A stretch of DNA of 64,000 bases from a virus: IMG/VR virus record IMGVR_UViG_3300037475_000122, positions 1 through 64,000 of that record. The stretch is one strand, 5' to 3'. Of this stretch, positions 1-64,000 are shown one piece after another. Both the position numbers and the translations under genes were made by a program. Below the pieces are notes generated by a model. The model worked only from the letters and a program-made list of their open reading frames with translations, made no database searches and had not been told where the DNA came from. Each line of letters opens with the position of its first letter. Positions within the stretch are counted from its first letter, which is position 1.

Positions 1-330
1 AAGTCATTGGGGACGGTGAACGGATTGTGTTTCGCGGCCCTCGGTGACACCGTGCCCGAACGCAAGCCGCAATCAGCAGGCGGAGCACACACGGCCGCAG
101 AGTTGCACGCGTCGCTTATTGCCGCGCTCAATGGACCCGGAGCAAAGGCGAAGCCATCGGACGCGCTCATTGTGGAAGCATCGCAGGTTATCGACTCAGC
201 ACCCACAACCCCTAGTGGTCAGCAGGTTTCAGGCCACACAAGCAGTGGCACACAACCTGTTGTGGTGAGCACGAATCAGGCCACAAGTGAGCGAAAAGCT
301 CTCCCGCCCGTTCCGCTAGCGCAAAGTTGA
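1..330 (+). CDS. C-terminal fragment of an unrecognised virion-side protein
   Basis: The reading frame is open from the first base of the window to the TAA at 328-330, so this is the C-terminal part (about 109 residues) of a gene that begins to the left. The visible part is rich in Ala, Ser, Thr, Pro and Gln, low in hydrophobic residues and looks disordered after a short Ala-rich helix-like stretch. No motif is recognised. Its position directly before FN3 and fibre-like genes suggests a virion component, but that is inference. A TTG at 7 could act as a start, but nothing supports one there. Confidence 0.5.
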   Translation, partial: KSLGTVNGLCFAALGDTVPERKPQSAGGAHTAAELHASLIAALNGPGAKAKPSDALIVEASQVIDSAPTTPSGQQVSGHTSSGTQPVVVSTNQATSERKALPPVPLAQS

Positions 331-637
331 GCAGGTGTAGCTTTTTGACCACATTGTTGGTCCTTATACAGCCTGTAGCCTTTCGACCATGCAGTCTGCA
401 AGCCTCAATGACTCGACGCCTCGCGGTCCTCATGTCTGAATCGCCCGAATTGAGAACAGGCCGGTCTCAGCGTCCCAAATTTGGACATCGACCGGGGGGC
501 TCTGGGGCCGGGGGAGGCCGCTCAGACATCCTCTCCGCGTGTAAAAAAACCGAATCGGAAGTCCGGTCCTACGTTTAAACGCATATACGGAGAATACCTT
601 ACTTACTTTTGAACGAAAGAGGCAACCTTGGTGTCCA
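331..637. other. gene-poor stretch
   Basis: About 300 bases without a convincing gene. The overlapping short frames on both strands have codon use and composition unlike the neighbours. The stretch holds one copy of the GTTTAAACG palindrome (573-581). It also holds a weak promoter-like TACCTT at 595-600 and an AACCTT at 624-629, neither with a proper TTGACA at the right distance. It may contain the start signals for the FN3 gene at 638. Confidence 0.5.
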
Positions 638-910
638 ATGACAACCATCCGCCTCACATGGCAACCTAACCCCGCGTCTGAACTCGTTACCTCCTATGAA
701 GTATGGGCGGCAAAGAGCGGCGCGGAATACCTGCAAATCGGCACCTCTGAACGCGAGAGCTTTGACTTTGTGAGCCCTGAACCGGCTCACTACAGTTTTG
801 CTCTCAAGGCCGCGAACTTCGCAGGCGTCAGCGGACTCGGCGAGGGGACATGCAGTCCCAACGTCCCGACCCCGCCTGCCGCACCGAAGATTGAATACGT
901 GCAGAGCTAA
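638..910 (+). CDS. single fibronectin type III domain protein
   Basis: This 90-residue protein is essentially one FN3 domain. It has an early Trp in the B strand (LTWQPN, residues 6-11), a Tyr-x-Val/Trp pattern (YEVWAA), the late Tyr of the F strand (YSFALKAANFAG) and a Pro-rich tail (PTPPAAP). Stand-alone FN3 domains are common in phage tail and capsid-decorating proteins, where they bind carbohydrate or neighbouring subunits. No signal peptide is seen. It is followed at once by a GC-rich terminator hairpin at 918-955. Start ATG 638 is the first in frame and has no Shine-Dalgarno. A second FN3 protein is encoded at 23661-24068. Confidence 0.75.
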   Translation: MTTIRLTWQPNPASELVTSYEVWAAKSGAEYLQIGTSERESFDFVSPEPAHYSFALKAANFAGVSGLGEGTCSPNVPTPPAAPKIEYVQS

Positions 911-917
911 GCATCAC

Positions 918-961
918 GGCCCGGGACCGAGGATTTTACCCCTTGACCCCGGGCCTTTTTC
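918..961 (+). terminator. rho-independent terminator after the FN3 gene
   Basis: GGCCCGGG (918-925) and CCCGGGCC (948-955) form a perfect 8-bp stem with a 22-base loop, followed by five T (956-960). The 3' arm overlaps the -35 box of the next promoter (943-948), so termination of one unit and initiation of the next are packed into the same 50 bases. Confidence 0.7.
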
Positions 962-970
962 TACAACCTT
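943..970 (+). promoter_or_regulatory. promoter, TTGACC-N16-AACCTT, leaderless for gene 976
   Basis: TTGACC at 943-948, a 16-base spacer, AACCTT at 965-970, then five bases and the ATG at 976. The same arrangement recurs at 20381, 29267 and 36843. With a usual 6-7 base discriminator, transcription would start at or beside the A of the ATG. Confidence 0.6.
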
Positions 971-975
971 ACCGC

Positions 976-1272
976 ATGGCTTTTCGCGAACTCCGGTCCC
1001 GTCAGGCGGATTCTGACAACGACTCACTCCGCAAAATCGTTGACTCTCTCGCGATTGCTCTCGGGCAACGCGGCCATGACCGCTACAGCGGCGCGACCGC
1101 TGCGACTGCCGGGGAATGGGCCATCCTCCACGCCATCGCCGCGTCAGTGGTCACAGTGATTCGCGACGGCACAAGCGAAGCCATCTCCCTCGGTGCGGGT
1201 GACCGCATTTACGGGCAGATTACGAGCGTGACCGTCACGTCCGGCGATGTCGAATTGTATCGGGTCAACTGA
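976..1272 (+). CDS. small unrecognised protein, 98 residues
   Basis: Function unknown. An N-terminal charged helix (residues 1-30) is followed by an Ala/Gly-rich segment and a C-terminal half rich in Val/Thr/Ile that looks beta-stranded (GAGDRIYGQITSVTVTSG). That beta-rich end resembles small virion spike or decoration domains, which is inference. ATG 976 is chosen over in-frame codons further upstream because the promoter box ends five bases before it. The stop overlaps the next start (TGATG at 1270-1274), so the pair is translationally coupled. Confidence 0.6.
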   Translation: MAFRELRSRQADSDNDSLRKIVDSLAIALGQRGHDRYSGATAATAGEWAILHAIAASVVTVIRDGTSEAISLGAGDRIYGQITSVTVTSGDVELYRVN

Positions 1273-1415
1273 TGCAACTTCAGCTTCAAACTTTGATTAC
1301 AGTGCCCAGCGCCACGACTGGCGGGGTCGTTCCTCCACTCCCAACGAACAACCTGCTCACCGAGGGCAGTGACAATTTTGTAACGGAGGGCGGAGACAAT
1401 TTCGTAACGGAATAA
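1272..1415 (+). CDS. 47-residue protein with a duplicated acidic motif
   Basis: Short gene starting within the previous stop (TGATG). The protein has a hydrophobic/Pro-rich N-terminal half (TLITVPSATTGGVVPPLPT). It ends in a tandem repeat of EGSDNFVTE and EGGDNFVTE, also visible at DNA level (GACAATTTTGTAACGGA and GACAATTTCGTAACGGA). Small phage proteins with this type of repeated acidic ending are often found beside tail-fibre genes. The function is unknown. It sits between gene 976 and the fibre gene at 1420, in one likely operon. Confidence 0.55.
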   Translation: MQLQLQTLITVPSATTGGVVPPLPTNNLLTEGSDNFVTEGGDNFVTE

Positions 1416-1419
1416 CGCT

Positions 1420-3009
1420 ATGGCCGACGTCAAATTTTCAGGTCTCCCCGTCGCGGCTTCTCTCGCTGCGGCTGATTTGCTTGCCATCGCGCAGGGCGGG
1501 ACGAGCAAGTCCATCACGGGCACGGTCCTCTTGACGTTCGTCGGCACCACGTATTTTCCAAAGGCGGGCGGTGACATCGCGGGGAACACGACCATCGCGA
1601 CGAACAAGATTCTCCTGAACGCAGACGGGACGGCAGTCTTCACCGGCTTCGTCACGATGCCGTTCCTCCTGAATAATTTTCCGGATGCAGGCACCAACAC
1701 CGCCCCGTCCGTTGCGGAATTTTCTCACTCGCTCACGGCTGGCACCGCTGCGGCTAACTTCGGCGCGAGCATCGACTTGACGGCTGACTCCACGACGACT
1801 ACACGCCAAAACGTCGCGCGACTCACTGCCCGATGGACAGACGCCACCCATGCGACACGCACCGGCCAAATCCGTTTGTTCGCTGCGGTCTCCGGCACAC
1901 TGACCGAACTGTTGCGGCTGGACGCCACGAGCGTTTTGATTCCCGCCGGTTCACTCCTCTTCACCGACAACACGTTTGACATCGGTGCCACGGGTGCGAC
2001 CCGTCCCCGGACGATTTACGTCGGCACCTCGGCCATCATCCAGAAAGGTGGGATTGGCACCACGCAGACGGACGCGCTGCAACTCATCAACTCGACTGCG
2101 GCCATCAACGGCACCCAGCAATTCTCGACGGCGCTTCGATTGACGGGTCAGGGCTTCGGCACTACGGCTGGCACGAGTCAGGCAACCGACTGGCGCATCT
2201 ATGTCGTGCCGGTTCAGGGGACCACTGCGACGAGCGTCCTGCAATTTGATTCGAGCCTGAACGGCGCTGCGTTTGCGACGAAGGTTACCATCACGAGCAA
2301 CGGCGTTCTCACGGCGGTGGGACTTGTGTCCACGGGCAACGTCACGGCGGCTGCGGCGTCCGCGTTTATTTTTTCCGGCAGCACGAACATCAAGGCCCCG
2401 AGCGACGGCGTTTTGGAATTGCTCGATACGGCCGGTTCGAGTTTCAACCGATTGCAGTTCGGTGGGACCACGTCAAGCTTCCCGGCGATTCAGCGGTCCT
2501 CGGCCGGATTGATTTGTCGGTTGGCCGACGACAGCGCGGACACCACGATTCGCGCCACGGCGTTCAACATCGGTGCTAATCCGCTGAACCTCGCGCTCTC
2601 CGTTTACGCGGCCGGGACCGTTTACACGTTGACGGCCACGAACGCGAAAATTGATTTCGGCACGACTGACCCGAGCCTGACCATCACGGCCCCGGGGACC
2701 TACGCGTTGCACGGCTTCGCCAAGGTGCAGGTCAACGGCGCGACATTCGCCGCGAACCAAACGGTCACGGTGCTCATTCGCCGGACGAACAACACGCCCG
2801 CGAACATCACGAACTCCGGCACGACTTGGTTCCTGCCCACCATGACGACTCTGACTCAGACCATCGCGCTGATTCAGATGAAGGAAATTTTTTACACCAC
2901 GGCGAACAGCGACGACGTCCTCGAACTTTGGGCGGACGTCAGCGCGTTGCCCAGCGCGGGCACGGTCACCATCGAAGCCGCATCGCTCACCGTCATTCGC
3001 GTCGCATAA
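1420..3009 (+). CDS. tail fibre or spike-like protein, 529 residues
   Basis: The N-terminus (ADVKFSGLPVAASLAAADLLAIAQ) matches the short attachment segment seen at the start of many phage fibre and appendage proteins (pattern KxSxLPxAxxLxxxDxxxIxQ). Residues about 60-370 are a long run of Thr/Ala/Gly-rich short repeats typical of beta-helical or trimeric beta structure. The last 140 residues (about 390-529) form a beta-sandwich-like end with alternating hydrophobic strands, resembling C1q/TNF-type jelly-roll heads. It probably contacts the host or decorates the virion. There is no sugar-hydrolase or autocleavage motif. The assignment rests on composition and N-terminus. Confidence 0.6.
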   Translation: MADVKFSGLPVAASLAAADLLAIAQGGTSKSITGTVLLTFVGTTYFPKAGGDIAGNTTIATNKILLNADGTAVFTGFVTMPFLLNNFPDAGTNTAPSVAEFSHSLTAGTAAANFGASIDLTADSTTTTRQNVARLTARWTDATHATRTGQIRLFAAVSGTLTELLRLDATSVLIPAGSLLFTDNTFDIGATGATRPRTIYVGTSAIIQKGGIGTTQTDALQLINSTAAINGTQQFSTALRLTGQGFGTTAGTSQATDWRIYVVPVQGTTATSVLQFDSSLNGAAFATKVTITSNGVLTAVGLVSTGNVTAAAASAFIFSGSTNIKAPSDGVLELLDTAGSSFNRLQFGGTTSSFPAIQRSSAGLICRLADDSADTTIRATAFNIGANPLNLALSVYAAGTVYTLTATNAKIDFGTTDPSLTITAPGTYALHGFAKVQVNGATFAANQTVTVLIRRTNNTPANITNSGTTWFLPTMTTLTQTIALIQMKEIFYTTANSDDVLELWADVSALPSAGTVTIEAASLTVIRVA

Positions 3010-3015
3010 TTTTTC

Positions 3016-3294
3016 ATGAAAATCACGAACGACCAAATCACTTTTGACGAGAGCGACTTCGACGGCCTGTCGGATTTCGCCCGCAAAGCAATTGAGCAGC
3101 GCATCGGCACGGTTGCGGATTTCGCGCGGGAGACGGGGACCATTCTGTCTCGAAGTCTCGACGCCGACAAGGCTCGATTGCGAAGCAACATCGCGGCTTC
3201 ACCTGAGGTTCAGAATCTCGTGGAGAAGCTTGCGCTCACCGACGACACTTCCCGGGCGGACGCCATTGCAGCGGCCGTCGAACGAGTCCAGTAA
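3016..3294 (+). CDS. small helical unrecognised protein, 92 residues
   Basis: Function unknown. The protein is acidic and helix-rich, with a regular heptad-like spread of Leu, Ile and Val (FDGLSDFARKAIEQRIGTVADFAR). There is no Cys, signal peptide or membrane segment. It follows the fibre gene by 6 bases and precedes a second small gene, so it probably belongs to the same transcript. It could be a chaperone or accessory of the fibre, but nothing in the sequence proves it. Confidence 0.55.
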   Translation: MKITNDQITFDESDFDGLSDFARKAIEQRIGTVADFARETGTILSRSLDADKARLRSNIAASPEVQNLVEKLALTDDTSRADAIAAAVERVQ

Positions 3295-3309
3295 AAACCA
3301 ACCCAACCC

Positions 3310-3591
3310 ATGAGCCAACCCACGACCAACCCCATCGCAGCGCAGAAGCATTACTCCGTCATCCTCTCGCACGACGAACGCGGCATCCTCTTCGGATTCA
3401 TCGAAGCCGGGATGAAAGCCGAAGTCGCCCGCTGCGGCCTCTCGACGGATTCGAGCCTCACGGTTCAGAACGCCGTTTACCTCGCGAAGAAACTCTCCGA
3501 GGCCCACGAGGTCCAGCAAATTCCCGTCGCTGCTCCGGCCCCGGTTGCCTGCCCGCAGAGCGACGACGTCACGGACGTCGTCAAGCCGTGA
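3310..3591 (+). CDS. small unrecognised protein, 93 residues
   Basis: Function unknown. The body (residues 10-70) is mixed alpha/beta with a short conserved-looking stretch HYSVILSHDERGILFGFIEAGMK. The tail is Pro/Ala-rich and ends TDVVKP. There is no membrane segment. The start is preceded by AAAAACCAACCCAACCC instead of a Shine-Dalgarno. Nearly the same leader stands before the scaffold gene at 12468. Confidence 0.55.
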   Translation: MSQPTTNPIAAQKHYSVILSHDERGILFGFIEAGMKAEVARCGLSTDSSLTVQNAVYLAKKLSEAHEVQQIPVAAPAPVACPQSDDVTDVVKP

Positions 3592-3592
3592 C

Positions 3593-3621
3593 TTGACAAA
3601 CCCGGCAGCAGGTGCTACCGT
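3593..3621 (+). promoter_or_regulatory. promoter, TTGACA-N17-TACCGT, leaderless for gene 3627
   Basis: A perfect TTGACA at 3593-3598, a 17-base spacer, TACCGT at 3616-3621, then five bases to the ATG at 3627. The -35 begins right after the preceding stop codon. It drives a chain of overlapping small membrane genes. Confidence 0.6.
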
Positions 3622-3626
3622 GGTTC

Positions 3627-3749
3627 ATGATTGAGAAACTTGTTGACGGCATCATCGCCCTCGGGGTCGTCGCCATCTCGGTGGGACTTCTCTGCGGCAT
3701 CGCGGTCGGCGTGGCACTTTGCTACGCGCTCATCCGCCTTCTCGTATGA
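3627..3749 (+). CDS. 40-residue single-span membrane protein
   Basis: The protein is almost entirely one hydrophobic helix (residues about 9-36: IIALGVVAISVGLLCGIAVG and onward) with a short charged N-terminus (MIEKLVDG) and a C-terminal RLLV. A single-pass inner-membrane location is clear from composition. The function is unknown: candidates are a holin-like, antiholin or signalling micro-protein. It is first in a cascade of genes that overlap by ATGA (3746-3749, 3811-3814). Too short for usual gene callers, but supported by promoter, overlap and codon use. Confidence 0.6.
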   Translation: MIEKLVDGIIALGVVAISVGLLCGIAVGVALCYALIRLLV

Positions 3750-3814
3750 GGCTCGTGAACATCCTCATCATACTCCTCCTCATCCTGTTGTTTAACCGCA
3801 TGGGAAAGAAATGA
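3746..3814 (+). CDS. 22-residue membrane micro-protein
   Basis: A tiny frame of 22 residues consisting of MRLVN, a run of Ile and Leu (IL-rich, residues 6-16), then FNRMGKK. Start and stop are both of the ATGA overlap type, linking it to the genes before and after. Composition indicates one short membrane helix with a positively charged C-terminus. Function unknown. Because the frame is so short, the overlap pattern is the main support. Confidence 0.4.
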   Translation: MRLVNILIILLLILLFNRMGKK

Positions 3815-4023
3815 CGAAACATGACTCGAAACTGCACCCGGGGGAGTATTTCCTCGAACGTCGAGAAAAGCCCGACGGTCAGTGGGAACTCTCTTCACGC
3901 GACAACGACCTTGACGTTATGCGGATTCGGTTCGCCTATTGGAAGGACCACTGCAAGCCGGGGCAGGGAGTCCGCCTTCTCGCGCCTGACTGTTCCATTG
4001 TCGAGGATTTTGCCCATGCTTGA
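3811..4023 (+). CDS. 70-residue soluble unrecognised protein
   Basis: A charged, Trp- and His-containing small protein (PGEYFLERREKPDGQWELSS) with a C-terminal motif PGQGVRLLAPDCSIVEDF. No membrane segment or known domain. It is translationally coupled to the micro-gene upstream (ATGA at 3811-3814), and the next start lies inside its 3' end. Function unknown. It may be a cytoplasmic partner of the membrane proteins on either side. Confidence 0.5.
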   Translation: MTKHDSKLHPGEYFLERREKPDGQWELSSRDNDLDVMRIRFAYWKDHCKPGQGVRLLAPDCSIVEDFAHA

Positions 4024-4096
4024 AATCATCCTCATCACAGTGACCGTTACAATCGCGCTCCTGATGTTTGCTTACCTCTACGCGATTCGCTCGTGA
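4016..4096 (+). CDS. 26-residue membrane micro-protein
   Basis: The protein is MLE followed by a continuous hydrophobic helix (IILITVTVTIALLMFAYLYA) and a basic IRS ending. Its start lies inside the 3' end of gene 3811 and its stop overlaps the GTG start of gene 4093 (GTGA at 4093-4096). It is the third very small membrane protein in 400 bases. Function unknown. Confidence 0.45.
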   Translation: MLEIILITVTVTIALLMFAYLYAIRS

Positions 4097-4377
4097 CTGT
4101 CACGCTTTCATATCTCAGCCGGATACTCGCCGCGCTTCCGTTGCCCAAGGCCATTGGAGAGAAGCGGGTGTTCGCGCTCACCGAGCCGCCAGTGCTGAAG
4201 CCCGGGCAGTCGCTCGAATTCGAGCCGTCGTCATTGAGTCTCGACGTAATGGTCGAAGCCGAGTGGGTCACCGACGAGAACTCCCACAACACTTTTTGTT
4301 TTTGGGTCATCGTCCCCCACAAGGAACTGAAGATTGCATTTGACTTCTGCGGCCATGGAGTGTATCGTCGGTCATGA
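4093..4377 (+). CDS. 94-residue unrecognised protein
   Basis: The start is GTG at 4093, chosen because it overlaps the stop of the micro-gene by four bases. The body is beta-rich, with Pro-containing loops (LTEPPVLKPGQSLEFEPSSLSLDV) and a C-terminal segment of alternating Phe/Trp/Ile (FCFWVIVPHKELKIAFDFCGHG). It resembles a small beta-sandwich. No known family. The last four bases overlap the recombinase start (ATGA). Confidence 0.5.
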   Translation: MTVTLSYLSRILAALPLPKAIGEKRVFALTEPPVLKPGQSLEFEPSSLSLDVMVEAEWVTDENSHNTFCFWVIVPHKELKIAFDFCGHGVYRRS

Positions 4378-5060
4378 ACATTCCCCGCGAAGTTTACGGT
4401 TACGTCCGAGTCAGTGGAAAAGCCCAACTCGACGGCGACGGATTCCCCCGGCAGAAGGAGGCCATTCTCGCTTTTTGTCAGTCGCGCGGCTGGCTGTGCA
4501 AACGGATTTTCGAGGAGCGCGCGGTGCCCGGCAAGACCGAGATGGAAGACCGGACGGCGTTCATGGAGATGCTTGCGCTGTGCGGCGGAGTGCTCCCGCA
4601 GACGATTGTTGTCGAGCGCGCCGACCGCGTCGCCCGTGACCTCATCGTCGGAGAAATGCTTTACCGGGAGTGCGCCGAGGCGGAGGTCGAAATCTATGCG
4701 GCCGACTCCGGGCACGAGATGGTCTTGGCCGACGTGGACCCGACGCGCAAGCTGATTCGACAAGTCCTCGGGGCGATGGCGGAGTGGAGCAAAAACGAAA
4801 TCGTCATCAAGACCCGCAAGGCCCGCGAACGCATCCGCGCGCAGACCGGCCGGTGCGAGGGTGCGAAACCTTTTTCCATGACCAACCCGAAGGAGTTCGC
4901 GGCGGTCCTTGACTGGATTCGCGTTTCCCGGGACCGGGGTGATTCGTTCCACGTCATCGCCCGGCAACTGAACACTATGAAATTTCAATCCCCCAAGGGC
5001 TGCAAGTGGGGGCCGTCCTACGTTTACAAGCTCTACACCAACCACCTGAAAAACAAATGA
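4374..5060 (+). CDS. serine recombinase (resolvase/invertase family)
   Basis: A 228-residue small serine recombinase. The catalytic domain carries YGYVRVSGKAQ (residues 8-18), with the nucleophilic Ser in the VRVS motif, then a Gln-Lys segment (FPRQKEAI). ERADRVARD (about 83-91) matches the conserved ExLDRLxRD block with the active-site arginines. DPTRKLIRQVLGAMAEWSKNEI starts the long dimerisation helix. A C-terminal helical DNA-binding part follows (about 150-228, ending SYVYKLYTNHLKNK). It would cut and rejoin DNA by a 5'-phosphoserine intermediate: either resolving or inverting phage DNA, or integrating it. No attachment site can be identified. It lies just upstream of the tRNA locus. It is shorter than large serine integrases (450 residues or more), so a resolvase/invertase role is equally likely. 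Confidence 0.85.
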   Translation: MNIPREVYGYVRVSGKAQLDGDGFPRQKEAILAFCQSRGWLCKRIFEERAVPGKTEMEDRTAFMEMLALCGGVLPQTIVVERADRVARDLIVGEMLYRECAEAEVEIYAADSGHEMVLADVDPTRKLIRQVLGAMAEWSKNEIVIKTRKARERIRAQTGRCEGAKPFSMTNPKEFAAVLDWIRVSRDRGDSFHVIARQLNTMKFQSPKGCKWGPSYVYKLYTNHLKNK

Positions 5061-5254
5061 AAGACCTCAAAGAAATCCTCGAAGACAACAAGATTCCCGC
5101 CGTCGAACGACTTCAGTCTCGTGCGCGGGCGATGAACGCGAAGAAGGTCCCCCCGACGTGTAAACGCTGCAACGGCAAGCGCCGCGTCATCCGCAAGGCC
5201 AGCCTGTTCCCCCGGGTCCCGGAGGTCGCAATCAAATGCGACGGCTGCGCTTGA
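5057..5254 (+). CDS. small zinc-ribbon protein, 65 residues
   Basis: Two Cys pairs, TCKRCNGK (around residues 35-42) and IKCDGCA at the end, form a typical CxxC-x20-CxxC zinc knuckle on a basic background (KRCNGKRRVIRK). The N-terminal half is a charged helix. Such small zinc ribbons often bind nucleic acid or regulate transcription; the exact role is unknown. The start overlaps the recombinase stop by four bases (AATGA). Confidence 0.6.
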   Translation: MKDLKEILEDNKIPAVERLQSRARAMNAKKVPPTCKRCNGKRRVIRKASLFPRVPEVAIKCDGCA

Positions 5255-5279
5255 CAAACCCTGCAAGGCGTGCAACCTT
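5251..5279 (+). promoter_or_regulatory. promoter of the tRNA/structured RNA locus, TTGACA-N17-AACCTT
   Basis: TTGACA at 5251-5256 overlaps the stop of the zinc-ribbon gene, with a 17-base spacer and AACCTT at 5274-5279. No open frame follows within six bases, unlike the leaderless members of this family. The transcript would start near 5286 and run into the RNA genes. The bases AACCTTGT are identical to the -10 region of the major capsid promoter. Confidence 0.65.
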
Positions 5280-5285
5280 GTAGAG

Positions 5286-5469
5286 TAGTCAGACAACCCC
5301 GAAGCGACTAGACATGAACAACAAAAGCGCCAGCGGCATATCACGGAAGGAGGGTAATCCCATGAGGAACTAACCCCCGCCCCGATTGACGAACTTACTA
5401 TGAATTCTTAATCAGGAACTCAACGACGAGAAGCCTGTAGAAAGGAAGAGGGCATGAAGTCCTCCGTGC
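5286..5469 (+). other. leader of the RNA locus, no convincing gene
   Basis: About 180 bases between promoter and first tRNA. Only very short frames exist, the longest being 19 codons from ATG 5315. Short inverted repeats are visible: TAGTC/GACTA (5286-5290 and 5306-5310) and GAGG/CCTC just before the tRNA. It is probably untranslated leader removed during tRNA processing, or a further RNA element. Confidence 0.4.
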
Positions 5470-5544
5470 TGCGGGATAGAAAAGTGGTAATTTAGCGGCC
5501 TCATAAGCCGTCACGCGCAGGTTCGATTCCTGCTCCCGCAACCA
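5470..5544 (+). tRNA. tRNA with CAT anticodon (Met or Ile2)
   Basis: A complete cloverleaf: acceptor TGCGGGA/TCCCGCA (5470-5476 and 5534-5540), a weak A/T-rich D stem, anticodon stem GCGGC/GCCGT around loop CTCATAA (anticodon CAT at 5502-5504), and T arm GCAGG-TTCGATT-CCTGC. The discriminator is A and the CCA is encoded (5542-5544). The anticodon stem lacks the three G-C pairs of initiator tRNA, so it is an elongator Met or a lysidine-modified Ile tRNA. Confidence 0.85.
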
Positions 5545-5551
5545 ATTTTTT

Positions 5552-5700
5552 GGCGACGACTGAACGTAATGCCCCGATAGCTGAAACGCTAGGGGAGAGA
5601 CAACGCAAGATTTGGAAGTCGCCGAGCGGTAACGCCGGGTATGATTCCGCCCCGGCCCCGAGATACACGGGTGATTGTGTTCAATCGTTGTCTCATTTTT
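5552..5700 (+). ncRNA. structured RNA element between tRNAs (unknown class)
   Basis: Several long pairings are visible by eye. GGCGAC (5552-5557) pairs with GTCGCC (5618-5623), enclosing CCCC-AGC-GCT-GGGG. GAGACAACG (5597-5605) pairs perfectly with CGTTGTCTC (5686-5694). The second stem encloses GCCGGG/CCCGGC, CCCG/CGGG and GATTG/CAATC hairpins and is followed by ATTTTT. The two closing stems cannot both form with all inner helices, so alternative folds are possible. There is a D-arm-like string GCCGAGCGGTAACGC but no tRNA T arm, so it is not a standard tRNA. Confidence 0.4.
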
Positions 5701-5708
5701 GAATCAAT

Positions 5709-5778
5709 GCCGAAGGTCGGGGAGCATAGCCCCGGAGACCGCGTCAACGGTTTCTAGTGTAACAGTAGCACTGTCGGC
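5709..5778 (+). ncRNA. cloverleaf-like RNA without tRNA signatures
   Basis: GCCGA (5709-5713) pairs with TCGGC (5774-5778), closing three successive hairpins: CGGGG-AGCATAG-CCCCG, a 7-bp GAGACCG/CGGTTTC stem with one G-T pair, and AGTG/CACT. The plan resembles a four-way tRNA-like fold, but there is no TTCRA loop, no U33 and no CCA. The 3' end can alternatively pair with 5617-5627 (AAGTCGCCGA against TCGGCGACTT). Confidence 0.35.
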
Positions 5779-5784
5779 GACTTT

Positions 5785-5862
5785 GGCCTTATCGTCTAGC
5801 GGTTAGGACATCGGCTCGCTATAGCCGAAAACCTTGGGTTCAAATCCCTTGTTAGGCCACCA
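5785..5862 (+). tRNA. tRNA-like gene with abnormal anticodon loop, identity undetermined
   Basis: tRNA features: acceptor GGCCTTA/TTAGGCC with one T-T mismatch, a classic D arm GTCTAGCGGTTAGGAC (5794-5809), anticodon stem TCGGC/GCCGA (5811-5815 and 5824-5828), a T loop TTCAAAT, discriminator A and encoded CCA (5860-5862). Oddities: the anticodon loop has eight bases (TCGCTATA), with C rather than T in position two, and the T stem has two T-T mismatches. It may be a decayed tRNA, a frameshift-suppressor-like tRNA or a tRNA mimic. The D arm and CCA suggest descent from a Glu/Gln-type tRNA. Confidence 0.6.
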
Positions 5863-6055
5863 ACTGTGCCCCGAGCGCGGGCCAATGACTGTGATGGGCG
5901 CGGATAAGACGGCGTCGTGCCGAATAAAACGCAGAAGTTGCAGAGCGCAAAGTCCGGCGACGGCTGGACGGTCCCTTGGCGACGGTTGAGGGATTAGACA
6001 CGGGGGAACGACCCCCACAACAGGCCGAACCTTACTAACACTGAGGCTCCGGCCA
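5863..6055 (+). other. non-coding spacer with many inverted repeats
   Basis: No plausible gene. Short perfect hairpins follow each other: GCCC/GGGC (5868-5882), CGGC-GTCGT-GCCG (5910-5922), GTCC/GGAC, TCCC/GGGA and GGGGG-AACGA-CCCCC (about 6003-6017). CAACT (5861-5865) can pair with AGTTG (5936-5940), closing another multi-hairpin block. It could be one or two further structured RNAs or processing spacers. Confidence 0.35.
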
Positions 6056-6056
6056 G

Positions 6057-6127
6057 AGAATCGTAGCTCAACGGTAGAGCAGCGGCCTTTTAAGCTGTTG
6101 ACGCGGGTTCGACTCCCGCCGATTCTC
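6057..6127 (+). tRNA. tRNA-Lys (anticodon TTT)
   Basis: Acceptor AGAATCG/CGATTCT (6057-6063 and 6120-6126), TA at positions 8-9, D arm GCTC-AACGGTA-GAGC, anticodon stem GCGGC/GCTGT with loop CTTTTAA (anticodon TTT at 6089-6091), T arm GCGGG-TTCGACT-CCCGC. No CCA is encoded, unlike the two other tRNAs here, and the discriminator would be C. It needs host CCA addition. Confidence 0.85.
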
Positions 6128-6141
6128 GACTTTTAATTTTG

Positions 6142-6984
6142 ATGAAGACCGGGCTCTTGTGGAACACCTACGGCGGCGACCTTGAGTGGTTCCGCCACTC
6201 CGCGCGCAGTTACAAAAAATACGCTCGCGGATGGACCTTTGCGAAGTGCATCGTGCCCTCTTCCGCTTACGCCGATTTTCGTCAGCCGTGTGAGGAGAAC
6301 GGGATTTTCCTCGCGTCGTTTGATGAGTGGCCCGGCAAGGGTTTTAATCACCATCAGGCGATGCAATGTTGCGGGGATTTGCACTTCCCCGAGGCCGACG
6401 TGATTTTCCACGTTGACGCCGACTGCGTCTTTGCCAGCGAATGCACGCCGGACGATTGGCTCCCCGGCGGCAAGGTCCTCCTCCCCTTCACCGATTTCGT
6501 CCGCTTCCTCGACCGTCCGCTCGTCCCCGACGAGGAGAAGAACTTCATGGGATTCACCGGCCGGGCCATCGACTTCAATCGCGGGCAATACTTCTGGAAA
6601 TTCGCGAGCGACACGGCCCTCGGGTTCTCAGTCGAGCGCGAGACGATGGCGTGGATGCCCATCGCGCACGTCCGCGAAGTCTATGCGAAGACCCGCGAAA
6701 TCGTCGCCGCGCGCTTCGGAATTTCGTTCGAGGACTACGTGAAGTCGTGCCGCAATGAGTGGCCGCAGTCCTTCTGCGAGTTCAACACCCTCGGCGGCGT
6801 CGCCCACAAGTTTTTCGAGAACCGATACCACTGGCAGGACGTGACCGTTCAGGGCCATGCGTTCGCGGGCAAGGTCGTCCAGTGTTGGAGTCACGGCGGG
6901 TTTGACCTCCCGCACAATTTTGCGAAAGAGGTCGGCGGACATCAAACGCCGCGTCAGCTTTTTGAACGACTTGGAATTTTATGA
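6142..6984 (+). CDS. glycosyltransferase-like protein (GT-A fold, HVDADC motif)
   Basis: 280 residues. The segment DVIFHVDADCVFA (about 86-98) is the hydrophobic strand plus Asp-x-Asp metal/nucleotide-sugar motif of GT-A glycosyltransferases, followed by a substrate-side PDDW loop. FCEFNTLGGVAHKFF (about 213-227) resembles the C-terminal acceptor region of DUF6492-type phage and cellular glycosyltransferases. No membrane segment is present, so it is cytoplasmic. It is the first of three glycosyltransferase-like genes mixed into the virion module (also 13820 and 14656). The start is ATG 6142, 15 bases after the tRNA-Lys gene. Confidence 0.7.
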   Translation: MKTGLLWNTYGGDLEWFRHSARSYKKYARGWTFAKCIVPSSAYADFRQPCEENGIFLASFDEWPGKGFNHHQAMQCCGDLHFPEADVIFHVDADCVFASECTPDDWLPGGKVLLPFTDFVRFLDRPLVPDEEKNFMGFTGRAIDFNRGQYFWKFASDTALGFSVERETMAWMPIAHVREVYAKTREIVAARFGISFEDYVKSCRNEWPQSFCEFNTLGGVAHKFFENRYHWQDVTVQGHAFAGKVVQCWSHGGFDLPHNFAKEVGGHQTPRQLFERLGIL

Positions 6985-7223
6985 CCGAAGGCGTCGCGTG
7001 GAGTAAAATCAATTGTCCCGGCTGCGGTCTGCCGCTTCGGCAGGTCACGAAGAACTCGCAGACGACCGCGCGGTGCGCGAACACGAACTGCCCCGGCGAC
7101 CCGGCTCCGACGCCGGACTCCCCCAACCCTCCGCCGTGGCCGACCTTGGCCGGTCGATTGGCAAACCCAATCCGGACGGACGCGGAAGCGCGTGCCCAAC
7201 TCAAAGAGTTTGGATTTTCGTAA
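6981..7223 (+). CDS. small zinc-ribbon protein, 80 residues
   Basis: Two knuckles, CPGCGLPL (about residues 12-19) and CANTNCPG (about 32-39), form a zinc ribbon. The rest is Pro-rich (PTPDSPNPPPWPTL) with a charged C-terminal helix. It lies directly before the terminase and is coupled to it by overlap (stop at 7221-7223, start ATG 7223). Position suggests a DNA-packaging or terminase accessory role, perhaps small-terminase-like, but this is inferred from context only. Confidence 0.5.
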   Translation: MTEGVAWSKINCPGCGLPLRQVTKNSQTTARCANTNCPGDPAPTPDSPNPPPWPTLAGRLANPIRTDAEARAQLKEFGFS

Positions 7224-9127
7224 TGCTTGCTGACGGCCCACAAAAAACTCTCGTCGGCCTCGTCGCCGTCAAACTTCACGCGGGGGAATATCAAGCAGCG
7301 GCGCAACTCGTGGCGGACTGGCACACGGGCCTTACGGGAATGGTCGCGCCCGTCAACACCAAAGCGGAGCAGGACACAATCCTGACGCTGCTTCTTCGGT
7401 GGTGCCTCGAAAATGACGGCTACGAAGAGGCGGCTCAAATGCTTTGGGGCTCGACGCTCTTCGACCCTCGGCCGGAATCTTCGCAACGAGTCTGGCGCGC
7501 ATTCGAGACGCAGGATTTGATTTTGCTGATGGGCGCGGGCTCCATGTCGAAGTCTTACTCGATGGGCGTTCGACTCTTCCTCGAATGGCTTCGCGACCCG
7601 GAATACACAACCGTCCGACTCGTCGGCCCCTCCGAGAAGCATCTTGAGGACAACCTTTTTTCTCACATCGTCACGCTGCATCAGCAAAGCACGATTCCGC
7701 TGCCCGGAGTAGTGGGCAAACTCTTCATCGGTCTCGACCCGCGCAACCGGAAGTCGTCCATCTCCGGCGTGGTGATTCCCCTCGGTCAGAAGAAGGCCGC
7801 GAAGTTGCAGGGGACAAAACGTATTCAGCGCAAGGTGGAGCATCCGAAGTTCGGCCCAACGAGCCGGATGTTTATTTTCCTCGACGAAATCGCGAACATC
7901 CCCAAAGGCATTTGGCGCGACATCGACAACTTGATGACCGGCATGGGAAGCATCAAGGGTCGGCAAAAAATCATGGGGGCGTTCAACCCCACCGAGCAGC
8001 AAGACGAGGTCGGCGTGCGATGCGAGCCCAAAGACGGCTGGCAGATGTTCGACGCGGACACAGATTTCGAGTGGGTGTCGGCGCGCGGTTGGTTCGTCGT
8101 CCGGCTCGACGCGACGCGCTGCGAAAACGTCCTTCAGAAAAAAGAAGTTTACCCCGGCCTGCAAACGTTCGAGGGCTTGGAAATGTTGGCCCGCAACTCG
8201 GGCGGCATGGACTCGCCGGGCTTCTGGTCGATGGGTCGCGGTTGCTTCCCGCCCACTGGCACGCCGATGTCTGTCATCCCGGCCGGGCTCCTGCTCGACA
8301 TCCGCGCCGAGGTCATTTGGTATGAGCGCCCGGAACCAGTCGGCGGCGTGGACCTCGCGTTCGAGGGCGGCGACACAGCGGTTTTTTGCAAGGGCAGCTT
8401 CGGGCTTGCGTCCGGAATCAAGCTGATGCCGTCGCTCGCGCATCCACTCGGGCGGACCATCATGTTTAAGAATCGCCGGGGCGATGGCGCACCACGATAC
8501 CTCCTCGTTGCCGAGGTCATGATTCCAATGCCGAAGGGCGACACGCTCGTGATGAAGGATGAAGTGCTCCGGCTGGCGCGGCAGTTTTCAATCAAGCCGG
8601 AATACCTCGCCGTGGACAAGACCGGCAACGGGCAAGGCGTCTATGACATGGTCCGCCACGAATATGGCGAAATCGTCGGCGTGAACTACACCGAGGGTTG
8701 CGGCAACCAGCGCATCATGGCGGAGGACCACGCGCCCGCAGACGAGTTGTATGAACGAATCAACTCTGAACTAATGTTTGCAACTCGCAAGTGGATTGAG
8801 TTCGGTTACGCGAAAGTCGCGCCGGGCTTTCCCACCGAGAAAGTTTTTCCTCAGTTGTCCGGTCGTCGCTACAAGTCCAAAGGAAAGAAATCGGCGGTCG
8901 AGCCGAAGCCGGTCTATGCGAGCCGGAATCAAGGCAAGTCCCCCGACGAGGCCGACGGATTCACGCTCATGGTCCACGCCGCGCGCAAGGGCTCTGGGTT
9001 TATCCCCGGGATGGCGCTCGAAAACTCGACGGAGTCGCTGCCGGGGGACGATGAGGATGATGATTTTGGTGGACGAGGCGGAACTCGTATTGACGAGACC
9101 AACCGTTTTGAGGACCTTGATGTATGA
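7223..9127 (+). CDS. terL: terminase large subunit
   Basis: 634 residues. ATPase: Walker A variant GAGSMSKS (residues 104-111) and Walker B FIFLDE (216-221, catalytic Glu 221). Nuclease (RNase H-like): GGVDLAFEGGD with the first metal Asp, YLAVDKTGNGQGVYD with the second, and DEADGFTLM near the C-terminus with the third. This is the motor that cuts concatemeric DNA and pumps it through the portal. The C-terminus is an acidic tail (DDEDDDFGG). The frame is open further upstream, but ATG 7223 gives the normal overlap with the previous stop. Confidence 0.92.
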   Translation: MLADGPQKTLVGLVAVKLHAGEYQAAAQLVADWHTGLTGMVAPVNTKAEQDTILTLLLRWCLENDGYEEAAQMLWGSTLFDPRPESSQRVWRAFETQDLILLMGAGSMSKSYSMGVRLFLEWLRDPEYTTVRLVGPSEKHLEDNLFSHIVTLHQQSTIPLPGVVGKLFIGLDPRNRKSSISGVVIPLGQKKAAKLQGTKRIQRKVEHPKFGPTSRMFIFLDEIANIPKGIWRDIDNLMTGMGSIKGRQKIMGAFNPTEQQDEVGVRCEPKDGWQMFDADTDFEWVSARGWFVVRLDATRCENVLQKKEVYPGLQTFEGLEMLARNSGGMDSPGFWSMGRGCFPPTGTPMSVIPAGLLLDIRAEVIWYERPEPVGGVDLAFEGGDTAVFCKGSFGLASGIKLMPSLAHPLGRTIMFKNRRGDGAPRYLLVAEVMIPMPKGDTLVMKDEVLRLARQFSIKPEYLAVDKTGNGQGVYDMVRHEYGEIVGVNYTEGCGNQRIMAEDHAPADELYERINSELMFATRKWIEFGYAKVAPGFPTEKVFPQLSGRRYKSKGKKSAVEPKPVYASRNQGKSPDEADGFTLMVHAARKGSGFIPGMALENSTESLPGDDEDDDFGGRGGTRIDETNRFEDLDV

Positions 9128-9699
9128 TGGAAGTCAATCGCAATCTGTTCCCGCCGGACGGCTACGTCTTTGTTGAACGTGACGGCTCCCGGCTCCGTGG
9201 TGAAGGCTGGAAAGACCTCGAAGCGCGCATTCGCGGGTATCGAGCAATCAACGGAATGCCGCCCGGGGACCCATGGGCCGAAATTCAGGTCCAAATCTGC
9301 TCCCGGAATCCGTCTTTCTGCCACGAGGAGGGTCCGCCGGTCCCCCCACAAGGTCATCACTCGCTGACTTTCAATCAACGGGTCCTTCAGTGGTTCGTCC
9401 ATGCCATCGGATTGAAGCGCGTGGACCGCCTCGGCCGGGTCGATGACGCGACCGCAGCCGCCCGCGCGGAGATTTGCGCCCGCTGTCCGGCTCAGAAGTC
9501 CCTCAATCACGCGTGCGAGGGGTGCTTGGCGTCCATCAAGGAGTCCCGGAAGGGTCTGCTCAACGGTGCGACGTCGCTCCATCAGAATTTGCAGCCTTGC
9601 GCGGTGCTCGCGGAGGACTGCCAGACGTCGGTCCACGTCGAACAACCCCCGACAGACGTCCCCGGGCTCCCCGGGCACTGTTGGCGGAGGCCCCGATGA
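9124..9699 (+). CDS. Cys-rich protein downstream of terminase, 191 residues
   Basis: The central part holds paired cysteines: ICARCPAQ, HACEGCLAS, QPCAVLAEDC and a final HCW, about eight Cys in 80 residues, which suggests two zinc sites. The N-terminal third has a short WKDLEARIRGYR amphipathic helix. No family name can be given. Cys-rich proteins of this kind recur between terminase and portal genes of uncultured podoviruses. Overlaps of four bases on each side (ATGA at 9124 and 9696) place it in the packaging operon. Confidence 0.55.
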   Translation: MMEVNRNLFPPDGYVFVERDGSRLRGEGWKDLEARIRGYRAINGMPPGDPWAEIQVQICSRNPSFCHEEGPPVPPQGHHSLTFNQRVLQWFVHAIGLKRVDRLGRVDDATAAARAEICARCPAQKSLNHACEGCLASIKESRKGLLNGATSLHQNLQPCAVLAEDCQTSVHVEQPPTDVPGLPGHCWRRPR

Positions 9700-9929
9700 C
9701 CCCGCTCCGTCCTTTTCTCGCCCTCAAGGCCCTTTTTCGGGTCGTTGGGGCTCTGTTTAAACGCAAGCCGGTCTTCGTGGCCCCCGAGGTGGTCCGAAAA
9801 CGCATGTCCGCGTGCTACATGTGCCCGGATTTCGACTCCGAGGGCGAGCAATGCAAGATTTGCTCGTGTTTCGTTAGATTGAAGGCCGAACTGGCGACGG
9901 AAAAGTGCCCGAAGCATCGTTGGCCTTGA
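9696..9929 (+). CDS. DUF6171-like small zinc protein
   Basis: 77 residues. After a basic hydrophobic N-terminus, the second half carries the pattern RxSACYMCPDFD, CKICSCFVRLK and EKCPKHRWP: CxxC, CxxCxC and a final CPxxxW. This is the layout I associate with DUF6171, a family of very small phage proteins found near packaging genes. Function unknown; zinc binding is likely. It overlaps the previous gene by ATGA. Confidence 0.6.
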   Translation: MTPLRPFLALKALFRVVGALFKRKPVFVAPEVVRKRMSACYMCPDFDSEGEQCKICSCFVRLKAELATEKCPKHRWP

Positions 9930-9954
9930 CGGAATGAGTCTTTTCACCAACTTT
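9926..9954 (+). promoter_or_regulatory. possible promoter before the portal gene, TTGACG-N17-AACTTT
   Basis: TTGACG at 9926-9931 covers the stop of the small zinc gene, with a 17-base spacer and AACTTT at 9949-9954. It is one mismatch from the AACCTT class. The ATG at 9968 is 13 bases further on, so this one would give a short leader. Confidence 0.4.
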
Positions 9955-9967
9955 CTTTGATACAGCC

Positions 9968-12133
9968 ATGCCTGACCTTCTCGAAAACGGCCCGCCCCCG
10001 GATACAACCGGGACAATCAATATCCCGGACGTTTCCGCCAAGGGAAAAATCAAACGACGGGCAATTTCGAGTCCCCGACAGGCCCGGAACATCATCACCA
10101 CGTTTGAGGGGGCTTCTCGCGAGCGCAATGTCAAGAACGCGCGCATCATGGCGAAGTATAACAGCGAAAAGCCGTTCACGCAGGCATCGCTGGACAACGA
10201 CGGGCTTGGATGGAAGTCGAATTTCACGACGAAGCCGCTGCCGATGTTGGTGAACAAGGTTGCTCCTCGTTTCGTCAAGGCCGAGCAGTCAATCAAGTAT
10301 CTCGTCAACTCCGCGCTGCCGGACACGACCCCCGGGGCCGCTGAAAAGACCGAAGCCTATCGTCGCGAAATCACGAAGACTTGCCGCGCGTGGGAAGGCT
10401 GGACTGACCTCATCGCGGAAATCTCTCAGGAGAACGCTCTCTTCGGTTACACCTCCGTCGCGTGGCTCGACGAGTTCCACTGGAAGCCCAAGCATTTTCG
10501 ACAGGATGAATTTTTCGTTCCGACCGGCACCAAGCACCTTTCGAGCACGGCCCAAGTCATCACTCTCCGCGAAGTCTTTTTGATTAACGAGTTGTTCGAG
10601 TTGATTGAGGACAACGAAGCCGCGTCGGCCGCTGGCTGGAATGTTCAGAATACGGTCATGGCGATTAACTCCGCGATGCCGCTGAATCGACGCTCGCAGG
10701 CTGGCTTCGGAGAATGGGGCCGAATTCAGGAAGACCTGATTCGCGAATCTTCTGTCGGCCTCTCGCTGGAATCCGGCCCGCTCACCGTCACCGTCTGGCA
10801 CGTCCTCGCGCAGGAAGTCACCGGCAAAGTTTCGCATTACATCCTCACCGAAAACGCCAACGCCCCGGCGGATGCGTTCGATACAACCTCCGACCACAAG
10901 TCGGAAGTTCTTTTCGAGCGTGAAGACCAATTCGACAATATGGCGATGGCGGCGTCATTCTTCTCGTTCGAGCAGGCGAACGGAAAACTCCACGGCTCGA
11001 AAGGAATTGGCCGCGAGATTTACTCGATGGCTGCGATGCTCGACCGCGCCCGCAACGAAGTCGTTGACCGGCTCAACCTCGCGGGCAAGCTCATCATCCA
11101 GTGCGGAGAGAAGCAGGTCAAGAAATTTAAGGCGTCCATCGTCGGCCCCGCGCTACTCATCGGTCAGGAATACAACATCGCCGAGCGGAAAATTGACGGT
11201 GCGGTTGAACCGTTCCTCGAACTCGACCAATTTCTCACGGGTCTCCTCGACCAAATGGCAGGCGCGACGACTCCTAAGTTTTTCGAGGGTGAACGCGTGA
11301 CGAAAGCTCAGGTTGACCTCTATGCCAGCCGCGAGGAAGAATCCAAGGACAACATCATCGGCCGGTTCCTCACCCAGCTGGCTCGCATGATGAAGACCGT
11401 GGCGAAACGCCAATGCGACCCGCACACGGCCGACGAGGACGCGAAGGAAATGCAGAAGCGTTTGCTCGAAATCATGACTCGCGAAGAGTTGAACCTTCTC
11501 TCCGACCAGCCCGTCGCGCAGACCATCGCGGACTACACGGGCGAACAGCGGCAGCGCATCGTCCTCATCGCCCAAGAGGCGCGCGGAAATCCGCTCTACA
11601 ATCAGCGCGAGATGGAGCGCCGGAAACTCGCTTCGCAAATCGACGAGCAGTTCGCGGACGCAGTTCTCTTGCCCGACGAAGACCCGACAGAGTTGGCCGA
11701 GCAGACTCGCCTTCAGCAGATGGAACTCCTCATCCTCGCCGGTCAGGGCTCGCAAGTCCCCATCTCTCCGCGCGACAATCACCTCATCCATCTTCAGACC
11801 TTGCTCCCCGCCATGGAGTCAACCGCGCAGACTGCGGCCGACCCCGACGCGGAGACCGCGCAACACGGCATCGAGATTATGCACGCGATGCTCGACCACG
11901 CGAACCAGCACTTGCAGGCCGCGATTGCCACGGGCACGCCCAAGGAAGCACTCGCCGAAATCACGCCGCTTCTGACCAAGATGAATTCCGCGCTCGAACA
12001 GGCGACGGAGCAATTGAAGCAGCAACAGCAACTCGCCAACGAGCCTGAACAACTTCCCCCCTCGCCGGAGGCCCTTGCAGCCGCCGGTCAGCAACCTCAG
12101 CCAACCCAACCGCCACCAACCCCGGCTCAATGA
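9968..12133 (+). CDS. portal protein
   Basis: 721 residues, a normal size for podovirus portals. The layout is an N-terminal clip/wing part, then the long helical stem and crown: KGIGREIYSMAAMLDRARNEVVDRL, GATTPKFFEGERVTKAQVDLYASREEESKD, then LTQLARMMKTVAKRQ. The C-terminal 100 residues are a Gln/Ala/Pro-rich coiled barrel and disordered tail (EQATEQLKQQQQ). It forms the dodecameric vertex through which DNA passes. Position between terminase and scaffold supports the call. The stop overlaps the next gene by ATGA. Confidence 0.8.
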   Translation: MPDLLENGPPPDTTGTINIPDVSAKGKIKRRAISSPRQARNIITTFEGASRERNVKNARIMAKYNSEKPFTQASLDNDGLGWKSNFTTKPLPMLVNKVAPRFVKAEQSIKYLVNSALPDTTPGAAEKTEAYRREITKTCRAWEGWTDLIAEISQENALFGYTSVAWLDEFHWKPKHFRQDEFFVPTGTKHLSSTAQVITLREVFLINELFELIEDNEAASAAGWNVQNTVMAINSAMPLNRRSQAGFGEWGRIQEDLIRESSVGLSLESGPLTVTVWHVLAQEVTGKVSHYILTENANAPADAFDTTSDHKSEVLFEREDQFDNMAMAASFFSFEQANGKLHGSKGIGREIYSMAAMLDRARNEVVDRLNLAGKLIIQCGEKQVKKFKASIVGPALLIGQEYNIAERKIDGAVEPFLELDQFLTGLLDQMAGATTPKFFEGERVTKAQVDLYASREEESKDNIIGRFLTQLARMMKTVAKRQCDPHTADEDAKEMQKRLLEIMTREELNLLSDQPVAQTIADYTGEQRQRIVLIAQEARGNPLYNQREMERRKLASQIDEQFADAVLLPDEDPTELAEQTRLQQMELLILAGQGSQVPISPRDNHLIHLQTLLPAMESTAQTAADPDAETAQHGIEIMHAMLDHANQHLQAAIATGTPKEALAEITPLLTKMNSALEQATEQLKQQQQLANEPEQLPPSPEALAAAGQQPQPTQPPPTPAQ

Positions 12134-12453
12134 CCTTTTTCAAATCGGAACCTCCCGAATTCACCTCGCTTCATCGAAAAGCCCTTCAAGATTTTCTCGA
12201 ATCTGAAACCGGCCAAATCGCCCTCGCGTGGGTCGCGCACAATGCGCCGCAGCTTCTCGACGGAACCGACGTGAACCGCACGCTCGTTGCGTCCGGCGAG
12301 GTCAAAGGCTTCAACCGATTTTTGACGGAGCTTATCTCGCTGACTTTTGAACAGCCGAAGAAGTCCGAGGCTGCATCCGAAACTTTTCCGGACCTCGACG
12401 ATGATTCCAAGTGGGATAAGTCCGAGACCGAACGTCCCCGCCAACCCAAGTAA
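12130..12453 (+). CDS. unrecognised protein between portal and scaffold, 107 residues
   Basis: Helical N-terminal 70 residues (FTSLHRKALQDFLESETGQIALAWVAHNAPQLLD), then a charged, low-complexity C-terminal tail (DDDSKWDKSETERPRQPK). No Cys and no membrane segment. The start overlaps the portal stop. The position is typical for a small head-assembly chaperone, but no family is recognised. Confidence 0.55.
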   Translation: MTFFKSEPPEFTSLHRKALQDFLESETGQIALAWVAHNAPQLLDGTDVNRTLVASGEVKGFNRFLTELISLTFEQPKKSEAASETFPDLDDDSKWDKSETERPRQPK

Positions 12454-12467
12454 AACCAACCCAACCC

Positions 12468-13823
12468 ATGCCTACTGAAACCGCTCCGAAAACCGAATCC
12501 ACTCCGCCGCCCGACAATCAGGGCCTTCCCGCCGCTGTCCCCGGCGAGGAGTTGCGCGGCAACACCGCCGAAGAGATTCAGACCACCTCATCGGCGCTCG
12601 ACGAACTTTTGAAAGCTTCAGGAGCAACTGAAGAGGGCGAAGGCGACCCGCAGCCGACGGCTGAGGAAATCGCAGCGGAAGAGAAGGCGGCGAAAGAGGC
12701 CGAAGAGAAAGCGGCCAAGGAAGCGGCCGAGAAAGCCGAGAAGGAGAAAGCGGCCCCGGCCCCCGACAAGACCGCCGAGGAAAAGGCGAAGGAAAAGCCC
12801 GCCCCGGTGACCGACGAATTCGACAAGGTCGAACTGCCGCCCTACACGAAGCCCAAATCGGTTGAGGCATTCGCCACGGTGAAGCAAATGGCCCGCGAGC
12901 GCGTCGCCAGCCTCGAACGCGAGAAGGCCGAGATTCAGGCCAAGCTGGAAGCCGCCGAGAAGGCGAAAGCCGAAGCCCCGGCCGGACTCCCCGCCGAGGC
13001 CGAGAAGGAGTTGAAAGAACTCCGCGAGTTCCGCGCGAAATTCGACGTCGAAGCCGACCCGAGTTTCAAAACCTACGACTCTTCCATCAAGGAGAACGAA
13101 GGGCTCATCATCGCCAAGATGAAAGCGGCCGGAGTGGACGAAGAGTCCATTAAGCAGATTCAGGCCATCGGGATTTCGCAGGTGGAATGGGAATCCGTTT
13201 TGCCCAAACTGCCGCCGACGCTGAAGCGGTTCATCGAAGGCAAGCTCTACGAGAACGACAACCTCTCGGAAAAGAAAAAGCTCGCCATCGAGACCGCGAA
13301 GAGCAACGCCTCGGAATTCGTCCGCACCCGGCAGGAGGAACTTTACAAAGGCACCGAAGCCCGGCAGCAAACCACGATGCAGGAGTTCAACGCGCTTTTG
13401 CCGAACATGGACTGGCTGAAGAAAGAGACGATTGACCCGAAGGCCCCGGCGGAAGCCAAGGCGAAAGCCGAAGCGACCAACGCGCTCATCGACAAAGTCA
13501 ACGCGGATTTGCAGGAAGCCATCAACGACGACTCGCCCCGCATGCGCGCGATTCTCATCGGCGGCTTCGCGAAGCTCATGCGCGTTCAAGCGGATTTTGA
13601 AGCGACGAAGGCCGCGCACAAGGCCGAAGTCGAGAAGCTGAACTCCACAATCAAGGAGAAGGACGAGTTCATCGCCCGCATCAAAAAGTCGTCCACGTCC
13701 CGGCTGAGTTCTGCGGCCCCCGGCGTCGGAGAATCCAAGACCAAAACCAAGGTTGATTTGAACGAGGACGGCGCATCGGCTCTTGACCGCTTGCACCGCG
13801 AACTCGTCGCCTCGCAGTCATGA
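12468..13823 (+). CDS. scaffolding-like protein
   Basis: 451 residues, dominated by Glu, Lys and Ala. Residues about 65-125 are a near-continuous charged helix (repeats of EEKAAKEAEEKAAKEAAEKAEKE), then further coiled-coil segments, and a basic Ser-rich C-terminal end (IKKSSTSRLSSAAPG) that could bind the capsid protein. Composition, length and the place between portal and capsid genes are those of internal scaffolding proteins. No protease domain is visible. The start is preceded by AAAACCAACCCAACCC rather than a Shine-Dalgarno. Confidence 0.7.
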   Translation: MPTETAPKTESTPPPDNQGLPAAVPGEELRGNTAEEIQTTSSALDELLKASGATEEGEGDPQPTAEEIAAEEKAAKEAEEKAAKEAAEKAEKEKAAPAPDKTAEEKAKEKPAPVTDEFDKVELPPYTKPKSVEAFATVKQMARERVASLEREKAEIQAKLEAAEKAKAEAPAGLPAEAEKELKELREFRAKFDVEADPSFKTYDSSIKENEGLIIAKMKAAGVDEESIKQIQAIGISQVEWESVLPKLPPTLKRFIEGKLYENDNLSEKKKLAIETAKSNASEFVRTRQEELYKGTEARQQTTMQEFNALLPNMDWLKKETIDPKAPAEAKAKAEATNALIDKVNADLQEAINDDSPRMRAILIGGFAKLMRVQADFEATKAAHKAEVEKLNSTIKEKDEFIARIKKSSTSRLSSAAPGVGESKTKTKVDLNEDGASALDRLHRELVASQS

Positions 13824-14659
13824 GCGACCTTGTCCCGGTCCCGGCTGACGCGCTCCGGGAGAATAAGCGCGTCCTCATCGCACTCCCGTGGTATCGAGCG
13901 GCCAACCCGCTCACCACGGTTTCCCTCCTGAATCTTTTTCAGAGGGATTGCATGGGCGCGTCGATTTCTTTTGGTGACGCGTTCATCGTCCATGCCCGCA
14001 ACAAACTCGCGACGAAATTCCTTGGCACGAAGTTTGATTGGATGCTGATGATTGACGACGACATGGTATTGCCTTGCGGCAATGCCGCGTGGTTTAACGA
14101 ATACACCGGCCTCGGCTTGCCGGAGTGGTCCGCCGGTCTCAACACCGTTGAACGGCTCGTCAGCCATGGCAAGACGCTCGTGGGCGCGACCTATTTCGGC
14201 CGCAACCCCGGACGTCCGCCCGTCTTCGCGGAAGGCGTCTCCCGGAACGAAGAACTCATCCGCACTGGCCCGCGCAACGAAATCATCCCGACGAAATGGG
14301 TCGGCACGGGATGCTTGCTCATCCATCGCTCCGTTTTGGTGGACATCGAAAACAAATTCCCACACCTGTCGCGCTCCGAGAACGGAGGGACCGGCCAGTG
14401 GTTCACGTCCTCGGAGCATGACCTTCACCGCGCCGTCGAGCACGTCATGAATCTGCTCGCGGAACCGACGCCGAACCTTCGCGAGGTGAAAGAAGTTTTG
14501 GAGAGTGGCCTTGAGCACTCCCGCGTGCATTCGTCCATGGGCATGGGCGAGGACGTTCAGTTTTGTATCCGTGCAACCCAAGCCGGGCACCAGCCTTTCG
14601 TGGACCTCGGTCTGTGGGATGGTCACATTGGTCCCGCCTGCTTCCCCCTGAAAAAATGA
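13820..14659 (+). CDS. glycosyltransferase family 2-like protein
   Basis: 279 residues. FDWMLMIDDDMVLP (about 72-85) is the Asp-rich metal and UDP-sugar motif at the end of a core strand. GTGCLLIHRSVL (about 156-167) matches the strand that follows the acceptor site, and GEDVQFCIRATQAG (about 247-260) carries the catalytic-base ED motif of GT2 enzymes. All three diagnostic blocks are present in the right order, so it is probably active. It is cytoplasmic, with no membrane helix. It lies between scaffold and capsid genes, overlapping both neighbours by ATGA, which ties its expression to virion assembly. Confidence 0.75.
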   Translation: MSDLVPVPADALRENKRVLIALPWYRAANPLTTVSLLNLFQRDCMGASISFGDAFIVHARNKLATKFLGTKFDWMLMIDDDMVLPCGNAAWFNEYTGLGLPEWSAGLNTVERLVSHGKTLVGATYFGRNPGRPPVFAEGVSRNEELIRTGPRNEIIPTKWVGTGCLLIHRSVLVDIENKFPHLSRSENGGTGQWFTSSEHDLHRAVEHVMNLLAEPTPNLREVKEVLESGLEHSRVHSSMGMGEDVQFCIRATQAGHQPFVDLGLWDGHIGPACFPLKK

Positions 14660-15369
14660 AAAAGCTACTCATTGCAATCCAATTCTGGGAACGAGACAAA
14701 GAGCAAGCGATGAAAGTCGCCCGGCTCATCGCGGACCTTCAGCCCGGCTTCTGCGACCTCGCGGACTTCATGTTCGTCGCGCGCTTCGACTGTGAGCAGG
14801 ACATGAAGACCATCGAGCACGTCTCACGGAAGTTCAACGTCCATCATTTCATCAACTCGCGCTTCCGTGGCGCGGAGTGGCCGCACGGCTGCAACTCACT
14901 TTGGTTCGGCACCATGGACTACATTTTTTCCATGACCGAGGCGAAGCGCATTCCGGACTACAAGGCCGTCCTCACTTGCGAGGCGGACTCCGCGCCCCTC
15001 TCGCCCAACTGGATTTCTGAACTCAGTCAGGCGTGGGACAAGGCGAACGTGAAGGTCCTCGGTGCGATGCAGACCAACCCGGCCCCGCACGTCAACGGCA
15101 ACGCACTTTTTAGCTGCGACCTCCCGTTTCTGAAGTGGATTGCCCGGGACATCGCCGGATGCACGCCGCACGCGGGCTGGGATTTCGTTTTGGCAAACGC
15201 CTTCAAGAAAAAAGGTTGGGCGGACTGCCCGGCCATGCGGTCTTGGTGGGGATACCCTACCATGAGCAAGGAAACCTTCGACCAACTCGGCCGCGAGGGG
15301 GTCGTGTTTTTCCACGGTTGCAAGGACGATTCCATGGTCCGGCACGTCCGCGAACGGTTTGTCCCTTGA
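14656..15369 (+). CDS. second glycosyltransferase-like protein before the capsid gene
   Basis: 237 residues. AVLTCEADSAPLSPNWISEL (about 104-123) has the strand plus Glu-Ala-Asp acidic pair followed by the Pro-Leu-x-x-x-Trp pattern seen in GT-A glycosyltransferases of the DUF6492/LPS-sugar type. The C-terminal part has GWDFVLANAFKKKGW and a late FFHGCKD. The DxD is replaced by ExD, so activity is less certain than for gene 13820. It is the third such gene in the virion block. Confidence 0.6.
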   Translation: MKKLLIAIQFWERDKEQAMKVARLIADLQPGFCDLADFMFVARFDCEQDMKTIEHVSRKFNVHHFINSRFRGAEWPHGCNSLWFGTMDYIFSMTEAKRIPDYKAVLTCEADSAPLSPNWISELSQAWDKANVKVLGAMQTNPAPHVNGNALFSCDLPFLKWIARDIAGCTPHAGWDFVLANAFKKKGWADCPAMRSWWGYPTMSKETFDQLGREGVVFFHGCKDDSMVRHVRERFVP

Positions 15370-15393
15370 CAATTTCGGCGAGGTGTGAACCTT
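15366..15393 (+). promoter_or_regulatory. major capsid gene promoter, TTGACA-N16-AACCTT
   Basis: TTGACA at 15366-15371 overlaps the stop of the glycosyltransferase gene, with a 16-base spacer and AACCTT at 15388-15393. The leader that follows is about 140 bases long. Confidence 0.65.
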
Positions 15394-15399
15394 GTCACA

Positions 15400-15518
15400 G
15401 AGACTAATCCTCCTCCGTCTCGGGAGAAACGGGCCTAAATCGTTTCGTGGCCGGAAACGTGATAGAAGACCTTAAGAGGTCGAACTCGTTTAACCCGGTT
15501 TCAGGATTCACCTGAACC
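15400..15518 (+). promoter_or_regulatory. hairpin-rich 5' leader of the major capsid gene
   Basis: Four consecutive hairpins can be drawn: GAGAC/GTCTC (15400-15404 and 15417-15421), CGTTTC/GAAACG (15441-15446 and 15454-15459), GACCT-TAAG-AGGTC (15468-15481), and GGTT-CAGG/CCTG-AACC with one bulged T (15497-15518). The last ends 19 bases before the ATG. It may stabilise the mRNA or control translation of the most abundant virion protein. Confidence 0.5.
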
Positions 15519-15537
15519 AAAGAAAGATTCCGATTTT

Positions 15538-16809
15538 ATGGCCGACTGTATTGCAGCTTCCGCTCTCTCCGACATCAGCAAGAAAGACACGTCCCGTCTC
15601 GTGGGCACCGTGGCAAAGGCTCTTGCTGCGAATTCCCCCTTCATCAACGTTTTCGAGGGCGGCACCTTCCCCTCCGGCGTGTCCGATGAAATCCGCACCT
15701 CCGTCCAGATGCAGGCGGCTCCCGGCGACTCCCTCGCCCTGCCCACCTTCGTTTGCGACACCGATTTGTGCGGCACCCAAGGCTTGCAGGACCTCACCGA
15801 CTCGATTGATTTCGTGGCCCGCCTCGAATCGAAGCGCGGCAAGGGTCCCCGGGTCTGCGTGAAGAAAGGCTTCGCGAACTACAAATCCAGCTACCTCGCT
15901 GCCGAGGACTCGCTGAAGAAACTGGTGACTCAGTATATCAATGCTGACACCCGGGCGCAGGCTTACCTCCGCTCCGCTTCCAAATTCACGGCCCGCACCG
16001 GCTACGACTTCAACTCGCTGTTCACTGGTGGTAACCCCACCGACATCGGCGTGAAGTTCGCCCCGCTGCTCCCGACCGGCGGAATCTCCTTCAAGGCGCT
16101 CCACTTCCTCGCGCGCTACCTGAAAGAGAACCTTTTCGCTGACATGTTCGAGGCGGCTGGCGAAGGCATGCCTCACTTCCGGTTCATCGGAAGCTCCGAC
16201 GTGGTCAACGCTCTCCGCGAAGAGGCTGGCGTCAAGGACGTGCTGCTCTCCTTCGTCAATGGTTCCTACAAGTTCGGCGAACAGGCTCTCCGGGGCTACT
16301 CGTTCGAGACCGCTGGGGCCTATCGTGGCATCAGCTTCGGCATCGACCAACGCCCTCTGCGTGCGTCCGGCTTCACGGCCGGTGGTTTGCTGAACCTCAT
16401 CGACCCGCTCACCATCGTGACGAACGCGTCGAAAAACACCGCGTATGCGAAAGTCAATCCCGCGTGGTTGACGGCCGACTACGAGGTCGCGTTCCTCTTC
16501 GCTCAGCGCAGCTTCCGCCGGTTGGTTCCGGAACGCTACGTCGGCGAGGGCTCCTTCAAGTTCGCCCCGCAGTTGATGATGGGCGAGTTGAACTGGCACT
16601 ATGTCGAAGACAACGACTGCAACACTTGGGGCGACTTCGGGTGGCACAAGTATCAGATTACTCGCGCCTACCAGCCCGAGCGACCTGAGTTCGTCGTTCC
16701 GATTCTCGTGAAACGCTGCCCCGGTGACCTCGGCCTCGTCGCTTGCGACCCTGCCAGCCCGTCCAGCTACACGGGCGCTGACACTTACACCACTGTTGGG
16801 GTCTGCTAA
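15538..16809 (+). CDS. major capsid protein
   Basis: 423 residues. The call rests on several lines: the position after portal, scaffold and leader; its own promoter; a strong terminator right after the stop; and a composition typical of capsid proteins (mixed alpha/beta, rich in Ala, Gly, Phe and aromatic pairs, no long disordered tail). Segments such as GVSDEIRTSVQMQAAPGDS near the N-terminus and QLMMGELNWHYVED near the C-terminus look like arm and peripheral-domain strands. It has about eight Cys, more than most capsid proteins. Fold class (HK97) is inferred. Confidence 0.72.
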   Translation: MADCIAASALSDISKKDTSRLVGTVAKALAANSPFINVFEGGTFPSGVSDEIRTSVQMQAAPGDSLALPTFVCDTDLCGTQGLQDLTDSIDFVARLESKRGKGPRVCVKKGFANYKSSYLAAEDSLKKLVTQYINADTRAQAYLRSASKFTARTGYDFNSLFTGGNPTDIGVKFAPLLPTGGISFKALHFLARYLKENLFADMFEAAGEGMPHFRFIGSSDVVNALREEAGVKDVLLSFVNGSYKFGEQALRGYSFETAGAYRGISFGIDQRPLRASGFTAGGLLNLIDPLTIVTNASKNTAYAKVNPAWLTADYEVAFLFAQRSFRRLVPERYVGEGSFKFAPQLMMGELNWHYVEDNDCNTWGDFGWHKYQITRAYQPERPEFVVPILVKRCPGDLGLVACDPASPSSYTGADTYTTVGVC

Positions 16810-16834
16810 GGGTTGGTCGGCCCTGACTTCAGAG

Positions 16835-16870
16835 CCGGGCTTGGACCGCAAATCCAAGCCCGGTTTTTTC
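16835..16870 (+). terminator. strong rho-independent terminator after the capsid gene
   Basis: CCGGGCTTGGA (16835-16845) and TCCAAGCCCGG (16853-16863) form a perfect 11-bp stem with loop CCGCAAA, followed by six T. It ends the capsid transcript 26 bases after the stop codon. Confidence 0.92.
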
Positions 16871-16877
16871 TTAAACC

Positions 16878-17123
16878 ATGAAAGAACAACTGAAAGTTTA
16901 CTCGGCCGCGCTTCTCGGCTTCGGCGCTCCGGCGACGAATTGGTTTGTCGAAGTCGCGGAACCACTCTTGAAACTTCTTCTCCTCGTCGGCCAAATCGGT
17001 GTCGCCACTGCAACCATTTTTTACATCGTGGCGAAGTGGCGCAAGGTCCAGAGCGAACGCGCCGACCAACAGAAGCGGAACGACCGGCTCGACCGCATCG
17101 ACCGCCTCGAAAACGAAGACTGA
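16878..17123 (+). CDS. holin-like small membrane protein
   Basis: 81 residues. There is a short soluble N-terminus, a hydrophobic stretch from about residue 16 to 53 that can form one long or two short membrane helices (FVEVAEPLLKLLLLVGQIGVATATIFYIVAKW), and a highly charged C-terminus (RADQQKRNDRLDRIDRLENED). Size and topology match small phage holins or holin-like proteins, and it is followed directly by a lipoprotein gene. No family-level identification is possible. The start follows the terminator by 7 bases. Confidence 0.5.
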   Translation: MKEQLKVYSAALLGFGAPATNWFVEVAEPLLKLLLLVGQIGVATATIFYIVAKWRKVQSERADQQKRNDRLDRIDRLENED

Positions 17124-17858
17124 ATGAAACGCTTCCTCGCCATCCTCTCCCTTCTCCTCCTCACGGGTTGCAGTTCCCTCATCCCGAAGCCCGTTGAGTT
17201 TTTTCAGGACAAGGTCCACAAGATGCCGACTCAAAAGGCGTCCGAGAAGGAGACGCAGCGGCAGGCCGCGCAGCGAGCAGCGGAAAAGGCCCGGCAAGTG
17301 TTGGACGCCGCCCTGATTGAGGATGCATCCACTGCCGTGGTCAACCCGGCGAAAGAGGTCACTCAGTTGACAGATTCAGTCTCCCGCAGCCTCGGCCCGC
17401 CGGTCTCTCCGTCGTCCCTAACCTCCGAGGACTTGTCTCGAAAGCTCGACAAGGCAATCGCGAAGCTGAATCAGCGCCTCGACGAATTCAAAGCGGACAA
17501 CGACGAGAACGCCGGGAAGAAAATCGAAGGCTCCGGGGCCTTCAGTGTCCCTTACTTTTTCTACATCGCGATTATCGGATTCGTCGTCTTCGTAATTTTT
17601 CTCGTGCTGAAGACGTTCGTTCATGTGGCGGCTGCGGGCAACCCCGCTGTCGGAATGGGTCTTCAGGCCGTCCAACTCGGAGGCCGAGGCGTTGCCGCGC
17701 TGGCTAAAGAAGTGATTCACGGCGGCGAAATTTTCAAAGAAAAAATCGCGGCGGAGATGCCGGAATTCCGCGAGAAGATTGAGGCGCTGTTCTCTTCCGC
17801 GCACAAGGAAGCGCAGTCCCCGGATACTCAGGCGGCGGTTAAGAAACTCCTTTCATAA
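17124..17858 (+). CDS. lipoprotein with internal membrane helix, spanin-like layout
   Basis: 244 residues. The N-terminal signal MKRFLAILSLLLLTGCSS ends in a lipobox (LTGC, Cys 16). Residues about 40-145 are charged and helical, suited to a periplasmic coiled coil. Residues about 148-172 (PYFFYIAIIGFVVFVIFLVLK) are a clear membrane helix, followed by about 75 residues ending in another helix. A lipid anchor in the outer membrane plus a helix in the inner membrane is the plan of unimolecular spanins, which fuse the two membranes at lysis. The tail after the helix is longer than in known examples, so this is a hypothesis. It may also be a virion-associated lipoprotein. Confidence 0.5.
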   Translation: MKRFLAILSLLLLTGCSSLIPKPVEFFQDKVHKMPTQKASEKETQRQAAQRAAEKARQVLDAALIEDASTAVVNPAKEVTQLTDSVSRSLGPPVSPSSLTSEDLSRKLDKAIAKLNQRLDEFKADNDENAGKKIEGSGAFSVPYFFYIAIIGFVVFVIFLVLKTFVHVAAAGNPAVGMGLQAVQLGGRGVAALAKEVIHGGEIFKEKIAAEMPEFREKIEALFSSAHKEAQSPDTQAAVKKLLS

Positions 17859-17859
17859 T

Positions 17860-19002
17860 ATGTCTTGCTCCTCTTGTAACGGTGCGAACCAAGCCGAGTG
17901 CGAGCGCAATTGCTGCGCGGGCGGTCGGAACAATGGGTCCATTCAGGGCTGCACCCCCTGCCAAACGTGTCCCCCGGCGAGCGCCGATTGCGAATCGCTC
18001 CCGAGCGCGTTGGAGAATTTCACCCAGCAGTTTTTCGGCGAGGTTCAGAAGACCGTGGTCAACGGCGTGGTGACGTGGACGCTGCCCTGCAATCTCGGCG
18101 TTGGTCTCCCCGGCAACCCTCGCGCGAATCAGGAGGGTTTGGCCTGCTACTTCCTCCGGCTCTTCCGTGACGGAATCATCGGACTCACCGGCCCCAAAGG
18201 CGACACGGGCGACGCAGGCGCGGACGGCCACAATGCCTACACCCAGACGACTACGGCGTTCACCGCGCCCACGGTTGGCACCCCGCTCGTCGAGTTCAAC
18301 GTCATCCCCGGCCCGCTGCTCTCCGTCGGCCAAACGATTTTCATCCCGCGTATCGGCTGGCTGGAAATCACCAACATTTTTCAGAACACGACGGTCTTTG
18401 CGTCGCTGCTTCAACTCGTCTCGAATCCCATCGCCACGTCCCCGCCCGGCGCATTGGTTTTGCCTACGGGTCCACGCGGTCTGCCCATCAAAGGCGACAC
18501 GGGTCCGCAAGGTGCGAAGGGCGACACGGGCGCAACGGGCGCAACCGGGGCAACGGGCGCAACGGGCGCAACGGGCGCAACCGGCCCGGCGGGTGCCACG
18601 GCTACGAACGCGAACGCGGAAGTCGTCGGAGGCGCGACGGATTACACGATGACGGCGGTTTACGCCAAGGTCGATTTCGGCGCGGCGGACCTCGAAGTGA
18701 CGCTCCCCACGGCGGGAAAATATCTCCTCCTCGTCAACATCTCCGGCGTGAACAACTCCGGCGCGACGCGCGAGTGGGACTTCAAACTTTTTGACAACAC
18801 GGCTGCGACTGACGTGCCGAACAGCGAGGTCCCTCGCTCCGTGGTCGTCAGCACTCTCGCGACTCAGGTGACCCTGATGTCGATTTACAACGCCCCGGTG
18901 GACAACACACTGATTCAAGTCTTCGCGGCAACGAGCAACGCAACGGCGACTCAAACGCTTTTCTATACGTGGTCAAAAATCATTTACATCAAGCTTCAGT
19001 AA
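17860..19002 (+). CDS. collagen-like virion fibre with Cys-rich N-terminus
   Basis: 380 residues. The first 45 residues contain about ten cysteines (CSSC, CERNCC, CTPCQTC and others). A short Gly-x-y run (GLTGPKGDTGDAGADG, about 108-123) and a longer one (about 205-247, including six perfect Gly-Ala-Thr triplets) are collagen-like. The C-terminal 125 residues are a beta-sandwich-like head (DFGAADLEVTLPTAGKYLLLVNISG). This is the plan of bacterial and phage collagen-like fibres ending in a TNF/C1q-type head. ATG 17860 is used because it follows the previous stop closely. It is probably a receptor-binding or appendage fibre. Confidence 0.75.
   Translation: MSCSSCNGANQAECERNCCAGGRNNGSIQGCTPCQTCPPASADCESLPSALENFTQQFFGEVQKTVVNGVVTWTLPCNLGVGLPGNPRANQEGLACYFLRLFRDGIIGLTGPKGDTGDAGADGHNAYTQTTTAFTAPTVGTPLVEFNVIPGPLLSVGQTIFIPRIGWLEITNIFQNTTVFASLLQLVSNPIATSPPGALVLPTGPRGLPIKGDTGPQGAKGDTGATGATGATGATGATGATGPAGATATNANAEVVGGATDYTMTAVYAKVDFGAADLEVTLPTAGKYLLLVNISGVNNSGATREWDFKLFDNTAATDVPNSEVPRSVVVSTLATQVTLMSIYNAPVDNTLIQVFAATSNATATQTLFYTWSKIIYIKLQ
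18529..18582 (+). repeat. six 9-base collagen triplet repeats
   Basis: Six consecutive copies of GGCGCAACG or one-base variants (GGGGCAACG, GGCGCAACC), encoding Gly-Ala-Thr each time. The near identity at DNA level means the number of copies could change by slippage, altering fibre length. Confidence 0.85.
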
Positions 19003-19208
19003 GCACCCGGCCTCTAATCAAGGACACTGAGGGTGACTTCTCCGGGCGTTGTCGAAAGCGCGTCGGAATTCGGGACCTCGACAAGATTCACCGAACCTTG
19101 CCGGAGTTCCAGACTGAGAACGATGACGAGGAAGTCTTGCAGGACGAGGACGGCCTCGCGATTCTCGACGAACAGACGGCCGGATACATTTACGACAACC
19201 TTCGATAA
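18969..19208 (+). CDS. small acidic protein after the first collagen fibre, start uncertain
   Basis: The last 50 residues look genuine: a basic segment (RCRKRVGIRDLDKIHRTLPEFQ) followed by a strongly acidic one (ENDDEEVLQDEDGLAILDEQTAGYIYDNL). No ATG, GTG or TTG is available after the stop of the fibre gene at 19002. The only start in frame is GTG 18969, inside the fibre gene, which would give 79 residues and a 34-base overlap. Alternatives are a non-standard start, or ribosomes shifting by -1 near the end of the fibre gene so that this is a fibre extension. Confidence 0.45.
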   Translation: MVKNHLHQASVSTRPLIKDTEGDFSGRCRKRVGIRDLDKIHRTLPEFQTENDDEEVLQDEDGLAILDEQTAGYIYDNLR

Positions 19209-19211
19209 TTT

Positions 19212-20384
19212 ATGGCAAAAGTTTCTGATTACCCGGAAGAGCTAGGCGCAAACCCCGAGGGGTTTTTGTTCATGGCTGTTCGGCAACCGGACGGCAAGTT
19301 CAAGACGAAGAAAATCGCGCCTGACCGCGTGGGCGCGCAAGGCCCGGTCGGTCCCGGCGGCGCAACTGGCCCCACGGGTGCGACGGGCGGAGTTGGCCCG
19401 GCCGGTCCTGCCGGTCCCGCAGGCCCTACCGGCGCGACGGGCTCTCAGGGTCCCGCAGGCACGAACGGCACCAACGGAACGAACGGCACCAACGGCACCA
19501 ACGGAACGAACGGCACGAACGCGACGGTCGTCGGCGAGATTCAAAACTACGACGGCATCGTGTATGAGAATTTCGATGACTACTCCGCTGGCGCAATCGC
19601 CACTCTCGACAAGGGCCTCGGCTGGGATGACAACGGCATTTGCACCGGCGCGACCATCGTGACGAAGACCAAGGCCGGGAATGGGACGTCTCCCACGGAG
19701 AAGCGATTGTCCATCGACAACGGGGAGTATATCCGGAAAATGCCATGGGGCGACGGATGGAATCGCCTGCAAATTTTCATTCAGTTCCGCGTGGGCAGCG
19801 TGGCCGCAGCGTTCACGGGCCTCGGGTATCTCGGCATCTGTTCCGGGCAGACCAACACGGCCGGGACCGCAGCGACGGACAATTTCGTCGGCCTCGTTTT
19901 CAACAAGGGGGTCAACGGCTGGACATTTGCAAACGGCACCCGCGTGGACTACACGGGATTTGCGTCGGGTCAAACTTTCATTACTCGCCGGGGCAACACC
20001 GATTCGAGTTGGGGCGGCACCGCCGGGTCCGACGGGCGCAAGTATTCCGTCACCGAGGGCTACACGTCCATTCTGATGCTGGACCTACAGCGCCCGGTTT
20101 TTGCGAACGACGCTTCGTCCGTGAATTACGACGGCTCCGTCCGCAGCACCGATTTGACTCACGTCGAATTTTCTTCGGCGAAGACGGCCCTTTGGAACTT
20201 GCTCCACAATGACGACCTCGTTACCAGCGGTGCGGCGGTTCGCGTCATCGGAAGCGGCGTGGAAACCCCTCCGTCGGTCGCGTTCGACCAATCGACGGGC
20301 AAGCTCGATACACTGAACTTCGTCTGGCCCGTGGCCGGGAAGCAGTTTGAAATCGCCGCCATCGGCGTCCACAAACTCTATTGA
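19212..20384 (+). CDS. second collagen-like virion fibre
   Basis: 390 residues. The N-terminal 40 residues (VSDYPEELGANPEGFLFMAVRQPDGKFKTKKI) look like a virion attachment domain. Residues about 43-105 are uninterrupted Gly-x-y: first Pro/Ala/Thr-rich triplets (GPTGATG, GPAGPAG), then seven Gly-Thr-Asn triplets. The C-terminal 280 residues form a lectin-like beta domain: NYDGIVYENFDDYSAG, repeated Trp and Gly, and a late DTLNFVWPVAGKQFEI. This suggests a trimeric stalk with a carbohydrate-binding head. It follows the first collagen-like gene by about 200 bases. Confidence 0.75.
   Translation: MAKVSDYPEELGANPEGFLFMAVRQPDGKFKTKKIAPDRVGAQGPVGPGGATGPTGATGGVGPAGPAGPAGPTGATGSQGPAGTNGTNGTNGTNGTNGTNGTNATVVGEIQNYDGIVYENFDDYSAGAIATLDKGLGWDDNGICTGATIVTKTKAGNGTSPTEKRLSIDNGEYIRKMPWGDGWNRLQIFIQFRVGSVAAAFTGLGYLGICSGQTNTAGTAATDNFVGLVFNKGVNGWTFANGTRVDYTGFASGQTFITRRGNTDSSWGGTAGSDGRKYSVTEGYTSILMLDLQRPVFANDASSVNYDGSVRSTDLTHVEFSSAKTALWNLLHNDDLVTSGAAVRVIGSGVETPPSVAFDQSTGKLDTLNFVWPVAGKQFEIAAIGVHKLY
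19458..19520 (+). repeat. seven Gly-Thr-Asn codon triplet repeats
   Basis: Seven tandem 9-base units (GGC/GGA ACG/ACC AAC), mostly alternating between two forms. They encode the lower part of the second collagen-like stalk and provide asparagines at every third position. Confidence 0.85.
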
Positions 20385-20409
20385 CTCGGACCCCCGTTTT
20401 TACAACCTT
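20381..20409 (+). promoter_or_regulatory. promoter, TTGACT-N17-AACCTT, leaderless for gene 20415
   Basis: TTGACT at 20381-20386 overlaps the stop of the second fibre gene, with a 17-base spacer, AACCTT at 20404-20409, then five bases to the ATG at 20415. Confidence 0.6.
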
Positions 20410-20414
20410 ATTCT

Positions 20415-20744
20415 ATGGCTGCATACCCTATCGACCTCGGACGGAAGTCCGGCCCCTTCCCCACCGAAGCCGTCAACCCGACGGAAAAGCACTATCCGAC
20501 GTTGTATCTCGACGACATCGGCAGCGAAATGGATTTGCCGGACGACGGGCTGATGACCGTGCGCTTCCACAAGACTTCCGAAACCACGACCGACCGCGAA
20601 GGAAAGAAAACGCAGTGCGTGTGCATCGAGGTCCAAGAGATTGTCAAAGTCAAGGGCGAAGCGCCGAAGGAGGACGAGAAGTCCCCGGGCGAAGTGCTTG
20701 ACGAACTGCTCGCGGAGAAACAGAAAGAGGGAGAGGATTACTGA
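20415..20744 (+). CDS. small unrecognised protein before the tail tube genes, 109 residues
   Basis: The first 70 residues contain YPIDLGRKSGPFP, HYPTLYLDDIGSEMDLPDDG and a beta-rich TQCVCIEVQEIVKVKG segment, followed by a charged helix (EVLDELLAEKQKEGEDY). The compact beta part plus acidic tail is reminiscent of small head-completion or tail-assembly proteins. No known family is recognised. The stop overlaps the next start region (TGATG at 20742-20746). Confidence 0.5.
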   Translation: MAAYPIDLGRKSGPFPTEAVNPTEKHYPTLYLDDIGSEMDLPDDGLMTVRFHKTSETTTDREGKKTQCVCIEVQEIVKVKGEAPKEDEKSPGEVLDELLAEKQKEGEDY

Positions 20745-21691
20745 TGCTCCTCGTTTCCGAAATTTGGGAAGACGCAATGGAGATTTTCGGCCATTGCAAC
20801 GAGACGAAATTGCTGCGTTGGATTACTGACGCGGTGCAATTCCTCGCGAACAAGGGCGAGGTGGACCCGCTCATCGGTTACGTTGACCTCTGCGTCTCGG
20901 GTCGCTGCGTCACTCTCCCCCGTGAAGTTGAGACCATTCTGAGTCTCAATATAGACGGCTCTCCCGCGCGCGGGCGGGATGAACTTTTCTCGTTCCACTT
21001 GAACGGCCCCGGCGAACGTCGGCAGTCCTGCAACTACACTTGGGACAACAGCGGCACCTTTTTCACCTATCGGGATTTGCAGTGTCCGGCGCGACTTGTC
21101 GCTTTCGTCGAACGCCAAGAGGACGCGGGCGTGATGCTGCGCGTGTTCGGCTACGACGACCAAAACCGACCCTTGCGGACGAACGCCAACGGGGTCTGGA
21201 CTGACGGCCTTCTCGTCCCGACGATTTACGGCTACGCGCTCCCCGCCTCGACGGACCCCTTCGTCTCCCGCATCACGGGAATCGTCAAGGGCCAGTCTGT
21301 CGCCAACATCCGCTTGTCCAGCTTCGACAACGCGACTTCCTCGGGCACCCTCCTCGGCATTTTCGAGCCCGACGAACTGAAGCCGGAATATCGTCGCATC
21401 CGGCTCAATCGCGACTGCCCGTGGATTCGCATCTGCTACCGTCGCCGGACGCTCGACTTGATTTCCCAGAACGACCGCATCCTTCTGCATTCCCGGATTG
21501 CGCTGATTCTGGCGATGCAGGCGTTGAAGAAATATCGGGAAATCGACCTCGTCGCGGCGACTCAACTCGAAGCGCACGCAGTTCGACTTTTGACGGAGCG
21601 AGAGAACGTCCTCACCGCGCCCATCAACAGCCCGATTCAGGTCGAGGACCACAACAGTATCAAGGTCCACGAGTGTGAGGATGTTGACTAA
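20744..21691 (+). CDS. tail tubular protein A-like (gp11-type adaptor)
   Basis: 315 residues. The N-terminal helix pair (WEDAMEIFGHCNETKLLRWITDAVQFLANKGEVDP) and the final helices (ALILAMQALKKYREIDLVAATQLEAHAVRLLTERE) resemble T7 gp11-type adaptors, which ring the portal with a helical bundle. The middle is beta-rich (VDLCVSGRCVTLPREVETILSLNIDG). It directly precedes, with a one-base overlap, a nozzle-like protein, as gp11 precedes gp12 in T7-like phages. Sequence similarity cannot be confirmed here. Confidence 0.55.
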   Translation: MLLVSEIWEDAMEIFGHCNETKLLRWITDAVQFLANKGEVDPLIGYVDLCVSGRCVTLPREVETILSLNIDGSPARGRDELFSFHLNGPGERRQSCNYTWDNSGTFFTYRDLQCPARLVAFVERQEDAGVMLRVFGYDDQNRPLRTNANGVWTDGLLVPTIYGYALPASTDPFVSRITGIVKGQSVANIRLSSFDNATSSGTLLGIFEPDELKPEYRRIRLNRDCPWIRICYRRRTLDLISQNDRILLHSRIALILAMQALKKYREIDLVAATQLEAHAVRLLTERENVLTAPINSPIQVEDHNSIKVHECEDVD

Positions 21692-23664
21692 TGTCCAACA
21701 AGATTCAAGACGGCGACCTTCTGTTCCCGCTGGGGGTCGATTCCGGCACAGACCCCACGGGGCTGGCCCCGGGCTTCTACTCGCGCGGGATGAACGTAGT
21801 CAATCGCGGCGGCATCATCCAGTGTCGCCCGGGCTATCGCTGTCTGCTCGTCCTTCCTGAGGGCGAACTTCAGGGATTCGCCACGCTCCGGCCGAAACGC
21901 GGCCCCGAGACGTTGGTCTTCGCCGTCGCCGGGAAAATTTACACGAGCCAGTATCCGTTTGACACGGCCACGCAGCTTCAGGGGGTCGAATTTTCTACCA
22001 CGGCGGAGCAGATTTTTTTCAAGCAGGTCGAGCAAGTCGTCACGAACAATCCGGACGGCTCGATTTCGTTCACCAACCCGAAGAACATCCTCATCATTCA
22101 GGACGGCGGATTCACTGCCCCGGCCGTCTATGATGGCACGCGCGCGACGCATCAGCGCGGGCAGGGCTCGATTCCCCTCGGCGGCGTGATGGAATGGGTT
22201 GGCGACCGCTTGTGGGTTTCTCGCGGCCCGAACCTCTACGCGTCCGACATCGGCAACCCGGTCTCGTTCACCGAGTCAACTTACATCGCGGGCTCCCTCG
22301 GCTTTTTCACCTTCCCGCAGGACATCACGGCGCTTCACAAAACGCTGACGGTGGACTTCGCGCAGTTGCTCGTTTACTCTCGCACGACGACTCAGGTGAT
22401 TCAGGCTAGCATCCGGGACCGCACGCTCTGGGCGACGACTCCCAACTTCCAGAAGGAAATTTTCCCCAACATCGGCTGCGTTGCCCCGCGCTCCGTCGTC
22501 GCGCATTACGGTCTCCTCTGGTGGTTCTCCGAGCACGGCCTCGTGTCCCTCGACGCCGCCGCCACGGGATACATCTCGTCTTCGCTGCCCTACCAAGACA
22601 GTCAGATGCAGGAGAGCAAGGGCCGCTTGTCGCAGCACCTCACCGGCATCGCGTGCGCCAGCTACGAGAACTATTTGCTCGTCAGCGTGCCCTACGCGGA
22701 CAAGTTCAATCGTCATACGTGGTGCCTTGACAACACGGTCAACCCCGGGGAAGCGCAGCGCAAACCGTCGTGGAATAGTTTCTGGACCGGGACGCGCCCC
22801 GTGGAGTGGATTGTCGGCGAGTTTGAGGGCGAGACCCGCGCGCTCTATTTGTCGAAGGACTACGACGGCCAAAATCGTTTGTGGGAAGCGTTCATGCCCG
22901 ACCGGCTCGACAACAACTGCCCGATTACTTGGTGGGCCGAGTCTCGCGCCTACCCGTTCAACGCGCCGGGCAAGTTCAAGGATTTTCGATACGCGGACGT
23001 GTTCCTCACAGAGCTTTCCGGCACCGTGGACGTCGCGGTTTTTTGGGCGGGCTCGCATCGCGGAAAATATAAGCGCATCATGACGAAGCGCATTTTCGCG
23101 AACACGGCGACCTTTGCGGCCGGGCACACGATTGACGCCGAGGAAGTCCTCACGTCACTCAAAAAGCAATCTCGATACACGCGCACGCAGGATGCGAAGG
23201 CCCTGACGCCTCAGGAGACTTTGTCCTCGTGCGACGTTGAGTCCGACCGGCTCGACTTCCATGATGAAAGTTTTCAAGTGCTAGTTGTGGGCTCCGGCCC
23301 CGGCGCGATTCGCGGAATCGTCGGCTACGCTGACCCGCAGGTCAACGAGGATGACTCCGGCCGCTGTGAGAAGGACGAGACCGAAGACAATTTTGTGCGC
23401 TTCGACGGCGGGGCCTCAACGAAGTCGTCGCTCGAAGCCGCGCTCGCAGAATTTGCGAACACGATTCCGGTCTTCAAGTCCACGAAAACGGTCTCGCTCA
23501 CTCAGGACGGATACACGGAAATCGGCGTCGGCACTGGACAGAGCATCGTGTCCCAACAGGACGCGGACAAGATTGCCACGGCGATGGCGAACCGGCTCGC
23601 GTCTGAGGCGCTGAAGCTTGTCTTGCCGGACATCATCAATCTTGGAGAGACGGCCAACCAATGA
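21691..23664 (+). CDS. tail tubular protein B-like nozzle (gp12-type)
   Basis: 657 residues, beta-rich throughout. Repeating blade-like segments such as GFATLRPKRGPETLVFAVAGKIYTS, VGDRLWVSRGPNLYASDIGNPVSFTE and YENYLLVSVPYADKFN suggest the beta-propeller that forms the hexameric tail nozzle. The N-terminus (LLFPLGVDSGTDPTGLAPGFYSRGMNVVNRGGIIQCRPGY) is typical of this family in uncultured podoviruses. Length and position after the adaptor agree. Overlaps of four bases follow (ATGA at 23661). Confidence 0.65.
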   Translation: MSNKIQDGDLLFPLGVDSGTDPTGLAPGFYSRGMNVVNRGGIIQCRPGYRCLLVLPEGELQGFATLRPKRGPETLVFAVAGKIYTSQYPFDTATQLQGVEFSTTAEQIFFKQVEQVVTNNPDGSISFTNPKNILIIQDGGFTAPAVYDGTRATHQRGQGSIPLGGVMEWVGDRLWVSRGPNLYASDIGNPVSFTESTYIAGSLGFFTFPQDITALHKTLTVDFAQLLVYSRTTTQVIQASIRDRTLWATTPNFQKEIFPNIGCVAPRSVVAHYGLLWWFSEHGLVSLDAAATGYISSSLPYQDSQMQESKGRLSQHLTGIACASYENYLLVSVPYADKFNRHTWCLDNTVNPGEAQRKPSWNSFWTGTRPVEWIVGEFEGETRALYLSKDYDGQNRLWEAFMPDRLDNNCPITWWAESRAYPFNAPGKFKDFRYADVFLTELSGTVDVAVFWAGSHRGKYKRIMTKRIFANTATFAAGHTIDAEEVLTSLKKQSRYTRTQDAKALTPQETLSSCDVESDRLDFHDESFQVLVVGSGPGAIRGIVGYADPQVNEDDSGRCEKDETEDNFVRFDGGASTKSSLEAALAEFANTIPVFKSTKTVSLTQDGYTEIGVGTGQSIVSQQDADKIATAMANRLASEALKLVLPDIINLGETANQ

Positions 23665-24068
23665 ACAATTTCGACTCCATCCGGGCCATCACCCGCCGCC
23701 ATTTTTGGGACGACTACCGCTCGCCTCTCACCTGCGTCGTGATTCCGTCCGCCTCGGGCTCCGGCTCCGGGGAGACCATCGACATCGGCATCACGCCGGT
23801 CTTTCAGGGGGTCGGCCCGGACCTCACCGCCGTGGCGGCTGGGGGCTCTATTACGTTATCGTGGTCGCAGACCCCCAAGGCTTACGCTTACGTGATTTAT
23901 CGCGCAAACGTTGCAGGCGGTCCTTTCACCATCCTCTTGGCCGGTCTCGTCGCACGTTCCTACGTTGACATTCCGGCGATTTCGGGAACCTATTACTATC
24001 GGGTTACAGCTATCGAGCCGGACTTCGGTGAGACCCTTGCCTCGAATACTGCATCCGCCACTGTTTAA
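23661..24068 (+). CDS. FN3-domain tail-associated protein
   Basis: 135 residues. The N-terminal 45 residues (RRHFWDDYRSPLTCVVIPS) are an attachment segment. The rest is one FN3 domain: ITLSWSQTPKAYAYVIYRA, then YVDIPAISGTYYYRVTAIEPDFG. It is probably a virion decoration near the tail tip. The GTTTAAACG palindrome covers its stop codon (24063-24071). Confidence 0.7.
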   Translation: MNNFDSIRAITRRHFWDDYRSPLTCVVIPSASGSGSGETIDIGITPVFQGVGPDLTAVAAGGSITLSWSQTPKAYAYVIYRANVAGGPFTILLAGLVARSYVDIPAISGTYYYRVTAIEPDFGETLASNTASATV

Positions 24069-24073
24069 ACGTC

Positions 24074-25141
24074 ATGGCCAATCTGTTCAAGACCAATCTG
24101 AAAATCACGGCGGCTCAGCTTCCGCCCGACTTCTCCGGCACCCCGGCCGAGTTCCTGCGGGCCATCGTTGAACGGCTGGACATTTTCTCCCCTGTCGGCA
24201 CCAATTTCTTCGTCGTTGGCGACGTGGAACCCCCTACTAATCAAGGACCTTGGTTGAAGGACGGCAAGACGTGGTATGTCTTCGACGAGGACGAGGGGAA
24301 ATACGTCCCGGCCGACATCTCCGATTCGACGCTGACTCTCTTCACGGTCTCCGACGCTGAGCCCGAGCCCCCGGTTGCCGGGGAGGACGCTCTCATCTGG
24401 CTTCGGACCAAAAGCAACCGCGTCCTCGGCTGGTATTTCTGGGATGGCGAAGAGTGGCGACCCGAGGGCCATACACCCCCGAGCGGCCCCACGGCTGACC
24501 GCCCTTCGGACCCCGGCGACCTCGAACAGTTTTTCGACACGACCTGCGGGTGCCTGATTCATTGGGAGCGCGGCGCGTGGCGGACGGTCTCCGGCACTCC
24601 GGGCGACGTCAAGTTTGTGACGGCTCCGCTTTTGGCGGACGCCATCGCGTTCAACCCCGGCTGGGAATACCTCGGGGAGAACAGCCAAGATTTTCGCGGC
24701 AAGGTCCTCGGCGTGGCGACGAAAGACCCCGGGGCGACTCCGGCGATTTCGTATTCGACGGCGTCCGGCATCACGGCACGCGCGCAAGGTTCGCTCGCGG
24801 GCGCGGAAACGGTCGTCCTCGCGGACCTCGACATTCCGCAGCATTCCCACTTGGTTGGCGCGGTGAACGCACTCGGCAACAACCACAACGCAAACTTTTA
24901 TCGGGTTGACAACAACCAAGCCTTCGTCGCTCCCGGCTCCGGCCCGCCCAATTACGAGAAGACGACCGGAGCGAATTTCGACTCCGCGTCCGGCGCTCTC
25001 CCGGCGGCAACTGACGGCTGCGCGTTGGTGACTTCGACGCAGCTTGCCAAGGCCATCGCACCGTCGCCTTACACGTCCGATGCCGCCGCGCATCAGAACA
25101 TGCAGCCCACGGTTTTCCTCTGGGCGCTCCAAAAAGTTTAA
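24074..25141 (+). CDS. tail-collar-like protein
   Basis: 355 residues. The N-terminal 170 residues contain two related Trp-rich segments, GDVEPPTNQGPWLKDGKTWYVFDEDEGKY and GEDALIWLRTKSNRVLGWYFWDGEEWRP, which look like duplicated beta units. The C-terminal half carries features of phage tail-collar and microcystin-dependent-protein domains: FNPGWEYLGENSQDFRGKVLGVATKD, LADLDIPQHSHLVG and the final QPTVFLWALQKV. It is probably part of the short tail or fibre base. Confidence 0.65.
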   Translation: MANLFKTNLKITAAQLPPDFSGTPAEFLRAIVERLDIFSPVGTNFFVVGDVEPPTNQGPWLKDGKTWYVFDEDEGKYVPADISDSTLTLFTVSDAEPEPPVAGEDALIWLRTKSNRVLGWYFWDGEEWRPEGHTPPSGPTADRPSDPGDLEQFFDTTCGCLIHWERGAWRTVSGTPGDVKFVTAPLLADAIAFNPGWEYLGENSQDFRGKVLGVATKDPGATPAISYSTASGITARAQGSLAGAETVVLADLDIPQHSHLVGAVNALGNNHNANFYRVDNNQAFVAPGSGPPNYEKTTGANFDSASGALPAATDGCALVTSTQLAKAIAPSPYTSDAAAHQNMQPTVFLWALQKV

Positions 25142-25737
25142 TGAACCGGCTCCCGTTCATCGTTGTTGACGATTTCGTCGCGGACCCTGTCGCGGCGGCG
25201 GCAACTTTGCGCGCAGCGGACTTTGCAGACCGCAAAGGGCCGGACGGTGAAGTTTACAAACGCGTCGCTCCTCTTCCGCAGGAATTGTTCAAGGCGGAAA
25301 TTGAAAAGGCCCTCGGGTTTGCCATCCGTCCCAACTACTCGATTGCCCGGCTGAACTACGCGGGCGAGAATCCGAACAACGCGGTCCATGCCGACAGCGG
25401 CTATGATGAGTTTGCGTGCATCGTCTATCTGACCGAAGACAAGTTTTGCAGCGGCGGGACGGCGTTCTGGAAGCACAAGATTCTCGGCTTCGACTCGATG
25501 CCGGACGAGACTCAGGTCCGCGCCGTAGGAAAAAATCCCGGGCAGGTGATGAAGCGGCTCAGCGCGGACTGGAACAACATCAGCGCATGGACTCAAACGG
25601 CGCTCGCGGAGATGAAGTTCAACCGAGCGATTTTTTTCAAGTGCAAATCGTTTCATTCGCGGTTCCCGTTCGAGGCGTTCGGGGATAGCCCGGAAAACGG
25701 CCGTTTGATTTTCGTCAGCTTTTTCAACCGCGCATGA
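25141..25737 (+). CDS. DUF6445-like 2-oxoglutarate/Fe(II) dioxygenase-fold protein
   Basis: 198 residues. The iron-binding triad is visible: His-Ala-Asp at residues 83-85 (AVHADSGYDEF) and a distal His 172 in KSFHSRFPFEAFG. An Arg about 16 residues later (Arg 188) could bind 2-oxoglutarate. The spacing and the strand CIVYLTED fit a prolyl-4-hydroxylase-like jelly roll. Such enzymes hydroxylate proteins or small molecules. It sits in the fibre/tail operon, 5 kb after two collagen-like genes, with an acetyltransferase gene overlapping it by ATGA. Substrate unknown. Confidence 0.65.
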   Translation: MNRLPFIVVDDFVADPVAAAATLRAADFADRKGPDGEVYKRVAPLPQELFKAEIEKALGFAIRPNYSIARLNYAGENPNNAVHADSGYDEFACIVYLTEDKFCSGGTAFWKHKILGFDSMPDETQVRAVGKNPGQVMKRLSADWNNISAWTQTALAEMKFNRAIFFKCKSFHSRFPFEAFGDSPENGRLIFVSFFNRA

Positions 25738-26180
25738 CCTTTGGAAAACTAACGCCGGAAAATCTGAACCTCGTCCAAGAGATTGGCGAGAAGTTCACCG
25801 CGAGCGTCAACTATCCGGGCGGCTTCAAGTATGAGGCTTTCTCGGCCGTGTGGACCGTGCTTTTGAGTCTTGGCCTCGGCGAGATTTTCTTCGCGCACAA
25901 CGGCGAAAAGGTTGTGGGTCTGTTCGGCGGGGTTTTCAATCCGGACCCGTTCAATGGCCTAATGACGGCAGCGGAACAGTTTTGGTATGTGCTCCCCGAG
26001 GCGCGCGGGACGAAGGCGTCTTTGCGGCTCTTCGACATGTTCGAGGAAGAGGCGAAAGCCCGTCGGTGCAGTCGAATTTTGATGTTGCGTCTCGAAGGCG
26101 AATTCGCAGACATCTTGTCGCGGCTCTATGAACGCCGAGACTACAAAATGGCCGAACAAACTTTCGTAAAGGAAATTTAA
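25734..26180 (+). CDS. GNAT-family acetyltransferase
   Basis: 148 residues. The core GNAT layout can be followed: an early helix, strand EIFFAHNGEKVVGLFGGVF (beta 2-3), AAEQFWYVLPEARGTKASLRLFDMFEEEAKARRC (strand 4, acetyl-CoA loop with R-G-T-K, helix 3), then RILMLRLEGEFADILSRLYERRDYKMAEQTFVKEI. The loop is a short form of the usual Q/RxxGxG/A. GNAT genes are frequent between tail genes of podoviruses. The target (protein, polyamine or sugar) is unknown. Confidence 0.75.
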   Translation: MTFGKLTPENLNLVQEIGEKFTASVNYPGGFKYEAFSAVWTVLLSLGLGEIFFAHNGEKVVGLFGGVFNPDPFNGLMTAAEQFWYVLPEARGTKASLRLFDMFEEEAKARRCSRILMLRLEGEFADILSRLYERRDYKMAEQTFVKEI

Positions 26181-26181
26181 T

Positions 26182-27186
26182 ATGGGTGTCGTAACTGCAA
26201 TTGCTGCCGGTGCTGTCGCCGCAGGGGCCATCGCCTCGGCCGTCGTCAAGAAGAACGCCGCCGACAAGGCCGCGAAGATTCAGAAGAAGGCCATCGACCA
26301 GCAACAGAAAATTCTTCAGAATAAGCTGGACCCCGACGCGCTGAACAAGCTCGCGCAGACGGCCGACACCGAGCGCGCGAAGAACCGTATTGCGCTTCAG
26401 CAGACGATTGACCCGGAACTCGCACAACTCCGCACCGCTGGGAAGAAAGCGTTGCTTGAGCAGGCGAGCATCCCCGAAGAGCAGAAGCAGTCTTCGCAGT
26501 TGGCGAGTGCGCTGTTCAACGAGACGAAGACCGAAGACCCGCGCATGGCGGCGTTGAAGGACTCCATCATCAATGCGGCTCAGAACGAAATCAACGCGGG
26601 CGCAACTCTGCCCCCGGAATTTCAAGCCGAACTCGTTCGCTCCGGGCTCAACACGGGCTCTCAGTCCGGCATCGGCATCACGAAGAATTCAATCGGCGGC
26701 AGTGTCGCCCGGGCTCTCGGACTCGGCGGAGTTCAACTCCAATTCCAGCGCGAGCAGGCCGCGCAGAACCTCGCCGCCACGGGCCAGAGCCTCATCAACG
26801 CGCGAACGAACATTCTCTCCTCCGTGTTCCCGAAACTTCGCGACTTGGAAAACGAACGCCGGGTCGAGGCCGCACAGAATTTTCAACTTGCCGACCAAGC
26901 CCTTCCCGAAAGCGGCTTGTCCGGTCAGGACGTGGTCAACCTCAAGGTCGCACAGCAGAAGGGCATCGCGAACGCTCTCGGCGCGAAGGCTCAGGTGCGC
27001 GCGGGTCAGAAGATTGCGGCCGGTCAGGAAACCGGGGCCATCATCGGGGCCAGCACGAGCGCCATTGCGGGCGGACTCGGCGGCGGCTACGGAAACATCA
27101 TGGGCAGTCTTTTCAGCAAAAAGCCCGGCGTGGACACGGGCGGCGGGTCCAGCTTGAGCCAAGGTCAATTCCCCGGAGAAGGATAA
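26182..27186 (+). CDS. internal virion / DNA-ejection-like protein
   Basis: 334 residues. A glycine/alanine-rich hydrophobic N-terminus (AIAAGAVAAGAIASAVVKK) is followed by long amphipathic helices and then a Gly-rich C-terminus (GASTSAIAGGLGGGYGNIMGS). Similar proteins follow the tail genes in T7-like phages and form the periplasmic part of the ejection channel (gp14 type). The call is based on composition and gene order. Confidence 0.5.
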   Translation: MGVVTAIAAGAVAAGAIASAVVKKNAADKAAKIQKKAIDQQQKILQNKLDPDALNKLAQTADTERAKNRIALQQTIDPELAQLRTAGKKALLEQASIPEEQKQSSQLASALFNETKTEDPRMAALKDSIINAAQNEINAGATLPPEFQAELVRSGLNTGSQSGIGITKNSIGGSVARALGLGGVQLQFQREQAAQNLAATGQSLINARTNILSSVFPKLRDLENERRVEAAQNFQLADQALPESGLSGQDVVNLKVAQQKGIANALGAKAQVRAGQKIAAGQETGAIIGASTSAIAGGLGGGYGNIMGSLFSKKPGVDTGGGSSLSQGQFPGEG

Positions 27187-27187
27187 G

Positions 27188-27679
27188 ATGGCGCTTTTTT
27201 CCTCAACTGTGCGTCCGTCGCAAACGGCCATCGGCATCGGTGGTCAGCGCGCAAGCATTTTCCAGTCGGTGTTCCCGAACCTCCGCCAGCCCGACGCGAC
27301 TGGCATGTTCTCGAACCCGGCGATGATTCCTCACTTGCCCATGCCCAACGGTCAGCCCGCGCGTGCGAACTCTCCGGCGACTCCTCCGCCCGAGGTTTTG
27401 AATCCGACCATTCACAAGTCGGCGGCGACTCGTGCGGCTGAAGCTGTCGCGGCGCATCTCGCGGCCTATCCGCCGCCCGTCAAACCGCCCACCGTCATTC
27501 CGACTCGGCAGAACACGGCCCCGCGTGAAACGGCCGGGACCCGAAATACGAACATGGCGAACCAATCTTTGCAGGCCCTCGGATTGCAACCGCTGCCCGG
27601 CTCGACTCTGCCGCTAGCGTCTCCGCAGATGCGGAATCCAACCGGCCCATCTCTGAACACCCTTTTTCCAACCCGATAA
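27188..27679 (+). CDS. Pro-rich unrecognised virion-side protein, 163 residues
   Basis: Low-complexity protein rich in Pro, Ala, Thr and Arg (PPPVKPPTVIPTRQ), with repeated NLRQP/NTLFP-like ends. Likely disordered. Located between two ejection-protein candidates, so it may be packed in the virion. This is one of the few genes with a purine-rich Shine-Dalgarno-like string before the start (GGAGAAGGA). Confidence 0.5.
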   Translation: MALFSSTVRPSQTAIGIGGQRASIFQSVFPNLRQPDATGMFSNPAMIPHLPMPNGQPARANSPATPPPEVLNPTIHKSAATRAAEAVAAHLAAYPPPVKPPTVIPTRQNTAPRETAGTRNTNMANQSLQALGLQPLPGSTLPLASPQMRNPTGPSLNTLFPTR

Positions 27680-27683
27680 AATT

Positions 27684-29270
27684 ATGCCCGGCATCGCCTC
27701 AGACCGTTCTCCCGGAATTCAGATTGGACCCATCGCGTCCATCGGAAGCGACATCACTCCGACGCCTGCCGTCGGCGACATGATGGATGCTTTCCGTTCA
27801 GGCTTCATCACCGTTGACGACCTGAAGAAACGCGTGAAGCAGGAGGCGTTGGACACCGACGCCATGAAGACCCAACTTCAGGCCGGGGACATTCAACGCA
27901 AGCTCGCGCCCGGCGCGGCGGAGAACGCACTCGCGCAGCAATCGCTCACGGCCGACCAAATCCGGGCCGCTCAGGCGGTTCTCCCCGGTGCCACGAAGTT
28001 GACTCTCGGCGGACAGACGCTCGCCCAACAGGAGCAGGACCGTCAGGCCGCGCTCACGAGCGACGACGTCACCATTCATCAGAAGGCCCTTGAGGACGCG
28101 ACGAAACGACAATACATCGACACGTTCGGCCACGAGCCGCCCAAGTCGATTGCGATTCCCAACCCCAAGCCGGTGGACCCGTTCGACGTGTGGCTCGAAA
28201 AGGAGCACGGTGCGGATTTGCAGAAGCGAATCAACGAATTCGACCCCGGCGTCCCGGACCCGAAGGAACTCGAAGCGACCATCACGGAGAAGGTCAACAA
28301 TTTCAAGAGTGGGTATCCGCTGAATTCCCGCGAGGACAACATCGAGCGCGCGAAGTTCGCGAACCAACTCGAAGAGCAGGCGAAGAACGTCCCCAACCCG
28401 GACGCCCTCCGCGCTCAGTTCGCCAATCAGGCCGCGCAGGAACTCCGCGAGAACCCGGCCATCCGGACTCAATACGAAACCTACAAGCTCGAACAGTCGA
28501 ACGCGAAAGACAAGGTCGTTCTCGGCACGCCGGAGCATACGGAAATCATGCGCCAGCGGATTCAGGACGCGCAGGACAAGGCCGCGCTCCGAGCCGCGAA
28601 AATCACCGCGCTTCCCAAAGTTTTGGAAGAGCAGGCGACGCTCCCCGGCAAGCTGGCTCAGAAGGAAGTGGAGAACAAAGGCAAAGCGGCAGGCGATGTC
28701 TTGCTGGAACTCCACAAGAGCGAGTCGTTGAAACGTTTCGAGCCTCAGTTCGAGGCGTTCGAGAAGGTGGACTCCATCCGCAACAGCGGCCGACCGCCCA
28801 CAAACGCCGACGACATCGCGGTTCTTTACGAGTTCGTCAAGCTGCTCGACCCCACGTCGGCCGTCCGCGAAGGTGAAGCCAAGCTCGCGCAGTCCACGGT
28901 CCCCGGGGTGAAGGCGATGTATAACAAGGTCCTCGGCCTTTTCACTGACCACAATAAAATCATGGACCCGCAGGCGCGCGAGTCGATGTTTCAGACGATG
29001 GACACCCTCCGGGACGGCGCAATCAAAACCGTCGCTCCCGAAATCAAGCGCATCTCGAACATCGCCATCGACCGGGGAGTTCCGCTCGACCAAGTTTTTT
29101 CCGGACCCTATCAGGCCATCCTCACGAAGAACGGCCGAGGTCCCGGCGCGGCTCCGGCTGGCAACCTCCCGCCCCCGGGCGGCTCCAAACGGGTCATCCC
29201 GTCGGAAGGCCCATATAAGGGCAAGACGTTGGAGTGGGACGGCGCACGGTGGACTCTTATCGGCCCTTGA
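27684..29270 (+). CDS. second internal virion-like protein, 528 residues
   Basis: A disordered start, then helix-rich sequence: DDLKKRVKQEALDTDAMKTQLQAGDIQRK, long Gln/Glu/Lys helices through the middle, and FVKLLDPTSAVREGEAKLAQSTVPGVKAMYNKVLG (about 390-425). The end is a Pro/Gly-rich tail. The segment around LLDPTSAVREGE is of a type I associate with phage virion proteins following gp14-like genes. Probably an ejection-channel component like T7 gp15, by position. Confidence 0.5.
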   Translation: MPGIASDRSPGIQIGPIASIGSDITPTPAVGDMMDAFRSGFITVDDLKKRVKQEALDTDAMKTQLQAGDIQRKLAPGAAENALAQQSLTADQIRAAQAVLPGATKLTLGGQTLAQQEQDRQAALTSDDVTIHQKALEDATKRQYIDTFGHEPPKSIAIPNPKPVDPFDVWLEKEHGADLQKRINEFDPGVPDPKELEATITEKVNNFKSGYPLNSREDNIERAKFANQLEEQAKNVPNPDALRAQFANQAAQELRENPAIRTQYETYKLEQSNAKDKVVLGTPEHTEIMRQRIQDAQDKAALRAAKITALPKVLEEQATLPGKLAQKEVENKGKAAGDVLLELHKSESLKRFEPQFEAFEKVDSIRNSGRPPTNADDIAVLYEFVKLLDPTSAVREGEAKLAQSTVPGVKAMYNKVLGLFTDHNKIMDPQARESMFQTMDTLRDGAIKTVAPEIKRISNIAIDRGVPLDQVFSGPYQAILTKNGRGPGAAPAGNLPPPGGSKRVIPSEGPYKGKTLEWDGARWTLIGP

Positions 29271-29295
29271 CGGTTGGACAGGTGAGGGGAACCTT
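29267..29295 (+). promoter_or_regulatory. promoter of the giant gene, TTGACG-N17-AACCTT, leaderless, with palindrome
   Basis: TTGACG at 29267-29272, a 17-base spacer, AACCTT at 29290-29295, five bases, then ATG 29301. The 16 bases 29285-29300 form an inverted repeat (AGGGGAA-CC-TTCCCCT) that covers the whole -10 and runs to the start codon. It could bind a regulator or form a hairpin in single-stranded DNA. Confidence 0.65.
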
Positions 29296-29300
29296 CCCCT

Positions 29301-32300
29301 ATGCCCGTTCCGATGACGCCCGTGCCGGTTGATTTCGACCCGACGACCACTCCGTTTACACCTGTCCTCGACGCGGCGTTGTCCGGGGCTTCTCCCGTCA
29401 ATCCGGCTGAGCCGTCCAAAACCCCGGTCCTTGACCAAGCTCTCACCCCCGCGCCCATTGCGACGCCGACCACTCCGGCGTCCGGCCCCACCGTCGTTGA
29501 CTTCGACCCCACGACCACGCCGTTTACACCCGCCCCCGAGCCGAAGAAGGCCGTCATTTTCGACCCGACCAAGCAGGCACACGACAAAGTCTTTTCCGTC
29601 GCGGATTTCAAGGCCCTCCCGCTCGACCAACTCGACAACGAGAAGCAATTTGAGCCGACAGACTTCGGATTCCAACACGAGGACGAACTTAACGCGGACC
29701 CCGAAGCGAAAGCGAAGTTGCTTGAGCTTTACAAGCTCCGCAATCAGCCGTTCCATCAGACCCGCAAGTTTCTCGCGCAGCCTGCGGGCGACATCGCCAA
29801 GCAAACGCTGCTCGCGGGAGTTCATGCGCCCGGCAAACTCATCGGCGGCGCGTGGCATGTCGGCGGCGACATCGTCAAGGGACTTTGGAACGCGGCGCTC
29901 AACGCCAGCGGGGCCATCGGTGCAACCGGGCTCGCCGGACTTCAGGCCGTCACGGGTGCGAGTCCGCAGAAGGTCAACGAAACTCTCGGCATGGCGGGAA
30001 GCATGGGCAGCGAACTTTTGTCCGGGTTTGAGGCTCAGTCCACGTCTGAGGCCGGGCTTGGCCGTCGCAGCTTGCGGGCCGTCGGCGAAGGCGTCGCGGC
30101 GCTCGACCCAACGGGCGCGGTCAAGGACATCACCGGGCTGAAATCTTTTTCGGAATTGTCCCCGGAAGAATTGAAGGCGCGCTTTGACAGCGACGTGCAG
30201 GAAAAACGCGCCGTTCAGGACGCCGTCAAGGGGACCGGCGAAATGGTTCGCGCAATCGCGGGCAGCGAAGAGGAATTGAAGCAGGCCGGAATCACCATCG
30301 ACACCGCCAAGGTTGAGAAGCTGATGCCCGCAACGAGTCTCTTGAATTTCATCCCCCTCGGCGAAGGTCTCGCAGTGGGCGCGGTCGGAAAAGTCGGCGG
30401 GCGGTTCGTCGTCGAGAAGGTCGCGCAGGCAACCACACCGCAGCAAGCCAGTCTTTTCATCCGGGCGGTCAATCAGGGCGCGGAACTGGCAGGCAAAGCA
30501 GCGAAAGCGGGCGGCGAAGCGTTGGAGACGGCCGGGGGCAAGCTGCGCGAGAACGTTTTCAAACCGCTTCACAACCTCGGCGACGTTTCGGCGGTCCTCG
30601 CCGGTTCCGGCGGGCACCTCGGCGTCGGCGCGGGCATCGCTGCGGTTACGAAACTCACCCCCAAGGCGCTCGAACTTACCGGCCGGGCAGTGCAAAAGGC
30701 TGCTCCGTTTGTCGCAACGGGCGCGCGTATCGCTGCGGACTCGGCTATTGAAGCGGGCAAAGGCTACGCTCACGGTCTGCTCTACACTCTCCCGTTCATG
30801 GTTGGCGCGACGCCGACGGAGCAGGAAGGCTTGCTGAATGTCGCGGGTCTCGCGGGCGCGGTGCGCGGCGGCGTTCGTGCAACCGGACTCACCGGCCAAG
30901 TCGTCGGCTTCAAAGCTCAGGAAGCCCTTGCGAAGAAAATTTTCGAGCACGTCGAGCAGAAAGAACCGCCAGCGGTCCCGGACTACGGCACCGATATTTA
31001 TCTCGACGCTCAGTCGCGGGTGAATGCGGCGAATCTCCCGAAGGCTCAGAGCAATCTCCTCGGCTGGGCGAAGCACATGTTCAAAGACTCCGGCGTTGAG
31101 TGGCACCCGGTCACCGACGCTCAGATGATTCAGCAGACCGGCGGGCAGAGTGGGCGCGGGTTTGCGGTCAAGCTGGGTCAGACTATCGCCCCCGACGGCT
31201 CGACGAAACCTCTCGTCCGGATTTTTCTGAACGGCGACGTCGAAGCATTGCCTCACGAAATGCTCCACGCTCTCGGCAACATCGACGCGCCCGGCTATAG
31301 CGATTTCGTCAAGACGGTGAACGATTCGCTCACGACCCGCGAGCGCCAAACGTTCGAGCAGATTTACAACACGGTCCAGAACGGCGGGCTTCCCGAGGCC
31401 CAATGGAAAACCCGGCTCTCTCCGGAAAAGGTCAACGAGGAAGTCGCCGCTGAAATCTTTTCTCGCGTCATCCTCGGTCAGGATTTGTCCGGAGTCAAGC
31501 CCACGCTCGCGCGCAAGGCCGCGCTGTTTACGTCGAACCTTCTCGAAAAAATGGGAATCCCGCTGGGCGACGTGAACGTCATGCAGGCGAAGGATTTTAA
31601 TCCCAAGGCCGACCGCCCCGGATTTTCAACCCTCGGCGTTCGTCCGACTGCCGACGCGACCATCATCAGCCAGAACTTCATCAAGGGACTTTTGAACCAC
31701 CTTGAGAACAACGGCGACCTACTCCCGAATTTTCAACGTCCCTCGCTCTTGAAAGGCGGCGCTGTGACCGGCGGCACGTCTCTCATCAAGCCTCGCCCCC
31801 GCACTCCTGCCCCCACGCCCGGGGCACCCGCTGCTCCGGCCGCTCCTGCAAATCCTGCAACCCCTGCGGCTCCCGCCACTCCCTCGGCCGGTCCTTCAAC
31901 TCCTACGACGCCGACGCCGCTCCCCACGGGGCCGACTCCGTCGCCCAAGCCTCGCAACATCCGCACCACGGAAGCAAAGCAAAACGATTTTGCGGCTCAG
32001 CGCGCCGAAGTCACGAACGTTGACAAAGCGACCGACGCGGCAGCGAAATCGGCCGACGCGAATACGGTCAAGCACGTCGCGGACATCTCCAAAGTTTTGG
32101 AGTCCGGCAAAGGCGTTGTCGAACTCGAATATCTGTCGGTCAAGGACACCGGCAATGCGAACGCTCCGACGACTCGCACTCCCCGGCGCGATGCCCAAGA
32201 GGCTGCATACATCGCCGAGGGAATGGGCGCGGCTCCGGCCGACGTCCGGGACCTCGCGCAGAAGGTTACCGTGCCCGTCCGCTGGGAAGTTCAGGGCGGG

Positions 32301-35300
32301 AAGCCGCAACTTATCGCGATGTCTCTCGACAAGGTCGTCGCCAACGTCGCGCAGACGGTCAAGGACGTTGTCGCGAGCAAAGTCGAAGGCAAAATCCCCT
32401 ACGAGATTAAGGACGGCGCGCTGACGGATGCTGCGTGGCATGATGTCGTGTCGGACCTTCAGGACTACGCGGAGAATCAGTCGAACGGCTTCCGAGGCGA
32501 CGGTCAGAAACTCACGCGCCCGACTGAAGACATCGGCGCTTCCATCCCGGCCGAGAATCCGGCATACAGCCCCCGCATTCTTTCGGAGCAGAAGGCGAAT
32601 TTTCTGAACTACATTCAGGGCTTGAATCCGCCGCTGACCGCGCGCGAAGTCAAAGGCGTGACCCCCGGCAACGTGAAGGGCCAAATCATTGCCGAAGTCA
32701 ACAAGCGGACGCCGGAGAAGCCCGCCGTCATCCGTCCGAAAGACATCCAGAAGCAGACATTCAAGAGCGGCCGGGAGATTCGCGAAACGAATCCGCTCCG
32801 CAACGAACTCGCGGCGGCTGGCGTGGACCCTCGGAAACTCATCGAGGTCACCGAACGCATCGACCCGTCGCTCATCGCGAAAGTTACACCGCGCCCCGAC
32901 CTGAATTTTAAAGCGCCGGTCACCGACACCATTCGCGGCGGCTTCCTCCCCGGCGGCAAGGAATTTTTCAAGCACAACACGGTCGATGAAATCGGCGAGG
33001 CCGTCTCGAAGGCGTCCCCGGAAGAGTGGCAGAAGCTTTCGAGCGAGATTGGAAGCCTTACAACGGGCGCGTATCAACTTGGCGTCAACCTCAAGGACGT
33101 CGCAGACGTGGCAAAACTTCGCGCGCTCGAAACGAAATTCACTGAGGCTTATCAGGCGGCGAAAGGCGAGAAGGATTTCGACGCGATGATGCTGGCGGCG
33201 ACGAAAAAACAATTCGTCACCGAGGCGCTTGAGACGGCCACGGGAATGAGCCCGGGCAAACGCGAAACCATCGCGCGCCAACTCGGCCCCGACTGGCAAC
33301 CGCCTTTTCCTGAAGCCGCCAAGCCCGAGGGTCAGCTTCTCCCGAAGACTGAATCCGCGCAGAAGCTTTCAACCGAAGGTTTTGATTTCCGCATCTCCGG
33401 CCAGCCCGGCGTCCGCGCCGTCACGGTTTTGAAGGACGGCGTTGCGGTCGGCGAGTTCCAATCGGCACAGCGCGCTCCCGGCACGGCTGAGATTTCAAAC
33501 GTGCTGTTGAAGAAAGAGGCGCGCGGCACGGGGGCGGCGGAAGCGGCCTATCGCGAACTCCTCGCGCAGTTGCAGGCCGACGGCGTCACCAAGGTTGAAG
33601 GCACCGTTGTCGCTCCGCAACCGCTGGCGATTCGCCGGAAAATCTTTGGCGGCTTCGACAAGCTCGAACTGAACGGCGAGCCGGTCAGCATCGACGACGC
33701 GCTCCACGCCGCGAACGAAATCGCGACCTCCCGCGCGCGGGACATCACGAACATCGAGGCGGTGAACGAAATTCCCGTTGACAAGCAATTTCTCCCCGGC
33801 GGCAAGGACGAACTCAACGGGCTCGCGTTCAAGGAATTTTTCTCGAAGGTCTCGAAGGGCGAGTTCGGCAAGTCGAAAGTTCCGTGGGTCCCGGTCACCA
33901 ACGTCGAGAAGCAAAAGGATTTTCTCCAAGCCGTGCAAGAGCACTCGGGGAACTTCGATGAGCATATCGCGAAGTCGATTCCGACCTACCGGGAGACGCA
34001 GCTTCGCAAGGGCACCGCAATCATCGCGCTCGCGGGCGACGGAGACTTGGCCGTGCTGGACATCGGCGGCAGCGAAGGCTCATGGGACAAGGCGGTCACT
34101 CAATTGTCCGGCGGCAAGGTCACGACGGTTACGGTTGACCCGAATCCGGCGATGTCGGACTTTTTTCACGAGAAGAGCAAGGTCCCCGGCGCTCAGCACG
34201 TCACGGCTGCATTTCGCGAGGGCTTCGAGGACGAAGGCAAGCACATCCCGGCGTTTGACTCGACGAAGAAATTCGACGTCGTCAACGAGTCGATGACGTT
34301 CCAGTTCATCAACCCCGACCGCGCGGGCCAAGTTGCAGAGGTGAAGCGACTGCTCGCCCCTGACGGCTTGTTCATCACTGACGAGAAGCTGCGCGACCCG
34401 AAGTGGGCGGAGAACGAGGCGAAGAAAGACAAGGATTTCAAGTCGGTCTATTTCTCGGACGAAGAGTTGAAGGCGAAGGATAAAGTCGTCGGCTTCCAAC
34501 AGGCGAAGCAGGAGACCAAGACCGTGGGCATGATTGACAACATGGTCACGCCGGAACAATACGAACAGATTCTCCGGGACCATTTCAAATTTGTCTCTCA
34601 GTATTGGGACAGCGGCAACTTCAAAGGCTACGTCGCGTCTGACGACCTCTTGAAGCTTCAGAAATTTCTCCGCGAAGTCGGCGACACGTCCTCCGAGTTC
34701 AGCACTCAGAAGACTCCGCGCGCCGTTCCGAACGTCCGCGAGCAGGGCGAGAACTCGCTCCTCACTCAGCAACGGCTCCTAGCGGGCCAACTGCTCCCGA
34801 AACAACGCGAGCCGCTGAGCCCGGAAGACGTCCAGCGGAAAGCCATCAAGTCTCCCGCTGTTCGACTCGACAACGGCCGTGTCATCGAAGGACCGATTCA
34901 CGCGATGGCGATTGCCAAGGCTCTCGACGAGGCCCCGAACTACGAAGGCAAATTCAAGAGCGGATTTACAACCAACGAAGGGGAATTTCTCGACAGCAAA
35001 AAGGCTCTCCTCCGTGCCGAGGACATCAAGCAAGTTCAGAAGGGCAAAGGGCTCGCGCAGTCGTTGGGCTTCCTTGAATCGAAGGAGTTCGAGAAGAACC
35101 GAAACTTCCTCCCCGGCTCGACGGGCTGGATTCTCCCCAACCAGAAATTTGTCCCGCTGGCGCAGTCGTATCACGAACGCTACCTCGCGGACGAGTCCAA
35201 GGCGCTCAACAAAAAGTTCGGCACCAAGTTCTCGGCGACGGCGGACATCAATGAGCGGTTGAAAGCCTTGAACGACGGCTTCGTCCGCATCCGTGGCGGA

Positions 35301-36719
35301 TTCAACGGCGGCGGGTCGATGAACATCGAGTTGAACGCCAAGTTTTTCACGGGCAAGACCCGGAAGGCCGTCGAGAATTTCCTTGAGGACCACGCCGACG
35401 ACATCGACAATCTGAACATTTCCCTTTTGAACGACAAGGGACAAATCGTGGACTCGACGAGCGCCAAGGTGTTTGAGTTTGACGGGCCGGAACGGGTGAA
35501 CGCCCTGCTCGAAGCCGTTGACGGATTGCGCGCCCGGCCCGGCCGGACTCACGGCGGTCAACTGCTCCCCGGCGGAGACGAGATTTTGCCGGGCCTGAAC
35601 ATCCCCAGCGAAGAACGCGCGCAGCAATTGCGCGTGAAGGCTCGCGTGGCGAAGTCGAAGGAGAAATTCCCCGAGGCCATCAAGCTTCAGTATGCCAAGG
35701 ACGACGCGGGCAACTTCGTTCTCGGCGAGGACGGCAAGCCGAAGCCTCAGACCGTGGAGTATGGCTTCATGAACACGCCGCTCGCGCGCGAGGCCGCAAA
35801 GAACCTCAAGGGCGAAGACCGGATTCGTGCAGTCGAGCAGGCATTGGGGCGGAAACTCGTCACCGAGGCGAAGGACGCGCTCAAACGACCGGACCTTCAG
35901 GCCGGGGCGAAGTGGTATTCGACCGCACGCACGCGGCTCAAAGGTTTGTTCGGCGAGGACACCAAGTTTTTCACGGAACTTCTCGGGGCCACGAGCGCCC
36001 GGACTCCGGTCGAAACGAATTATCGCTTCGCGCTGGACGCTTACAACCAATTCAAGCAAGGAAAGTTTGACGACCTCATCCGGAAATATCGGGAAGGCAA
36101 ATCGAATTGGGACGCAGGCAACATCAAGGATTTTCTGGCCGCAACCGGAAACCAAAACCCGACGCGCGGGCAGTATCTCGATTGGTGGGTCCAGACAAAC
36201 GACATCAGCCCCGTGCAATCGAACGGGAAGAAGTTCGGCGCGAACTCCCGGCAAGTTCTCAAGGTGCTCGACGGCTCATGGGCCGAGGAAATCGGCGGGC
36301 CGAAGACCCCCAACTTCGCGGGGAACCTCGCGGGCACCACGTTCGAGGCAACGATTGACGTTTGGGCCGCGCGTATGTTGCACCGGCTCGCCAACGAGGG
36401 CAATACGAAGCCGTGGCGCATTCTGGCCGAGAACGAAACCGGCGTCGTCGATGAGGACTTCGCAATCGGACAGGCCGCTTATCGTCACGCCGCAAAGGAA
36501 CTCGGCATGAAGCCGGACGCGCTGCAAGCCGTCTTGTGGTTCGCCGAAAAAGACTATTGGGAAAAGAAAGGTTGGACACGCGGGGCCGGGGCGGAGAAGT
36601 CCGACTTCAACGTGCTGCTCAAAGAGACCGAGCCCGCAAGCGGCGGCACGATGAAAATGAAGTCGGCACAGAACGACCTTTTTTCCGTCAAATCCTTAGA
36701 GATTAAAAAACGCAAATGA
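29301..36719 (+). CDS. giant polyvalent virion protein, 2472 residues
   Basis: The N-terminal 100 residues carry two copies of DFDPTTTPFTP (about 10-20 and 71-81). A hydrophobic helical region follows (about 170-480). Near 652-656 is HEMLH, an HExxH zinc-protease motif followed by a Gly. Residues about 835-880 are an Ala/Pro linker. About 1345-1475 is a GNAT-like unit. About 1580-1740 is a SAM-methyltransferase-like unit (VLDIGGSEGSWD, VVNESMTFQFI). About 1830-1930 and 1940-2080 are compact domains of the kind found in polyvalent phage proteins. The C-terminus (about 2200-2450) resembles DUF7178. LPGG or LLPK linkers separate many domains. These are probably enzymes ejected into the host with the DNA, as in T7 gp16-type proteins. 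Confidence 0.75.
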   Translation: MPVPMTPVPVDFDPTTTPFTPVLDAALSGASPVNPAEPSKTPVLDQALTPAPIATPTTPASGPTVVDFDPTTTPFTPAPEPKKAVIFDPTKQAHDKVFSVADFKALPLDQLDNEKQFEPTDFGFQHEDELNADPEAKAKLLELYKLRNQPFHQTRKFLAQPAGDIAKQTLLAGVHAPGKLIGGAWHVGGDIVKGLWNAALNASGAIGATGLAGLQAVTGASPQKVNETLGMAGSMGSELLSGFEAQSTSEAGLGRRSLRAVGEGVAALDPTGAVKDITGLKSFSELSPEELKARFDSDVQEKRAVQDAVKGTGEMVRAIAGSEEELKQAGITIDTAKVEKLMPATSLLNFIPLGEGLAVGAVGKVGGRFVVEKVAQATTPQQASLFIRAVNQGAELAGKAAKAGGEALETAGGKLRENVFKPLHNLGDVSAVLAGSGGHLGVGAGIAAVTKLTPKALELTGRAVQKAAPFVATGARIAADSAIEAGKGYAHGLLYTLPFMVGATPTEQEGLLNVAGLAGAVRGGVRATGLTGQVVGFKAQEALAKKIFEHVEQKEPPAVPDYGTDIYLDAQSRVNAANLPKAQSNLLGWAKHMFKDSGVEWHPVTDAQMIQQTGGQSGRGFAVKLGQTIAPDGSTKPLVRIFLNGDVEALPHEMLHALGNIDAPGYSDFVKTVNDSLTTRERQTFEQIYNTVQNGGLPEAQWKTRLSPEKVNEEVAAEIFSRVILGQDLSGVKPTLARKAALFTSNLLEKMGIPLGDVNVMQAKDFNPKADRPGFSTLGVRPTADATIISQNFIKGLLNHLENNGDLLPNFQRPSLLKGGAVTGGTSLIKPRPRTPAPTPGAPAAPAAPANPATPAAPATPSAGPSTPTTPTPLPTGPTPSPKPRNIRTTEAKQNDFAAQRAEVTNVDKATDAAAKSADANTVKHVADISKVLESGKGVVELEYLSVKDTGNANAPTTRTPRRDAQEAAYIAEGMGAAPADVRDLAQKVTVPVRWEVQGGKPQLIAMSLDKVVANVAQTVKDVVASKVEGKIPYEIKDGALTDAAWHDVVSDLQDYAENQSNGFRGDGQKLTRPTEDIGASIPAENPAYSPRILSEQKANFLNYIQGLNPPLTAREVKGVTPGNVKGQIIAEVNKRTPEKPAVIRPKDIQKQTFKSGREIRETNPLRNELAAAGVDPRKLIEVTERIDPSLIAKVTPRPDLNFKAPVTDTIRGGFLPGGKEFFKHNTVDEIGEAVSKASPEEWQKLSSEIGSLTTGAYQLGVNLKDVADVAKLRALETKFTEAYQAAKGEKDFDAMMLAATKKQFVTEALETATGMSPGKRETIARQLGPDWQPPFPEAAKPEGQLLPKTESAQKLSTEGFDFRISGQPGVRAVTVLKDGVAVGEFQSAQRAPGTAEISNVLLKKEARGTGAAEAAYRELLAQLQADGVTKVEGTVVAPQPLAIRRKIFGGFDKLELNGEPVSIDDALHAANEIATSRARDITNIEAVNEIPVDKQFLPGGKDELNGLAFKEFFSKVSKGEFGKSKVPWVPVTNVEKQKDFLQAVQEHSGNFDEHIAKSIPTYRETQLRKGTAIIALAGDGDLAVLDIGGSEGSWDKAVTQLSGGKVTTVTVDPNPAMSDFFHEKSKVPGAQHVTAAFREGFEDEGKHIPAFDSTKKFDVVNESMTFQFINPDRAGQVAEVKRLLAPDGLFITDEKLRDPKWAENEAKKDKDFKSVYFSDEELKAKDKVVGFQQAKQETKTVGMIDNMVTPEQYEQILRDHFKFVSQYWDSGNFKGYVASDDLLKLQKFLREVGDTSSEFSTQKTPRAVPNVREQGENSLLTQQRLLAGQLLPKQREPLSPEDVQRKAIKSPAVRLDNGRVIEGPIHAMAIAKALDEAPNYEGKFKSGFTTNEGEFLDSKKALLRAEDIKQVQKGKGLAQSLGFLESKEFEKNRNFLPGSTGWILPNQKFVPLAQSYHERYLADESKALNKKFGTKFSATADINERLKALNDGFVRIRGGFNGGGSMNIELNAKFFTGKTRKAVENFLEDHADDIDNLNISLLNDKGQIVDSTSAKVFEFDGPERVNALLEAVDGLRARPGRTHGGQLLPGGDEILPGLNIPSEERAQQLRVKARVAKSKEKFPEAIKLQYAKDDAGNFVLGEDGKPKPQTVEYGFMNTPLAREAAKNLKGEDRIRAVEQALGRKLVTEAKDALKRPDLQAGAKWYSTARTRLKGLFGEDTKFFTELLGATSARTPVETNYRFALDAYNQFKQGKFDDLIRKYREGKSNWDAGNIKDFLAATGNQNPTRGQYLDWWVQTNDISPVQSNGKKFGANSRQVLKVLDGSWAEEIGGPKTPNFAGNLAGTTFEATIDVWAARMLHRLANEGNTKPWRILAENETGVVDEDFAIGQAAYRHAAKELGMKPDALQAVLWFAEKDYWEKKGWTRGAGAEKSDFNVLLKETEPASGGTMKMKSAQNDLFSVKSLEIKKRK

Positions 36720-36862
36720 ACGCAGACTTCACACCAATCGAATTCGAGGACCTGAAGCTGACCCCCGAGGAGGCAAAACTCATCGACGTCGGCGCTAAGG
36801 TTTTCATGCAGACCGAGGACCCCCGGGACAACGAACGATTCCTTGACGCACCCAAGCCCTAA
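36716..36862 (+). CDS. 48-residue acidic protein
   Basis: Short gene overlapping the giant gene stop by ATGA. The sequence is mostly Asp/Glu/Pro (IEFEDLKLTPEEAKLIDVG, then TEDPRDNERFL). It contains one amphipathic helix and no membrane segment. Function unknown. The promoter of the next gene lies in its last codons. Confidence 0.5.
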   Translation: MNADFTPIEFEDLKLTPEEAKLIDVGAKVFMQTEDPRDNERFLDAPKP

Positions 36863-36871
36863 GCCAACCTT
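36843..36871 (+). promoter_or_regulatory. promoter, TTGACG-N17-AACCTT, leaderless for gene 36877
   Basis: TTGACG at 36843-36848, a 17-base spacer, AACCTT at 36866-36871, five bases (CTACC), then ATG 36877. It overlaps the 3' end of the upstream gene. Confidence 0.6.
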
Positions 36872-36876
36872 CTACC

Positions 36877-37443
36877 ATGCCCATCAATCTTCAGGATAGC
36901 CTTCCCCAGCCGCCCGCAGCCGCAGCCCCCGCCGATGACGAAGGGGGCGGGATTCCGGACGAGGTTTTGCAAATCCCCGCGTTCGCCGGTCTCCTCCGTG
37001 GCACTCCCCCGGCCGTTTGGGCGGAGAACGGAGTCAAGAGCCCCGAGGGGGACATCATCGTGAAGAACCAGAAGCCGCTGGCAGAGGCGGGTTTCGGCTT
37101 CTACAACTCCCCGGACAAGAAAACGAACGTCGTCTTCAACTCTCAGTTCACCAGCCTGCCCGAAATCGAGGCGATGGACAAGGCCGGGAAGCTGCGCGAC
37201 TTTGCAACCCCGATTGACGACCTCCGGGCCGCGTTTGCCGGTTCTGAAGCCCCGCCGGAGGGTGCAGCCGCCCCGCCCGCTCCCGGAGGCCCCGCCCAAG
37301 TCGCCCCCGTGCCGCCTAATGCGTCGCTGGACAAAAAGCTTGCCACCGCCCGCATTTCCAACGCTCAGCCCGGAAGCCCCACTTCCGGCCCCGTGCCCGG
37401 CCAAGGGCGCATCCTGAACTCCATCATGAAGCCAACCGTGTGA
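36877..37443 (+). CDS. last rightward gene, Pro/Ala-rich unrecognised protein, 188 residues
   Basis: Flexible Pro/Ala ends enclose a central segment (about 25-120: PDEVLQIPAFAGLLRGTPPAVWAENG, then GFGFYNSPDKKTNVVFNSQFTSLPEIEAMDKAGKL). It probably has one small folded domain and disordered flanks, as often in virion proteins. It has its own leaderless promoter. The 3' end overlaps the convergent gene 37424-38119 by 20 bases. Confidence 0.55.
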   Translation: MPINLQDSLPQPPAAAAPADDEGGGIPDEVLQIPAFAGLLRGTPPAVWAENGVKSPEGDIIVKNQKPLAEAGFGFYNSPDKKTNVVFNSQFTSLPEIEAMDKAGKLRDFATPIDDLRAAFAGSEAPPEGAAAPPAPGGPAQVAPVPPNASLDKKLATARISNAQPGSPTSGPVPGQGRILNSIMKPTV

Positions 37444-38119
37444 GCGGTAGGCCGACCTTCTCCGCCCAATTGTCCGAGCACCAAGCACGGCACCCGAAGC
37501 ACGGGTGAAACTGCAAGTTCAGGCTCAATTCCTCCGCCCGGTTCATCAACCATTCGTCCGTCATCGGCTCCGCGTGCTGCCGGAGCTTGTCCATCGGGAC
37601 CCGGACGTGCTGCCATCCCTTTTCAACCTTGACCATCGTGTAAACAGTGGTGTTTCCCCGGTTGGGCTGGTTGTAGCCTTTCGCGAAGCGCGTGCCGAAG
37701 AAGTCCGCGCCGTTTTTGCAGGACGAGACCACGGCTCCGGCCGGGAGGGTGACTTTGACCCGCTTGCCCTTCTCGTCCTTGGCGAATCCGCCGTTGGCCT
37801 TCAGGAAGAAGGAATGCGGGGCGAGGAGGCGGAATTCCCGGCCCCGTTCGACATTGTGCGGCCCCGGGGTGAAGATGTCGCGGTGCTCCGCTCCGCGCAG
37901 CCCTTCGTAAATCCGGGGGACGAGGGCCTTGCGGGCGCGCTCGACAATCTCCGGCGTGGGGAGGAGGTATTCCTCCGAGAATCCAATCGCGCAGGCCGCG
38001 CGGGTCGTGCCGAGTTCGATTCGATGAAGCTGTCCGTCGGCCTCGTCGAAGTAAACGCCATACCAATCAGAATCGTCGTAGCCGTTGCACTCCCACCAGC
38101 AAATTCTGTATTTATTCAT
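37424..38119 (-). CDS. unrecognised protein, first from the right at the convergent junction, 231 residues
   Basis: The N-terminal part (KYRICWWECNGYDDSDWYGVYFDEADGQLHRIELGTTRAAC) is Trp/Tyr/Asp-rich and beta-like. The middle has a basic alpha/beta part, and the end carries several Cys and Trp (HPCFGCRAWCSDNWAEKVG). No family recognised. It is transcribed towards the virion genes. A leaderless promoter is present just before the ATG (38126-38154). Confidence 0.55.
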   Translation of the reverse strand: MNKYRICWWECNGYDDSDWYGVYFDEADGQLHRIELGTTRAACAIGFSEEYLLPTPEIVERARKALVPRIYEGLRGAEHRDIFTPGPHNVERGREFRLLAPHSFFLKANGGFAKDEKGKRVKVTLPAGAVVSSCKNGADFFGTRFAKGYNQPNRGNTTVYTMVKVEKGWQHVRVPMDKLRQHAEPMTDEWLMNRAEELSLNLQFHPCFGCRAWCSDNWAEKVGLPLTRLAS

Positions 38120-38829
38120 GCCGTGACAATATCATAGGGCAGGCGGTTTGTCAAGTCCTTGACGTAATCTTCGACGCGGCTCAATGCCTCGGCCCAATCG
38201 TAAACGTAGTGGTCCCCGTCGTGGCGGTCCTTCCCGTCGTGGTCGAGGTCCTTCGGGGGCCAGACGCCGATGCAATCCGGCGACGGGTCGCCCACGGTGA
38301 TTTCAATGTGATGCGCCCGGGCCAGCCGTTGCGCTTTGGCACGGTAGTTAGGACCGGAAGGCTGCAAGACCGGAGGAGGGACCGGCAGCGGGGCAGGAAC
38401 GAAACCCGGGACCGGAACGACATGCCACGCACCGCGCACTTTGGCGCGACGACGGGGAGCTTTTTTCAGAGGCACCGGGGTCTTCGTCCAGTTGTCATTA
38501 AACATCCGGCCGGAGACGGTGACATAATGGTGGGAGACGTTGAAAACGACGGCCCCAGCCTTCAGCAAGTGCGAATTCTCGGCGGTCCAGCGGGCGAGGG
38601 AGCGGCGCGGACCTCTATAGCCCGTGTCCACTTCAAAGAAACGGAAGCCGAGCAATTCCCCGGCTTTACGGAGTTCTGAGGGATAGACGCCTTTGACTGT
38701 TTTTCGCCCGGTGACATGCCGGAGCGTTGCCATTATGTGAGACGTCGGAAGGCCGGTGATGGTAGCGAGTGCGCCGGGGCCGCACCAAAGAACTGTTTTC
38801 AGGTCGTGCTTAATCGGGTGCAATTTCAT
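38116..38829 (-). CDS. papain-like cysteine protease-like protein
   Basis: 237 residues. WCGPGALATITG (about 15-26) gives the nucleophile Cys in a CGP context at the start of a helix. HHYVTVSGRMFNDN (about 100-113) gives the His and a following Asn/Asp, the order found in C39/papain-like folds. The C-terminal 90 residues hold a Pro-rich linker and a small second part (PSPDCIGVWPPKDL). It could cleave a phage or host protein; substrate unknown. The end overlaps the next gene by ATGA. Confidence 0.55.
   Translation of the reverse strand: MKLHPIKHDLKTVLWCGPGALATITGLPTSHIMATLRHVTGRKTVKGVYPSELRKAGELLGFRFFEVDTGYRGPRRSLARWTAENSHLLKAGAVVFNVSHHYVTVSGRMFNDNWTKTPVPLKKAPRRRAKVRGAWHVVPVPGFVPAPLPVPPPVLQPSGPNYRAKAQRLARAHHIEITVGDPSPDCIGVWPPKDLDHDGKDRHDGDHYVYDWAEALSRVEDYVKDLTNRLPYDIVTA
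38126..38154 (-). promoter_or_regulatory. promoter, TTGACA-N17-TATTGT, leaderless for gene ending 37424
   Basis: On the - strand: TTGACA at 38154-38149, a 17-base spacer, TATTGT at 38131-38126, six bases, then ATG at 38119. It lies inside the 3' end of the upstream gene. Confidence 0.55.
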
Positions 38830-38835
38830 GCCCCT

Positions 38836-38863
38836 ACTATCGCACAGAATCAGTCCTTGTCAA
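38836..38863 (-). promoter_or_regulatory. promoter, TTGACA-N16-GATAGT, leaderless for gene ending 38116
   Basis: On the - strand: TTGACA at 38863-38858, a 16-base spacer, GATAGT at 38841-38836, six bases, then ATG at 38829. It overlaps the end of gene 38850-38978. Confidence 0.6.
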
Positions 38864-38978
38864 ATTCTTTTTTCGCGGCCCGGCGCTCCGCCTTCGACTG
38901 GACACGCTTGCCAAAAGGTCGCAGGTGTTTTGCCCACTCCTTCGGCTTGACGAGCGTGTCTTTTCGCTTGTGGCTCAT
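38850..38978 (-). CDS. 42-residue basic protein
   Basis: Very basic (MSHKRKDTLVKPKEWAK, then RVQSKAERRAAKKEF), probably one or two helices that bind nucleic acid. The start is set by the ATGA overlap with the cupin-like gene, rather than a longer frame further upstream that would cover that gene. Function unknown. Confidence 0.5.
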   Translation of the reverse strand: MSHKRKDTLVKPKEWAKHLRPFGKRVQSKAERRAAKKEFDKD

Positions 38979-39406
38979 ATCCGGATTCCGTAGTGGTTCG
39001 CCTCTTCCCGGAAGGGGGTTGATTTTTGAGCCACGATTTTTCGTCCGTGCGTCAAGGTGACTTCGCCGTCGTGCCGGTCTTCTTTCCACGTCTTCGCCCA
39101 CGGGCCTCGGAAGGTCAGGACCCATGACGTCCCCTGACTGCGGACCTTGTGATAGGTATCGCGGCCGGTCCAAATCGGCTTCAGGCTGGGGCGATACCGG
39201 GTGCGTCCGCCGTGGCGGATGTCCTCATCGAGCAAGCCCGTCAACAGCCACGAAAAGCAGTTGAACGCGTGCGAGTGGTAGGCGCTCCGGGTCCCGTTCG
39301 AGAATCGCAGCAAGGCGACGCTGAAAACGGATTTCCATTCGATGAGCCAGAACGCGGTGACGTTGGACTCGGGTCCGCCGTCTTTGGATTTTGAGAATAA
39401 TTTCAT
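38975..39406 (-). CDS. cupin-fold-like phage protein, 143 residues
   Basis: The core has RFSNGTRSAYHSHAFNCFSWLLTG and TYHKVRSQGTSWVLTFRGPW: a His-x-His pair in the first block, a later His, and the Gly-turn-strand rhythm of a cupin barrel. This pattern recurs in uncharacterised proteins of many phages. Metal binding is likely; the reaction is unknown. It is preceded by a C/A-rich leader (CAACCCCAACCC) before the ATG. Confidence 0.5.
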   Translation of the reverse strand: MKLFSKSKDGGPESNVTAFWLIEWKSVFSVALLRFSNGTRSAYHSHAFNCFSWLLTGLLDEDIRHGGRTRYRPSLKPIWTGRDTYHKVRSQGTSWVLTFRGPWAKTWKEDRHDGEVTLTHGRKIVAQKSTPFREEANHYGIRI

Positions 39407-39424
39407 GAGGGTTGGGGTTGAAGA

Positions 39425-40801
39425 TTACACCGGGGCGAAGGGCGCGGGCATGTCGTAGGGCTCGCACAAGCCGACGTTGGCAAACTTCAGTTGAATGTCA
39501 TACGTCGCGGTCTTGCCGAACTTCGGATGCACGAGGAAAAAGGTTTGCGTGGGGTCCACGGGGGAGAAACCACCGGCCAGCCCGTAGCCGTCGAGCCCGG
39601 GGAAGCCGCCGTTGACGATGAACGAGCCGCGCGCGTGCGGGAGCACAATCGAGCGGTGAAGGTGCCCGACGAGGAAGTAGTGCGGCGAAGCTTCCATGGC
39701 TTTTCCGAAAAGCTGCGCGGTGCTCGACACCATCCGGCCGACGGCATGGTTCGGAATCCCGAGGGCCTTGTCCCCGCCCTTCAGGTGGTCACCGTGCGAC
39801 AGATGGAACTTGAATCCCTGAACGTCGAACAGCGCGAACGGCTGGCGGTCGAGGTGCCATTGAACTTGCGGGATTCCTTGCGTCAGCGCCTCAATGTAGG
39901 CGTAAAGGAAATGGTCGAGGTTGCTGTATCGGTTCTCCGTTGGCATCTTGTGTTGGTGGGACCATCGGGGGTGATTCCCAACGCAGCAGTAAACGCGAAT
40001 CTTCGGGACGAGCGCGGAGAGGTTGCGGAGAAATTGCGCGATGGCGTGCCCGGCTCCGTAAAACTGTTGGAACAACGTCGAGTGTTGCCCGGCCTCAACG
40101 CCGTGATTCAGCGCGCCGTGAATCATATCGCCGCCGAGGCAAACGACGAACTCGTCGAGCGGCGTGGTCGTGTGGTCGGTCGAGATGGACCGCACCGCGT
40201 TCTCGTAGTATTTCAGACGGGCGAGGAACGTTCGGAAATCGTATCCGCCGTAGCCGAGGGTTTGGTCACCGTCGATTTTCTGGCCGACGTGCGTATCAGT
40301 GAGCATGATGAGCCCAGACTGCGCGCGGTTGCCGGGCCGGGGCTGGTTGGACGGCACGAACGGGACCGGCTGATAGCTCAGCGGGGCGAGGTCCTTTGCC
40401 AGCCCGACAAGCTGCTCGACCACGCTACCGTCACGAAGGGCGCGGTCATACTTCGCCTCAAGTTGTTTGTATTGGCGCTTCCAATACTCGCTGCTCGTCG
40501 CCTCGCGGTCCTGCTCGAACGTGGACGGCTCCACGGGAGGACGCGGAGGGCCAGAAGGACCTTGAGGGCCGCGAACTCCGCCGGGACCGGGAAGTCCGGG
40601 ACCTCCGGGGCAACCGGGCGCACCCATCGGCCCGGGGGGACCGGGAATCGAAGCTATAAAGCGCGCCTCTGCGGCAAGACGACGCCGAATTCCGCTCACT
40701 GCGGCCCGACTCTTTCCAGTGCGTAAGGCCACGTCAACATTTCGGATGCTCAGGTCTTTGACCAAGTCAAGTTGGTCGGGGGTCCAAGTCTTGTGCTTCA
40801 T
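39425..40801 (-). CDS. metallophosphoesterase with HTH and collagen-like insertion
   Basis: 458 residues in three parts. Residues 1-45 look like a DNA-binding HTH (TPDQLDLVKDLSIRNVDVALRTGKSRAAVSGIRRR). Residues 54-86 are eleven uninterrupted Gly-x-y triplets rich in Pro. About 95-135 is a charged coiled coil. From about 160 on is a calcineurin-like phosphoesterase with the full motif set: DTH (169-171), GGD (223-225), GNH (275-277), HGD (336-338) and GHLH (379-382). The catalytic part may act as a DNA nuclease/phosphodiesterase of the SbcD/Mre11 type. A collagen-like trimer joining DNA-binding and catalytic parts is unusual for an intracellular enzyme. Overlaps the next gene (ATGA). Confidence 0.8.
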   Translation of the reverse strand: MKHKTWTPDQLDLVKDLSIRNVDVALRTGKSRAAVSGIRRRLAAEARFIASIPGPPGPMGAPGCPGGPGLPGPGGVRGPQGPSGPPRPPVEPSTFEQDREATSSEYWKRQYKQLEAKYDRALRDGSVVEQLVGLAKDLAPLSYQPVPFVPSNQPRPGNRAQSGLIMLTDTHVGQKIDGDQTLGYGGYDFRTFLARLKYYENAVRSISTDHTTTPLDEFVVCLGGDMIHGALNHGVEAGQHSTLFQQFYGAGHAIAQFLRNLSALVPKIRVYCCVGNHPRWSHQHKMPTENRYSNLDHFLYAYIEALTQGIPQVQWHLDRQPFALFDVQGFKFHLSHGDHLKGGDKALGIPNHAVGRMVSSTAQLFGKAMEASPHYFLVGHLHRSIVLPHARGSFIVNGGFPGLDGYGLAGGFSPVDPTQTFFLVHPKFGKTATYDIQLKFANVGLCEPYDMPAPFAPV

Positions 40802-41358
40802 TTCTTTTTGCGAGTTTTAGGCGGCTGTTCGGTTTGTGTCGAGGAAGGGTCGATGGAAATTTGCTCTTTGGCTTCGCGTTTAAACGCAGCGTCGTAATCG
40901 TCGAATGCGGCCTTCGGAGTCGCGCCCCGGCCGATGAGCCCGCATCCATGCACGCTGATGTCGCCCGTGTAGGCGATGAACGAGCCATCCCCGAGGCACG
41001 CAATCTGCGGCTTCATGAAATAGGACGGCTTCGAGACGACTTGCGCGCCCTCGGTTTGCGCCTTCAGGAATTCGTATTGCTGCTCGTAGTTTTTCTGAAG
41101 CGTCGCAAGGACTTTGCTCTCAGCGTCGATGCTCCATCGGGAATCCTCATCGAGAATTCTGTCCAGCCGCGCGCAAGTCTTGATGAGCGTCGTCGTAACG
41201 GCAACGGCCGCTTCGCCTTCGAGCCGGGCAGGCGTGGAGACGGAATCGTTTGCAGGCCGGAAAAAAGTGTCGAGCGTGGCGAGGGCCGAAAGCAGGTCTC
41301 GAATCTGTTGACTCGTCACGACCCCGGGCGAGGGCAAGTTGAATTGTGGTGCGCTCAT
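40798..41358 (-). CDS. unrecognised replication-region protein, 186 residues
   Basis: The N-terminal two thirds are helical (SQQIRDLLSALATLDTFF, LQKNYEQQYEFLKAQ). The last third (KPQIACLGDGSFIAYTGDISVHGCGLIGRGATPKAAFDDYDAAFKRE) has the strand-strand-helix look of HicB-like antitoxin domains, though with extra loops. A basic KTRKKK tail ends it. Coupled to both neighbours by ATGA. It may bind DNA or a partner of the resolvase. Low certainty. Confidence 0.5.
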   Translation of the reverse strand: MSAPQFNLPSPGVVTSQQIRDLLSALATLDTFFRPANDSVSTPARLEGEAAVAVTTTLIKTCARLDRILDEDSRWSIDAESKVLATLQKNYEQQYEFLKAQTEGAQVVSKPSYFMKPQIACLGDGSFIAYTGDISVHGCGLIGRGATPKAAFDDYDAAFKREAKEQISIDPSSTQTEQPPKTRKKK

Positions 41359-41876
41359 TTAAAGGTCTGTTTTGCCCAATTCAGGAGGTGAACCGCATCG
41401 ACCGCATTGTCGTCCAAAATCTTATTCCTTAAGGTATCCTTTACGCCGTCTTTGTCAAGTATGTATCTCGGGTCCATCGTTAAAGCCCGGGCCATTTTGT
41501 CTTTGTCGGCGCTCCCGCTGCCCGTGGCAAACGCTTTCAGCTTGCCAGTAGAAAGACAGTCGATGTTTACACCCTGTTGACACCAAATCGCCGCGCGCCA
41601 CGTCGCCCAGAGGTGCGCTTGCATCCGGGATTTGACGAACTCGACATCCTCAAAAACAATCCAGTCGATATTGGGGAACGAGGAGCGGAATTGCTTGATG
41701 AAAATCAACAGGCGCACGAAACGCGGGTCCTGTCGCCGGTCCATTCGCTTTTCGATGGCTTCGACAATCTGCGCGCGGCTGGCGAGACTCCACGTCCCTG
41801 CGTCGTCGTTGGGGAGCATCGCATGATGCATCGCCCAGCCGGTTTTTGTCCCGAGGTCGAGCGCCAGAATGTTCAT
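41355..41876 (-). CDS. RuvC-like Holliday junction resolvase
   Basis: 173 residues. An RNase H-like core with the four acidic residues of RuvC: Asp 7 (LALDLGTKTGWA), Glu 76 (IVFEDVEF), and Asp 156 and Asp 160 (DDNAVDAVHLL). Length and motif spacing match phage RuvC-type resolvases, which cut branched DNA before packaging. It lies between gene 40798 and the sigma factor, overlapping each by ATGA. Confidence 0.88.
   Translation of the reverse strand: MNILALDLGTKTGWAMHHAMLPNDDAGTWSLASRAQIVEAIEKRMDRRQDPRFVRLLIFIKQFRSSFPNIDWIVFEDVEFVKSRMQAHLWATWRAAIWCQQGVNIDCLSTGKLKAFATGSGSADKDKMARALTMDPRYILDKDGVKDTLRNKILDDNAVDAVHLLNWAKQTFK
41431..41458 (-). promoter_or_regulatory. possible internal promoter, TTGACA-N16-TACCTT
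   Basis: On the - strand: TTGACA at 41458-41453, a 16-base spacer, TACCTT at 41436-41431, inside the resolvase gene. Boxes and spacing are identical to the 61630 promoter. It could drive 40798-41358 and the genes below, but it is 70 bases from that start, so the evidence is only the match. Confidence 0.35.
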
Positions 41877-42574
41877 TGAGTCTTGCGAATGCCCCGGCGT
41901 TCGAGCCGAGTCTTCAGCGCAGCCAGAATCCCCGCGTGAATCTGCCGGACGCGTTCGCGGCTCAGCTTCGGAGTCAGAATTTTTCCAATCTCCGCGAGGT
42001 TAAAGCCTTCGACGTAATGCAGACGGATGATTTCGCGGTCCCGGGGCGAGAGCGTTTCCTCGCACGCGGCCAGTTCACCCTTCAGGAAGCCGTCATGGTC
42101 GTTCTGCTCGACCGTGGATTGCTCAACGAGTTGGTCCGGGACTCGATTGCCCGCGCGGTGCTCACCGTCGAACGGGACGCCGGGAATCCATTTGTCGATG
42201 GGAATCTCGATGGGCGGCTCGCCATGCTTGAAGTCCACGGGCGAGCGGGCGCGCCAGCAACGGGCGATTGCCGCGCGGACGTAGGGAATCAGGAAAGCAC
42301 GGAATGGGAAGCCGAGTTCAGGATTGAAACGGCCGATGGCAATCATCAGCGCCTCATTTGCCGCGCTCGTCGTCTCATCGACTGGCAACCGTCCGCCGGA
42401 GAACCGCTGGCCTAGCTTCAGCGTGTAGAGCAGATGGCGAGTGATGAAAGTTTCCCGCGCGGCGTCATCGTTCGCGAGCATTTTGCGCGCGAGGCTGAGT
42501 TCTTCTTCCGCCGTCAGAGGCGGGAAGCGCAAGTCTTCCTCGACCTTGTAGTATCGTCCTTCGTTTTCGCTCAT
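41873..42574 (-). CDS. phage sigma-70 family factor
   Basis: 233 residues with two sigma domains. Region 2 is at about 40-108 (FITRHLLYTLKLGQRFSGG, NEALMIAIGRFNPELGFPFRAFLIPYVRAAIARCWR). Region 4 is at about 172-225 (TLSPRDREIIRLHYVEGFNLAEIGKIL, SRERVRQIHAGILAALKTRL) and is an HTH that reads the -35 box. Region 1.1 and the 3.1 linker are short. It redirects host RNA polymerase. Start ATG 42574 overlaps the helicase stop; the frame is open further upstream but that part is antisense-like in composition. It is a candidate reader of the AACCTT promoters. Confidence 0.85.
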   Translation of the reverse strand: MSENEGRYYKVEEDLRFPPLTAEEELSLARKMLANDDAARETFITRHLLYTLKLGQRFSGGRLPVDETTSAANEALMIAIGRFNPELGFPFRAFLIPYVRAAIARCWRARSPVDFKHGEPPIEIPIDKWIPGVPFDGEHRAGNRVPDQLVEQSTVEQNDHDGFLKGELAACEETLSPRDREIIRLHYVEGFNLAEIGKILTPKLSRERVRQIHAGILAALKTRLERRGIRKTQ

Positions 42575-44799
42575 TTTTGGAATTGGGAATTTTCCGTTTG
42601 GGGGACCGGAGGGGCGGTCGGCTTCAGAAAACGGTCTTCGCATTCGATTGTGAACACGCGGCCGTTGTCGCCTTCCGCAAGAGTCATTTTGAACATCCCT
42701 TTTTCGTGGAGTTGGAGCAGGGTCCGGGGGATGAAGTCCGGCTTGTAGCCGCGCAGCACCTCGGCGAATCCGGGCGAGGACAGCATCGAAATCTTCAAGT
42801 CGGTCGCAGAGCCGACCCACGCCTTTGCGCCCCGGGCAACGTCGGTGAAGTATTCGCCGAGCCACTTGCAAAGGATTTCGGAGAAGGCCGACACCGCGCT
42901 CGAAAGATTCGACGTGCGCTGAAGTGTCGTGTCGCAGTAAGGGGTCACACCGAACCGAGGGTCCGCGCCGTCGAGACAATGCGCGGGAGTCTGCCAGTCG
43001 AGAAGCCAGCGCGCGAACGCCGGGAGTTCCCGCTTCAGCATCTCTCTCATTTCCGTCTGTCCGAGAAATTTGATAGTGCGCGTCGCAGCGCGGAACAGCA
43101 TGAGCTTTTCCAAGATGCTGCCGTCAAGATTAGGAATCTGGTCAATAGAAACAGGGTCATCATTGCAGGTAATCACGATGCGGCCTTGCCATGGAACCAT
43201 GACGGCCTTGCGGAACTTCTCGTTGGCCCGATGCTCCCGGGAGGCAATGGCCCGCTTCACGCCTTCACTGAAAAGCCGTTTCATGGTCGCATTCGACGCC
43301 ATGCTTCCGTCATCAATGACCCAGAGCCCGGCGTCAAAAAGTTCGGAGTTGAAATTGTCGGTCTGCGTCAGGTAGGCGTTGGCCTCAGCGCATCCGCCGA
43401 CAAGCCCGCCGATGATTCCGCGATTGAGGAAGGTCTTGCCGACGTTCACCGGCCCGGCGATGATGACGCCATGTCCGCTGTGCGGGTCGCGGAGGTGACA
43501 TGACCGATAGAAGTATTGCAACCACGCGAGGAATCGTTCAAGCGGCGTCCTGTCCGGCGTGAAAAACTGCTCAAGGAACATTGAGACGAACGGGAAATCC
43601 CCGGACGCGCCCCAAGTGCCGCCGGTCAACTTCGGCTTCACCGCTTCGATGCGGTGCGTGTTCAAAATCATCTTGCCGTTGTGATTGAAAACGCCGTGGG
43701 GGTAAAACGCGCACGACGCGGCCCCGGCGACATACTGATGAAGGTCGATGAACGCGAGGGCCTTTTCGACCATCGAAACGCCTTCCTTGGGTTTCTTATC
43801 CGAGAGCCCGTGATTGACGACAAGCTGCCGCCGGAGCGTCGTCGGCTCCATGCAGCGCACCGAGTTGTCAGGCGCGGGCATGAAGTAGGCGCGGCCGTCG
43901 AAATAGATGTCTTTGACCGCCTTGCCGAGGTGCTCGTCCTCAGACCGCTCGACGAACTCCGCGCCGATGAGGTCGGCCCACGGGTAAAACGGTTTCGGAG
44001 CGTGCGCGGAGAAAGTGTAAAGCCCGGTCTCGCGAACGATGGCGGACTTGGGGGACGCTGAGCCGTCAACCCAGAACGTCGGCCCCTGCGCGCCGACAAC
44101 GAACTCCCCGGGCCACTCGTGAAAGCGGGGAAATTTCTTCCGCATCTCCTCGGCGACGCGGTCCATCGACACGGCGACCTTGCCGAGTTCCTTGGACGTC
44201 CAATCGAATTTTTCGGAGATGCGAAGAACGAATCCGCGAAGCTGCGCCATGGGGACGAGCACCTTAGACAACTGAGTCCAGCGGCATCCGTTCGTGAAGT
44301 ATTTTTCGGGAGTGATGAGTGCCGGTTTGTCGAGCCCGGGGAGACGGTCCACGGGGATTAGCGCCGAAATCTCCTTCAGCACATTGATTGCGAACCGGCG
44401 GGACGGGAAGCGCAGCGGCTCCTCAAAAAGCCAGATGAGACGGCCGTTCCCGGAGAGCGTTTGCTCAAACCAATTCGGTTTGATGTCGCCCATGATTTTC
44501 ATCGCGGCGTAAACGTCCTCAAGGGTCGTCTTGGCGTCGTAATCGACCGCCAGCCCGTGCATGAAAATCGGAGGGTTGGACGCCTCGTCGTTGTTCGTCC
44601 CGCCGTGTAAACGCAGATTGGCTTGGACCCCCTCGAAAAGGGAATAGACGTGGAAGACCGTTTCCGGGTTGTTAATCCATGCGTCGCGAGCCGCCTTGTC
44701 TGTCCGGCACTCCTCGGGCACTAACTCGAACTCCGTGAACTCCCACGGCTTCACGTCCGAGAAGATTTCGACGGAAGAAAGGTTGCGAAGGTAAAACAT
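42571..44799 (-). CDS. primase-helicase with superfamily 3-like ATPase
   Basis: 742 residues. The N-terminal 220 residues resemble an archaeo-eukaryotic primase: FMHGLAVDYDAKT gives the hDhD metal motif and LSGNGRLIWLFEE the strand-turn with a basic residue. The ATPase starts near residue 445: Walker A GPVNVGKT (about 447-454), Walker B LWVIDDGS (about 490) and sensor RIVITCNDD (about 545). The final 150 residues are helical DNA-binding. It unwinds and primes phage DNA. The start at ATG 44799 is preferred because the promoter ends 13 bases upstream; an in-frame TTG five codons earlier is possible. Confidence 0.82.
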   Translation of the reverse strand: MFYLRNLSSVEIFSDVKPWEFTEFELVPEECRTDKAARDAWINNPETVFHVYSLFEGVQANLRLHGGTNNDEASNPPIFMHGLAVDYDAKTTLEDVYAAMKIMGDIKPNWFEQTLSGNGRLIWLFEEPLRFPSRRFAINVLKEISALIPVDRLPGLDKPALITPEKYFTNGCRWTQLSKVLVPMAQLRGFVLRISEKFDWTSKELGKVAVSMDRVAEEMRKKFPRFHEWPGEFVVGAQGPTFWVDGSASPKSAIVRETGLYTFSAHAPKPFYPWADLIGAEFVERSEDEHLGKAVKDIYFDGRAYFMPAPDNSVRCMEPTTLRRQLVVNHGLSDKKPKEGVSMVEKALAFIDLHQYVAGAASCAFYPHGVFNHNGKMILNTHRIEAVKPKLTGGTWGASGDFPFVSMFLEQFFTPDRTPLERFLAWLQYFYRSCHLRDPHSGHGVIIAGPVNVGKTFLNRGIIGGLVGGCAEANAYLTQTDNFNSELFDAGLWVIDDGSMASNATMKRLFSEGVKRAIASREHRANEKFRKAVMVPWQGRIVITCNDDPVSIDQIPNLDGSILEKLMLFRAATRTIKFLGQTEMREMLKRELPAFARWLLDWQTPAHCLDGADPRFGVTPYCDTTLQRTSNLSSAVSAFSEILCKWLGEYFTDVARGAKAWVGSATDLKISMLSSPGFAEVLRGYKPDFIPRTLLQLHEKGMFKMTLAEGDNGRVFTIECEDRFLKPTAPPVPQTENSQFQK

Positions 44800-44812
44800 G
44801 GGTTGCTTCAAC

Positions 44813-44842
44813 AAGGTTCCACAAAGCAGGGTGCTTTGTCAA
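44813..44842 (-). promoter_or_regulatory. promoter with operator-like repeat, TTGACA-N18-AACCTT
   Basis: On the - strand: TTGACA at 44842-44837 and AACCTT at 44818-44813, 18 bases apart, 13 bases before ATG 44799. The perfect repeat ACAAAGC-N5-GCTTTGT (44821-44839) covers part of the -35 and nearly the whole spacer, as an operator would. It drives primase-helicase and sigma genes, and is the only clear AACCTT promoter on this strand. Confidence 0.6.
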
Positions 44843-44848
44843 GTCCCC

Positions 44849-46864
44849 TCATTTTTTGTAGTGGGGGATGACCTCAAGCTCGCAGTCAATCGGCAGGCCC
44901 GGCATCCACGAAACCGGGCGGCGCATGATGTCCCGGACTTGGTCCGTGGTGATGAGGGGGTCTTCGACCTCAATGACGGCTTCGTCGTGGACGGTCCAGA
45001 GGACGTTGATTCCGGGGGTCTCGTCGAGCGCCACGCAGCACTGCCCAAATATATCGCGCGCTGTAGCTTGCACGAGATTTTCAGTCAACAGACCGCCATA
45101 GAAGTTTTTCCGGACGATGCCGTTGCGCTTTTGGTCGAACGCGAGGGCCGTGAAGCATGTCTTCGTGACCCATTTGCCCGGGCGGTCGGGGTCTGCAACG
45201 GCCTTGCGCTCGCGCATGACCTCGGGGTAGCGGAGCACCCGGCCGGAGGGCAACTCCATCTCGAAAGTTTTTCCGACGGAGTCCCGGAAGGCGGCATCGA
45301 GCGTCGCCCAGATTCCATCCGGCCCGGCGATGAGCGGATTCTGCTCCCGATACTCTTTCACGATGCGGCGCGAGGTCATCCCGTAGCCGGAAATCATGAT
45401 GGGCTTCCCGGCCATGTCTTTGCAGATTTCGCCTTCCTCGTTGCGCGCTTCGACGAACTCGGGGTCGTCAACGGTGATGTCGAGCCCGGCCATCGTCATG
45501 GCGACGTTGATGAACTTGCGCCAGCCACACCCGAAGCCCAGCCCGAGGACGCGCGCCTTTGCCAGCGCGTAGAGTTCGGCGTCCTCCTTCTTCATGTCTT
45601 CGCCCTTCCATCCCATCGTCGCGATGGCGTGCGCCTGATACGGCGAGACACCGCGCGACATGAGGTCGAGCATGATTTGGTCCTTCACGAACCACGCCAG
45701 AACGCGCGGCTCAATCTGCGACAAGTCGGGGGCCATCATCCGGCAACCTTTGCGCGGGACAAGCAGGCGTCGGACGTCGAGACTGTCGGCCACGTAGGCG
45801 GGAAGAGGTGTGGGCACTTTGGCAGAAACCGTTTTGGCAATCTCCTTCAGCCGGGGCGCGTCGGTGATGAGGTGCTGCCCGGCGTCGAAGTAGAGCGGCA
45901 CCTTTCGCATGTTCTGCATGTTGAAGCCGCCAGAGCCAGCCCAGCGGCCCGTATGCGCGCCGAAATAGAGCAGGTCGTATGGGAAAATGTTGTCGGAGTG
46001 CAGGCGGGACTTCAGCGTCTCCAACGTCGTGATTTGTTTGTTGATGACGCGATAGTCAGTGTATGCCTTGACCCACTCGTATTTCTGATACTGCTCCGCC
46101 CACTCGTCGTAAGCCTCATCGCCGTCCTTCGACTTCACGGGCGGGGCCGGGATTCCGTATTTCCGGCACTCCTCGGCGATTGCTTTCGGCGACGTCGGCT
46201 TGCGCCCGGAGGCGACCCACGGGAGGATTGAGTCCGCGAGGATGAGGGCCTTCTGCGCGGAGATTAGCTGGCGGTCTAACTCCTCAAGATTCATCGCGCA
46301 CCCGCGCATGCACTGGCGCACAGTCATGTCAGAGAGTTTTCGTTCAAGCTCCGGCCAGAGGTGTCCGAACTTCGCGAAAAACTGCCAGCATCGGATAACG
46401 TCCACGCGCCCGGCTTCCATCACCTTTTCCGAGACGCCTTCCGCAACCATCTGGTCCCACGTTTTCCCGTCGGCGTCCTGACGATAGGATTTATCGACCT
46501 TGAGCCCGAGCAAGTATTCCGTCGCCCGTTCGAGGTCGCGGCGCATCGCCAGAAACGTGGTCAGGTTGGCCGTGCAGTGCCACGCCTTGAAATCAATCGG
46601 AGGTGCCCAGCCTCGGCGCACCATCTCGGCATGCACGCGGCGGTCGAAGCCCGCGTTGTGCGACAGAAGCACGTTGCCGCCTTGCAGCGCGTCCCAATTG
46701 AATTGATTACGCGGGCCGGACCAAACATCTGTGCCATCGGTCACCGAAATCAAGTAAGGGTCGAAGCGCGGATGCCGCACGTAGGTTTCCGCACCAAGGT
46801 CCTTGATGCTATACTCCCCCTTGATGTAAAACGTCTCGAAGTCGATGCCGATGATTCTGCTCAT
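44849..46864 (-). CDS. polA: family A DNA polymerase with 3'-5' exonuclease
   Basis: 671 residues. Exonuclease: GIDFETFYIKG (Asp 8, Glu 10) and LLSHNAGFDRRV (about 67-78), with a third Asp in GRVDVIRCWQFF. Polymerase: motif A MAPDLSQIEPRVLAW (catalytic Asp), motif B LYALAKARVLGLGFGCGW, motif C WTVHDEAVIEV. By alignment of motif B to E. coli Pol I, the residue at position 762 is Leu, with Phe in the Tyr 766 position. There is no 5'-nuclease domain. It replicates the phage genome. The overlapping ATGA with gene 46861 places it in the replication operon. Confidence 0.93.
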   Translation of the reverse strand: MSRIIGIDFETFYIKGEYSIKDLGAETYVRHPRFDPYLISVTDGTDVWSGPRNQFNWDALQGGNVLLSHNAGFDRRVHAEMVRRGWAPPIDFKAWHCTANLTTFLAMRRDLERATEYLLGLKVDKSYRQDADGKTWDQMVAEGVSEKVMEAGRVDVIRCWQFFAKFGHLWPELERKLSDMTVRQCMRGCAMNLEELDRQLISAQKALILADSILPWVASGRKPTSPKAIAEECRKYGIPAPPVKSKDGDEAYDEWAEQYQKYEWVKAYTDYRVINKQITTLETLKSRLHSDNIFPYDLLYFGAHTGRWAGSGGFNMQNMRKVPLYFDAGQHLITDAPRLKEIAKTVSAKVPTPLPAYVADSLDVRRLLVPRKGCRMMAPDLSQIEPRVLAWFVKDQIMLDLMSRGVSPYQAHAIATMGWKGEDMKKEDAELYALAKARVLGLGFGCGWRKFINVAMTMAGLDITVDDPEFVEARNEEGEICKDMAGKPIMISGYGMTSRRIVKEYREQNPLIAGPDGIWATLDAAFRDSVGKTFEMELPSGRVLRYPEVMRERKAVADPDRPGKWVTKTCFTALAFDQKRNGIVRKNFYGGLLTENLVQATARDIFGQCCVALDETPGINVLWTVHDEAVIEVEDPLITTDQVRDIMRRPVSWMPGLPIDCELEVIPHYKK

Positions 46865-47142
46865 GGGTCCTTTAGATAACAGTGCAACACAAAAGCCCCG
46901 TTGTCAAGGAGCAGCGTCCCGAGGAAACTCCGCGAAGGGTCATATTCCATCGCAACGCCGGTCTCGAATTTCTCGATGACGTAGTCGCGCCGGGGCCACT
47001 TGTCGTCGAAAATTATCTCCGCCCAGACGAAAGGGATGCCCCGCTGAAGTTGAGCCGACAGAAGGTGTGAGCCCTGCGGCAAGTTGATGATGTCCCGCCC
47101 GGCCATCGGCTGAATCGGGAATTTGTGGATGATGGTTTTCAT
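46861..47142 (-). CDS. DUF7352-like small protein
   Basis: 93 residues. The beginning, HKFPIQPMAGRDIINLPQGSHLLSAQLQRGIPFVWA, matches the layout I associate with DUF7352 proteins (short strand, Pro, strand, helical turn, strand ending in Trp). These are small beta-rich phage proteins near replication genes, function unknown. A promoter-like TTGACA sits in its last codons, ahead of the polymerase. Confidence 0.55.
   Translation of the reverse strand: MKTIIHKFPIQPMAGRDIINLPQGSHLLSAQLQRGIPFVWAEIIFDDKWPRRDYVIEKFETGVAMEYDPSRSFLGTLLLDNGAFVLHCYLKDP
46879..46907 (-). promoter_or_regulatory. possible promoter before the DNA polymerase, TTGACA-N17-CACTGT
   Basis: On the - strand: TTGACA at 46907-46902 and CACTGT at 46884-46879, inside the end of gene 46861-47142, 14 bases before ATG 46864. 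The -35 is perfect, the -10 is poor. Confidence 0.35.
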
Positions 47143-47483
47143 GCCCAGAAATCGGGAGGAGGAGTTTTGAATGTGATTTTGGCTTTTGCGACGTGAATCT
47201 TGCCTTGGAAAAAGTGTTTGACCCAGATGTCGTCGCGGTCAGCGCCCCAGCCGCGAAGGAGAAACACGTAGGCCGGGAATTGCTTCGACAGCATTTTCAT
47301 GTCGTCTTCGTGGGCATACCATGAGCACTCCTCGTCGAACGGGTTGAAGCCGTCGAGGTCCGACGAGGAGTTCATCAGCACGCTAACAAAATCCGGTTCT
47401 GGCTCGCCTAGGACCTCGCGGAGCGGGTCATTCAGCGGCTTGTGAAGAATCGGTTCGAGTTTGTAGCGCGTGGAATAGCTCAT
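47139..47483 (-). CDS. unrecognised protein, 114 residues
   Basis: Starts MSYSTRYKLEPILHKPLNDPLREVLG, continues with an acidic, aromatic middle (SDLDGFNPFDEECSWYAHEDDMKML) and ends in a basic beta part (FFQGKIHVAKAKITFKTPPPDF). No family recognised. ATG 47483 is taken because it overlaps the preceding stop (ATGA), although the frame continues upstream. Function unknown. Confidence 0.5.
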   Translation of the reverse strand: MSYSTRYKLEPILHKPLNDPLREVLGEPEPDFVSVLMNSSSDLDGFNPFDEECSWYAHEDDMKMLSKQFPAYVFLLRGWGADRDDIWVKHFFQGKIHVAKAKITFKTPPPDFWA

Positions 47484-47830
47484 GCCTTGAGGGTGACGCC
47501 GATAGACGGATGACGGCGAACTTTGAGTTGAATGATTTTGCACGCGGCGACTTCCAGCATCGTGCGGAGCTTGACTTGCGCCCGGCCCGTCGTGAACGAG
47601 GAAATCTCTTGGTCTGGCGCGGTGTATTCGTCCACGGAGACGCCGTAGGCGTTCGCGAGATTCCGAATTGTGGCGTCGATGTTCGCTTCGATGTCGTCGA
47701 TGAACTGCTCCGAGACGCGGGTGAATTTTCCGCCGCGCTTCTCCTTCGAGACTTGCAGGGCGAACGCCTTCACGGCGCTTCGGTTGAGGAGGAACAGGCG
47801 GGGGGCTGCGGGTTGTGTGTCTTCAGTCAT
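47480..47830 (-). CDS. unrecognised helical protein, 116 residues
   Basis: Mostly helices with a basic/acidic alternation (NRSAVKAFALQVSKEKRGGKFTRVSEQFIDDIEANIDATIRNLANAYG). The C-terminal half is basic (KLRTMLEVAACKIIQLKVRRHPSIGV). Small, helical and basic, it may be DNA-binding, but no motif proves it. The ATG is preceded by AAAACCAAAACTGAAAAACC, one of the A/C-rich leaders of this genome. Confidence 0.5.
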   Translation of the reverse strand: MTEDTQPAAPRLFLLNRSAVKAFALQVSKEKRGGKFTRVSEQFIDDIEANIDATIRNLANAYGVSVDEYTAPDQEISSFTTGRAQVKLRTMLEVAACKIIQLKVRRHPSIGVTLKA

Positions 47831-47836
47831 GGTTTT

Positions 47837-48136
47837 TCAGTTTTGGTTTTCGAGAGTGTCCCACGGCGCGAGCGGCACCGACGTCCACGCGTCCGGCTTG
47901 CAGGAGGACGGCGAGCCCTCGCAATAGAATTCCCAGATGAGCCCGGCGACGAACCGGCCTAGGCAAACCCGCGTCGGGTGCCCGGCGCGCGGCTTGAAGG
48001 CCAGCAGAATCGGCTTCGTCGTCTGTGCGTCGCTGTGCCATTGAGGCAGCAAGGCGATTGTCTCCGCGTTCATCCACTCGACCGACTGGACGACTTGGGG
48101 AACTTCTTTGATTGGATTTTTGGCAGTTGGTTTCAT
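47837..48136 (-). CDS. unrecognised protein, 99 residues
   Basis: Contains VQSVEWMNAETIALLPQWHSDAQTTKPILLAFKPRAG followed by GRFVAGLIWEFYCEGSPSSC and PDAWTSVPLAPW. The Trp-rich, beta-like C-terminal half resembles small phage proteins with an xxxWxxxPxxPW ending, of unknown role. ATG 48136 gives four-base overlap with the gene before it. Confidence 0.45.
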   Translation of the reverse strand: MKPTAKNPIKEVPQVVQSVEWMNAETIALLPQWHSDAQTTKPILLAFKPRAGHPTRVCLGRFVAGLIWEFYCEGSPSSCKPDAWTSVPLAPWDTLENQN

Positions 48137-48402
48137 TCGAGTTGTTTTTTCAGAGTTGTGATGCAATGCTCCCGGGCGAGCGCGAGCGGCTGAGAGTCCC
48201 CGGCGGCTTCGAGACGAGAGGCCCGGGCGATGACTATCATGCAGTCCACGATTGCGGCGCAATTCGCGGTGTGCCGCTTGTCGTGCCGGGTGCAGGGGCC
48301 GCACATCTCGCGGACCATGTCGGGCGGGACTAACACGCCATCCCGAGAGGCCAGCGGCGCTCCGCACTTGCACCACTTATTGTAAACGTCGCCCTCAATC
48401 AC
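48133..48402 (-). CDS. small Cys/His-rich protein, 89 residues
   Basis: GTG start at 48402 chosen for the GTGA overlap with the protease gene. WCKCGAPLASRDG, MCGPCTRHDKRHTANC and a later Cys form likely zinc-binding knuckles. The last 40 residues are a helix (DCMIVIARASRLEAAGDSQPLALAREHCITTLKKQ). Function unknown. Confidence 0.45.
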   Translation of the reverse strand: MIEGDVYNKWCKCGAPLASRDGVLVPPDMVREMCGPCTRHDKRHTANCAAIVDCMIVIARASRLEAAGDSQPLALAREHCITTLKKQLE

Positions 48403-49019
48403 TCTCCGTCCTCCGGGATTTCGGCCGCTGGCAGGTCCGACTTCATCGGGCCGTGCCCGGGGCCGGGGCAAATCGGCTGGCCGACGTCGAGCCATTTTTG
48501 GGTCAGGCGCACGAGGAATCCGCACGTCTCGCATTCACACTTCCGCATGCGCGTCGTCTGCGGCTTCGGGTCCTTCGGGCACGGGAGAATTTTCGAGTGC
48601 GGGAACGGCCCGAGGGCTTCGGAGATTCCCTTGAATCGGACGATGAGGTCTTCGCCCGCGCTCGTCGAAGTCATCTTGCCTTCGAGCCCGAGTTTCTTTG
48701 CCACCTTGGCAAATTGCGGGCCATGCTTGGCGTCGGGACCGGCGGCGACGTGGCAGACTTCATGCACGAGGGTTGCCAGCACTCCCATCGGCGCGACGAC
48801 GTCGTCGAGCAGCGGCGAGATGAAAAGCTGCGGCTTGCCATCGGCGGCAGTCGAGCCGAACCAGCACTGACCGATGACCAACTTTTTCGGACTCAGCGCG
48901 CCCTTCGACGGCCAGCCGACACTGACGCGAATTTCCGGGATGGTGAATCCGTGCCCAAGGAAAATCGGTCGGAGGTTTTGAACGGCGGCGTCGAGCCACG
49001 CTTCACGATTCAGAGCCAT
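48399..49019 (-). CDS. SprT-like zinc metalloprotease
   Basis: 206 residues. The active site LATLVHEVCHVAAG (about 89-102) has the HExxH motif on a helix, followed by HGPQFAKVAKKLGL, the third ligand and typical SprT helix. A C-terminal zinc ribbon (KCECETCGFLVR, then CPGPGHG) is also normal for the family. SprT-like proteases act on DNA-protein crosslinks or on replication proteins. ATG 49019 is used because residues before it do not fit the fold. Confidence 0.8.
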   Translation of the reverse strand: MALNREAWLDAAVQNLRPIFLGHGFTIPEIRVSVGWPSKGALSPKKLVIGQCWFGSTAADGKPQLFISPLLDDVVAPMGVLATLVHEVCHVAAGPDAKHGPQFAKVAKKLGLEGKMTSTSAGEDLIVRFKGISEALGPFPHSKILPCPKDPKPQTTRMRKCECETCGFLVRLTQKWLDVGQPICPGPGHGPMKSDLPAAEIPEDGE

Positions 49020-49546
49020 ACACCCTCCGCGATGAGTTGGGCGCGCTGCTCGTTCACGATTTTGATAGCGTGTGTCAGGTCCCGGGCAACCGGGTAAAAT
49101 CGCCAAACGCCGGTCGGGGCCTGCTTGTGGGGGTAGCTATCGCGGACCCATGTCAGGATAGGTTCCGGCGCGGAAGAATTTCCGGAATAGTCCACGACCT
49201 CGGATTTCAGGGTGTTGCCGTTCCGGTCCATTTCGACGACGAAGCGCCGATAGTTGTTGGGGAGGTCGTATCGGTTGTCCACAATCCACTCTTGGACGTG
49301 CCAATCGCTTTCGGCGGCATCGCGCGCGGCGGCGAACGTGGAGAAAACTCCAACGACGTGGCAGTCGGAATACTCGCCTTGCTGAGCCGTGTAAAGAGTC
49401 AACGGGGCACTCTCGGCTTCGGCGATGGCGGCGACGGCCATATCGCGCACGGTTTTGGGGTCGATGGGTCCGCCCAGATTCAACCCCTCCGGCCCGCCCG
49501 TCATGTCGAGCAGGGCCTTGCAAGCTGCTAGTAAGTTTTTATTCAT
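49010..49546 (-). CDS. unrecognised protein, 178 residues
   Basis: The N-terminal helix carries a Gly-rich loop (CKALLDMTGGPEGLNLGGPIDPKTVRDMAVAAIAEA). The middle is beta-rich (TLYTAQQGEYSDCHVVGVFSTFAAARDAAES), and a Trp-rich C-terminal segment follows. No family recognised. It has its own promoter right after a terminator, so it is independently controlled from the gene upstream. Confidence 0.5.
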   Translation of the reverse strand: MNKNLLAACKALLDMTGGPEGLNLGGPIDPKTVRDMAVAAIAEAESAPLTLYTAQQGEYSDCHVVGVFSTFAAARDAAESDWHVQEWIVDNRYDLPNNYRRFVVEMDRNGNTLKSEVVDYSGNSSAPEPILTWVRDSYPHKQAPTGVWRFYPVARDLTHAIKIVNEQRAQLIAEGVWL

Positions 49547-49550
49547 GAGT

Positions 49551-49579
49551 CACTGTGCCACACTTTCGCTCGTTGTCAA
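49551..49579 (-). promoter_or_regulatory. promoter, TTGACA-N16/17-CACAGT or ACAGTG, leaderless for gene ending 49010
   Basis: On the - strand: TTGACA at 49579-49574. The best -10 is CACAGT (16-base spacer, five bases to ATG) or ACAGTG (17-base spacer, four bases). It lies directly after the terminator of gene 49637. Confidence 0.5.
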
Positions 49580-49582
49580 ATT

Positions 49583-49620
49583 AAAAGAAAACCGGCCCGC
49601 GCGTCCCTTCGCGAGCCGGT
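49583..49620 (-). terminator. rho-independent terminator after gene 49637
   Basis: Read on the - strand: ACCGGC and GCCGGT (plus-strand 49615-49620 and 49591-49596) close a stem with an inner CGCG pairing, followed by TTTTC and TTTT. It separates two - strand units. Confidence 0.7.
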
Positions 49621-49636
49621 GCGGTGCGACCGAATT

Positions 49637-50530
49637 CTAGTCGCCCGAGGAGAGGACGCGCTGCACGAACTCGATGAACGCGGGCGTGTTGCGAGCGCCG
49701 GGGGTGAGCACGGGGACGTGCGCGCTGTTGCCGCCGTCGAACGGCTTCAGCTTCGTGGTCAGATTCCACGAGAAGGACGGGTAACCGCCCGCCTTGAGGT
49801 GACCCTGCTTGCGGGCCGTGTAGATGATTTTCGCCCCGCCCGTGTAGGCGGTTTTCTTCATCGACCAGAGGGCCAGCGAGTAGTATTTTCCCTCGCACTC
49901 ATGGGAAAAAACGAGGTGGTCTTCGTCCTGAACGTGTTCGGGCTTCTGCACGAGGAAAAGGCCCGTGGCAAGCCGCTGATACAGCTTGAGTCCGCGCGAT
50001 TTCGCTTCGGCATAGTCGAGCGTGCCGCCAGCGGCGACAACCTCGGCTTCCGATTTGAACACCTTGGCGGGTTCGCCGAACTTCACGTCCTCGACGTATT
50101 TTTTCTTCCGAAACCCGATGACGGTGAGGTTGAGGGGCTTCGTCCCGGCAACGCTCTTCAGCGGGTTCGCCGGAACATGAACCACGAGGGACTGGTTCAG
50201 GGTGATTTCGCCGGGGTTGAAGACCTTGGACAAGTCTCCGATTCCCTGCACGATGTTCAGCGCGGGGAGGATGATGTCCTCGAAGCTGATGTCTTCGTCG
50301 TCGTAGCCGCCTGCGGTGCTACGCGCGACCTCGCCGGGAGGCGGGACCACGGCAACGGCCGTTGACGGTGCGGCAGCGGGGGCCGAGGGAATCGCCGCAA
50401 CGGGGGTTGCGTCAATGACCGTCGGGGCCGGTGCGTTTGCCGCCGGAGTGGCGGTGTTCTGGCTCACGACTTCGACGTCCACGGCGGGAGTCGGGGTTGC
50501 GGTGCCAAAACTGATGCGGTTGCTACTCAT
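49637..50530 (-). CDS. unrecognised early protein with disordered N-terminus, 297 residues
   Basis: The first 80 residues are Ala/Pro/Val/Thr-rich and disordered (APAPTVIDATPVAAIPSAPAAAP). The rest is a folded alpha/beta domain: ISFEDIILPALNIVQGIGDLSKVFNPGEITLNQSL, NLTVIGFRKKKYVEDV, HVQDEDHLVFSHECEGKYYSLALWSMKKTAY. It stands beside a recombination-type nuclease gene, so a DNA-binding or recombination role is possible. It has an A/C-rich leader and a terminator of its own. Confidence 0.5.
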   Translation of the reverse strand: MSSNRISFGTATPTPAVDVEVVSQNTATPAANAPAPTVIDATPVAAIPSAPAAAPSTAVAVVPPPGEVARSTAGGYDDEDISFEDIILPALNIVQGIGDLSKVFNPGEITLNQSLVVHVPANPLKSVAGTKPLNLTVIGFRKKKYVEDVKFGEPAKVFKSEAEVVAAGGTLDYAEAKSRGLKLYQRLATGLFLVQKPEHVQDEDHLVFSHECEGKYYSLALWSMKKTAYTGGAKIIYTARKQGHLKAGGYPSFSWNLTTKLKPFDGGNSAHVPVLTPGARNTPAFIEFVQRVLSSGD

Positions 50531-50565
50531 TTTTTCTTCTTTCTGTTTTTGGTTTTTGGTGTTGC

Positions 50566-51759
50566 TCAGGAGTCAGCGGTTTTGCTGTCATCCTGTTTCC
50601 GGGCCTGTCGGAGGAACGAATAAGGCGTCCCCTCTTCGACCGCACCCAATGCGAGAGCGGCCAGCCCGAAATCTTTTTCAATCGCGGTCTTCTGTCCGCG
50701 CGGTGCTTCAGTGGCGATGAGCTTTTCCAGCTTGCCGATGTCCACCTTGTAAAGCAAGTCAACTTTGTCCCGGTTGGCCTCGGACAGATAGCTCTTGGCG
50801 AGGTCCCCGAGGGCGCGGGCGTTCACGACGGAGCGTTTCGACTGCGTCACGAGCGTGTAACCGTCCGGGATGAATTCCGGATGTTCGATTGTCTTCGCGG
50901 TCGCTTGCCGCTTGTAAGCCTCGGCCCACGTCTTGACGATGTCGGCCAGAGCGATGCCCAACTTGACTTGCGCTGGGTCGGAGACGAGGGACGGCGTAAT
51001 CTCCGCCGGGACTTCGAGCGGCGCGTATTTCCGGCCGACGGCGATGACCTTAGCGGCGACCGCCGGGCAGCGGGCAATGTGAGCGCAGAACCGGCAGGAC
51101 GAGGAGTTCGCCGACGCCATGGAAAAATCGTCCTTGGCGAGCGTGGCGGCTTCGGCCCGGCGGACAATGGTCGTTATCCGGGTTATCATCCAATTGAACT
51201 CGTCACGTTTAAACGTGTGCTCCGAGACGAAGTCCGCATGCGGCATGATGAAGCCAACTTTGATTTCCTGCAACTTCGGAAAACGCTTTAGGATTCCGAG
51301 CGCGTAGGAAATGCCCTGAACGTTGTTCACAGCTTCCTCGACCGCGTTGTTCCCGAACTTCCAGTCGAGAATTTCGGCGCGCAGTTCGTCGGCGCTGACG
51401 AGCCCAAAGTCGAGATAGCCCGCTGTCGTCCCTTTGAATCTGGTTCCGTCGGGCGCGGTGACAAACTCGTCGTCGATGGGCAAGTATTGCTCCTTGAGGA
51501 CCGTGCATCCGGGGTTGGCCTTGATGCGTTCCTCGCACAGCATGATGCAATCCGTCACCGCCATTGCACGGTAGTCCGGGAGGTCCAAATCGTCAATCCC
51601 TGAATCGACCGCGTCGTGCTGCTTCGTGCCGGTGATTGCCATCTCATGCACGTCGCCGTCGCGCTGCGCGAACTTCGGGCAGGCTTCGCGACACTGCAAC
51701 GAGGAGGGCGAGTAAGGGTGATGGACCCGCGTTTCGGATGTTGGTTTTTCGTCGTTCAT
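50566..51759 (-). CDS. PD-(D/E)XK nuclease with Cys cluster (DUF2800/Cas4-like)
   Basis: 397 residues. YSPSSLQCREACPKFAQ near the N-terminus and SSCRFCAHIARCP in the middle supply cysteines for an iron-sulfur or zinc site. GYLDFGLVSADELRAEILDWKFG carries the catalytic Asp and D-x-K residues, followed by NNVQGISYALGI. This order is characteristic of DUF2800-type phage nucleases, related to Cas4 and AddB ends. It probably resects DNA in recombination. Start ATG 51759 overlaps gene 51756. Confidence 0.75.
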   Translation of the reverse strand: MNDEKPTSETRVHHPYSPSSLQCREACPKFAQRDGDVHEMAITGTKQHDAVDSGIDDLDLPDYRAMAVTDCIMLCEERIKANPGCTVLKEQYLPIDDEFVTAPDGTRFKGTTAGYLDFGLVSADELRAEILDWKFGNNAVEEAVNNVQGISYALGILKRFPKLQEIKVGFIMPHADFVSEHTFKRDEFNWMITRITTIVRRAEAATLAKDDFSMASANSSSCRFCAHIARCPAVAAKVIAVGRKYAPLEVPAEITPSLVSDPAQVKLGIALADIVKTWAEAYKRQATAKTIEHPEFIPDGYTLVTQSKRSVVNARALGDLAKSYLSEANRDKVDLLYKVDIGKLEKLIATEAPRGQKTAIEKDFGLAALALGAVEEGTPYSFLRQARKQDDSKTADS

Positions 51760-51983
51760 TTGAGTGAAGAGTCTCGGCCGACAATTTGTTCCCAGACGTG
51801 GGCCAACCACGAAAGAATCGCGGAGACCCGGGTGAAGTAGAACGGCCCCCAGACCGGGTGAAATCCTAGAATCTTGTGCGAGACCACGCGCCAAGCCGTC
51901 GAGCGTTGCGTGTCGCAATTCCAGTTGTCACACCGTTCGAGAGTGAACAAGAGCAAGTTGGTTCGGTGATAGTTTGAGTTCAT
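51756..51983 (-). CDS. small Trp-rich protein, 75 residues
   Basis: A short soluble start (NSNYHRTNLLLFTLERCDNWNCDTQRS), then a hydrophobic, Trp-containing segment (HKILGFHPVWGPFYFTRVSAILSWLAHVWEQIVG) that could be a membrane-associated amphipathic helix. No family recognised. Four-base overlap with the nuclease gene. Confidence 0.45.
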   Translation of the reverse strand: MNSNYHRTNLLLFTLERCDNWNCDTQRSTAWRVVSHKILGFHPVWGPFYFTRVSAILSWLAHVWEQIVGRDSSLK

Positions 51984-52183
51984 TCGCGTATCAAATCATT
52001 AGTTGGCGTCGGCGGGACGGGCGATAGTAGCCGGGCGTAATGCCAGTGTGTATGCGCGCTCCAATGTCTCCCGGGCGGATGGAAAGTCGGATGCCACGAG
52101 TGGCCGGGACCTTTACAGTAAACGTCCCCCTCCTGAATTTCCTCGCCCTCAACTAAGAGGCGATGGCCGGGCGGAGGAATCAT
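51980..52183 (-). CDS. small unrecognised protein, 67 residues
   Basis: Contains the recurring small-phage-protein pattern PPPGHRLLVEGEEIQEGDVYCKG, seen in proteins that begin with one beta hairpin, then a His/Trp-rich part (HSWHPTFHPPGRHWSAHTHWHY). Many His residues suggest metal binding. Function unknown. Overlaps its neighbours by ATGA on both sides. Confidence 0.45.
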   Translation of the reverse strand: MIPPPGHRLLVEGEEIQEGDVYCKGPGHSWHPTFHPPGRHWSAHTHWHYARLLSPVPPTPTNDLIRE

Positions 52184-52413
52184 GCCGGGACAATGCAGCG
52201 GATGCAGGTGTTGTTCCGGTCGCGGCCGAAGAGGAATCCCCGGCGGACGGATTCAGCCGTATTGCCAACGGCAATGACGACTTGGACGGGTCCGGGGCGA
52301 CTCTCGCGTTTCTCCCAGCCGCCGACATTGCCTTTGTTGGCAACCGGGACGGAGGAGTAAGTTTGGAAGGCGATTTTGAAGGGCTGGTTGTTTTTGTGTT
52401 TTCGGATTTTCAT
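52180..52413 (-). CDS. small unrecognised protein, 77 residues
   Basis: Basic start (KIRKHKNNQPFKIAFQTYSSV), Gly/Trp middle (NKGNVGGWEKRESRPGPVQVVIAVGN) and Cys-containing end (RDRNNTCIRCIVPA). Beta-like pattern. ATG 52413 follows the leader TAAAAACCAAAAA. Function unknown. Confidence 0.45.
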   Translation of the reverse strand: MKIRKHKNNQPFKIAFQTYSSVPVANKGNVGGWEKRESRPGPVQVVIAVGNTAESVRRGFLFGRDRNNTCIRCIVPA

Positions 52414-52423
52414 TTTTTGGTTT

Positions 52424-52609
52424 TTAATAACTGATAACAAATTGGAAATCTGGATTGACCCTCGGCTCGTTCCATGTCCGACTTCCCGGATAGGCGCTCC
52501 CAAGTGGCGCTGGTCCCGTTTTGCACCCGGCCCAGATTATACGGCAAAGTTGTAGCCGTGTTCGTGCGTCCGGCAAACGACGCCCTCGGGAGTTACCCGA
52601 AGAAGTCAT
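52424..52609 (-). CDS. doubtful small gene, 61 residues
   Basis: The frame starts at ATG 52609, overlapping the stop of the 48-residue gene (ATGA), and runs to the A/C-rich leader of gene 52180. It is Arg/Ser/Gly/Pro-rich without clear hydrophobic pattern. Support comes from overlap only. A competing frame continues in phase from the 48-residue gene past its TGA for another 17 codons with better codon use. Confidence 0.25.
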   Translation of the reverse strand: MTSSGNSRGRRLPDARTRLQLCRIIWAGCKTGPAPLGSAYPGSRTWNEPRVNPDFQFVISY

Positions 52610-52752
52610 TTCGGTTTGTAACCGTGGTCGATGGCATTCAGCAAACGCTGTTGCGCTTTCGCCTTGTCCTTCGTGGTGCATTTTGCGTGCGTCCCGTTCG
52701 GGGTCTTGACGCTGTAGCACCCGGATTTTTTCTTTGTCACTTTCGCTGGCAT
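52606..52752 (-). CDS. 48-residue phage micro-protein (KTPxGT-KAKAQQRLLNA type)
   Basis: MPAKVTKKKSGCYSVKTPNG, then a basic segment with TTKDKAKAQQRLLNAIDHG. This pattern (beta hairpin plus helix with Lys/Ala/Gln) is one I recognise as widespread in small uncharacterised phage proteins. The start is ATG 52752. Function unknown. A leaky-looking TGA-C stop is followed by an open continuation of the same frame. Confidence 0.55.
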   Translation of the reverse strand: MPAKVTKKKSGCYSVKTPNGTHAKCTTKDKAKAQQRLLNAIDHGYKPK

Positions 52753-52759
52753 AGTCGTC

Positions 52760-54244
52760 TTATATCACGTTCGCATCTGACCCCGTATCTGTCAAGGGTA
52801 AATTTCCAAGAGGGCAAATGTCGCCATCGTTTAATAAGTCGTAACGGTCAAGCTTGCCCTCAAGTGCATCCCGCATAGGCTCTTCGATTGTTCCGGCGCA
52901 CAAAATGATGTCGTATTGCACGGGCGATTTTCCACCAGAGCGCGGCAGGCGTCCGAAAATTTGTCGGGTCTCCCGGGCAGAATTTCCGAGGTTTACTTCA
53001 CCGCTCCGAGGAAAATTGCCGTGTCGGTCGTGAAGACTAATCGCCACTCCCCCGGCCGCAGCCGACGCCACAATCACGCGCTCGCTGTCCGCGCCAAACG
53101 CTTCGATGTTCATCCGGCGCTCCTTCTCCGGCTGCGCGCCGATAATCATGCAGGACGTCCCGAGGCGTCTGCAAAGTTCCTTGACGCTGGCCCGGTAGTT
53201 CAGGAACACCGCCACACTCCGCCCGGCCGCAATCAAATCTTTCGTGCGCTGCTCGAACACCGGCAGCTTCAGCATCTCCAACTCCTGCTTAGCGCGGAGG
53301 AGATTTTCAAGCGCCGTATCGCCGCCCTTCTCGCGGTCCTCGTGAATGATGGCGATGAGGTCCGCCATCTCGCGATAGAGCGCGTCCATCCGGGCCGGGT
53401 CAGTGATGTTGTAAAGCTGCGCGCGGATGGTGCATTTCGGAAACTTGTCCCCGAGGTCCGCAATCCTCACGCGTGCGCCCCGGGAGGGGAACAGGTCCGC
53501 GTGAAGCTGCGACATTATCTTTTTGCCTTCCTCTTTCGACGCCACGTAATGAAAGCCACGGAAAGGGAGTTTCTTGCAGCCCCGAGACATTGCCCAAGGA
53601 TAAAAACCACGAGGGCCGATAAGCTCATGGAGACCAAGAACGAAACCCAGAGCGCGCATCCCGAGAGGTGAATCGCAACCAGTAGCCGAGAGCATAAGAG
53701 TCGGAATTTTTTGGCGCTTCGCTGCAATGAGCATATCAGCTTGCAACGAGTCGAGTCCTCCGCAACGGTGAACCTCATCGACGACGAGGAGTTTGATTCC
53801 GGGGTGCCAATTAAATCTGCCATACTTGTGCTCTCGTTTTAAAACTTTGACGCAGTGAATGCCGCCGTGATGGTGCGGACAATAGAACGGCTTGGCCGGG
53901 TCAATCTCGCACTGGCATTGCGTGCATTGCAAAAACGTCGGCATGACCTTCGGCGGCGGGTTGTCCCACTGCCCGAACGGCGTGTTGCCCAGCCGAATCA
54001 GGTCGAGCGACTGAACGTCCGGGTCGATTCCGAGGTGCTTTGCCATCCACTGCCAGTCAGAGACGGAGACCGCCGGGACGACGCACAGCGTAGGCACGCC
54101 AAGCTCCCGGATAACGGCGCACGCGTGGGCAGTCTTCCCGACACCCATGTCCGAGGCATCAAACGACGCGCCATGCAGACGGAGAGCCTTAAGGTGGGCT
54201 TCAACGGCCGGGGGCTGGTGGTCTAATAATCCAGTTACGTTCAC
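52760..54244 (-). CDS. superfamily 2 helicase with zinc insertion
   Basis: 494 residues. Motif I DMGVGKTAH (GVGKT at 34-38), a Cys/His zinc insertion (LQCTQCQCEIDP, then FYCPHHHGGIHC, about 105-131), motif II VVDEVHR (156-159 as DEVH), motif III LSATG, and a C-terminal RecA-like domain with motif V/VI (VIVASAAAGGVAISLHD, RQIFGRLPRSGGKSP). The DEVH box and motif VI with one Arg pair match SNF2/restriction-type helicases. It unwinds or remodels DNA during replication or recombination. Confidence 0.82.
   Translation of the reverse strand: MNVTGLLDHQPPAVEAHLKALRLHGASFDASDMGVGKTAHACAVIRELGVPTLCVVPAVSVSDWQWMAKHLGIDPDVQSLDLIRLGNTPFGQWDNPPPKVMPTFLQCTQCQCEIDPAKPFYCPHHHGGIHCVKVLKREHKYGRFNWHPGIKLLVVDEVHRCGGLDSLQADMLIAAKRQKIPTLMLSATGCDSPLGMRALGFVLGLHELIGPRGFYPWAMSRGCKKLPFRGFHYVASKEEGKKIMSQLHADLFPSRGARVRIADLGDKFPKCTIRAQLYNITDPARMDALYREMADLIAIIHEDREKGGDTALENLLRAKQELEMLKLPVFEQRTKDLIAAGRSVAVFLNYRASVKELCRRLGTSCMIIGAQPEKERRMNIEAFGADSERVIVASAAAGGVAISLHDRHGNFPRSGEVNLGNSARETRQIFGRLPRSGGKSPVQYDIILCAGTIEEPMRDALEGKLDRYDLLNDGDICPLGNLPLTDTGSDANVI
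52767..52795 (-). promoter_or_regulatory. possible promoter before the 48-residue gene, TTGACA-N17-GAACGT
   Basis: On the - strand: TTGACA at 52795-52790. The base group at -10 distance is GAACGT (52772-52767), which is poor. A better-looking GATATA lies too far (23-base spacer). The -35 overlaps the end of the helicase gene. Confidence 0.35.
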
Positions 54245-54560
54245 TTTGCCAATCGACTTCGAGAAAAGATTTATCGAACTTCGGCGGATAGATGCACTGC
54301 TCGCGGGCCTGCTTCAGCTTCCGACGTTTCCACTTGAGCCGCTGCTTCCGGGTCCAGAGCCGATACGACCGGGGCTCCGAGTAAAAAATCATGAACGAGG
54401 CGTCATACGGGGCCTCGACCCAGAGCGGATTGGGCGTGACTCCGGCGTCAAGCTTCGCGTTTGCACTCGGGGCAGTAAGGGCGGTCGTCAGGTCCTCCGC
54501 CTTCAACAAGCCCGCAACCGCAATACGTGCAATAGGAAATCCCCTCGGCAGTCTCAGCAT
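54201..54560 (-). CDS. basic unrecognised protein, start uncertain
   Basis: The last 80 residues look coding: PNPLWVEAPYDASFMIFYSEPRSYRLWTRKQRLKWKRRKLKQAREQ and onward, very basic and probably nucleic-acid binding. ATG 54560 fits the overlap with the previous stop, but the first 38 codons lie over a zinc-ribbon frame that reads better in another phase (54448-54630). The true start may be further in, at a codon that is not ATG, GTG or TTG. Overlaps the helicase start by about 40 bases. Confidence 0.4.
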   Translation of the reverse strand: MLRLPRGFPIARIAVAGLLKAEDLTTALTAPSANAKLDAGVTPNPLWVEAPYDASFMIFYSEPRSYRLWTRKQRLKWKRRKLKQAREQCIYPPKFDKSFLEVDWQSERNWIIRPPAPGR

Positions 54561-54630
54561 TTTGGTCCGGGGATAGCGCAAGCTTCGCGAGCCGCGCCAA
54601 CGCGCTCTTGCAAATGTTTAAGGGTGACAT
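54448..54630 (-). CDS. small zinc-ribbon protein overlapping two other genes
   Basis: ISYCTYCGCGLVEGGGPDD followed by YCPECKREA has the CxxC-x(17)-CxxC spacing of a zinc ribbon, which is strong evidence for this frame. The only standard starts are ATG 54630 or an internal TTG, both inside the preceding gene. Either a long overlap or a non-standard start is used. Function unknown. Confidence 0.4.
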   Translation of the reverse strand: MSPLNICKSALARLAKLALSPDQNAETAEGISYCTYCGCGLVEGGGPDDRPYCPECKREA

Positions 54631-54796
54631 AAGGAGAATGAAAAGACGGATGGTCTTGGTGAACTCTCAGCCCGTCGAGCATGACGGACAAAAATTTGTC
54701 GATGCGTTTGTCGCTCTCGACTTTCACGCGCGCCAGTGCCAACGCCTCGGCATTTTTCAGCGCGTTGAATTCTTCTTCGGTCAGGATGATTTGCAT
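54554..54796 (-). CDS. unrecognised protein, 80 residues
   Basis: A helical protein: TEEEFNALKNAEALALARVKVESDKRIDKFLSVMLDGLRVHQDHPSFHS. The opening MQIILTEEEF is common for small phage helix-rich proteins. No domain can be named. Starts one base after gene 54798 ends. Confidence 0.5.
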   Translation of the reverse strand: MQIILTEEEFNALKNAEALALARVKVESDKRIDKFLSVMLDGLRVHQDHPSFHSPYVTLKHLQERVGAAREACAIPGPKC

Positions 54797-54797
54797 T

Positions 54798-54992
54798 TTA
54801 TTCGATGGAAACGTGGTCCGGATATTGTTCGGCGACGGTCTTGCAGTCCTTCGAGAACGCGCCGACGTAAATCGGTTTGCGCTCGACGATAACCAGCGCG
54901 TGCCCGCGCGCGACGGACTCAAGGCATTCCGGCTTCGGCTTGTCGTATCCGCACTCGGCCAGCCGTTCGAGAAGTCGTCCCAAGGTTACCAT
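54798..54992 (-). CDS. unrecognised protein, 64 residues
   Basis: An N-terminal helix (VTLGRLLERLAECGYD) and a beta-like part (RGHALVIVERKPIYVGAFSKDCKTVAEQYPDHV). The ATG at 54992 overlaps the end of gene 54986. Looks like a tiny alpha/beta domain. Function unknown. Confidence 0.45.
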   Translation of the reverse strand: MVTLGRLLERLAECGYDKPKPECLESVARGHALVIVERKPIYVGAFSKDCKTVAEQYPDHVSIE

Positions 54993-55546
54993 ACGATTTT
55001 GTAACAGCGAATTGAGTCTTCGAGTTTTGCTTCCTGACACTTCACACGATAGCCGAATCTCGGTTCGACATACCACCAGACCCCGTTCGCGTCGCACAAT
55101 AGACCGAGCGCGTGGTGCCCGGCAAATCCGAGCCGCCCATCGAAGGAGTTTTCTTCGACCTCCGCGTAGCAGACAAAGACGGCGATGGGCAGTTCCTTGC
55201 TAACGTTCTCGACCGCCCAACGATGGCAGAGCACCCGCCACTCCCACGCCATGTCGTCGCAGTCCCACGCCTCAGCGAGATACGTGCGGTGAAGCTTGGG
55301 CCGAACCGCGAGGTCCATCTCGTGAAGTTGAAGGTGCGACGGAAAAAAGTAAATGTTGTCCGTCGGCCGGTCAGGCGCGTGATTGGGCGCGCCGGTCGAA
55401 TAGTAGGCGTCGAACGCGGTGAACAGCGCCACGCTAACCGCACGCTGCGAGACAAACTTCACCCGGGGGTCCGGCAGTTGCACGCGAGTGACGCACCCGC
55501 AGAGGGCGAGAAGCAGAGCGAGAATCAGGGCGGGGATTGGTTTCAT
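54986..55546 (-). CDS. lipoprotein with transglutaminase-like cysteine protease motif
   Basis: 186 residues. Signal MKPIPALILALLLALCGC with the lipid-accepting Cys at 16 or 18. AWDCDDMAWEW (about 93-103) contains a Cys in a DCDD context. FAGHHALGLLCDANGVWWYVEPRFG (about 141-165) contains a His followed by Asp and the Trp-Tyr-x-Glu-Pro motif. The Cys-His-acid order and the EP motif are those of bacterial transglutaminase-like cysteine peptidases (BTLCP) and related phage proteins. It acts outside the cytoplasm; target unknown. Overlaps the DPBB gene. Confidence 0.55.
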   Translation of the reverse strand: MKPIPALILALLLALCGCVTRVQLPDPRVKFVSQRAVSVALFTAFDAYYSTGAPNHAPDRPTDNIYFFPSHLQLHEMDLAVRPKLHRTYLAEAWDCDDMAWEWRVLCHRWAVENVSKELPIAVFVCYAEVEENSFDGRLGFAGHHALGLLCDANGVWWYVEPRFGYRVKCQEAKLEDSIRCYKIVW

Positions 55547-55845
55547 GGCAAGACTTCAACCTCGGCTTCAATCAAACCCGTCCGCAGGTCTGACAGTTTG
55601 GTGAACGCCGCCGGGCTGAGGTCAATCCGGTCGGCATGCTTGGGCGATGTCCGGTCGTTTACACGCACGACCACGGAGCGCCCCCCGGCCGTGACCCGCA
55701 ACCGGGTTCCGAATTTGTAACGGTTCGAGGCGCAGGTCAGCGCCGAGGTGTCATAAGGTTGCCCGGAAGCGGTCGGTTGTCCAGTCGAACCATACCACGA
55801 GCAGACCACGACCAACGCGGCGCTAATGAAGGCGGAGTATTTCAT
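55543..55845 (-). CDS. RlpA-like double-psi beta-barrel protein
   Basis: 100 residues. SWYGSTGQPTASGQPYDTSALTCAS, YKFGTRLRVTAGGRSVVVRVNDRT, ADRIDLSPAAFTKLSDLRTGLIEAEVEVL: all three signature blocks of RlpA-type DPBB domains, including the active-site region Asp (VNDR). The N-terminal 15 residues form a hydrophobic export signal with a Cys. RlpA domains cleave or bind naked glycan strands, so the protein may help in lysis or block superinfection. Confidence 0.75.
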   Translation of the reverse strand: MKYSAFISAALVVVCSWYGSTGQPTASGQPYDTSALTCASNRYKFGTRLRVTAGGRSVVVRVNDRTSPKHADRIDLSPAAFTKLSDLRTGLIEAEVEVLP

Positions 55846-56129
55846 CGGCCGTGAATTGGGTTGCGACAGTCTCCCGCGTGAAACGGGACGAGCGGCGCGC
55901 AGGAGACTCCGCTTCGGCGTTCGTAGTATTCACACTTCCCCAACGCGAAGCGAACAAAAACGCTGTCGTAGTTAGGGATGGCTTCAGGTAAAACCTTTTC
56001 CGACATCGGGACCGGAGCAGGCGCTTCGAGAGCAACCGGCCGGGGCAAGATGCGGTCCACGGCGACGACGGCCGCGATGCAAAAGCACATGACGCCGACG
56101 ATTTTAAGGGCAATTTTCAAGGATTTCAC
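55842..56129 (-). CDS. membrane-anchored small protein, 95 residues
   Basis: Start GTG 56129. The N-terminus MKSLKIALKIVGVMCFCIAAVVAVDRI is a signal anchor. The remainder is periplasmic, Pro-rich then Cys-containing (GKCEYYERRSGVSCAPLVPFHAGDC). Function unknown. Together with genes 54986 and 55543 it forms a three-gene group of exported proteins. Confidence 0.5.
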   Translation of the reverse strand: MKSLKIALKIVGVMCFCIAAVVAVDRILPRPVALEAPAPVPMSEKVLPEAIPNYDSVFVRFALGKCEYYERRSGVSCAPLVPFHAGDCRNPIHGR

Positions 56130-56625
56130 GGATTTCTTTCAAGTTTGCGATTTTGAGACGATACCAATTCAGCCAGAGCCGGTCTGACCCGCTGCCGATG
56201 TAGGGAATGGCATGCGATTTGAATTCTTTGATTTCCCCGGAGAGCCGGGCGCGCAGGAGATAGAACCAGCGAGGCTCGCATAGCACGGAGTATTTGTCCG
56301 CCCAGCACAGCAACGAGGGGTCCTCCTTGTGCAGCTTCGCGTATTCCCGGGAATGGTAGAGCGTCAGGTCATGGAAGGCGCGCGAATAAGAACTGCGGTC
56401 GAGGTATTTTCCGGCGAGGTCCGCGCCGAACTCCGGGTGTTCCCGGCCTTCAACTCCGTCGATGTTCGGCTTGCCCCAATAGCCGAGGTCATGCACGAAA
56501 ATGCAAAACCACTCGCGCCACGTCGGCCAGACGCAGAACAGCCGACGCCACGCCAGCCCCACGGTCAGAGGGTGCCAGAGGAATTGATGCACGCCGAAGA
56601 GAATTGACTTGGTTCCGATTTTCAT
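56104..56625 (-). CDS. HD-domain-like hydrolase
   Basis: 173 residues. FCIFVHDLGYWGKPN gives the His-Asp pair, GREHPEFGADL a second His, and LLCWADKYSVL a late Asp. These four residues define the HD superfamily, which hydrolyses phosphate esters of nucleotides or nucleic acids. There is no membrane helix. Neighbours are Nudix and kinase genes, which suggests nucleotide metabolism or signal-nucleotide removal. The frame is open upstream, but ATG 56625 fits the ATGA overlap. Confidence 0.65.
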   Translation of the reverse strand: MKIGTKSILFGVHQFLWHPLTVGLAWRRLFCVWPTWREWFCIFVHDLGYWGKPNIDGVEGREHPEFGADLAGKYLDRSSYSRAFHDLTLYHSREYAKLHKEDPSLLCWADKYSVLCEPRWFYLLRARLSGEIKEFKSHAIPYIGSGSDRLWLNWYRLKIANLKEIREILENCP

Positions 56626-57143
56626 GGTTCGCAAGAGAGACCGCACGCCGGGACGTCCTGCTCTTCAATCGTGAGCGCGGGCATGGTTGAGTTGTGGAGA
56701 AAAAATTTCGCCATCGGCACAATCCAAGCCAGATTGGGCAGCGGCTCGTATTCCCCGACGCGGTCCACGCGCAGGAGATTGACGACTTCCTCGGAGGTGG
56801 TCTTCAGCGCGAGGAATTTGTCCCACTCCATCTGTCCGGTAAACATCGCGACCTTGCCGCCGGGAATCTTCATGTCGGCGAAATAAATCCAACTTTCCGC
56901 GTTGGTCTCCGTGCCGGTCTCCTCCTTGAACTCGCGCACCATGGCCTCGTGTTCCGTCTCTTCAAACGTTTTCACGTCGAAGTTCATCTCGCATCCAATC
57001 TTGCCGCCGATGCCGTTGAGCTTTCCCTTCTGCCAATCCGGTTTTGTTTTCCGGATGAGGGCGACGTAAAAGACGCCGGGAGTCCGAGGATATTCCGCGA
57101 ATGCGAATCCGACAACGTAGTTCATGGTGGGGACGAGGTTCAC
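56622..57143 (-). CDS. Nudix hydrolase
   Basis: The Nudix box is visible: GGKIGCEMNFDVKTFEETEHEAMVREFKEETG, matching G-x-E-x-REUxEExG with an extended loop. VGFAFAEY and FYVALIRKTKPDWQKGKLNGIGG are the strands before it. It cleaves nucleoside diphosphates linked to other groups. The start is either GTG 57143 (GTGA overlap, six extra residues) or ATG 57125. Confidence 0.8.
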   Translation of the reverse strand: MNLVPTMNYVVGFAFAEYPRTPGVFYVALIRKTKPDWQKGKLNGIGGKIGCEMNFDVKTFEETEHEAMVREFKEETGTETNAESWIYFADMKIPGGKVAMFTGQMEWDKFLALKTTSEEVVNLLRVDRVGEYEPLPNLAWIVPMAKFFLHNSTMPALTIEEQDVPACGLSCEP

Positions 57144-57673
57144 GGCTGAGGGTCGAGCAGAAGTTCCGACGCATACAACGACGGCGTGATGCCGATGCTG
57201 TTCTGGACTGCCCAGCGCGTCACGTTGCGGTGAAACTGGCGAAGGTCTCCATCGTTGCGGATATAATCCGTCGCATACGATGCGTCGTAAGTGACCGTCG
57301 GGTCTTCCGGAATTCCAGTCCGGTCAATCCAAACGATATGGTCGAACAGGCATCGAGACTTCGCGGCGAGAAGTTCGACTTTGTCGCGCACCCCGGTAAT
57401 CACGCGGCCCTCGGGGGTCGCATGAAAGGCGCGCTGCATCAGCAGAAGCGGATTGTCGGCGCGGAATTGGTCGCAGGCCGCTTTCCAAAGCTCCCGGTTC
57501 TCGTGCCGGTGTTCCCACGCAAGCTGCGGATGAGTCTTCAGCAACTCCGCCATGAGCGGAAGAGCCGCCCAGCTTGTGCTTCCGGCGTAACGCACGCCAA
57601 GGTGATTGTCCATGAAACGCGCAGCCTCGTCCTTCCCGGAGCGGCCCCAGCCTACTATCAGTATTTTTTTCAT
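57140..57673 (-). CDS. P-loop kinase (dNMP kinase-like)
   Basis: 177 residues. ILIVGWGRSGKDEAARF contains the Walker A GxxxxGKD (residues 8-15). ITGVRDKVELL is a second strand/loop with a DR-like motif and HIVWIDR precedes the lid region. The fold is that of adenylate/deoxynucleoside monophosphate kinases such as T4 gp1. It may supply dNTP precursors; a polynucleotide-kinase role next to RNA ligase is less likely but possible. Overlaps both neighbours by ATGA. Confidence 0.7.
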   Translation of the reverse strand: MKKILIVGWGRSGKDEAARFMDNHLGVRYAGSTSWAALPLMAELLKTHPQLAWEHRHENRELWKAACDQFRADNPLLLMQRAFHATPEGRVITGVRDKVELLAAKSRCLFDHIVWIDRTGIPEDPTVTYDASYATDYIRNDGDLRQFHRNVTRWAVQNSIGITPSLYASELLLDPQP

Positions 57674-57999
57674 TGCACAAAAAAGATGTCGATTCGTTGA
57701 TTGTCCTTCGTGATGAGCCAGCGGACGTCCTTAAGGTCCCGATTTTCTCCACGACAGGCCCGGCCCCGCTGCGCGCCGAACGTCGCCAGAATTTCCTCCC
57801 AGATAAAACTTCGCGGGAGACAATTCGTGTTGTTGCGCGGCATAACTAGAAGGTCCAAATCTTTTCGAGACCCGGCCTTGTGTAGCACGCTGCCGCCGAT
57901 GCTCACATGATACCCCAGAGGGGTCAGCCGTTTTTCCAGCAGGCGGGCGGCGTCCATACCCTGCCCGAGGTTCCAAGGTTCATTCGCCTTCGCGTTCAT
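57670..57999 (-). CDS. small nucleotidyltransferase
   Basis: 109 residues. GGSVLHKAGSRKDLDLLVMP (about 35-54) has the GGS...SxxDxD signature of polymerase-beta-type nucleotidyltransferases, and QRIDIFF the third Asp. No partner HEPN domain is encoded nearby. It may add a nucleotide to a protein, RNA or drug-like target. The ATG at 57999 fits the overlap with gene 57996. Confidence 0.7.
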   Translation of the reverse strand: MNAKANEPWNLGQGMDAARLLEKRLTPLGYHVSIGGSVLHKAGSRKDLDLLVMPRNNTNCLPRSFIWEEILATFGAQRGRACRGENRDLKDVRWLITKDNQRIDIFFVQ

Positions 58000-58196
58000 G
58001 AAAAAAGCTCTTGGATGAAGTCGGGGCGGTTCGGTCGGCGCGTCCTCGGGGGCGGCGGTCCAGCTTTCGGGACGTGCGGCACCCAAATGTGCCCCGGGGG
58101 CAAGATGGTTGTCGTCGCCGGTTGCATGCTGGACGAGCCGTGGGCGTCGTTGATGAGCGCGTTGAACGCGTCGCGATGGTCGAGCAGGTCGGACAT
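57996..58196 (-). CDS. unrecognised protein, 66 residues
   Basis: An N-terminal helix (MSDLLDHRDAFNALINDA), then a Pro-rich, basic segment (PKAGPPPPRTRRPNRPDFIQELF) that looks disordered. No domain recognised. Four-base overlap with the nucleotidyltransferase gene. Confidence 0.45.
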   Translation of the reverse strand: MSDLLDHRDAFNALINDAHGSSSMQPATTTILPPGHIWVPHVPKAGPPPPRTRRPNRPDFIQELFS

Positions 58197-58200
58197 AGCT

Positions 58201-58707
58201 TTAGGAGGTTGGGCCGGTGACCTTGTTGTCACTGTTCGGCTGAATCACGGGGCCGGGGGTCACCGCGTCAACGCGCGCTTTCGCGGCGTCCAACTCAGCA
58301 ACAACCGCGTCCGCCTGACCCTCGCCGCAGTGGCCGGGCGCACAGCACGCCGGAGTCAAAACGTCGTCGCAGTTCGTGACGATGACGCGGCCCTTGAAGT
58401 TTTTCAGGGTGTTCTGAACAGCTTCGGAGAACGTGCCGCCGGGCTGAGCGTTGCGAACGAGTTGGAGAGTCTGGACCCGAGTCCAAGGCCAGACGGTGAT
58501 GCGCTCCGACGTCAGGAGAGCCACGCGGCGAGCGGAGAAAACTCCGGTCTTCGCATAGGTGTTTTTACCTATGGTGAAGCCGTCGTTGCGTTTGAGGGTG
58601 TGAAACCGTTGCCAGCGACGCGGGAGCGCGCGGGGTTTTTTGGTTGCGGATGTTTCGGTGCTCATGGGTTGTATTAGGTAGGCGGCGAGTGGAAGGAACG
58701 GGTCCAT
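58201..58707 (-). CDS. unrecognised protein, 168 or 154 residues
   Basis: Alpha/beta with a strand-rich middle (RVALLTSERITVWPWTRVQTL), a segment GRVIVTNCDDVLTPACCAPGHCGEGQAD with clustered Cys, and a helix-turn end (ADAVVAELDAAKARVDAV). ATG 58707 overlaps the previous stop (TGATG); ATG 58665 has the usual CAACCC leader and is an equal alternative. Function unknown. Confidence 0.5.
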   Translation of the reverse strand: MDPFLPLAAYLIQPMSTETSATKKPRALPRRWQRFHTLKRNDGFTIGKNTYAKTGVFSARRVALLTSERITVWPWTRVQTLQLVRNAQPGGTFSEAVQNTLKNFKGRVIVTNCDDVLTPACCAPGHCGEGQADAVVAELDAAKARVDAVTPGPVIQPNSDNKVTGPTS

Positions 58708-59162
58708 CAGGCGAGTTTTTTGGTTGCGTGCAGGCGGCGCGCTTCGATTTCGGCGTTCGTCTGCTTCAATGCGTGGATGTTCGCGTCCTGATAAGCTTGC
58801 AGGCTCTTCCGGAACTGCGAATCGGGGGACAGGGCGCGGAGCTTGTAACCGGCCCCGGCGGCGCGGCTGGCAAACTGCTTGCGACGACGGCCGAGTTGAA
58901 CCAACGTGAGCCCGGCCAGCCGTTCGGCCAGCTTCACAGCGGGCAAGCGGCGGACCTCGGGGGTCGGCATGACGACGATGTCGGCGCGGGTGCGCTTCAG
59001 GTAGCGGCGACCGCGAGCCCCGAGGCGTTCGTCAGGGTCACAGAGCAACGCCGCCGAGGAGGCGAGGTCGATTGTGGAGACAGGACGCCGGGGAAATGAC
59101 GGGCGTTCAGCCCGGCGGATGGAACGATAGATTTTGGCTTCGCGTTTGTTTCTGGCACTCAT
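58707..59162 (-). CDS. basic unrecognised protein, 151 residues
   Basis: Very rich in Arg and Ala (SARNKREAKIYRSIRRAERPSF, RYLKRTRADIVVMPTPEVRRLPAVKLAERLAG, LGRRRKQFASRAAG) with a C-terminal helix. Composition suggests RNA or DNA binding. It has a promoter and a 33-base leader ending in AAAAAACCAAAAACTGAATACC. Confidence 0.5.
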   Translation of the reverse strand: MSARNKREAKIYRSIRRAERPSFPRRPVSTIDLASSAALLCDPDERLGARGRRYLKRTRADIVVMPTPEVRRLPAVKLAERLAGLTLVQLGRRRKQFASRAAGAGYKLRALSPDSQFRKSLQAYQDANIHALKQTNAEIEARRLHATKKLA

Positions 59163-59201
59163 GGTATTCAGTTTTTGGTTTTTTAGTTAATCAGTCCACG
59201 C

Positions 59202-59229
59202 ACTATCGCACGGATTCAGGACTTGTCAA
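59202..59229 (-). promoter_or_regulatory. promoter with leader, TTGACA-N16-GATAGT
   Basis: On the - strand: TTGACA at 59229-59224 (overlapping the stop of the RNA ligase gene), GATAGT at 59207-59202, then about 39 bases to ATG 59162. Same boxes as the leaderless promoters but with a real 5' leader. Confidence 0.6.
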
Positions 59230-59908
59230 GTGCGGATTTCGGACTTTCGTCGTTCTCAACCGTGACCTTGAAACACTTTTTCGAGGCTTCGTGATAGATG
59301 ACGATTCCCTCGGGCTTCATGAAGCCGGGGGCGGCGAAGCTGCCATGGGCGACGAGCATTTCCAGCGAGCGGAATTGATTGCAGTCTTTGAAGTTTCCGC
59401 GCCAGAGCGTCGGGACGACATGACAGCAGGCCGGGCCGGGAATTCCAGTCTGCAAGTTCACAACACCCGGCGTTGAGGCGTCCGGAGGAACGGCGTTGAA
59501 GGTCGCAAAATCGCCCCAGCGGCCGACGTTGAAAAGCGAAAAGCGTTTCTCTTCGAGACCGTAGCGGCGCTGAATGCCCGCGCCCCACCACTCGCCGAAG
59601 TGACGACCAACGCCAAGCTTCACGAGTTCGGAGCGGTTCGCCTTGACCCACGCGGCAAATCCGGCGTTGTCGCCTTTGCCAAGAGTCAGCCAGCGATTGC
59701 GCGAACCGGCCATGACAATCAAGCCATCGCCGCCGCGAGACGGAACCGACGCGTCGTGGTCCACATTGCTGGGGTGCGACCAATCCCCGCTTTCGGAGAT
59801 GAGGATTTGCGCGTTCGTGCCGTCGATTTTTTCCGTGATGACGACCTCGCGATTGAGGCGCGCCATTTTCGGAAACTCGATGAAATCGAGGGGGCCTTGT
59901 TCGTTCAC
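59216..59908 (-). CDS. RNA ligase (T4 Rnl2-like)
   Basis: 230 residues. Motif I TEKIDGTNAQI with the nucleophilic Lys 27 (K-x-DGT), FGEWWGAG as motif III, FMKPEGIVIYH as motif IV, and CFKVT as motif V. This is the set of nucleotidyltransferase-fold RNA ligases. It joins broken RNA ends, possibly tRNAs cut by a host defence nuclease. It is part of the same - strand unit as the kinase and nucleotidyltransferase genes. Confidence 0.85.
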   Translation of the reverse strand: MNEQGPLDFIEFPKMARLNREVVITEKIDGTNAQILISESGDWSHPSNVDHDASVPSRGGDGLIVMAGSRNRWLTLGKGDNAGFAAWVKANRSELVKLGVGRHFGEWWGAGIQRRYGLEEKRFSLFNVGRWGDFATFNAVPPDASTPGVVNLQTGIPGPACCHVVPTLWRGNFKDCNQFRSLEMLVAHGSFAAPGFMKPEGIVIYHEASKKCFKVTVENDESPKSALDKS

Positions 59909-60528
59909 TTGACCACCTCCTTTGCAGCCGGGGCCGGAGGACGAGTCACCGGGGCCGTCGGCATCTTCACCACGGGGACCGCGTCAGGAATGACGGGCCG
60001 GGTGCGAAGCGTGATGGCGTGCGCGTCGTGGCCGAGGACTTCCTTGATGATGCGCGGAAGTTCAGTGACCGCAAGCTGCGGTTGGATGACGTTGGAAAAG
60101 GGAATCGCGGTCGAGCCCATTTTGACCCGTGGAATCAGCACAATTCCGATGTTGCCCGCGCCACGGTTGAACGTCAGCATGATTTTGCAGGGCGTGCTAC
60201 AGAAAAACACATGCCCCACGTTGCGGCTTGTGCGCGGCTCCTCGTTGGTGTCGTTCGGGTCGAACAACTGGCGCAGCGTGCGGCCGTCGTCGAGGTCGAT
60301 GTATCCGGGGTCCTCGGCCGGGTCGCGCTGCTCGACGATTGAGCCGGTGCGGACGATTTTGGTGGGGTCGGCCTTCGGATGCCGCTTCGCGATGGCGTTC
60401 GCGAGCGCGCGATATTCAGCAGGGCCGTTGCCGACACACGGGACTTCGACAGAGTCCGGGCCGAAGCCGGGGACCTCGTAGAAGCCGACGATAAAAACGT
60501 TGGGGACTGGTTCGGGGGTGTTACTCAT
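59905..60528 (-). CDS. unrecognised protein, 207 residues
   Basis: VPNVFIVGFYEVPGFGPDSVEVPCVGNGPAEYRALANAIAKRH begins an alpha/beta domain. The central beta-rich part has RNVGHVFFCSTPCKIMLTFNRGAGNIGIVLIPRVKMG. The last 40 residues are Pro/Val-rich (PVVKMPTAPVTRPPAP). No family recognised. ATG 60528 follows the leader AAAAAACCCACACCCGAAAA. Confidence 0.5.
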   Translation of the reverse strand: MSNTPEPVPNVFIVGFYEVPGFGPDSVEVPCVGNGPAEYRALANAIAKRHPKADPTKIVRTGSIVEQRDPAEDPGYIDLDDGRTLRQLFDPNDTNEEPRTSRNVGHVFFCSTPCKIMLTFNRGAGNIGIVLIPRVKMGSTAIPFSNVIQPQLAVTELPRIIKEVLGHDAHAITLRTRPVIPDAVPVVKMPTAPVTRPPAPAAKEVVK

Positions 60529-61037
60529 TTTTCGGGTGTGGGTTTTTTGGGAGTGATGACGATGCACTTGTCCTCGCCACGTTGGCGGAGACGATACGGC
60601 GTAAGACTTTTGTGGACGGCGTCCCGGGCGACTGCGATGCGGCGCTCCTGTTCTTTCAACTGGTTTATTTCGATGATGCGGGCGCGATTCTCGGCGGTGT
60701 CCTCGCGGAGTTCACAAGCGGGAATCTTCCGGCGGCTTCCGTTATACTTCACCCAGAGTTCACGAGAAGCGACCTCCCCCCGGTAAGTGACCTTTGCCGG
60801 GTCATCGTCGCAGTAACTCAACACCTCGCACTCGTGGACCCCATTGTAGTCAACATAGAGCGCCGGATGCCGGTCGAAATCTGCGTCGCGTTTAAACGTC
60901 TCGTCAACGGCCTTCTTTGCATGGGCCAGAGAAGACCGGGCAGTCAGACGACTTTGGCCGATGGTGACTTCCCACGTATTGTCGCGCTCCCAATACTCAA
61001 TTTTTGCGCCCCGGTATTCGACAGCAATTTCGCTCAT
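60525..61037 (-). CDS. unrecognised protein, 170 residues
   Basis: The N-terminal beta-helix segment VEYRGAKIEYWERDNTWEVTIGQSRLTARSSLAHAKKAVDETFKR resembles short DUF-type phage domains with a Trp strand and helix. The C-terminal part is a charged coiled coil (LREDTAENRARIIEINQLKEQERRIAVARDAVHK). Function unknown. Contains one GTTTAAACG palindrome (60890-60897). The stop overlaps the next gene. Confidence 0.5.
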   Translation of the reverse strand: MSEIAVEYRGAKIEYWERDNTWEVTIGQSRLTARSSLAHAKKAVDETFKRDADFDRHPALYVDYNGVHECEVLSYCDDDPAKVTYRGEVASRELWVKYNGSRRKIPACELREDTAENRARIIEINQLKEQERRIAVARDAVHKSLTPYRLRQRGEDKCIVITPKKPTPEK

Positions 61038-61237
61038 TTTTTCTTCGGGTAAAGGCTGGTCCTGATGGTGACCTTCTGCAAAGCGGGGTGAAGGAGTCGC
61101 AGTGCGGCGACCCCCTCGCCCCCGAGGGTTGGCAGGAGAAGGACGGCGCTATTTTTTGGCGAGACGCGAGCCGGAATTCCGGACTTGCGTAGGTCGCACG
61201 CGATAGCGCCGAGAAATGTTTTGGAGACGAACGGCAT
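61034..61237 (-). CDS. small unrecognised protein, 67 residues
   Basis: Alternating helix and strand: KTFLGAIACDLRKSGIPARVSPKNSAVLLLPTLGGEGVAALRLLHPALQKVTIRTSL. Possibly a tiny alpha/beta fold. ATG 61237 follows a leaderless promoter by six bases and overlaps the stop of gene 61237-61455 (TAATG). Confidence 0.5.
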   Translation of the reverse strand: MPFVSKTFLGAIACDLRKSGIPARVSPKNSAVLLLPTLGGEGVAALRLLHPALQKVTIRTSLYPKKK

Positions 61238-61455
61238 TATTTTACGGTCCCACACAGCGGCGGGGATGTCAAGGGTTTTTCGAGTTCAGAGCGCACAAGG
61301 TTTATGTATTTGTCGAGGTCGCGGATGTAAGTCAACATGCTTTCCAGTTGCGCCCGGTCATCCCAGAGCAAGGTCCATGCCTGAATCCGGACGACCTTCG
61401 CCCCCTGCGACTTCAAGGCGGCGACAAGCTTAACGGTGAAACATTCATTCACCAC
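61237..61455 (-). CDS. small unrecognised protein, 72 residues
   Basis: Helical, Leu-rich: VKLVAALKSQGAKVVRIQAWTLLWDDRAQLESMLTYIRDLDKYINLVRSEL. It starts with GTG 61455, since no ATG is available in frame. The promoter of the next gene lies in its last codons. Function unknown. Confidence 0.45.
   Translation of the reverse strand: MVNECFTVKLVAALKSQGAKVVRIQAWTLLWDDRAQLESMLTYIRDLDKYINLVRSELEKPLTSPPLCGTVK
61244..61272 (-). promoter_or_regulatory. promoter, TTGACA-N17-GACCGT, leaderless for gene ending 61034
   Basis: On the - strand: TTGACA at 61272-61267, a 17-base spacer, GACCGT at 61249-61244, six bases, then ATG 61237. It lies inside the end of gene 61237-61455. Confidence 0.5.
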
Positions 61456-61624
61456 GGATGACCTCCCGGTAGAAGCTGACCGCGAGGAAGCACAGGACGG
61501 GGCAGAGGAGGGCCAGCAATGCGGCCGTTCCGTATCCGTCGGGCAGTGCTGCGGCGAGCAGGCAGAACATCATGTAAAGGCCCGCGCAGGCCATCTTTTC
61601 GGACTCGGGTCGAATTCTTTTCAT
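61445..61624 (-). CDS. small two-span membrane protein, 59 residues
   Basis: The positive N-terminus KRIRPESEK is followed by two hydrophobic helices (MACAGLYMMFCLLAAALP and GTAALLALLCPVLCFLAVSFY). A short loop with two positive charges ends it. Could be a holin-like or signalling protein. Function unknown. It has its own leaderless promoter. Confidence 0.55.
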   Translation of the reverse strand: MKRIRPESEKMACAGLYMMFCLLAAALPDGYGTAALLALLCPVLCFLAVSFYREVIRGE

Positions 61625-61629
61625 GGTGC

Positions 61630-61657
61630 AAGGTATCACAGTTTCGGCGGTTGTCAA
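61630..61657 (-). promoter_or_regulatory. promoter, TTGACA-N16-TACCTT, leaderless for gene ending 61445
   Basis: On the - strand: TTGACA at 61657-61652 (overlapping the end of gene 61654), a 16-base spacer, TACCTT at 61635-61630, five bases, then ATG 61624. Confidence 0.6.
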
Positions 61658-61926
61658 GCGATGTAGCAAACGGCCTCGTAGGTTCCGGAGTCCATCCGAT
61701 AGACGTTCAGAGTCAATCCGCGTTTCGCCATCCGGCCCGCGATGACCTTGCCCTTGTATTCCGAGAGCAATCCAGCCCGGCGGACGGTCTGCCCGTAATT
61801 CACGCCGCCGAAGGTGAACGGATAGAAAAAGTCTTCCGGGTCGGCCAGCACGGAGCGGGTCTCGACGAGGTAAGCCCGCACGGCATCGAGTGCTTCGGAG
61901 AGGGTCTTGAAGAAGTTTTCTTTCAT
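61654..61926 (-). CDS. unrecognised protein, 90 residues
   Basis: KENFFKTLSEALDAVRAYLVETRSVLADPEDFFYPFTFGGVNYGQTVRRAGLLSEYKGK is a pattern of helix plus FxxGG turn seen in other small phage proteins; the end is beta-like (GLTLNVYRMDSGTYEAVCYIA). No name available. It has a leaderless promoter with the canonical GATAGT box. Confidence 0.5.
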   Translation of the reverse strand: MKENFFKTLSEALDAVRAYLVETRSVLADPEDFFYPFTFGGVNYGQTVRRAGLLSEYKGKVIAGRMAKRGLTLNVYRMDSGTYEAVCYIA

Positions 61927-61932
61927 GCCGAA

Positions 61933-61961
61933 ACTATCGCACAGCGCGGGGCGGTTGTCAA
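61933..61961 (-). promoter_or_regulatory. promoter, TTGACA-N17-GATAGT, leaderless for gene ending 61654
   Basis: On the - strand: TTGACA at 61961-61956, a 17-base spacer, GATAGT at 61938-61933, six bases, then ATG 61926. This is the clearest leaderless promoter on this strand. Confidence 0.65.
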
Positions 61962-62179
61962 ATTATTTCGGTCTCTCGAACGAATCTTTTGTGCGCCCCG
62001 GGATTCTCCGTCGGCTGCACGAGGTAGCCGTGCGGGTGCTCCCGATTTCTCCACGGGCAGGCCGGGTCTTGCGAATCTTCGACCTCAACGACCTTGCATT
62101 TGACCGTCTGCCCCTGCGGGCGAGTCCACCACGCGCGGACGGAGACGACCTCCCCTAGGGTGTAGCGCGGCGGGTTCAT
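61958..62179 (-). CDS. unrecognised protein, 73 residues
   Basis: Short beta-rich protein with YTLGEVVSVRAWWTRPQGQTVKCKVVEVEDSQD, resembling a small barrel (SH3- or PUR-like), and a Pro/Arg tail. ATG 62179 gives the usual overlap with the next gene. Function unknown. Confidence 0.45.
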   Translation of the reverse strand: MNPPRYTLGEVVSVRAWWTRPQGQTVKCKVVEVEDSQDPACPWRNREHPHGYLVQPTENPGAHKRFVRETEII

Positions 62180-62478
62180 TTGACGTTCAGGTGGTCGGCG
62201 CATCCGATGATGTCCCCAAAGGAGAAGGACGGCGGATTGCCAATGGCCGGGGCGTCCTCGCGCTGCGGCCGAATTCCGGTCTCGGCCTCATGGACCCGGG
62301 CGACGGCGTTTAGCGGATTCACTGTGCGCGGCGGCAGTTGTGGCGGCAGTTCGCGCGCCAGCCGGAGGGCTTCCCCCTCGGGGATGCGGTCCCAAGTGTC
62401 CTTGCCGTCCACCGTGTAAACGGCGTGCCAGAGGGTGTCGTAAGAAGTTTTTCGGATTGTGTGATACTTTGTTTTCAT
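62176..62478 (-). CDS. unrecognised protein, 100 residues
   Basis: KTKYHTIRKTSYDTLWHAVYTVDGKDTWDRIPEGEALRLARELPPQ: a beta-hairpin start, one helix, then a mostly disordered second half (VHEAETGIRPQREDAPAIGNPPSF). Function unknown. ATGA overlap on both sides. Confidence 0.45.
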   Translation of the reverse strand: MKTKYHTIRKTSYDTLWHAVYTVDGKDTWDRIPEGEALRLARELPPQLPPRTVNPLNAVARVHEAETGIRPQREDAPAIGNPPSFSFGDIIGCADHLNVK

Positions 62479-62663
62479 GAGATGATGTTCACCGCGAGTC
62501 TGTTGAAAAGTTCTTTGTGGGCGGCAGCTTCCCGGACGTTAGAAAACTTCTTCCGGATGTAAAGGTCGATTCCGATTGTGACGCTGCCCCGGTCGAGTTT
62601 CTTCGACTCGCCCCACCACGAGGGCCGGAACTTGCCCGCGCGGGAATGGTGAAAGAGGTTCAT
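62475..62663 (-). CDS. small basic protein, 62 residues
   Basis: NLFHHSRAGKFRPSWWGESKKLDRGSVTIGIDLYIRKKFSNVREAAAHKELFNRL: basic start, beta segment and helical end, possibly nucleic-acid binding. The start is fixed by ATGA overlap with gene 62660. Function unknown. Confidence 0.45.
   Translation of the reverse strand: MNLFHHSRAGKFRPSWWGESKKLDRGSVTIGIDLYIRKKFSNVREAAAHKELFNRLAVNIIS

Positions 62664-64000: not shown

Follow-up and report, generated by a model that had tools for sequence, protein, structure and literature searches.

Collagen-like sequence in phages is so far known from proteins of the tail fibres and the capsid. Viral collagens have on average Pro at 9.3% of the Y positions of their Gly-x-y triplets (PMC3368898, Table 4), and a melting temperature of 42 °C is given for a non-hydroxylated collagen fragment from an EHEC prophage together with its trimerisation domain at the C-terminus, which makes an unmodified phage triple helix feasible, though that collagen is much longer than the tract described here (PMC3368898). 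In the open-licence literature, searched by title and abstract, no description of a phage metallophosphoesterase with collagen was found. Enzymes of the Mre11 type are dimers, and to our knowledge neither the Mre11/SbcD nor the DP1 fold is trimeric. GcrA regulates the cell cycle of the host and has no phosphoesterase domain.

The window is the whole stretch of DNA analysed, 64,000 nucleotides of a 74,142 bp IMG/VR virus record. It carries a metallophosphoesterase (MPE) gene with an ATG start, P0001, encoding a protein of 458 aa (WIN) in which a collagen-like tract stands between a helix-turn-helix (HTH) domain and a long helix followed by the catalytic domain. This tract is real and unusual, in a variant built of known parts and not in a new class of enzyme. 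The relevant features are the following:

17779–19002 and 19212–20384, plus strand: two collagen-bearing tail-fibre-like ORFs, over the Pfam Collagen cut-off
39425–40801, minus strand: MPE gene P0001, phrog_284 "exonuclease" family (profile match, E 1.8e-35)
39482–40324, minus strand: calcineurin-like catalytic domain, residues about 160–440 (model and metal-site motifs)
40388–40519, minus strand: long amphipathic helix, probable coiled coil, residues 95–138 (AlphaFold and alignment of relatives)
40544–40642, minus strand: collagen-like tract of 11 Gly-x-y triplets, residues 54–86 (read from the sequence, and Pfam Collagen)
40649–40780, minus strand: HTH, weakly GcrA-like, residues about 8–51 (AlphaFold helices 8–15, 21–28 and 32–51)
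40798–41358, minus strand: 186-aa ORF, function unassigned, sharing 4 bases with the start of the MPE gene
41355–41876, minus strand: RuvC-like Holliday junction resolvase, phrog_159 (E 1.3e-15)
41873–42979, minus strand: sigma-70-type RNA polymerase sigma factor, start probably internal to the ORF

The sigma-70 factor, the RuvC-like resolvase and the 186-aa ORF lead, in this order, into the MPE gene. The same cluster, recognised by position and sequence resemblance without a family search, is present in the related contig L039, and the RuvC-like gene, an ORF of the 186-aa type and the MPE follow the window order in L001, as far as read and by the same two signs, with the 186-aa ORF at the equivalent position in both. 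This DNA-metabolism cluster, together with the location of the fibre-like collagen genes on the other strand at 17.8–20.4 kb, supports that P0001 is a non-virion, DNA-related enzyme. Its PHROG annotation, fold and neighbourhood indicate that it is probably a DNA-processing enzyme, and a nuclease activity is suggested by its family and fold. On the 3' side of the MPE gene, an ORF at 38975–39406 (minus strand) matches the cysteine dioxygenase family phrog_4786 (E 2.6e-17), which is odd at such a position.

The phrog_284 match covers residues 117–438 of the protein, and Pfam Metallophos scores 17.5 bits on it, slightly under the cut-off of 21.5. All the metal-site motifs are present (D169xH171, G224D225, G275N276H277, H336 and G379H380xH382); among 34 aligned sequences D169, H171, D225, N276, H277, H336 and H382 are invariant and H380 is kept in at least 90%. 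The complete calcineurin-like domain proposed in the first-pass annotation is borne out. Among solved structures this domain is closest in fold to archaeal PolD DP1, at a Z of about 16, followed by Mre11/SbcD (Z 13–14; 3tho_B at 14.2 and 7dog_B at 13.5), and some of its viral neighbours are phage proteins that bear the name DNA polymerase II small subunit.

A single-chain AlphaFold model built on the alignment of relatives (mean pLDDT 80.6) predicts a three-helix HTH at residues 8–51 with a pLDDT of about 94, in agreement with the HTH-like N-terminus noticed earlier from the sequence. The family profile for residues 4–54 weakly matches the GcrA structures 5yiu and 7ye1 (E 0.02–0.04); Pfam GcrA gave no match in P0001 itself at E up to 1, and weak Pfam GcrA/HTH_38 matches were obtained in the relatives L001 and L004. 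After the tract, where a coiled coil had been expected, there is indeed a long coiled-coil-like helix at 95–138, in which W107, Y111, L114, Y118 and A121 follow a 3–4 spacing and are hydrophobic in 82–100% of the relatives, a pattern compatible with a coiled coil, whatever its oligomeric order. Residues 52–94, between the HTH and this helix, are disordered in the model; such disorder of the tract in a single chain is expected with or without a triple helix, since a triple helix needs more than one chain.

The count of eleven uninterrupted triplets at residues 54–86 in the first-pass annotation, which did not give the strand, was exact: GPP GPM GAP GCP GGP GLP GPG GVR GPQ GPS GPP. Pro is found at X in 6/11 triplets and at Y also in 6/11 (55%). 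When the entire protein sequence was shuffled 20,000 times, the longest Gly-x-y run was 7, against the 11 observed, and given the Gly content of the tract itself the probability of 11 Gly in register is about 1e-6. Pfam Collagen aligns to residues 54–85 (E 0.0046) with 17.1 bits, below the family cut-off of 27.2 because the tract is short; in a genome scan it scores 20.3 bits. The reading frame through the tract is genuine, as homologues match both the HTH side and the helix and catalytic side, and this homology spanning both sides rules out a frame artefact or a wrong strand.

At the DNA level, the Gly codons are invariant at their first two bases in 11/11 units, while the remaining seven bases of each nine-base unit depart from consensus at about 39% of sites, a distribution with a probability of about 2e-5 under uniform drift over the 11 units. 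These data show that Gly has been preserved, either in the MPE gene or in the source gene of the tract, two possibilities between which the codon test does not discriminate. The tandem repeat signal in the tract DNA amounts to just 2.6 copies of a 9-nt unit (85%), which together with the pattern of codon changes speaks against fresh tandem slippage, and this origin was rejected. A protein search of phages with the tract alone, with the low-complexity filter on, gave no match.

Searches of viral and genome contigs produced about 44 distinct related contigs (33–71% identity, some of them near-duplicates), plus about 36 distant relatives. L028 and L065 end before the linker and are unreadable there. 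Of those that can be read here, L039 alone has Gly-x-y repeats between HTH and helix; its MPE (L039:3001–4467) carries them at the same junction as the window protein: five triplets, GPPGPQGPPGAPGEM, with Pro at Y in 3/5, followed by about 45 unrelated residues across which the model of this protein is of low confidence. These extra residues have no relatives in public phages, and among five genomes they were found only in L039 itself. L013, the closest relative of the window protein with 71% identity, has a plain 24-residue linker without repeats. The linker measures 6–42 aa in relatives, where it is often Pro/Ala-rich, 62 aa in the window protein and 96 aa in L039. No collagen-like tract was found in the about 36 distant relatives, where runs of five Gly-x-y correspond to the catalytic GGDG loop and not to collagen.

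As about 43 of the 44 related contigs are without the tract or cut before it, with the 71% identical L013 among those without, the tract is dispensable for the enzyme family; it does not belong to the enzyme in general but is an unusual spacer specific to a lineage. The earlier idea of a collagen segment inside a non-virion, probably DNA-processing enzyme therefore holds for the window protein and fails as a general property of the family. Homologues lacking the repeats had been named as evidence against it, and this is largely what was found for the general claim, with L039 as the sole exception; likewise, the HTH-collagen-phosphoesterase architecture for which a search had been proposed was recovered from the contigs in L039 and in none of the other readable relatives. 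In L005 / L036 (Meiothermus granaticius contig) a KfrA-like N-terminus (weak Pfam match) replaces the HTH and GDKH stands for GHLH in motif V, and this MPE relative is apparently prophage-borne. A collagen-like ORF adjoining the MPE in L034 was discarded as a reading of a simple repeat without independent support. In L112 (G014:C1, around 24845–25233) near-perfect GMPGSP/GVPGSP repeats make up most of a 224-aa ORF, and either strand there can be read as collagen-like.

In the phylogenetic tree WIN and L013 group together with 94–98% bootstrap, apart from L039, a topology that would fit two gains of the tract. AU tests rejected neither a WIN+L039 group (p 0.12) nor a WIN+L013+L039 group (p 0.37), so that one gain followed by one or more losses is possible, and a strict claim of two independent gains is not made. 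Collagen-like ORFs, mostly fibre-like, abound in the whole phage group, and one genome often carries several. Collagen-like matches were present in 21/22 related records, 17 of them over the Pfam cut-off, and possible collagen donors are thus plentiful. An origin of the tract by copying of fibre genes of this phage was rejected by composition: the Y positions of both fibre-like collagens of the window are Thr- and Asn-rich, with Thr abundant and no Pro, vs 6/11 Pro in the tract. With the published viral average of 9.3%, at least 6/11 Pro at Y has a probability of about 2e-4. In their Y-Pro content the tracts of the window and L039 MPEs resemble each other more than they resemble the fibres, a likeness that could reflect either a common origin or the need of short helices for a high imino content.

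The explanation that we propose, to which we give even chances, is that of a phrog_284 MPE in which an HTH with some likeness to GcrA is followed by a Pro-rich linker of variable length, an amphipathic and probably oligomerising helix and a PolD-DP1/Mre11-like metal-dependent phosphodiesterase domain, and in which the linker was lengthened by an imino-rich collagen-like spacer. The HTH would dock the enzyme on DNA and helix 95–138 would bring the chains together, and the tract could fold into a short triple helix, at most about 10 nm long for its 33 residues with a rise of about 2.9 Å, or alternatively adopt the form of an equally extended polyproline-II rod. The spacer would then hold the DNA-binding heads off the catalytic domains, in such a way that reach or geometry would be altered and the chemistry unchanged. 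We infer here the nuclease activity, the oligomeric state, the triple-helix folding and the benefit of the spacer. The phrog_284 match, the conserved metal ligands, the nearest folds, the gene cluster, the linker lengths, the constant Gly codons, the high Pro content and the conserved spacing in the adjacent helix count for this explanation, as does the second collagen-like insert at the HTH-helix junction of L039; that nearly all relatives lack a tract and that Mre11-type enzymes are dimers counts against it. A spacer role is favoured, in which a genuine triple helix and an extended linker of one chain are about equally likely, and a short triple-helical spacer is plausible. The GGP and GPG triplets and the scarcity of charged residues are expected to weaken a triple helix, and the five triplets of L039 are probably too few for stability alone. 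For these two lineages, the window phage and L039, that a cytoplasmic phage nuclease uses a true short collagen triple helix, arisen or kept in both, as a rigid spacer between HTH and catalytic domain seems to us rather unlikely.

A serious competitor, though one that we hold to be somewhat doubtful, is a flexible or polyproline-II linker merely resembling collagen, in an enzyme that would be a dimer or a monomer with no triple helix. It would suit a naturally variable site that is often Pro/Ala-rich in relatives, the related folds of Mre11/SbcD and DP1, which are not known to be trimeric, the mere five triplets of L039 and the disorder of residues 52–94 in the single-chain model, though the latter is expected either way. 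By contrast, a perfect Gly spacing over 11 triplets (P about 1e-6) with varied Gly codons exceeds what a Pro/Gly-rich linker needs. That the tract is a neutral and functionless recent acquisition, brought by recombination from a collagen gene into a linker that tolerates it, we consider improbable. Its sporadic distribution (2 of about 44), the about 45 unrelated residues that L039 also acquired after its collagen and the presence of several collagen-bearing, mostly fibre-like ORFs as possible donors in nearly all related phages speak for such an origin, and an already evolved collagen fragment, imported and idle since, would leave an identical codon pattern. However, the composition is unlike that of the phage's own collagens (fibre Y-Pro 0, Thr-rich), so that the donor was probably not local, and no donor DNA was found among public phages, the best match having an E of 4.

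Found twice at one junction in one phage group, a collagen-like stretch within an enzyme of DNA metabolism offers a small natural test of an intracellular triple-helix spacer, and it also bears on the transfer of protein modules by phages between virion and replication genes. If true, the triple-helix reading would place a functioning collagen helix in the cytoplasm of bacteria, as part of an enzyme.

Compared with known systems, the closest are the phrog_284 "exonuclease" MPEs and their IMG/VR relatives (L013, L014, L022, L035, L039 and others), which share HTH, linker, amphipathic helix and catalytic domain at 33–71% identity, with the same gene order where examined (L001, L039), and differ in having linkers of 6–42 aa without Gly-x-y repeats, L039 excepted. 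PolD DP1 and Mre11/SbcD share the catalytic fold over about 200–255 residues (DALI-scale Z 13–16) and the metal-site motifs, whereas identity is only 11–14% and the matches are confined to the catalytic part, with the HTH and the tract outside. The likeness to the N-terminal DNA-binding domain of GcrA is a weak family-profile match over residues 4–54. On the collagen side, the EPclA fibres of EHEC prophages (PMC3368898), where the trimeric tract adjoins a trimeric coiled coil, and the SPP1 capsid protein gp12 (PMC6316719), also trimeric, have Gly-x-y tracts as well, but these are virion fibre or capsid proteins, whereas the window MPE is a predicted enzyme in a DNA-metabolism cluster, and Pro occupies 7.4% of the Y positions in EPclPs (PMC3368898) vs 55% in the window tract.
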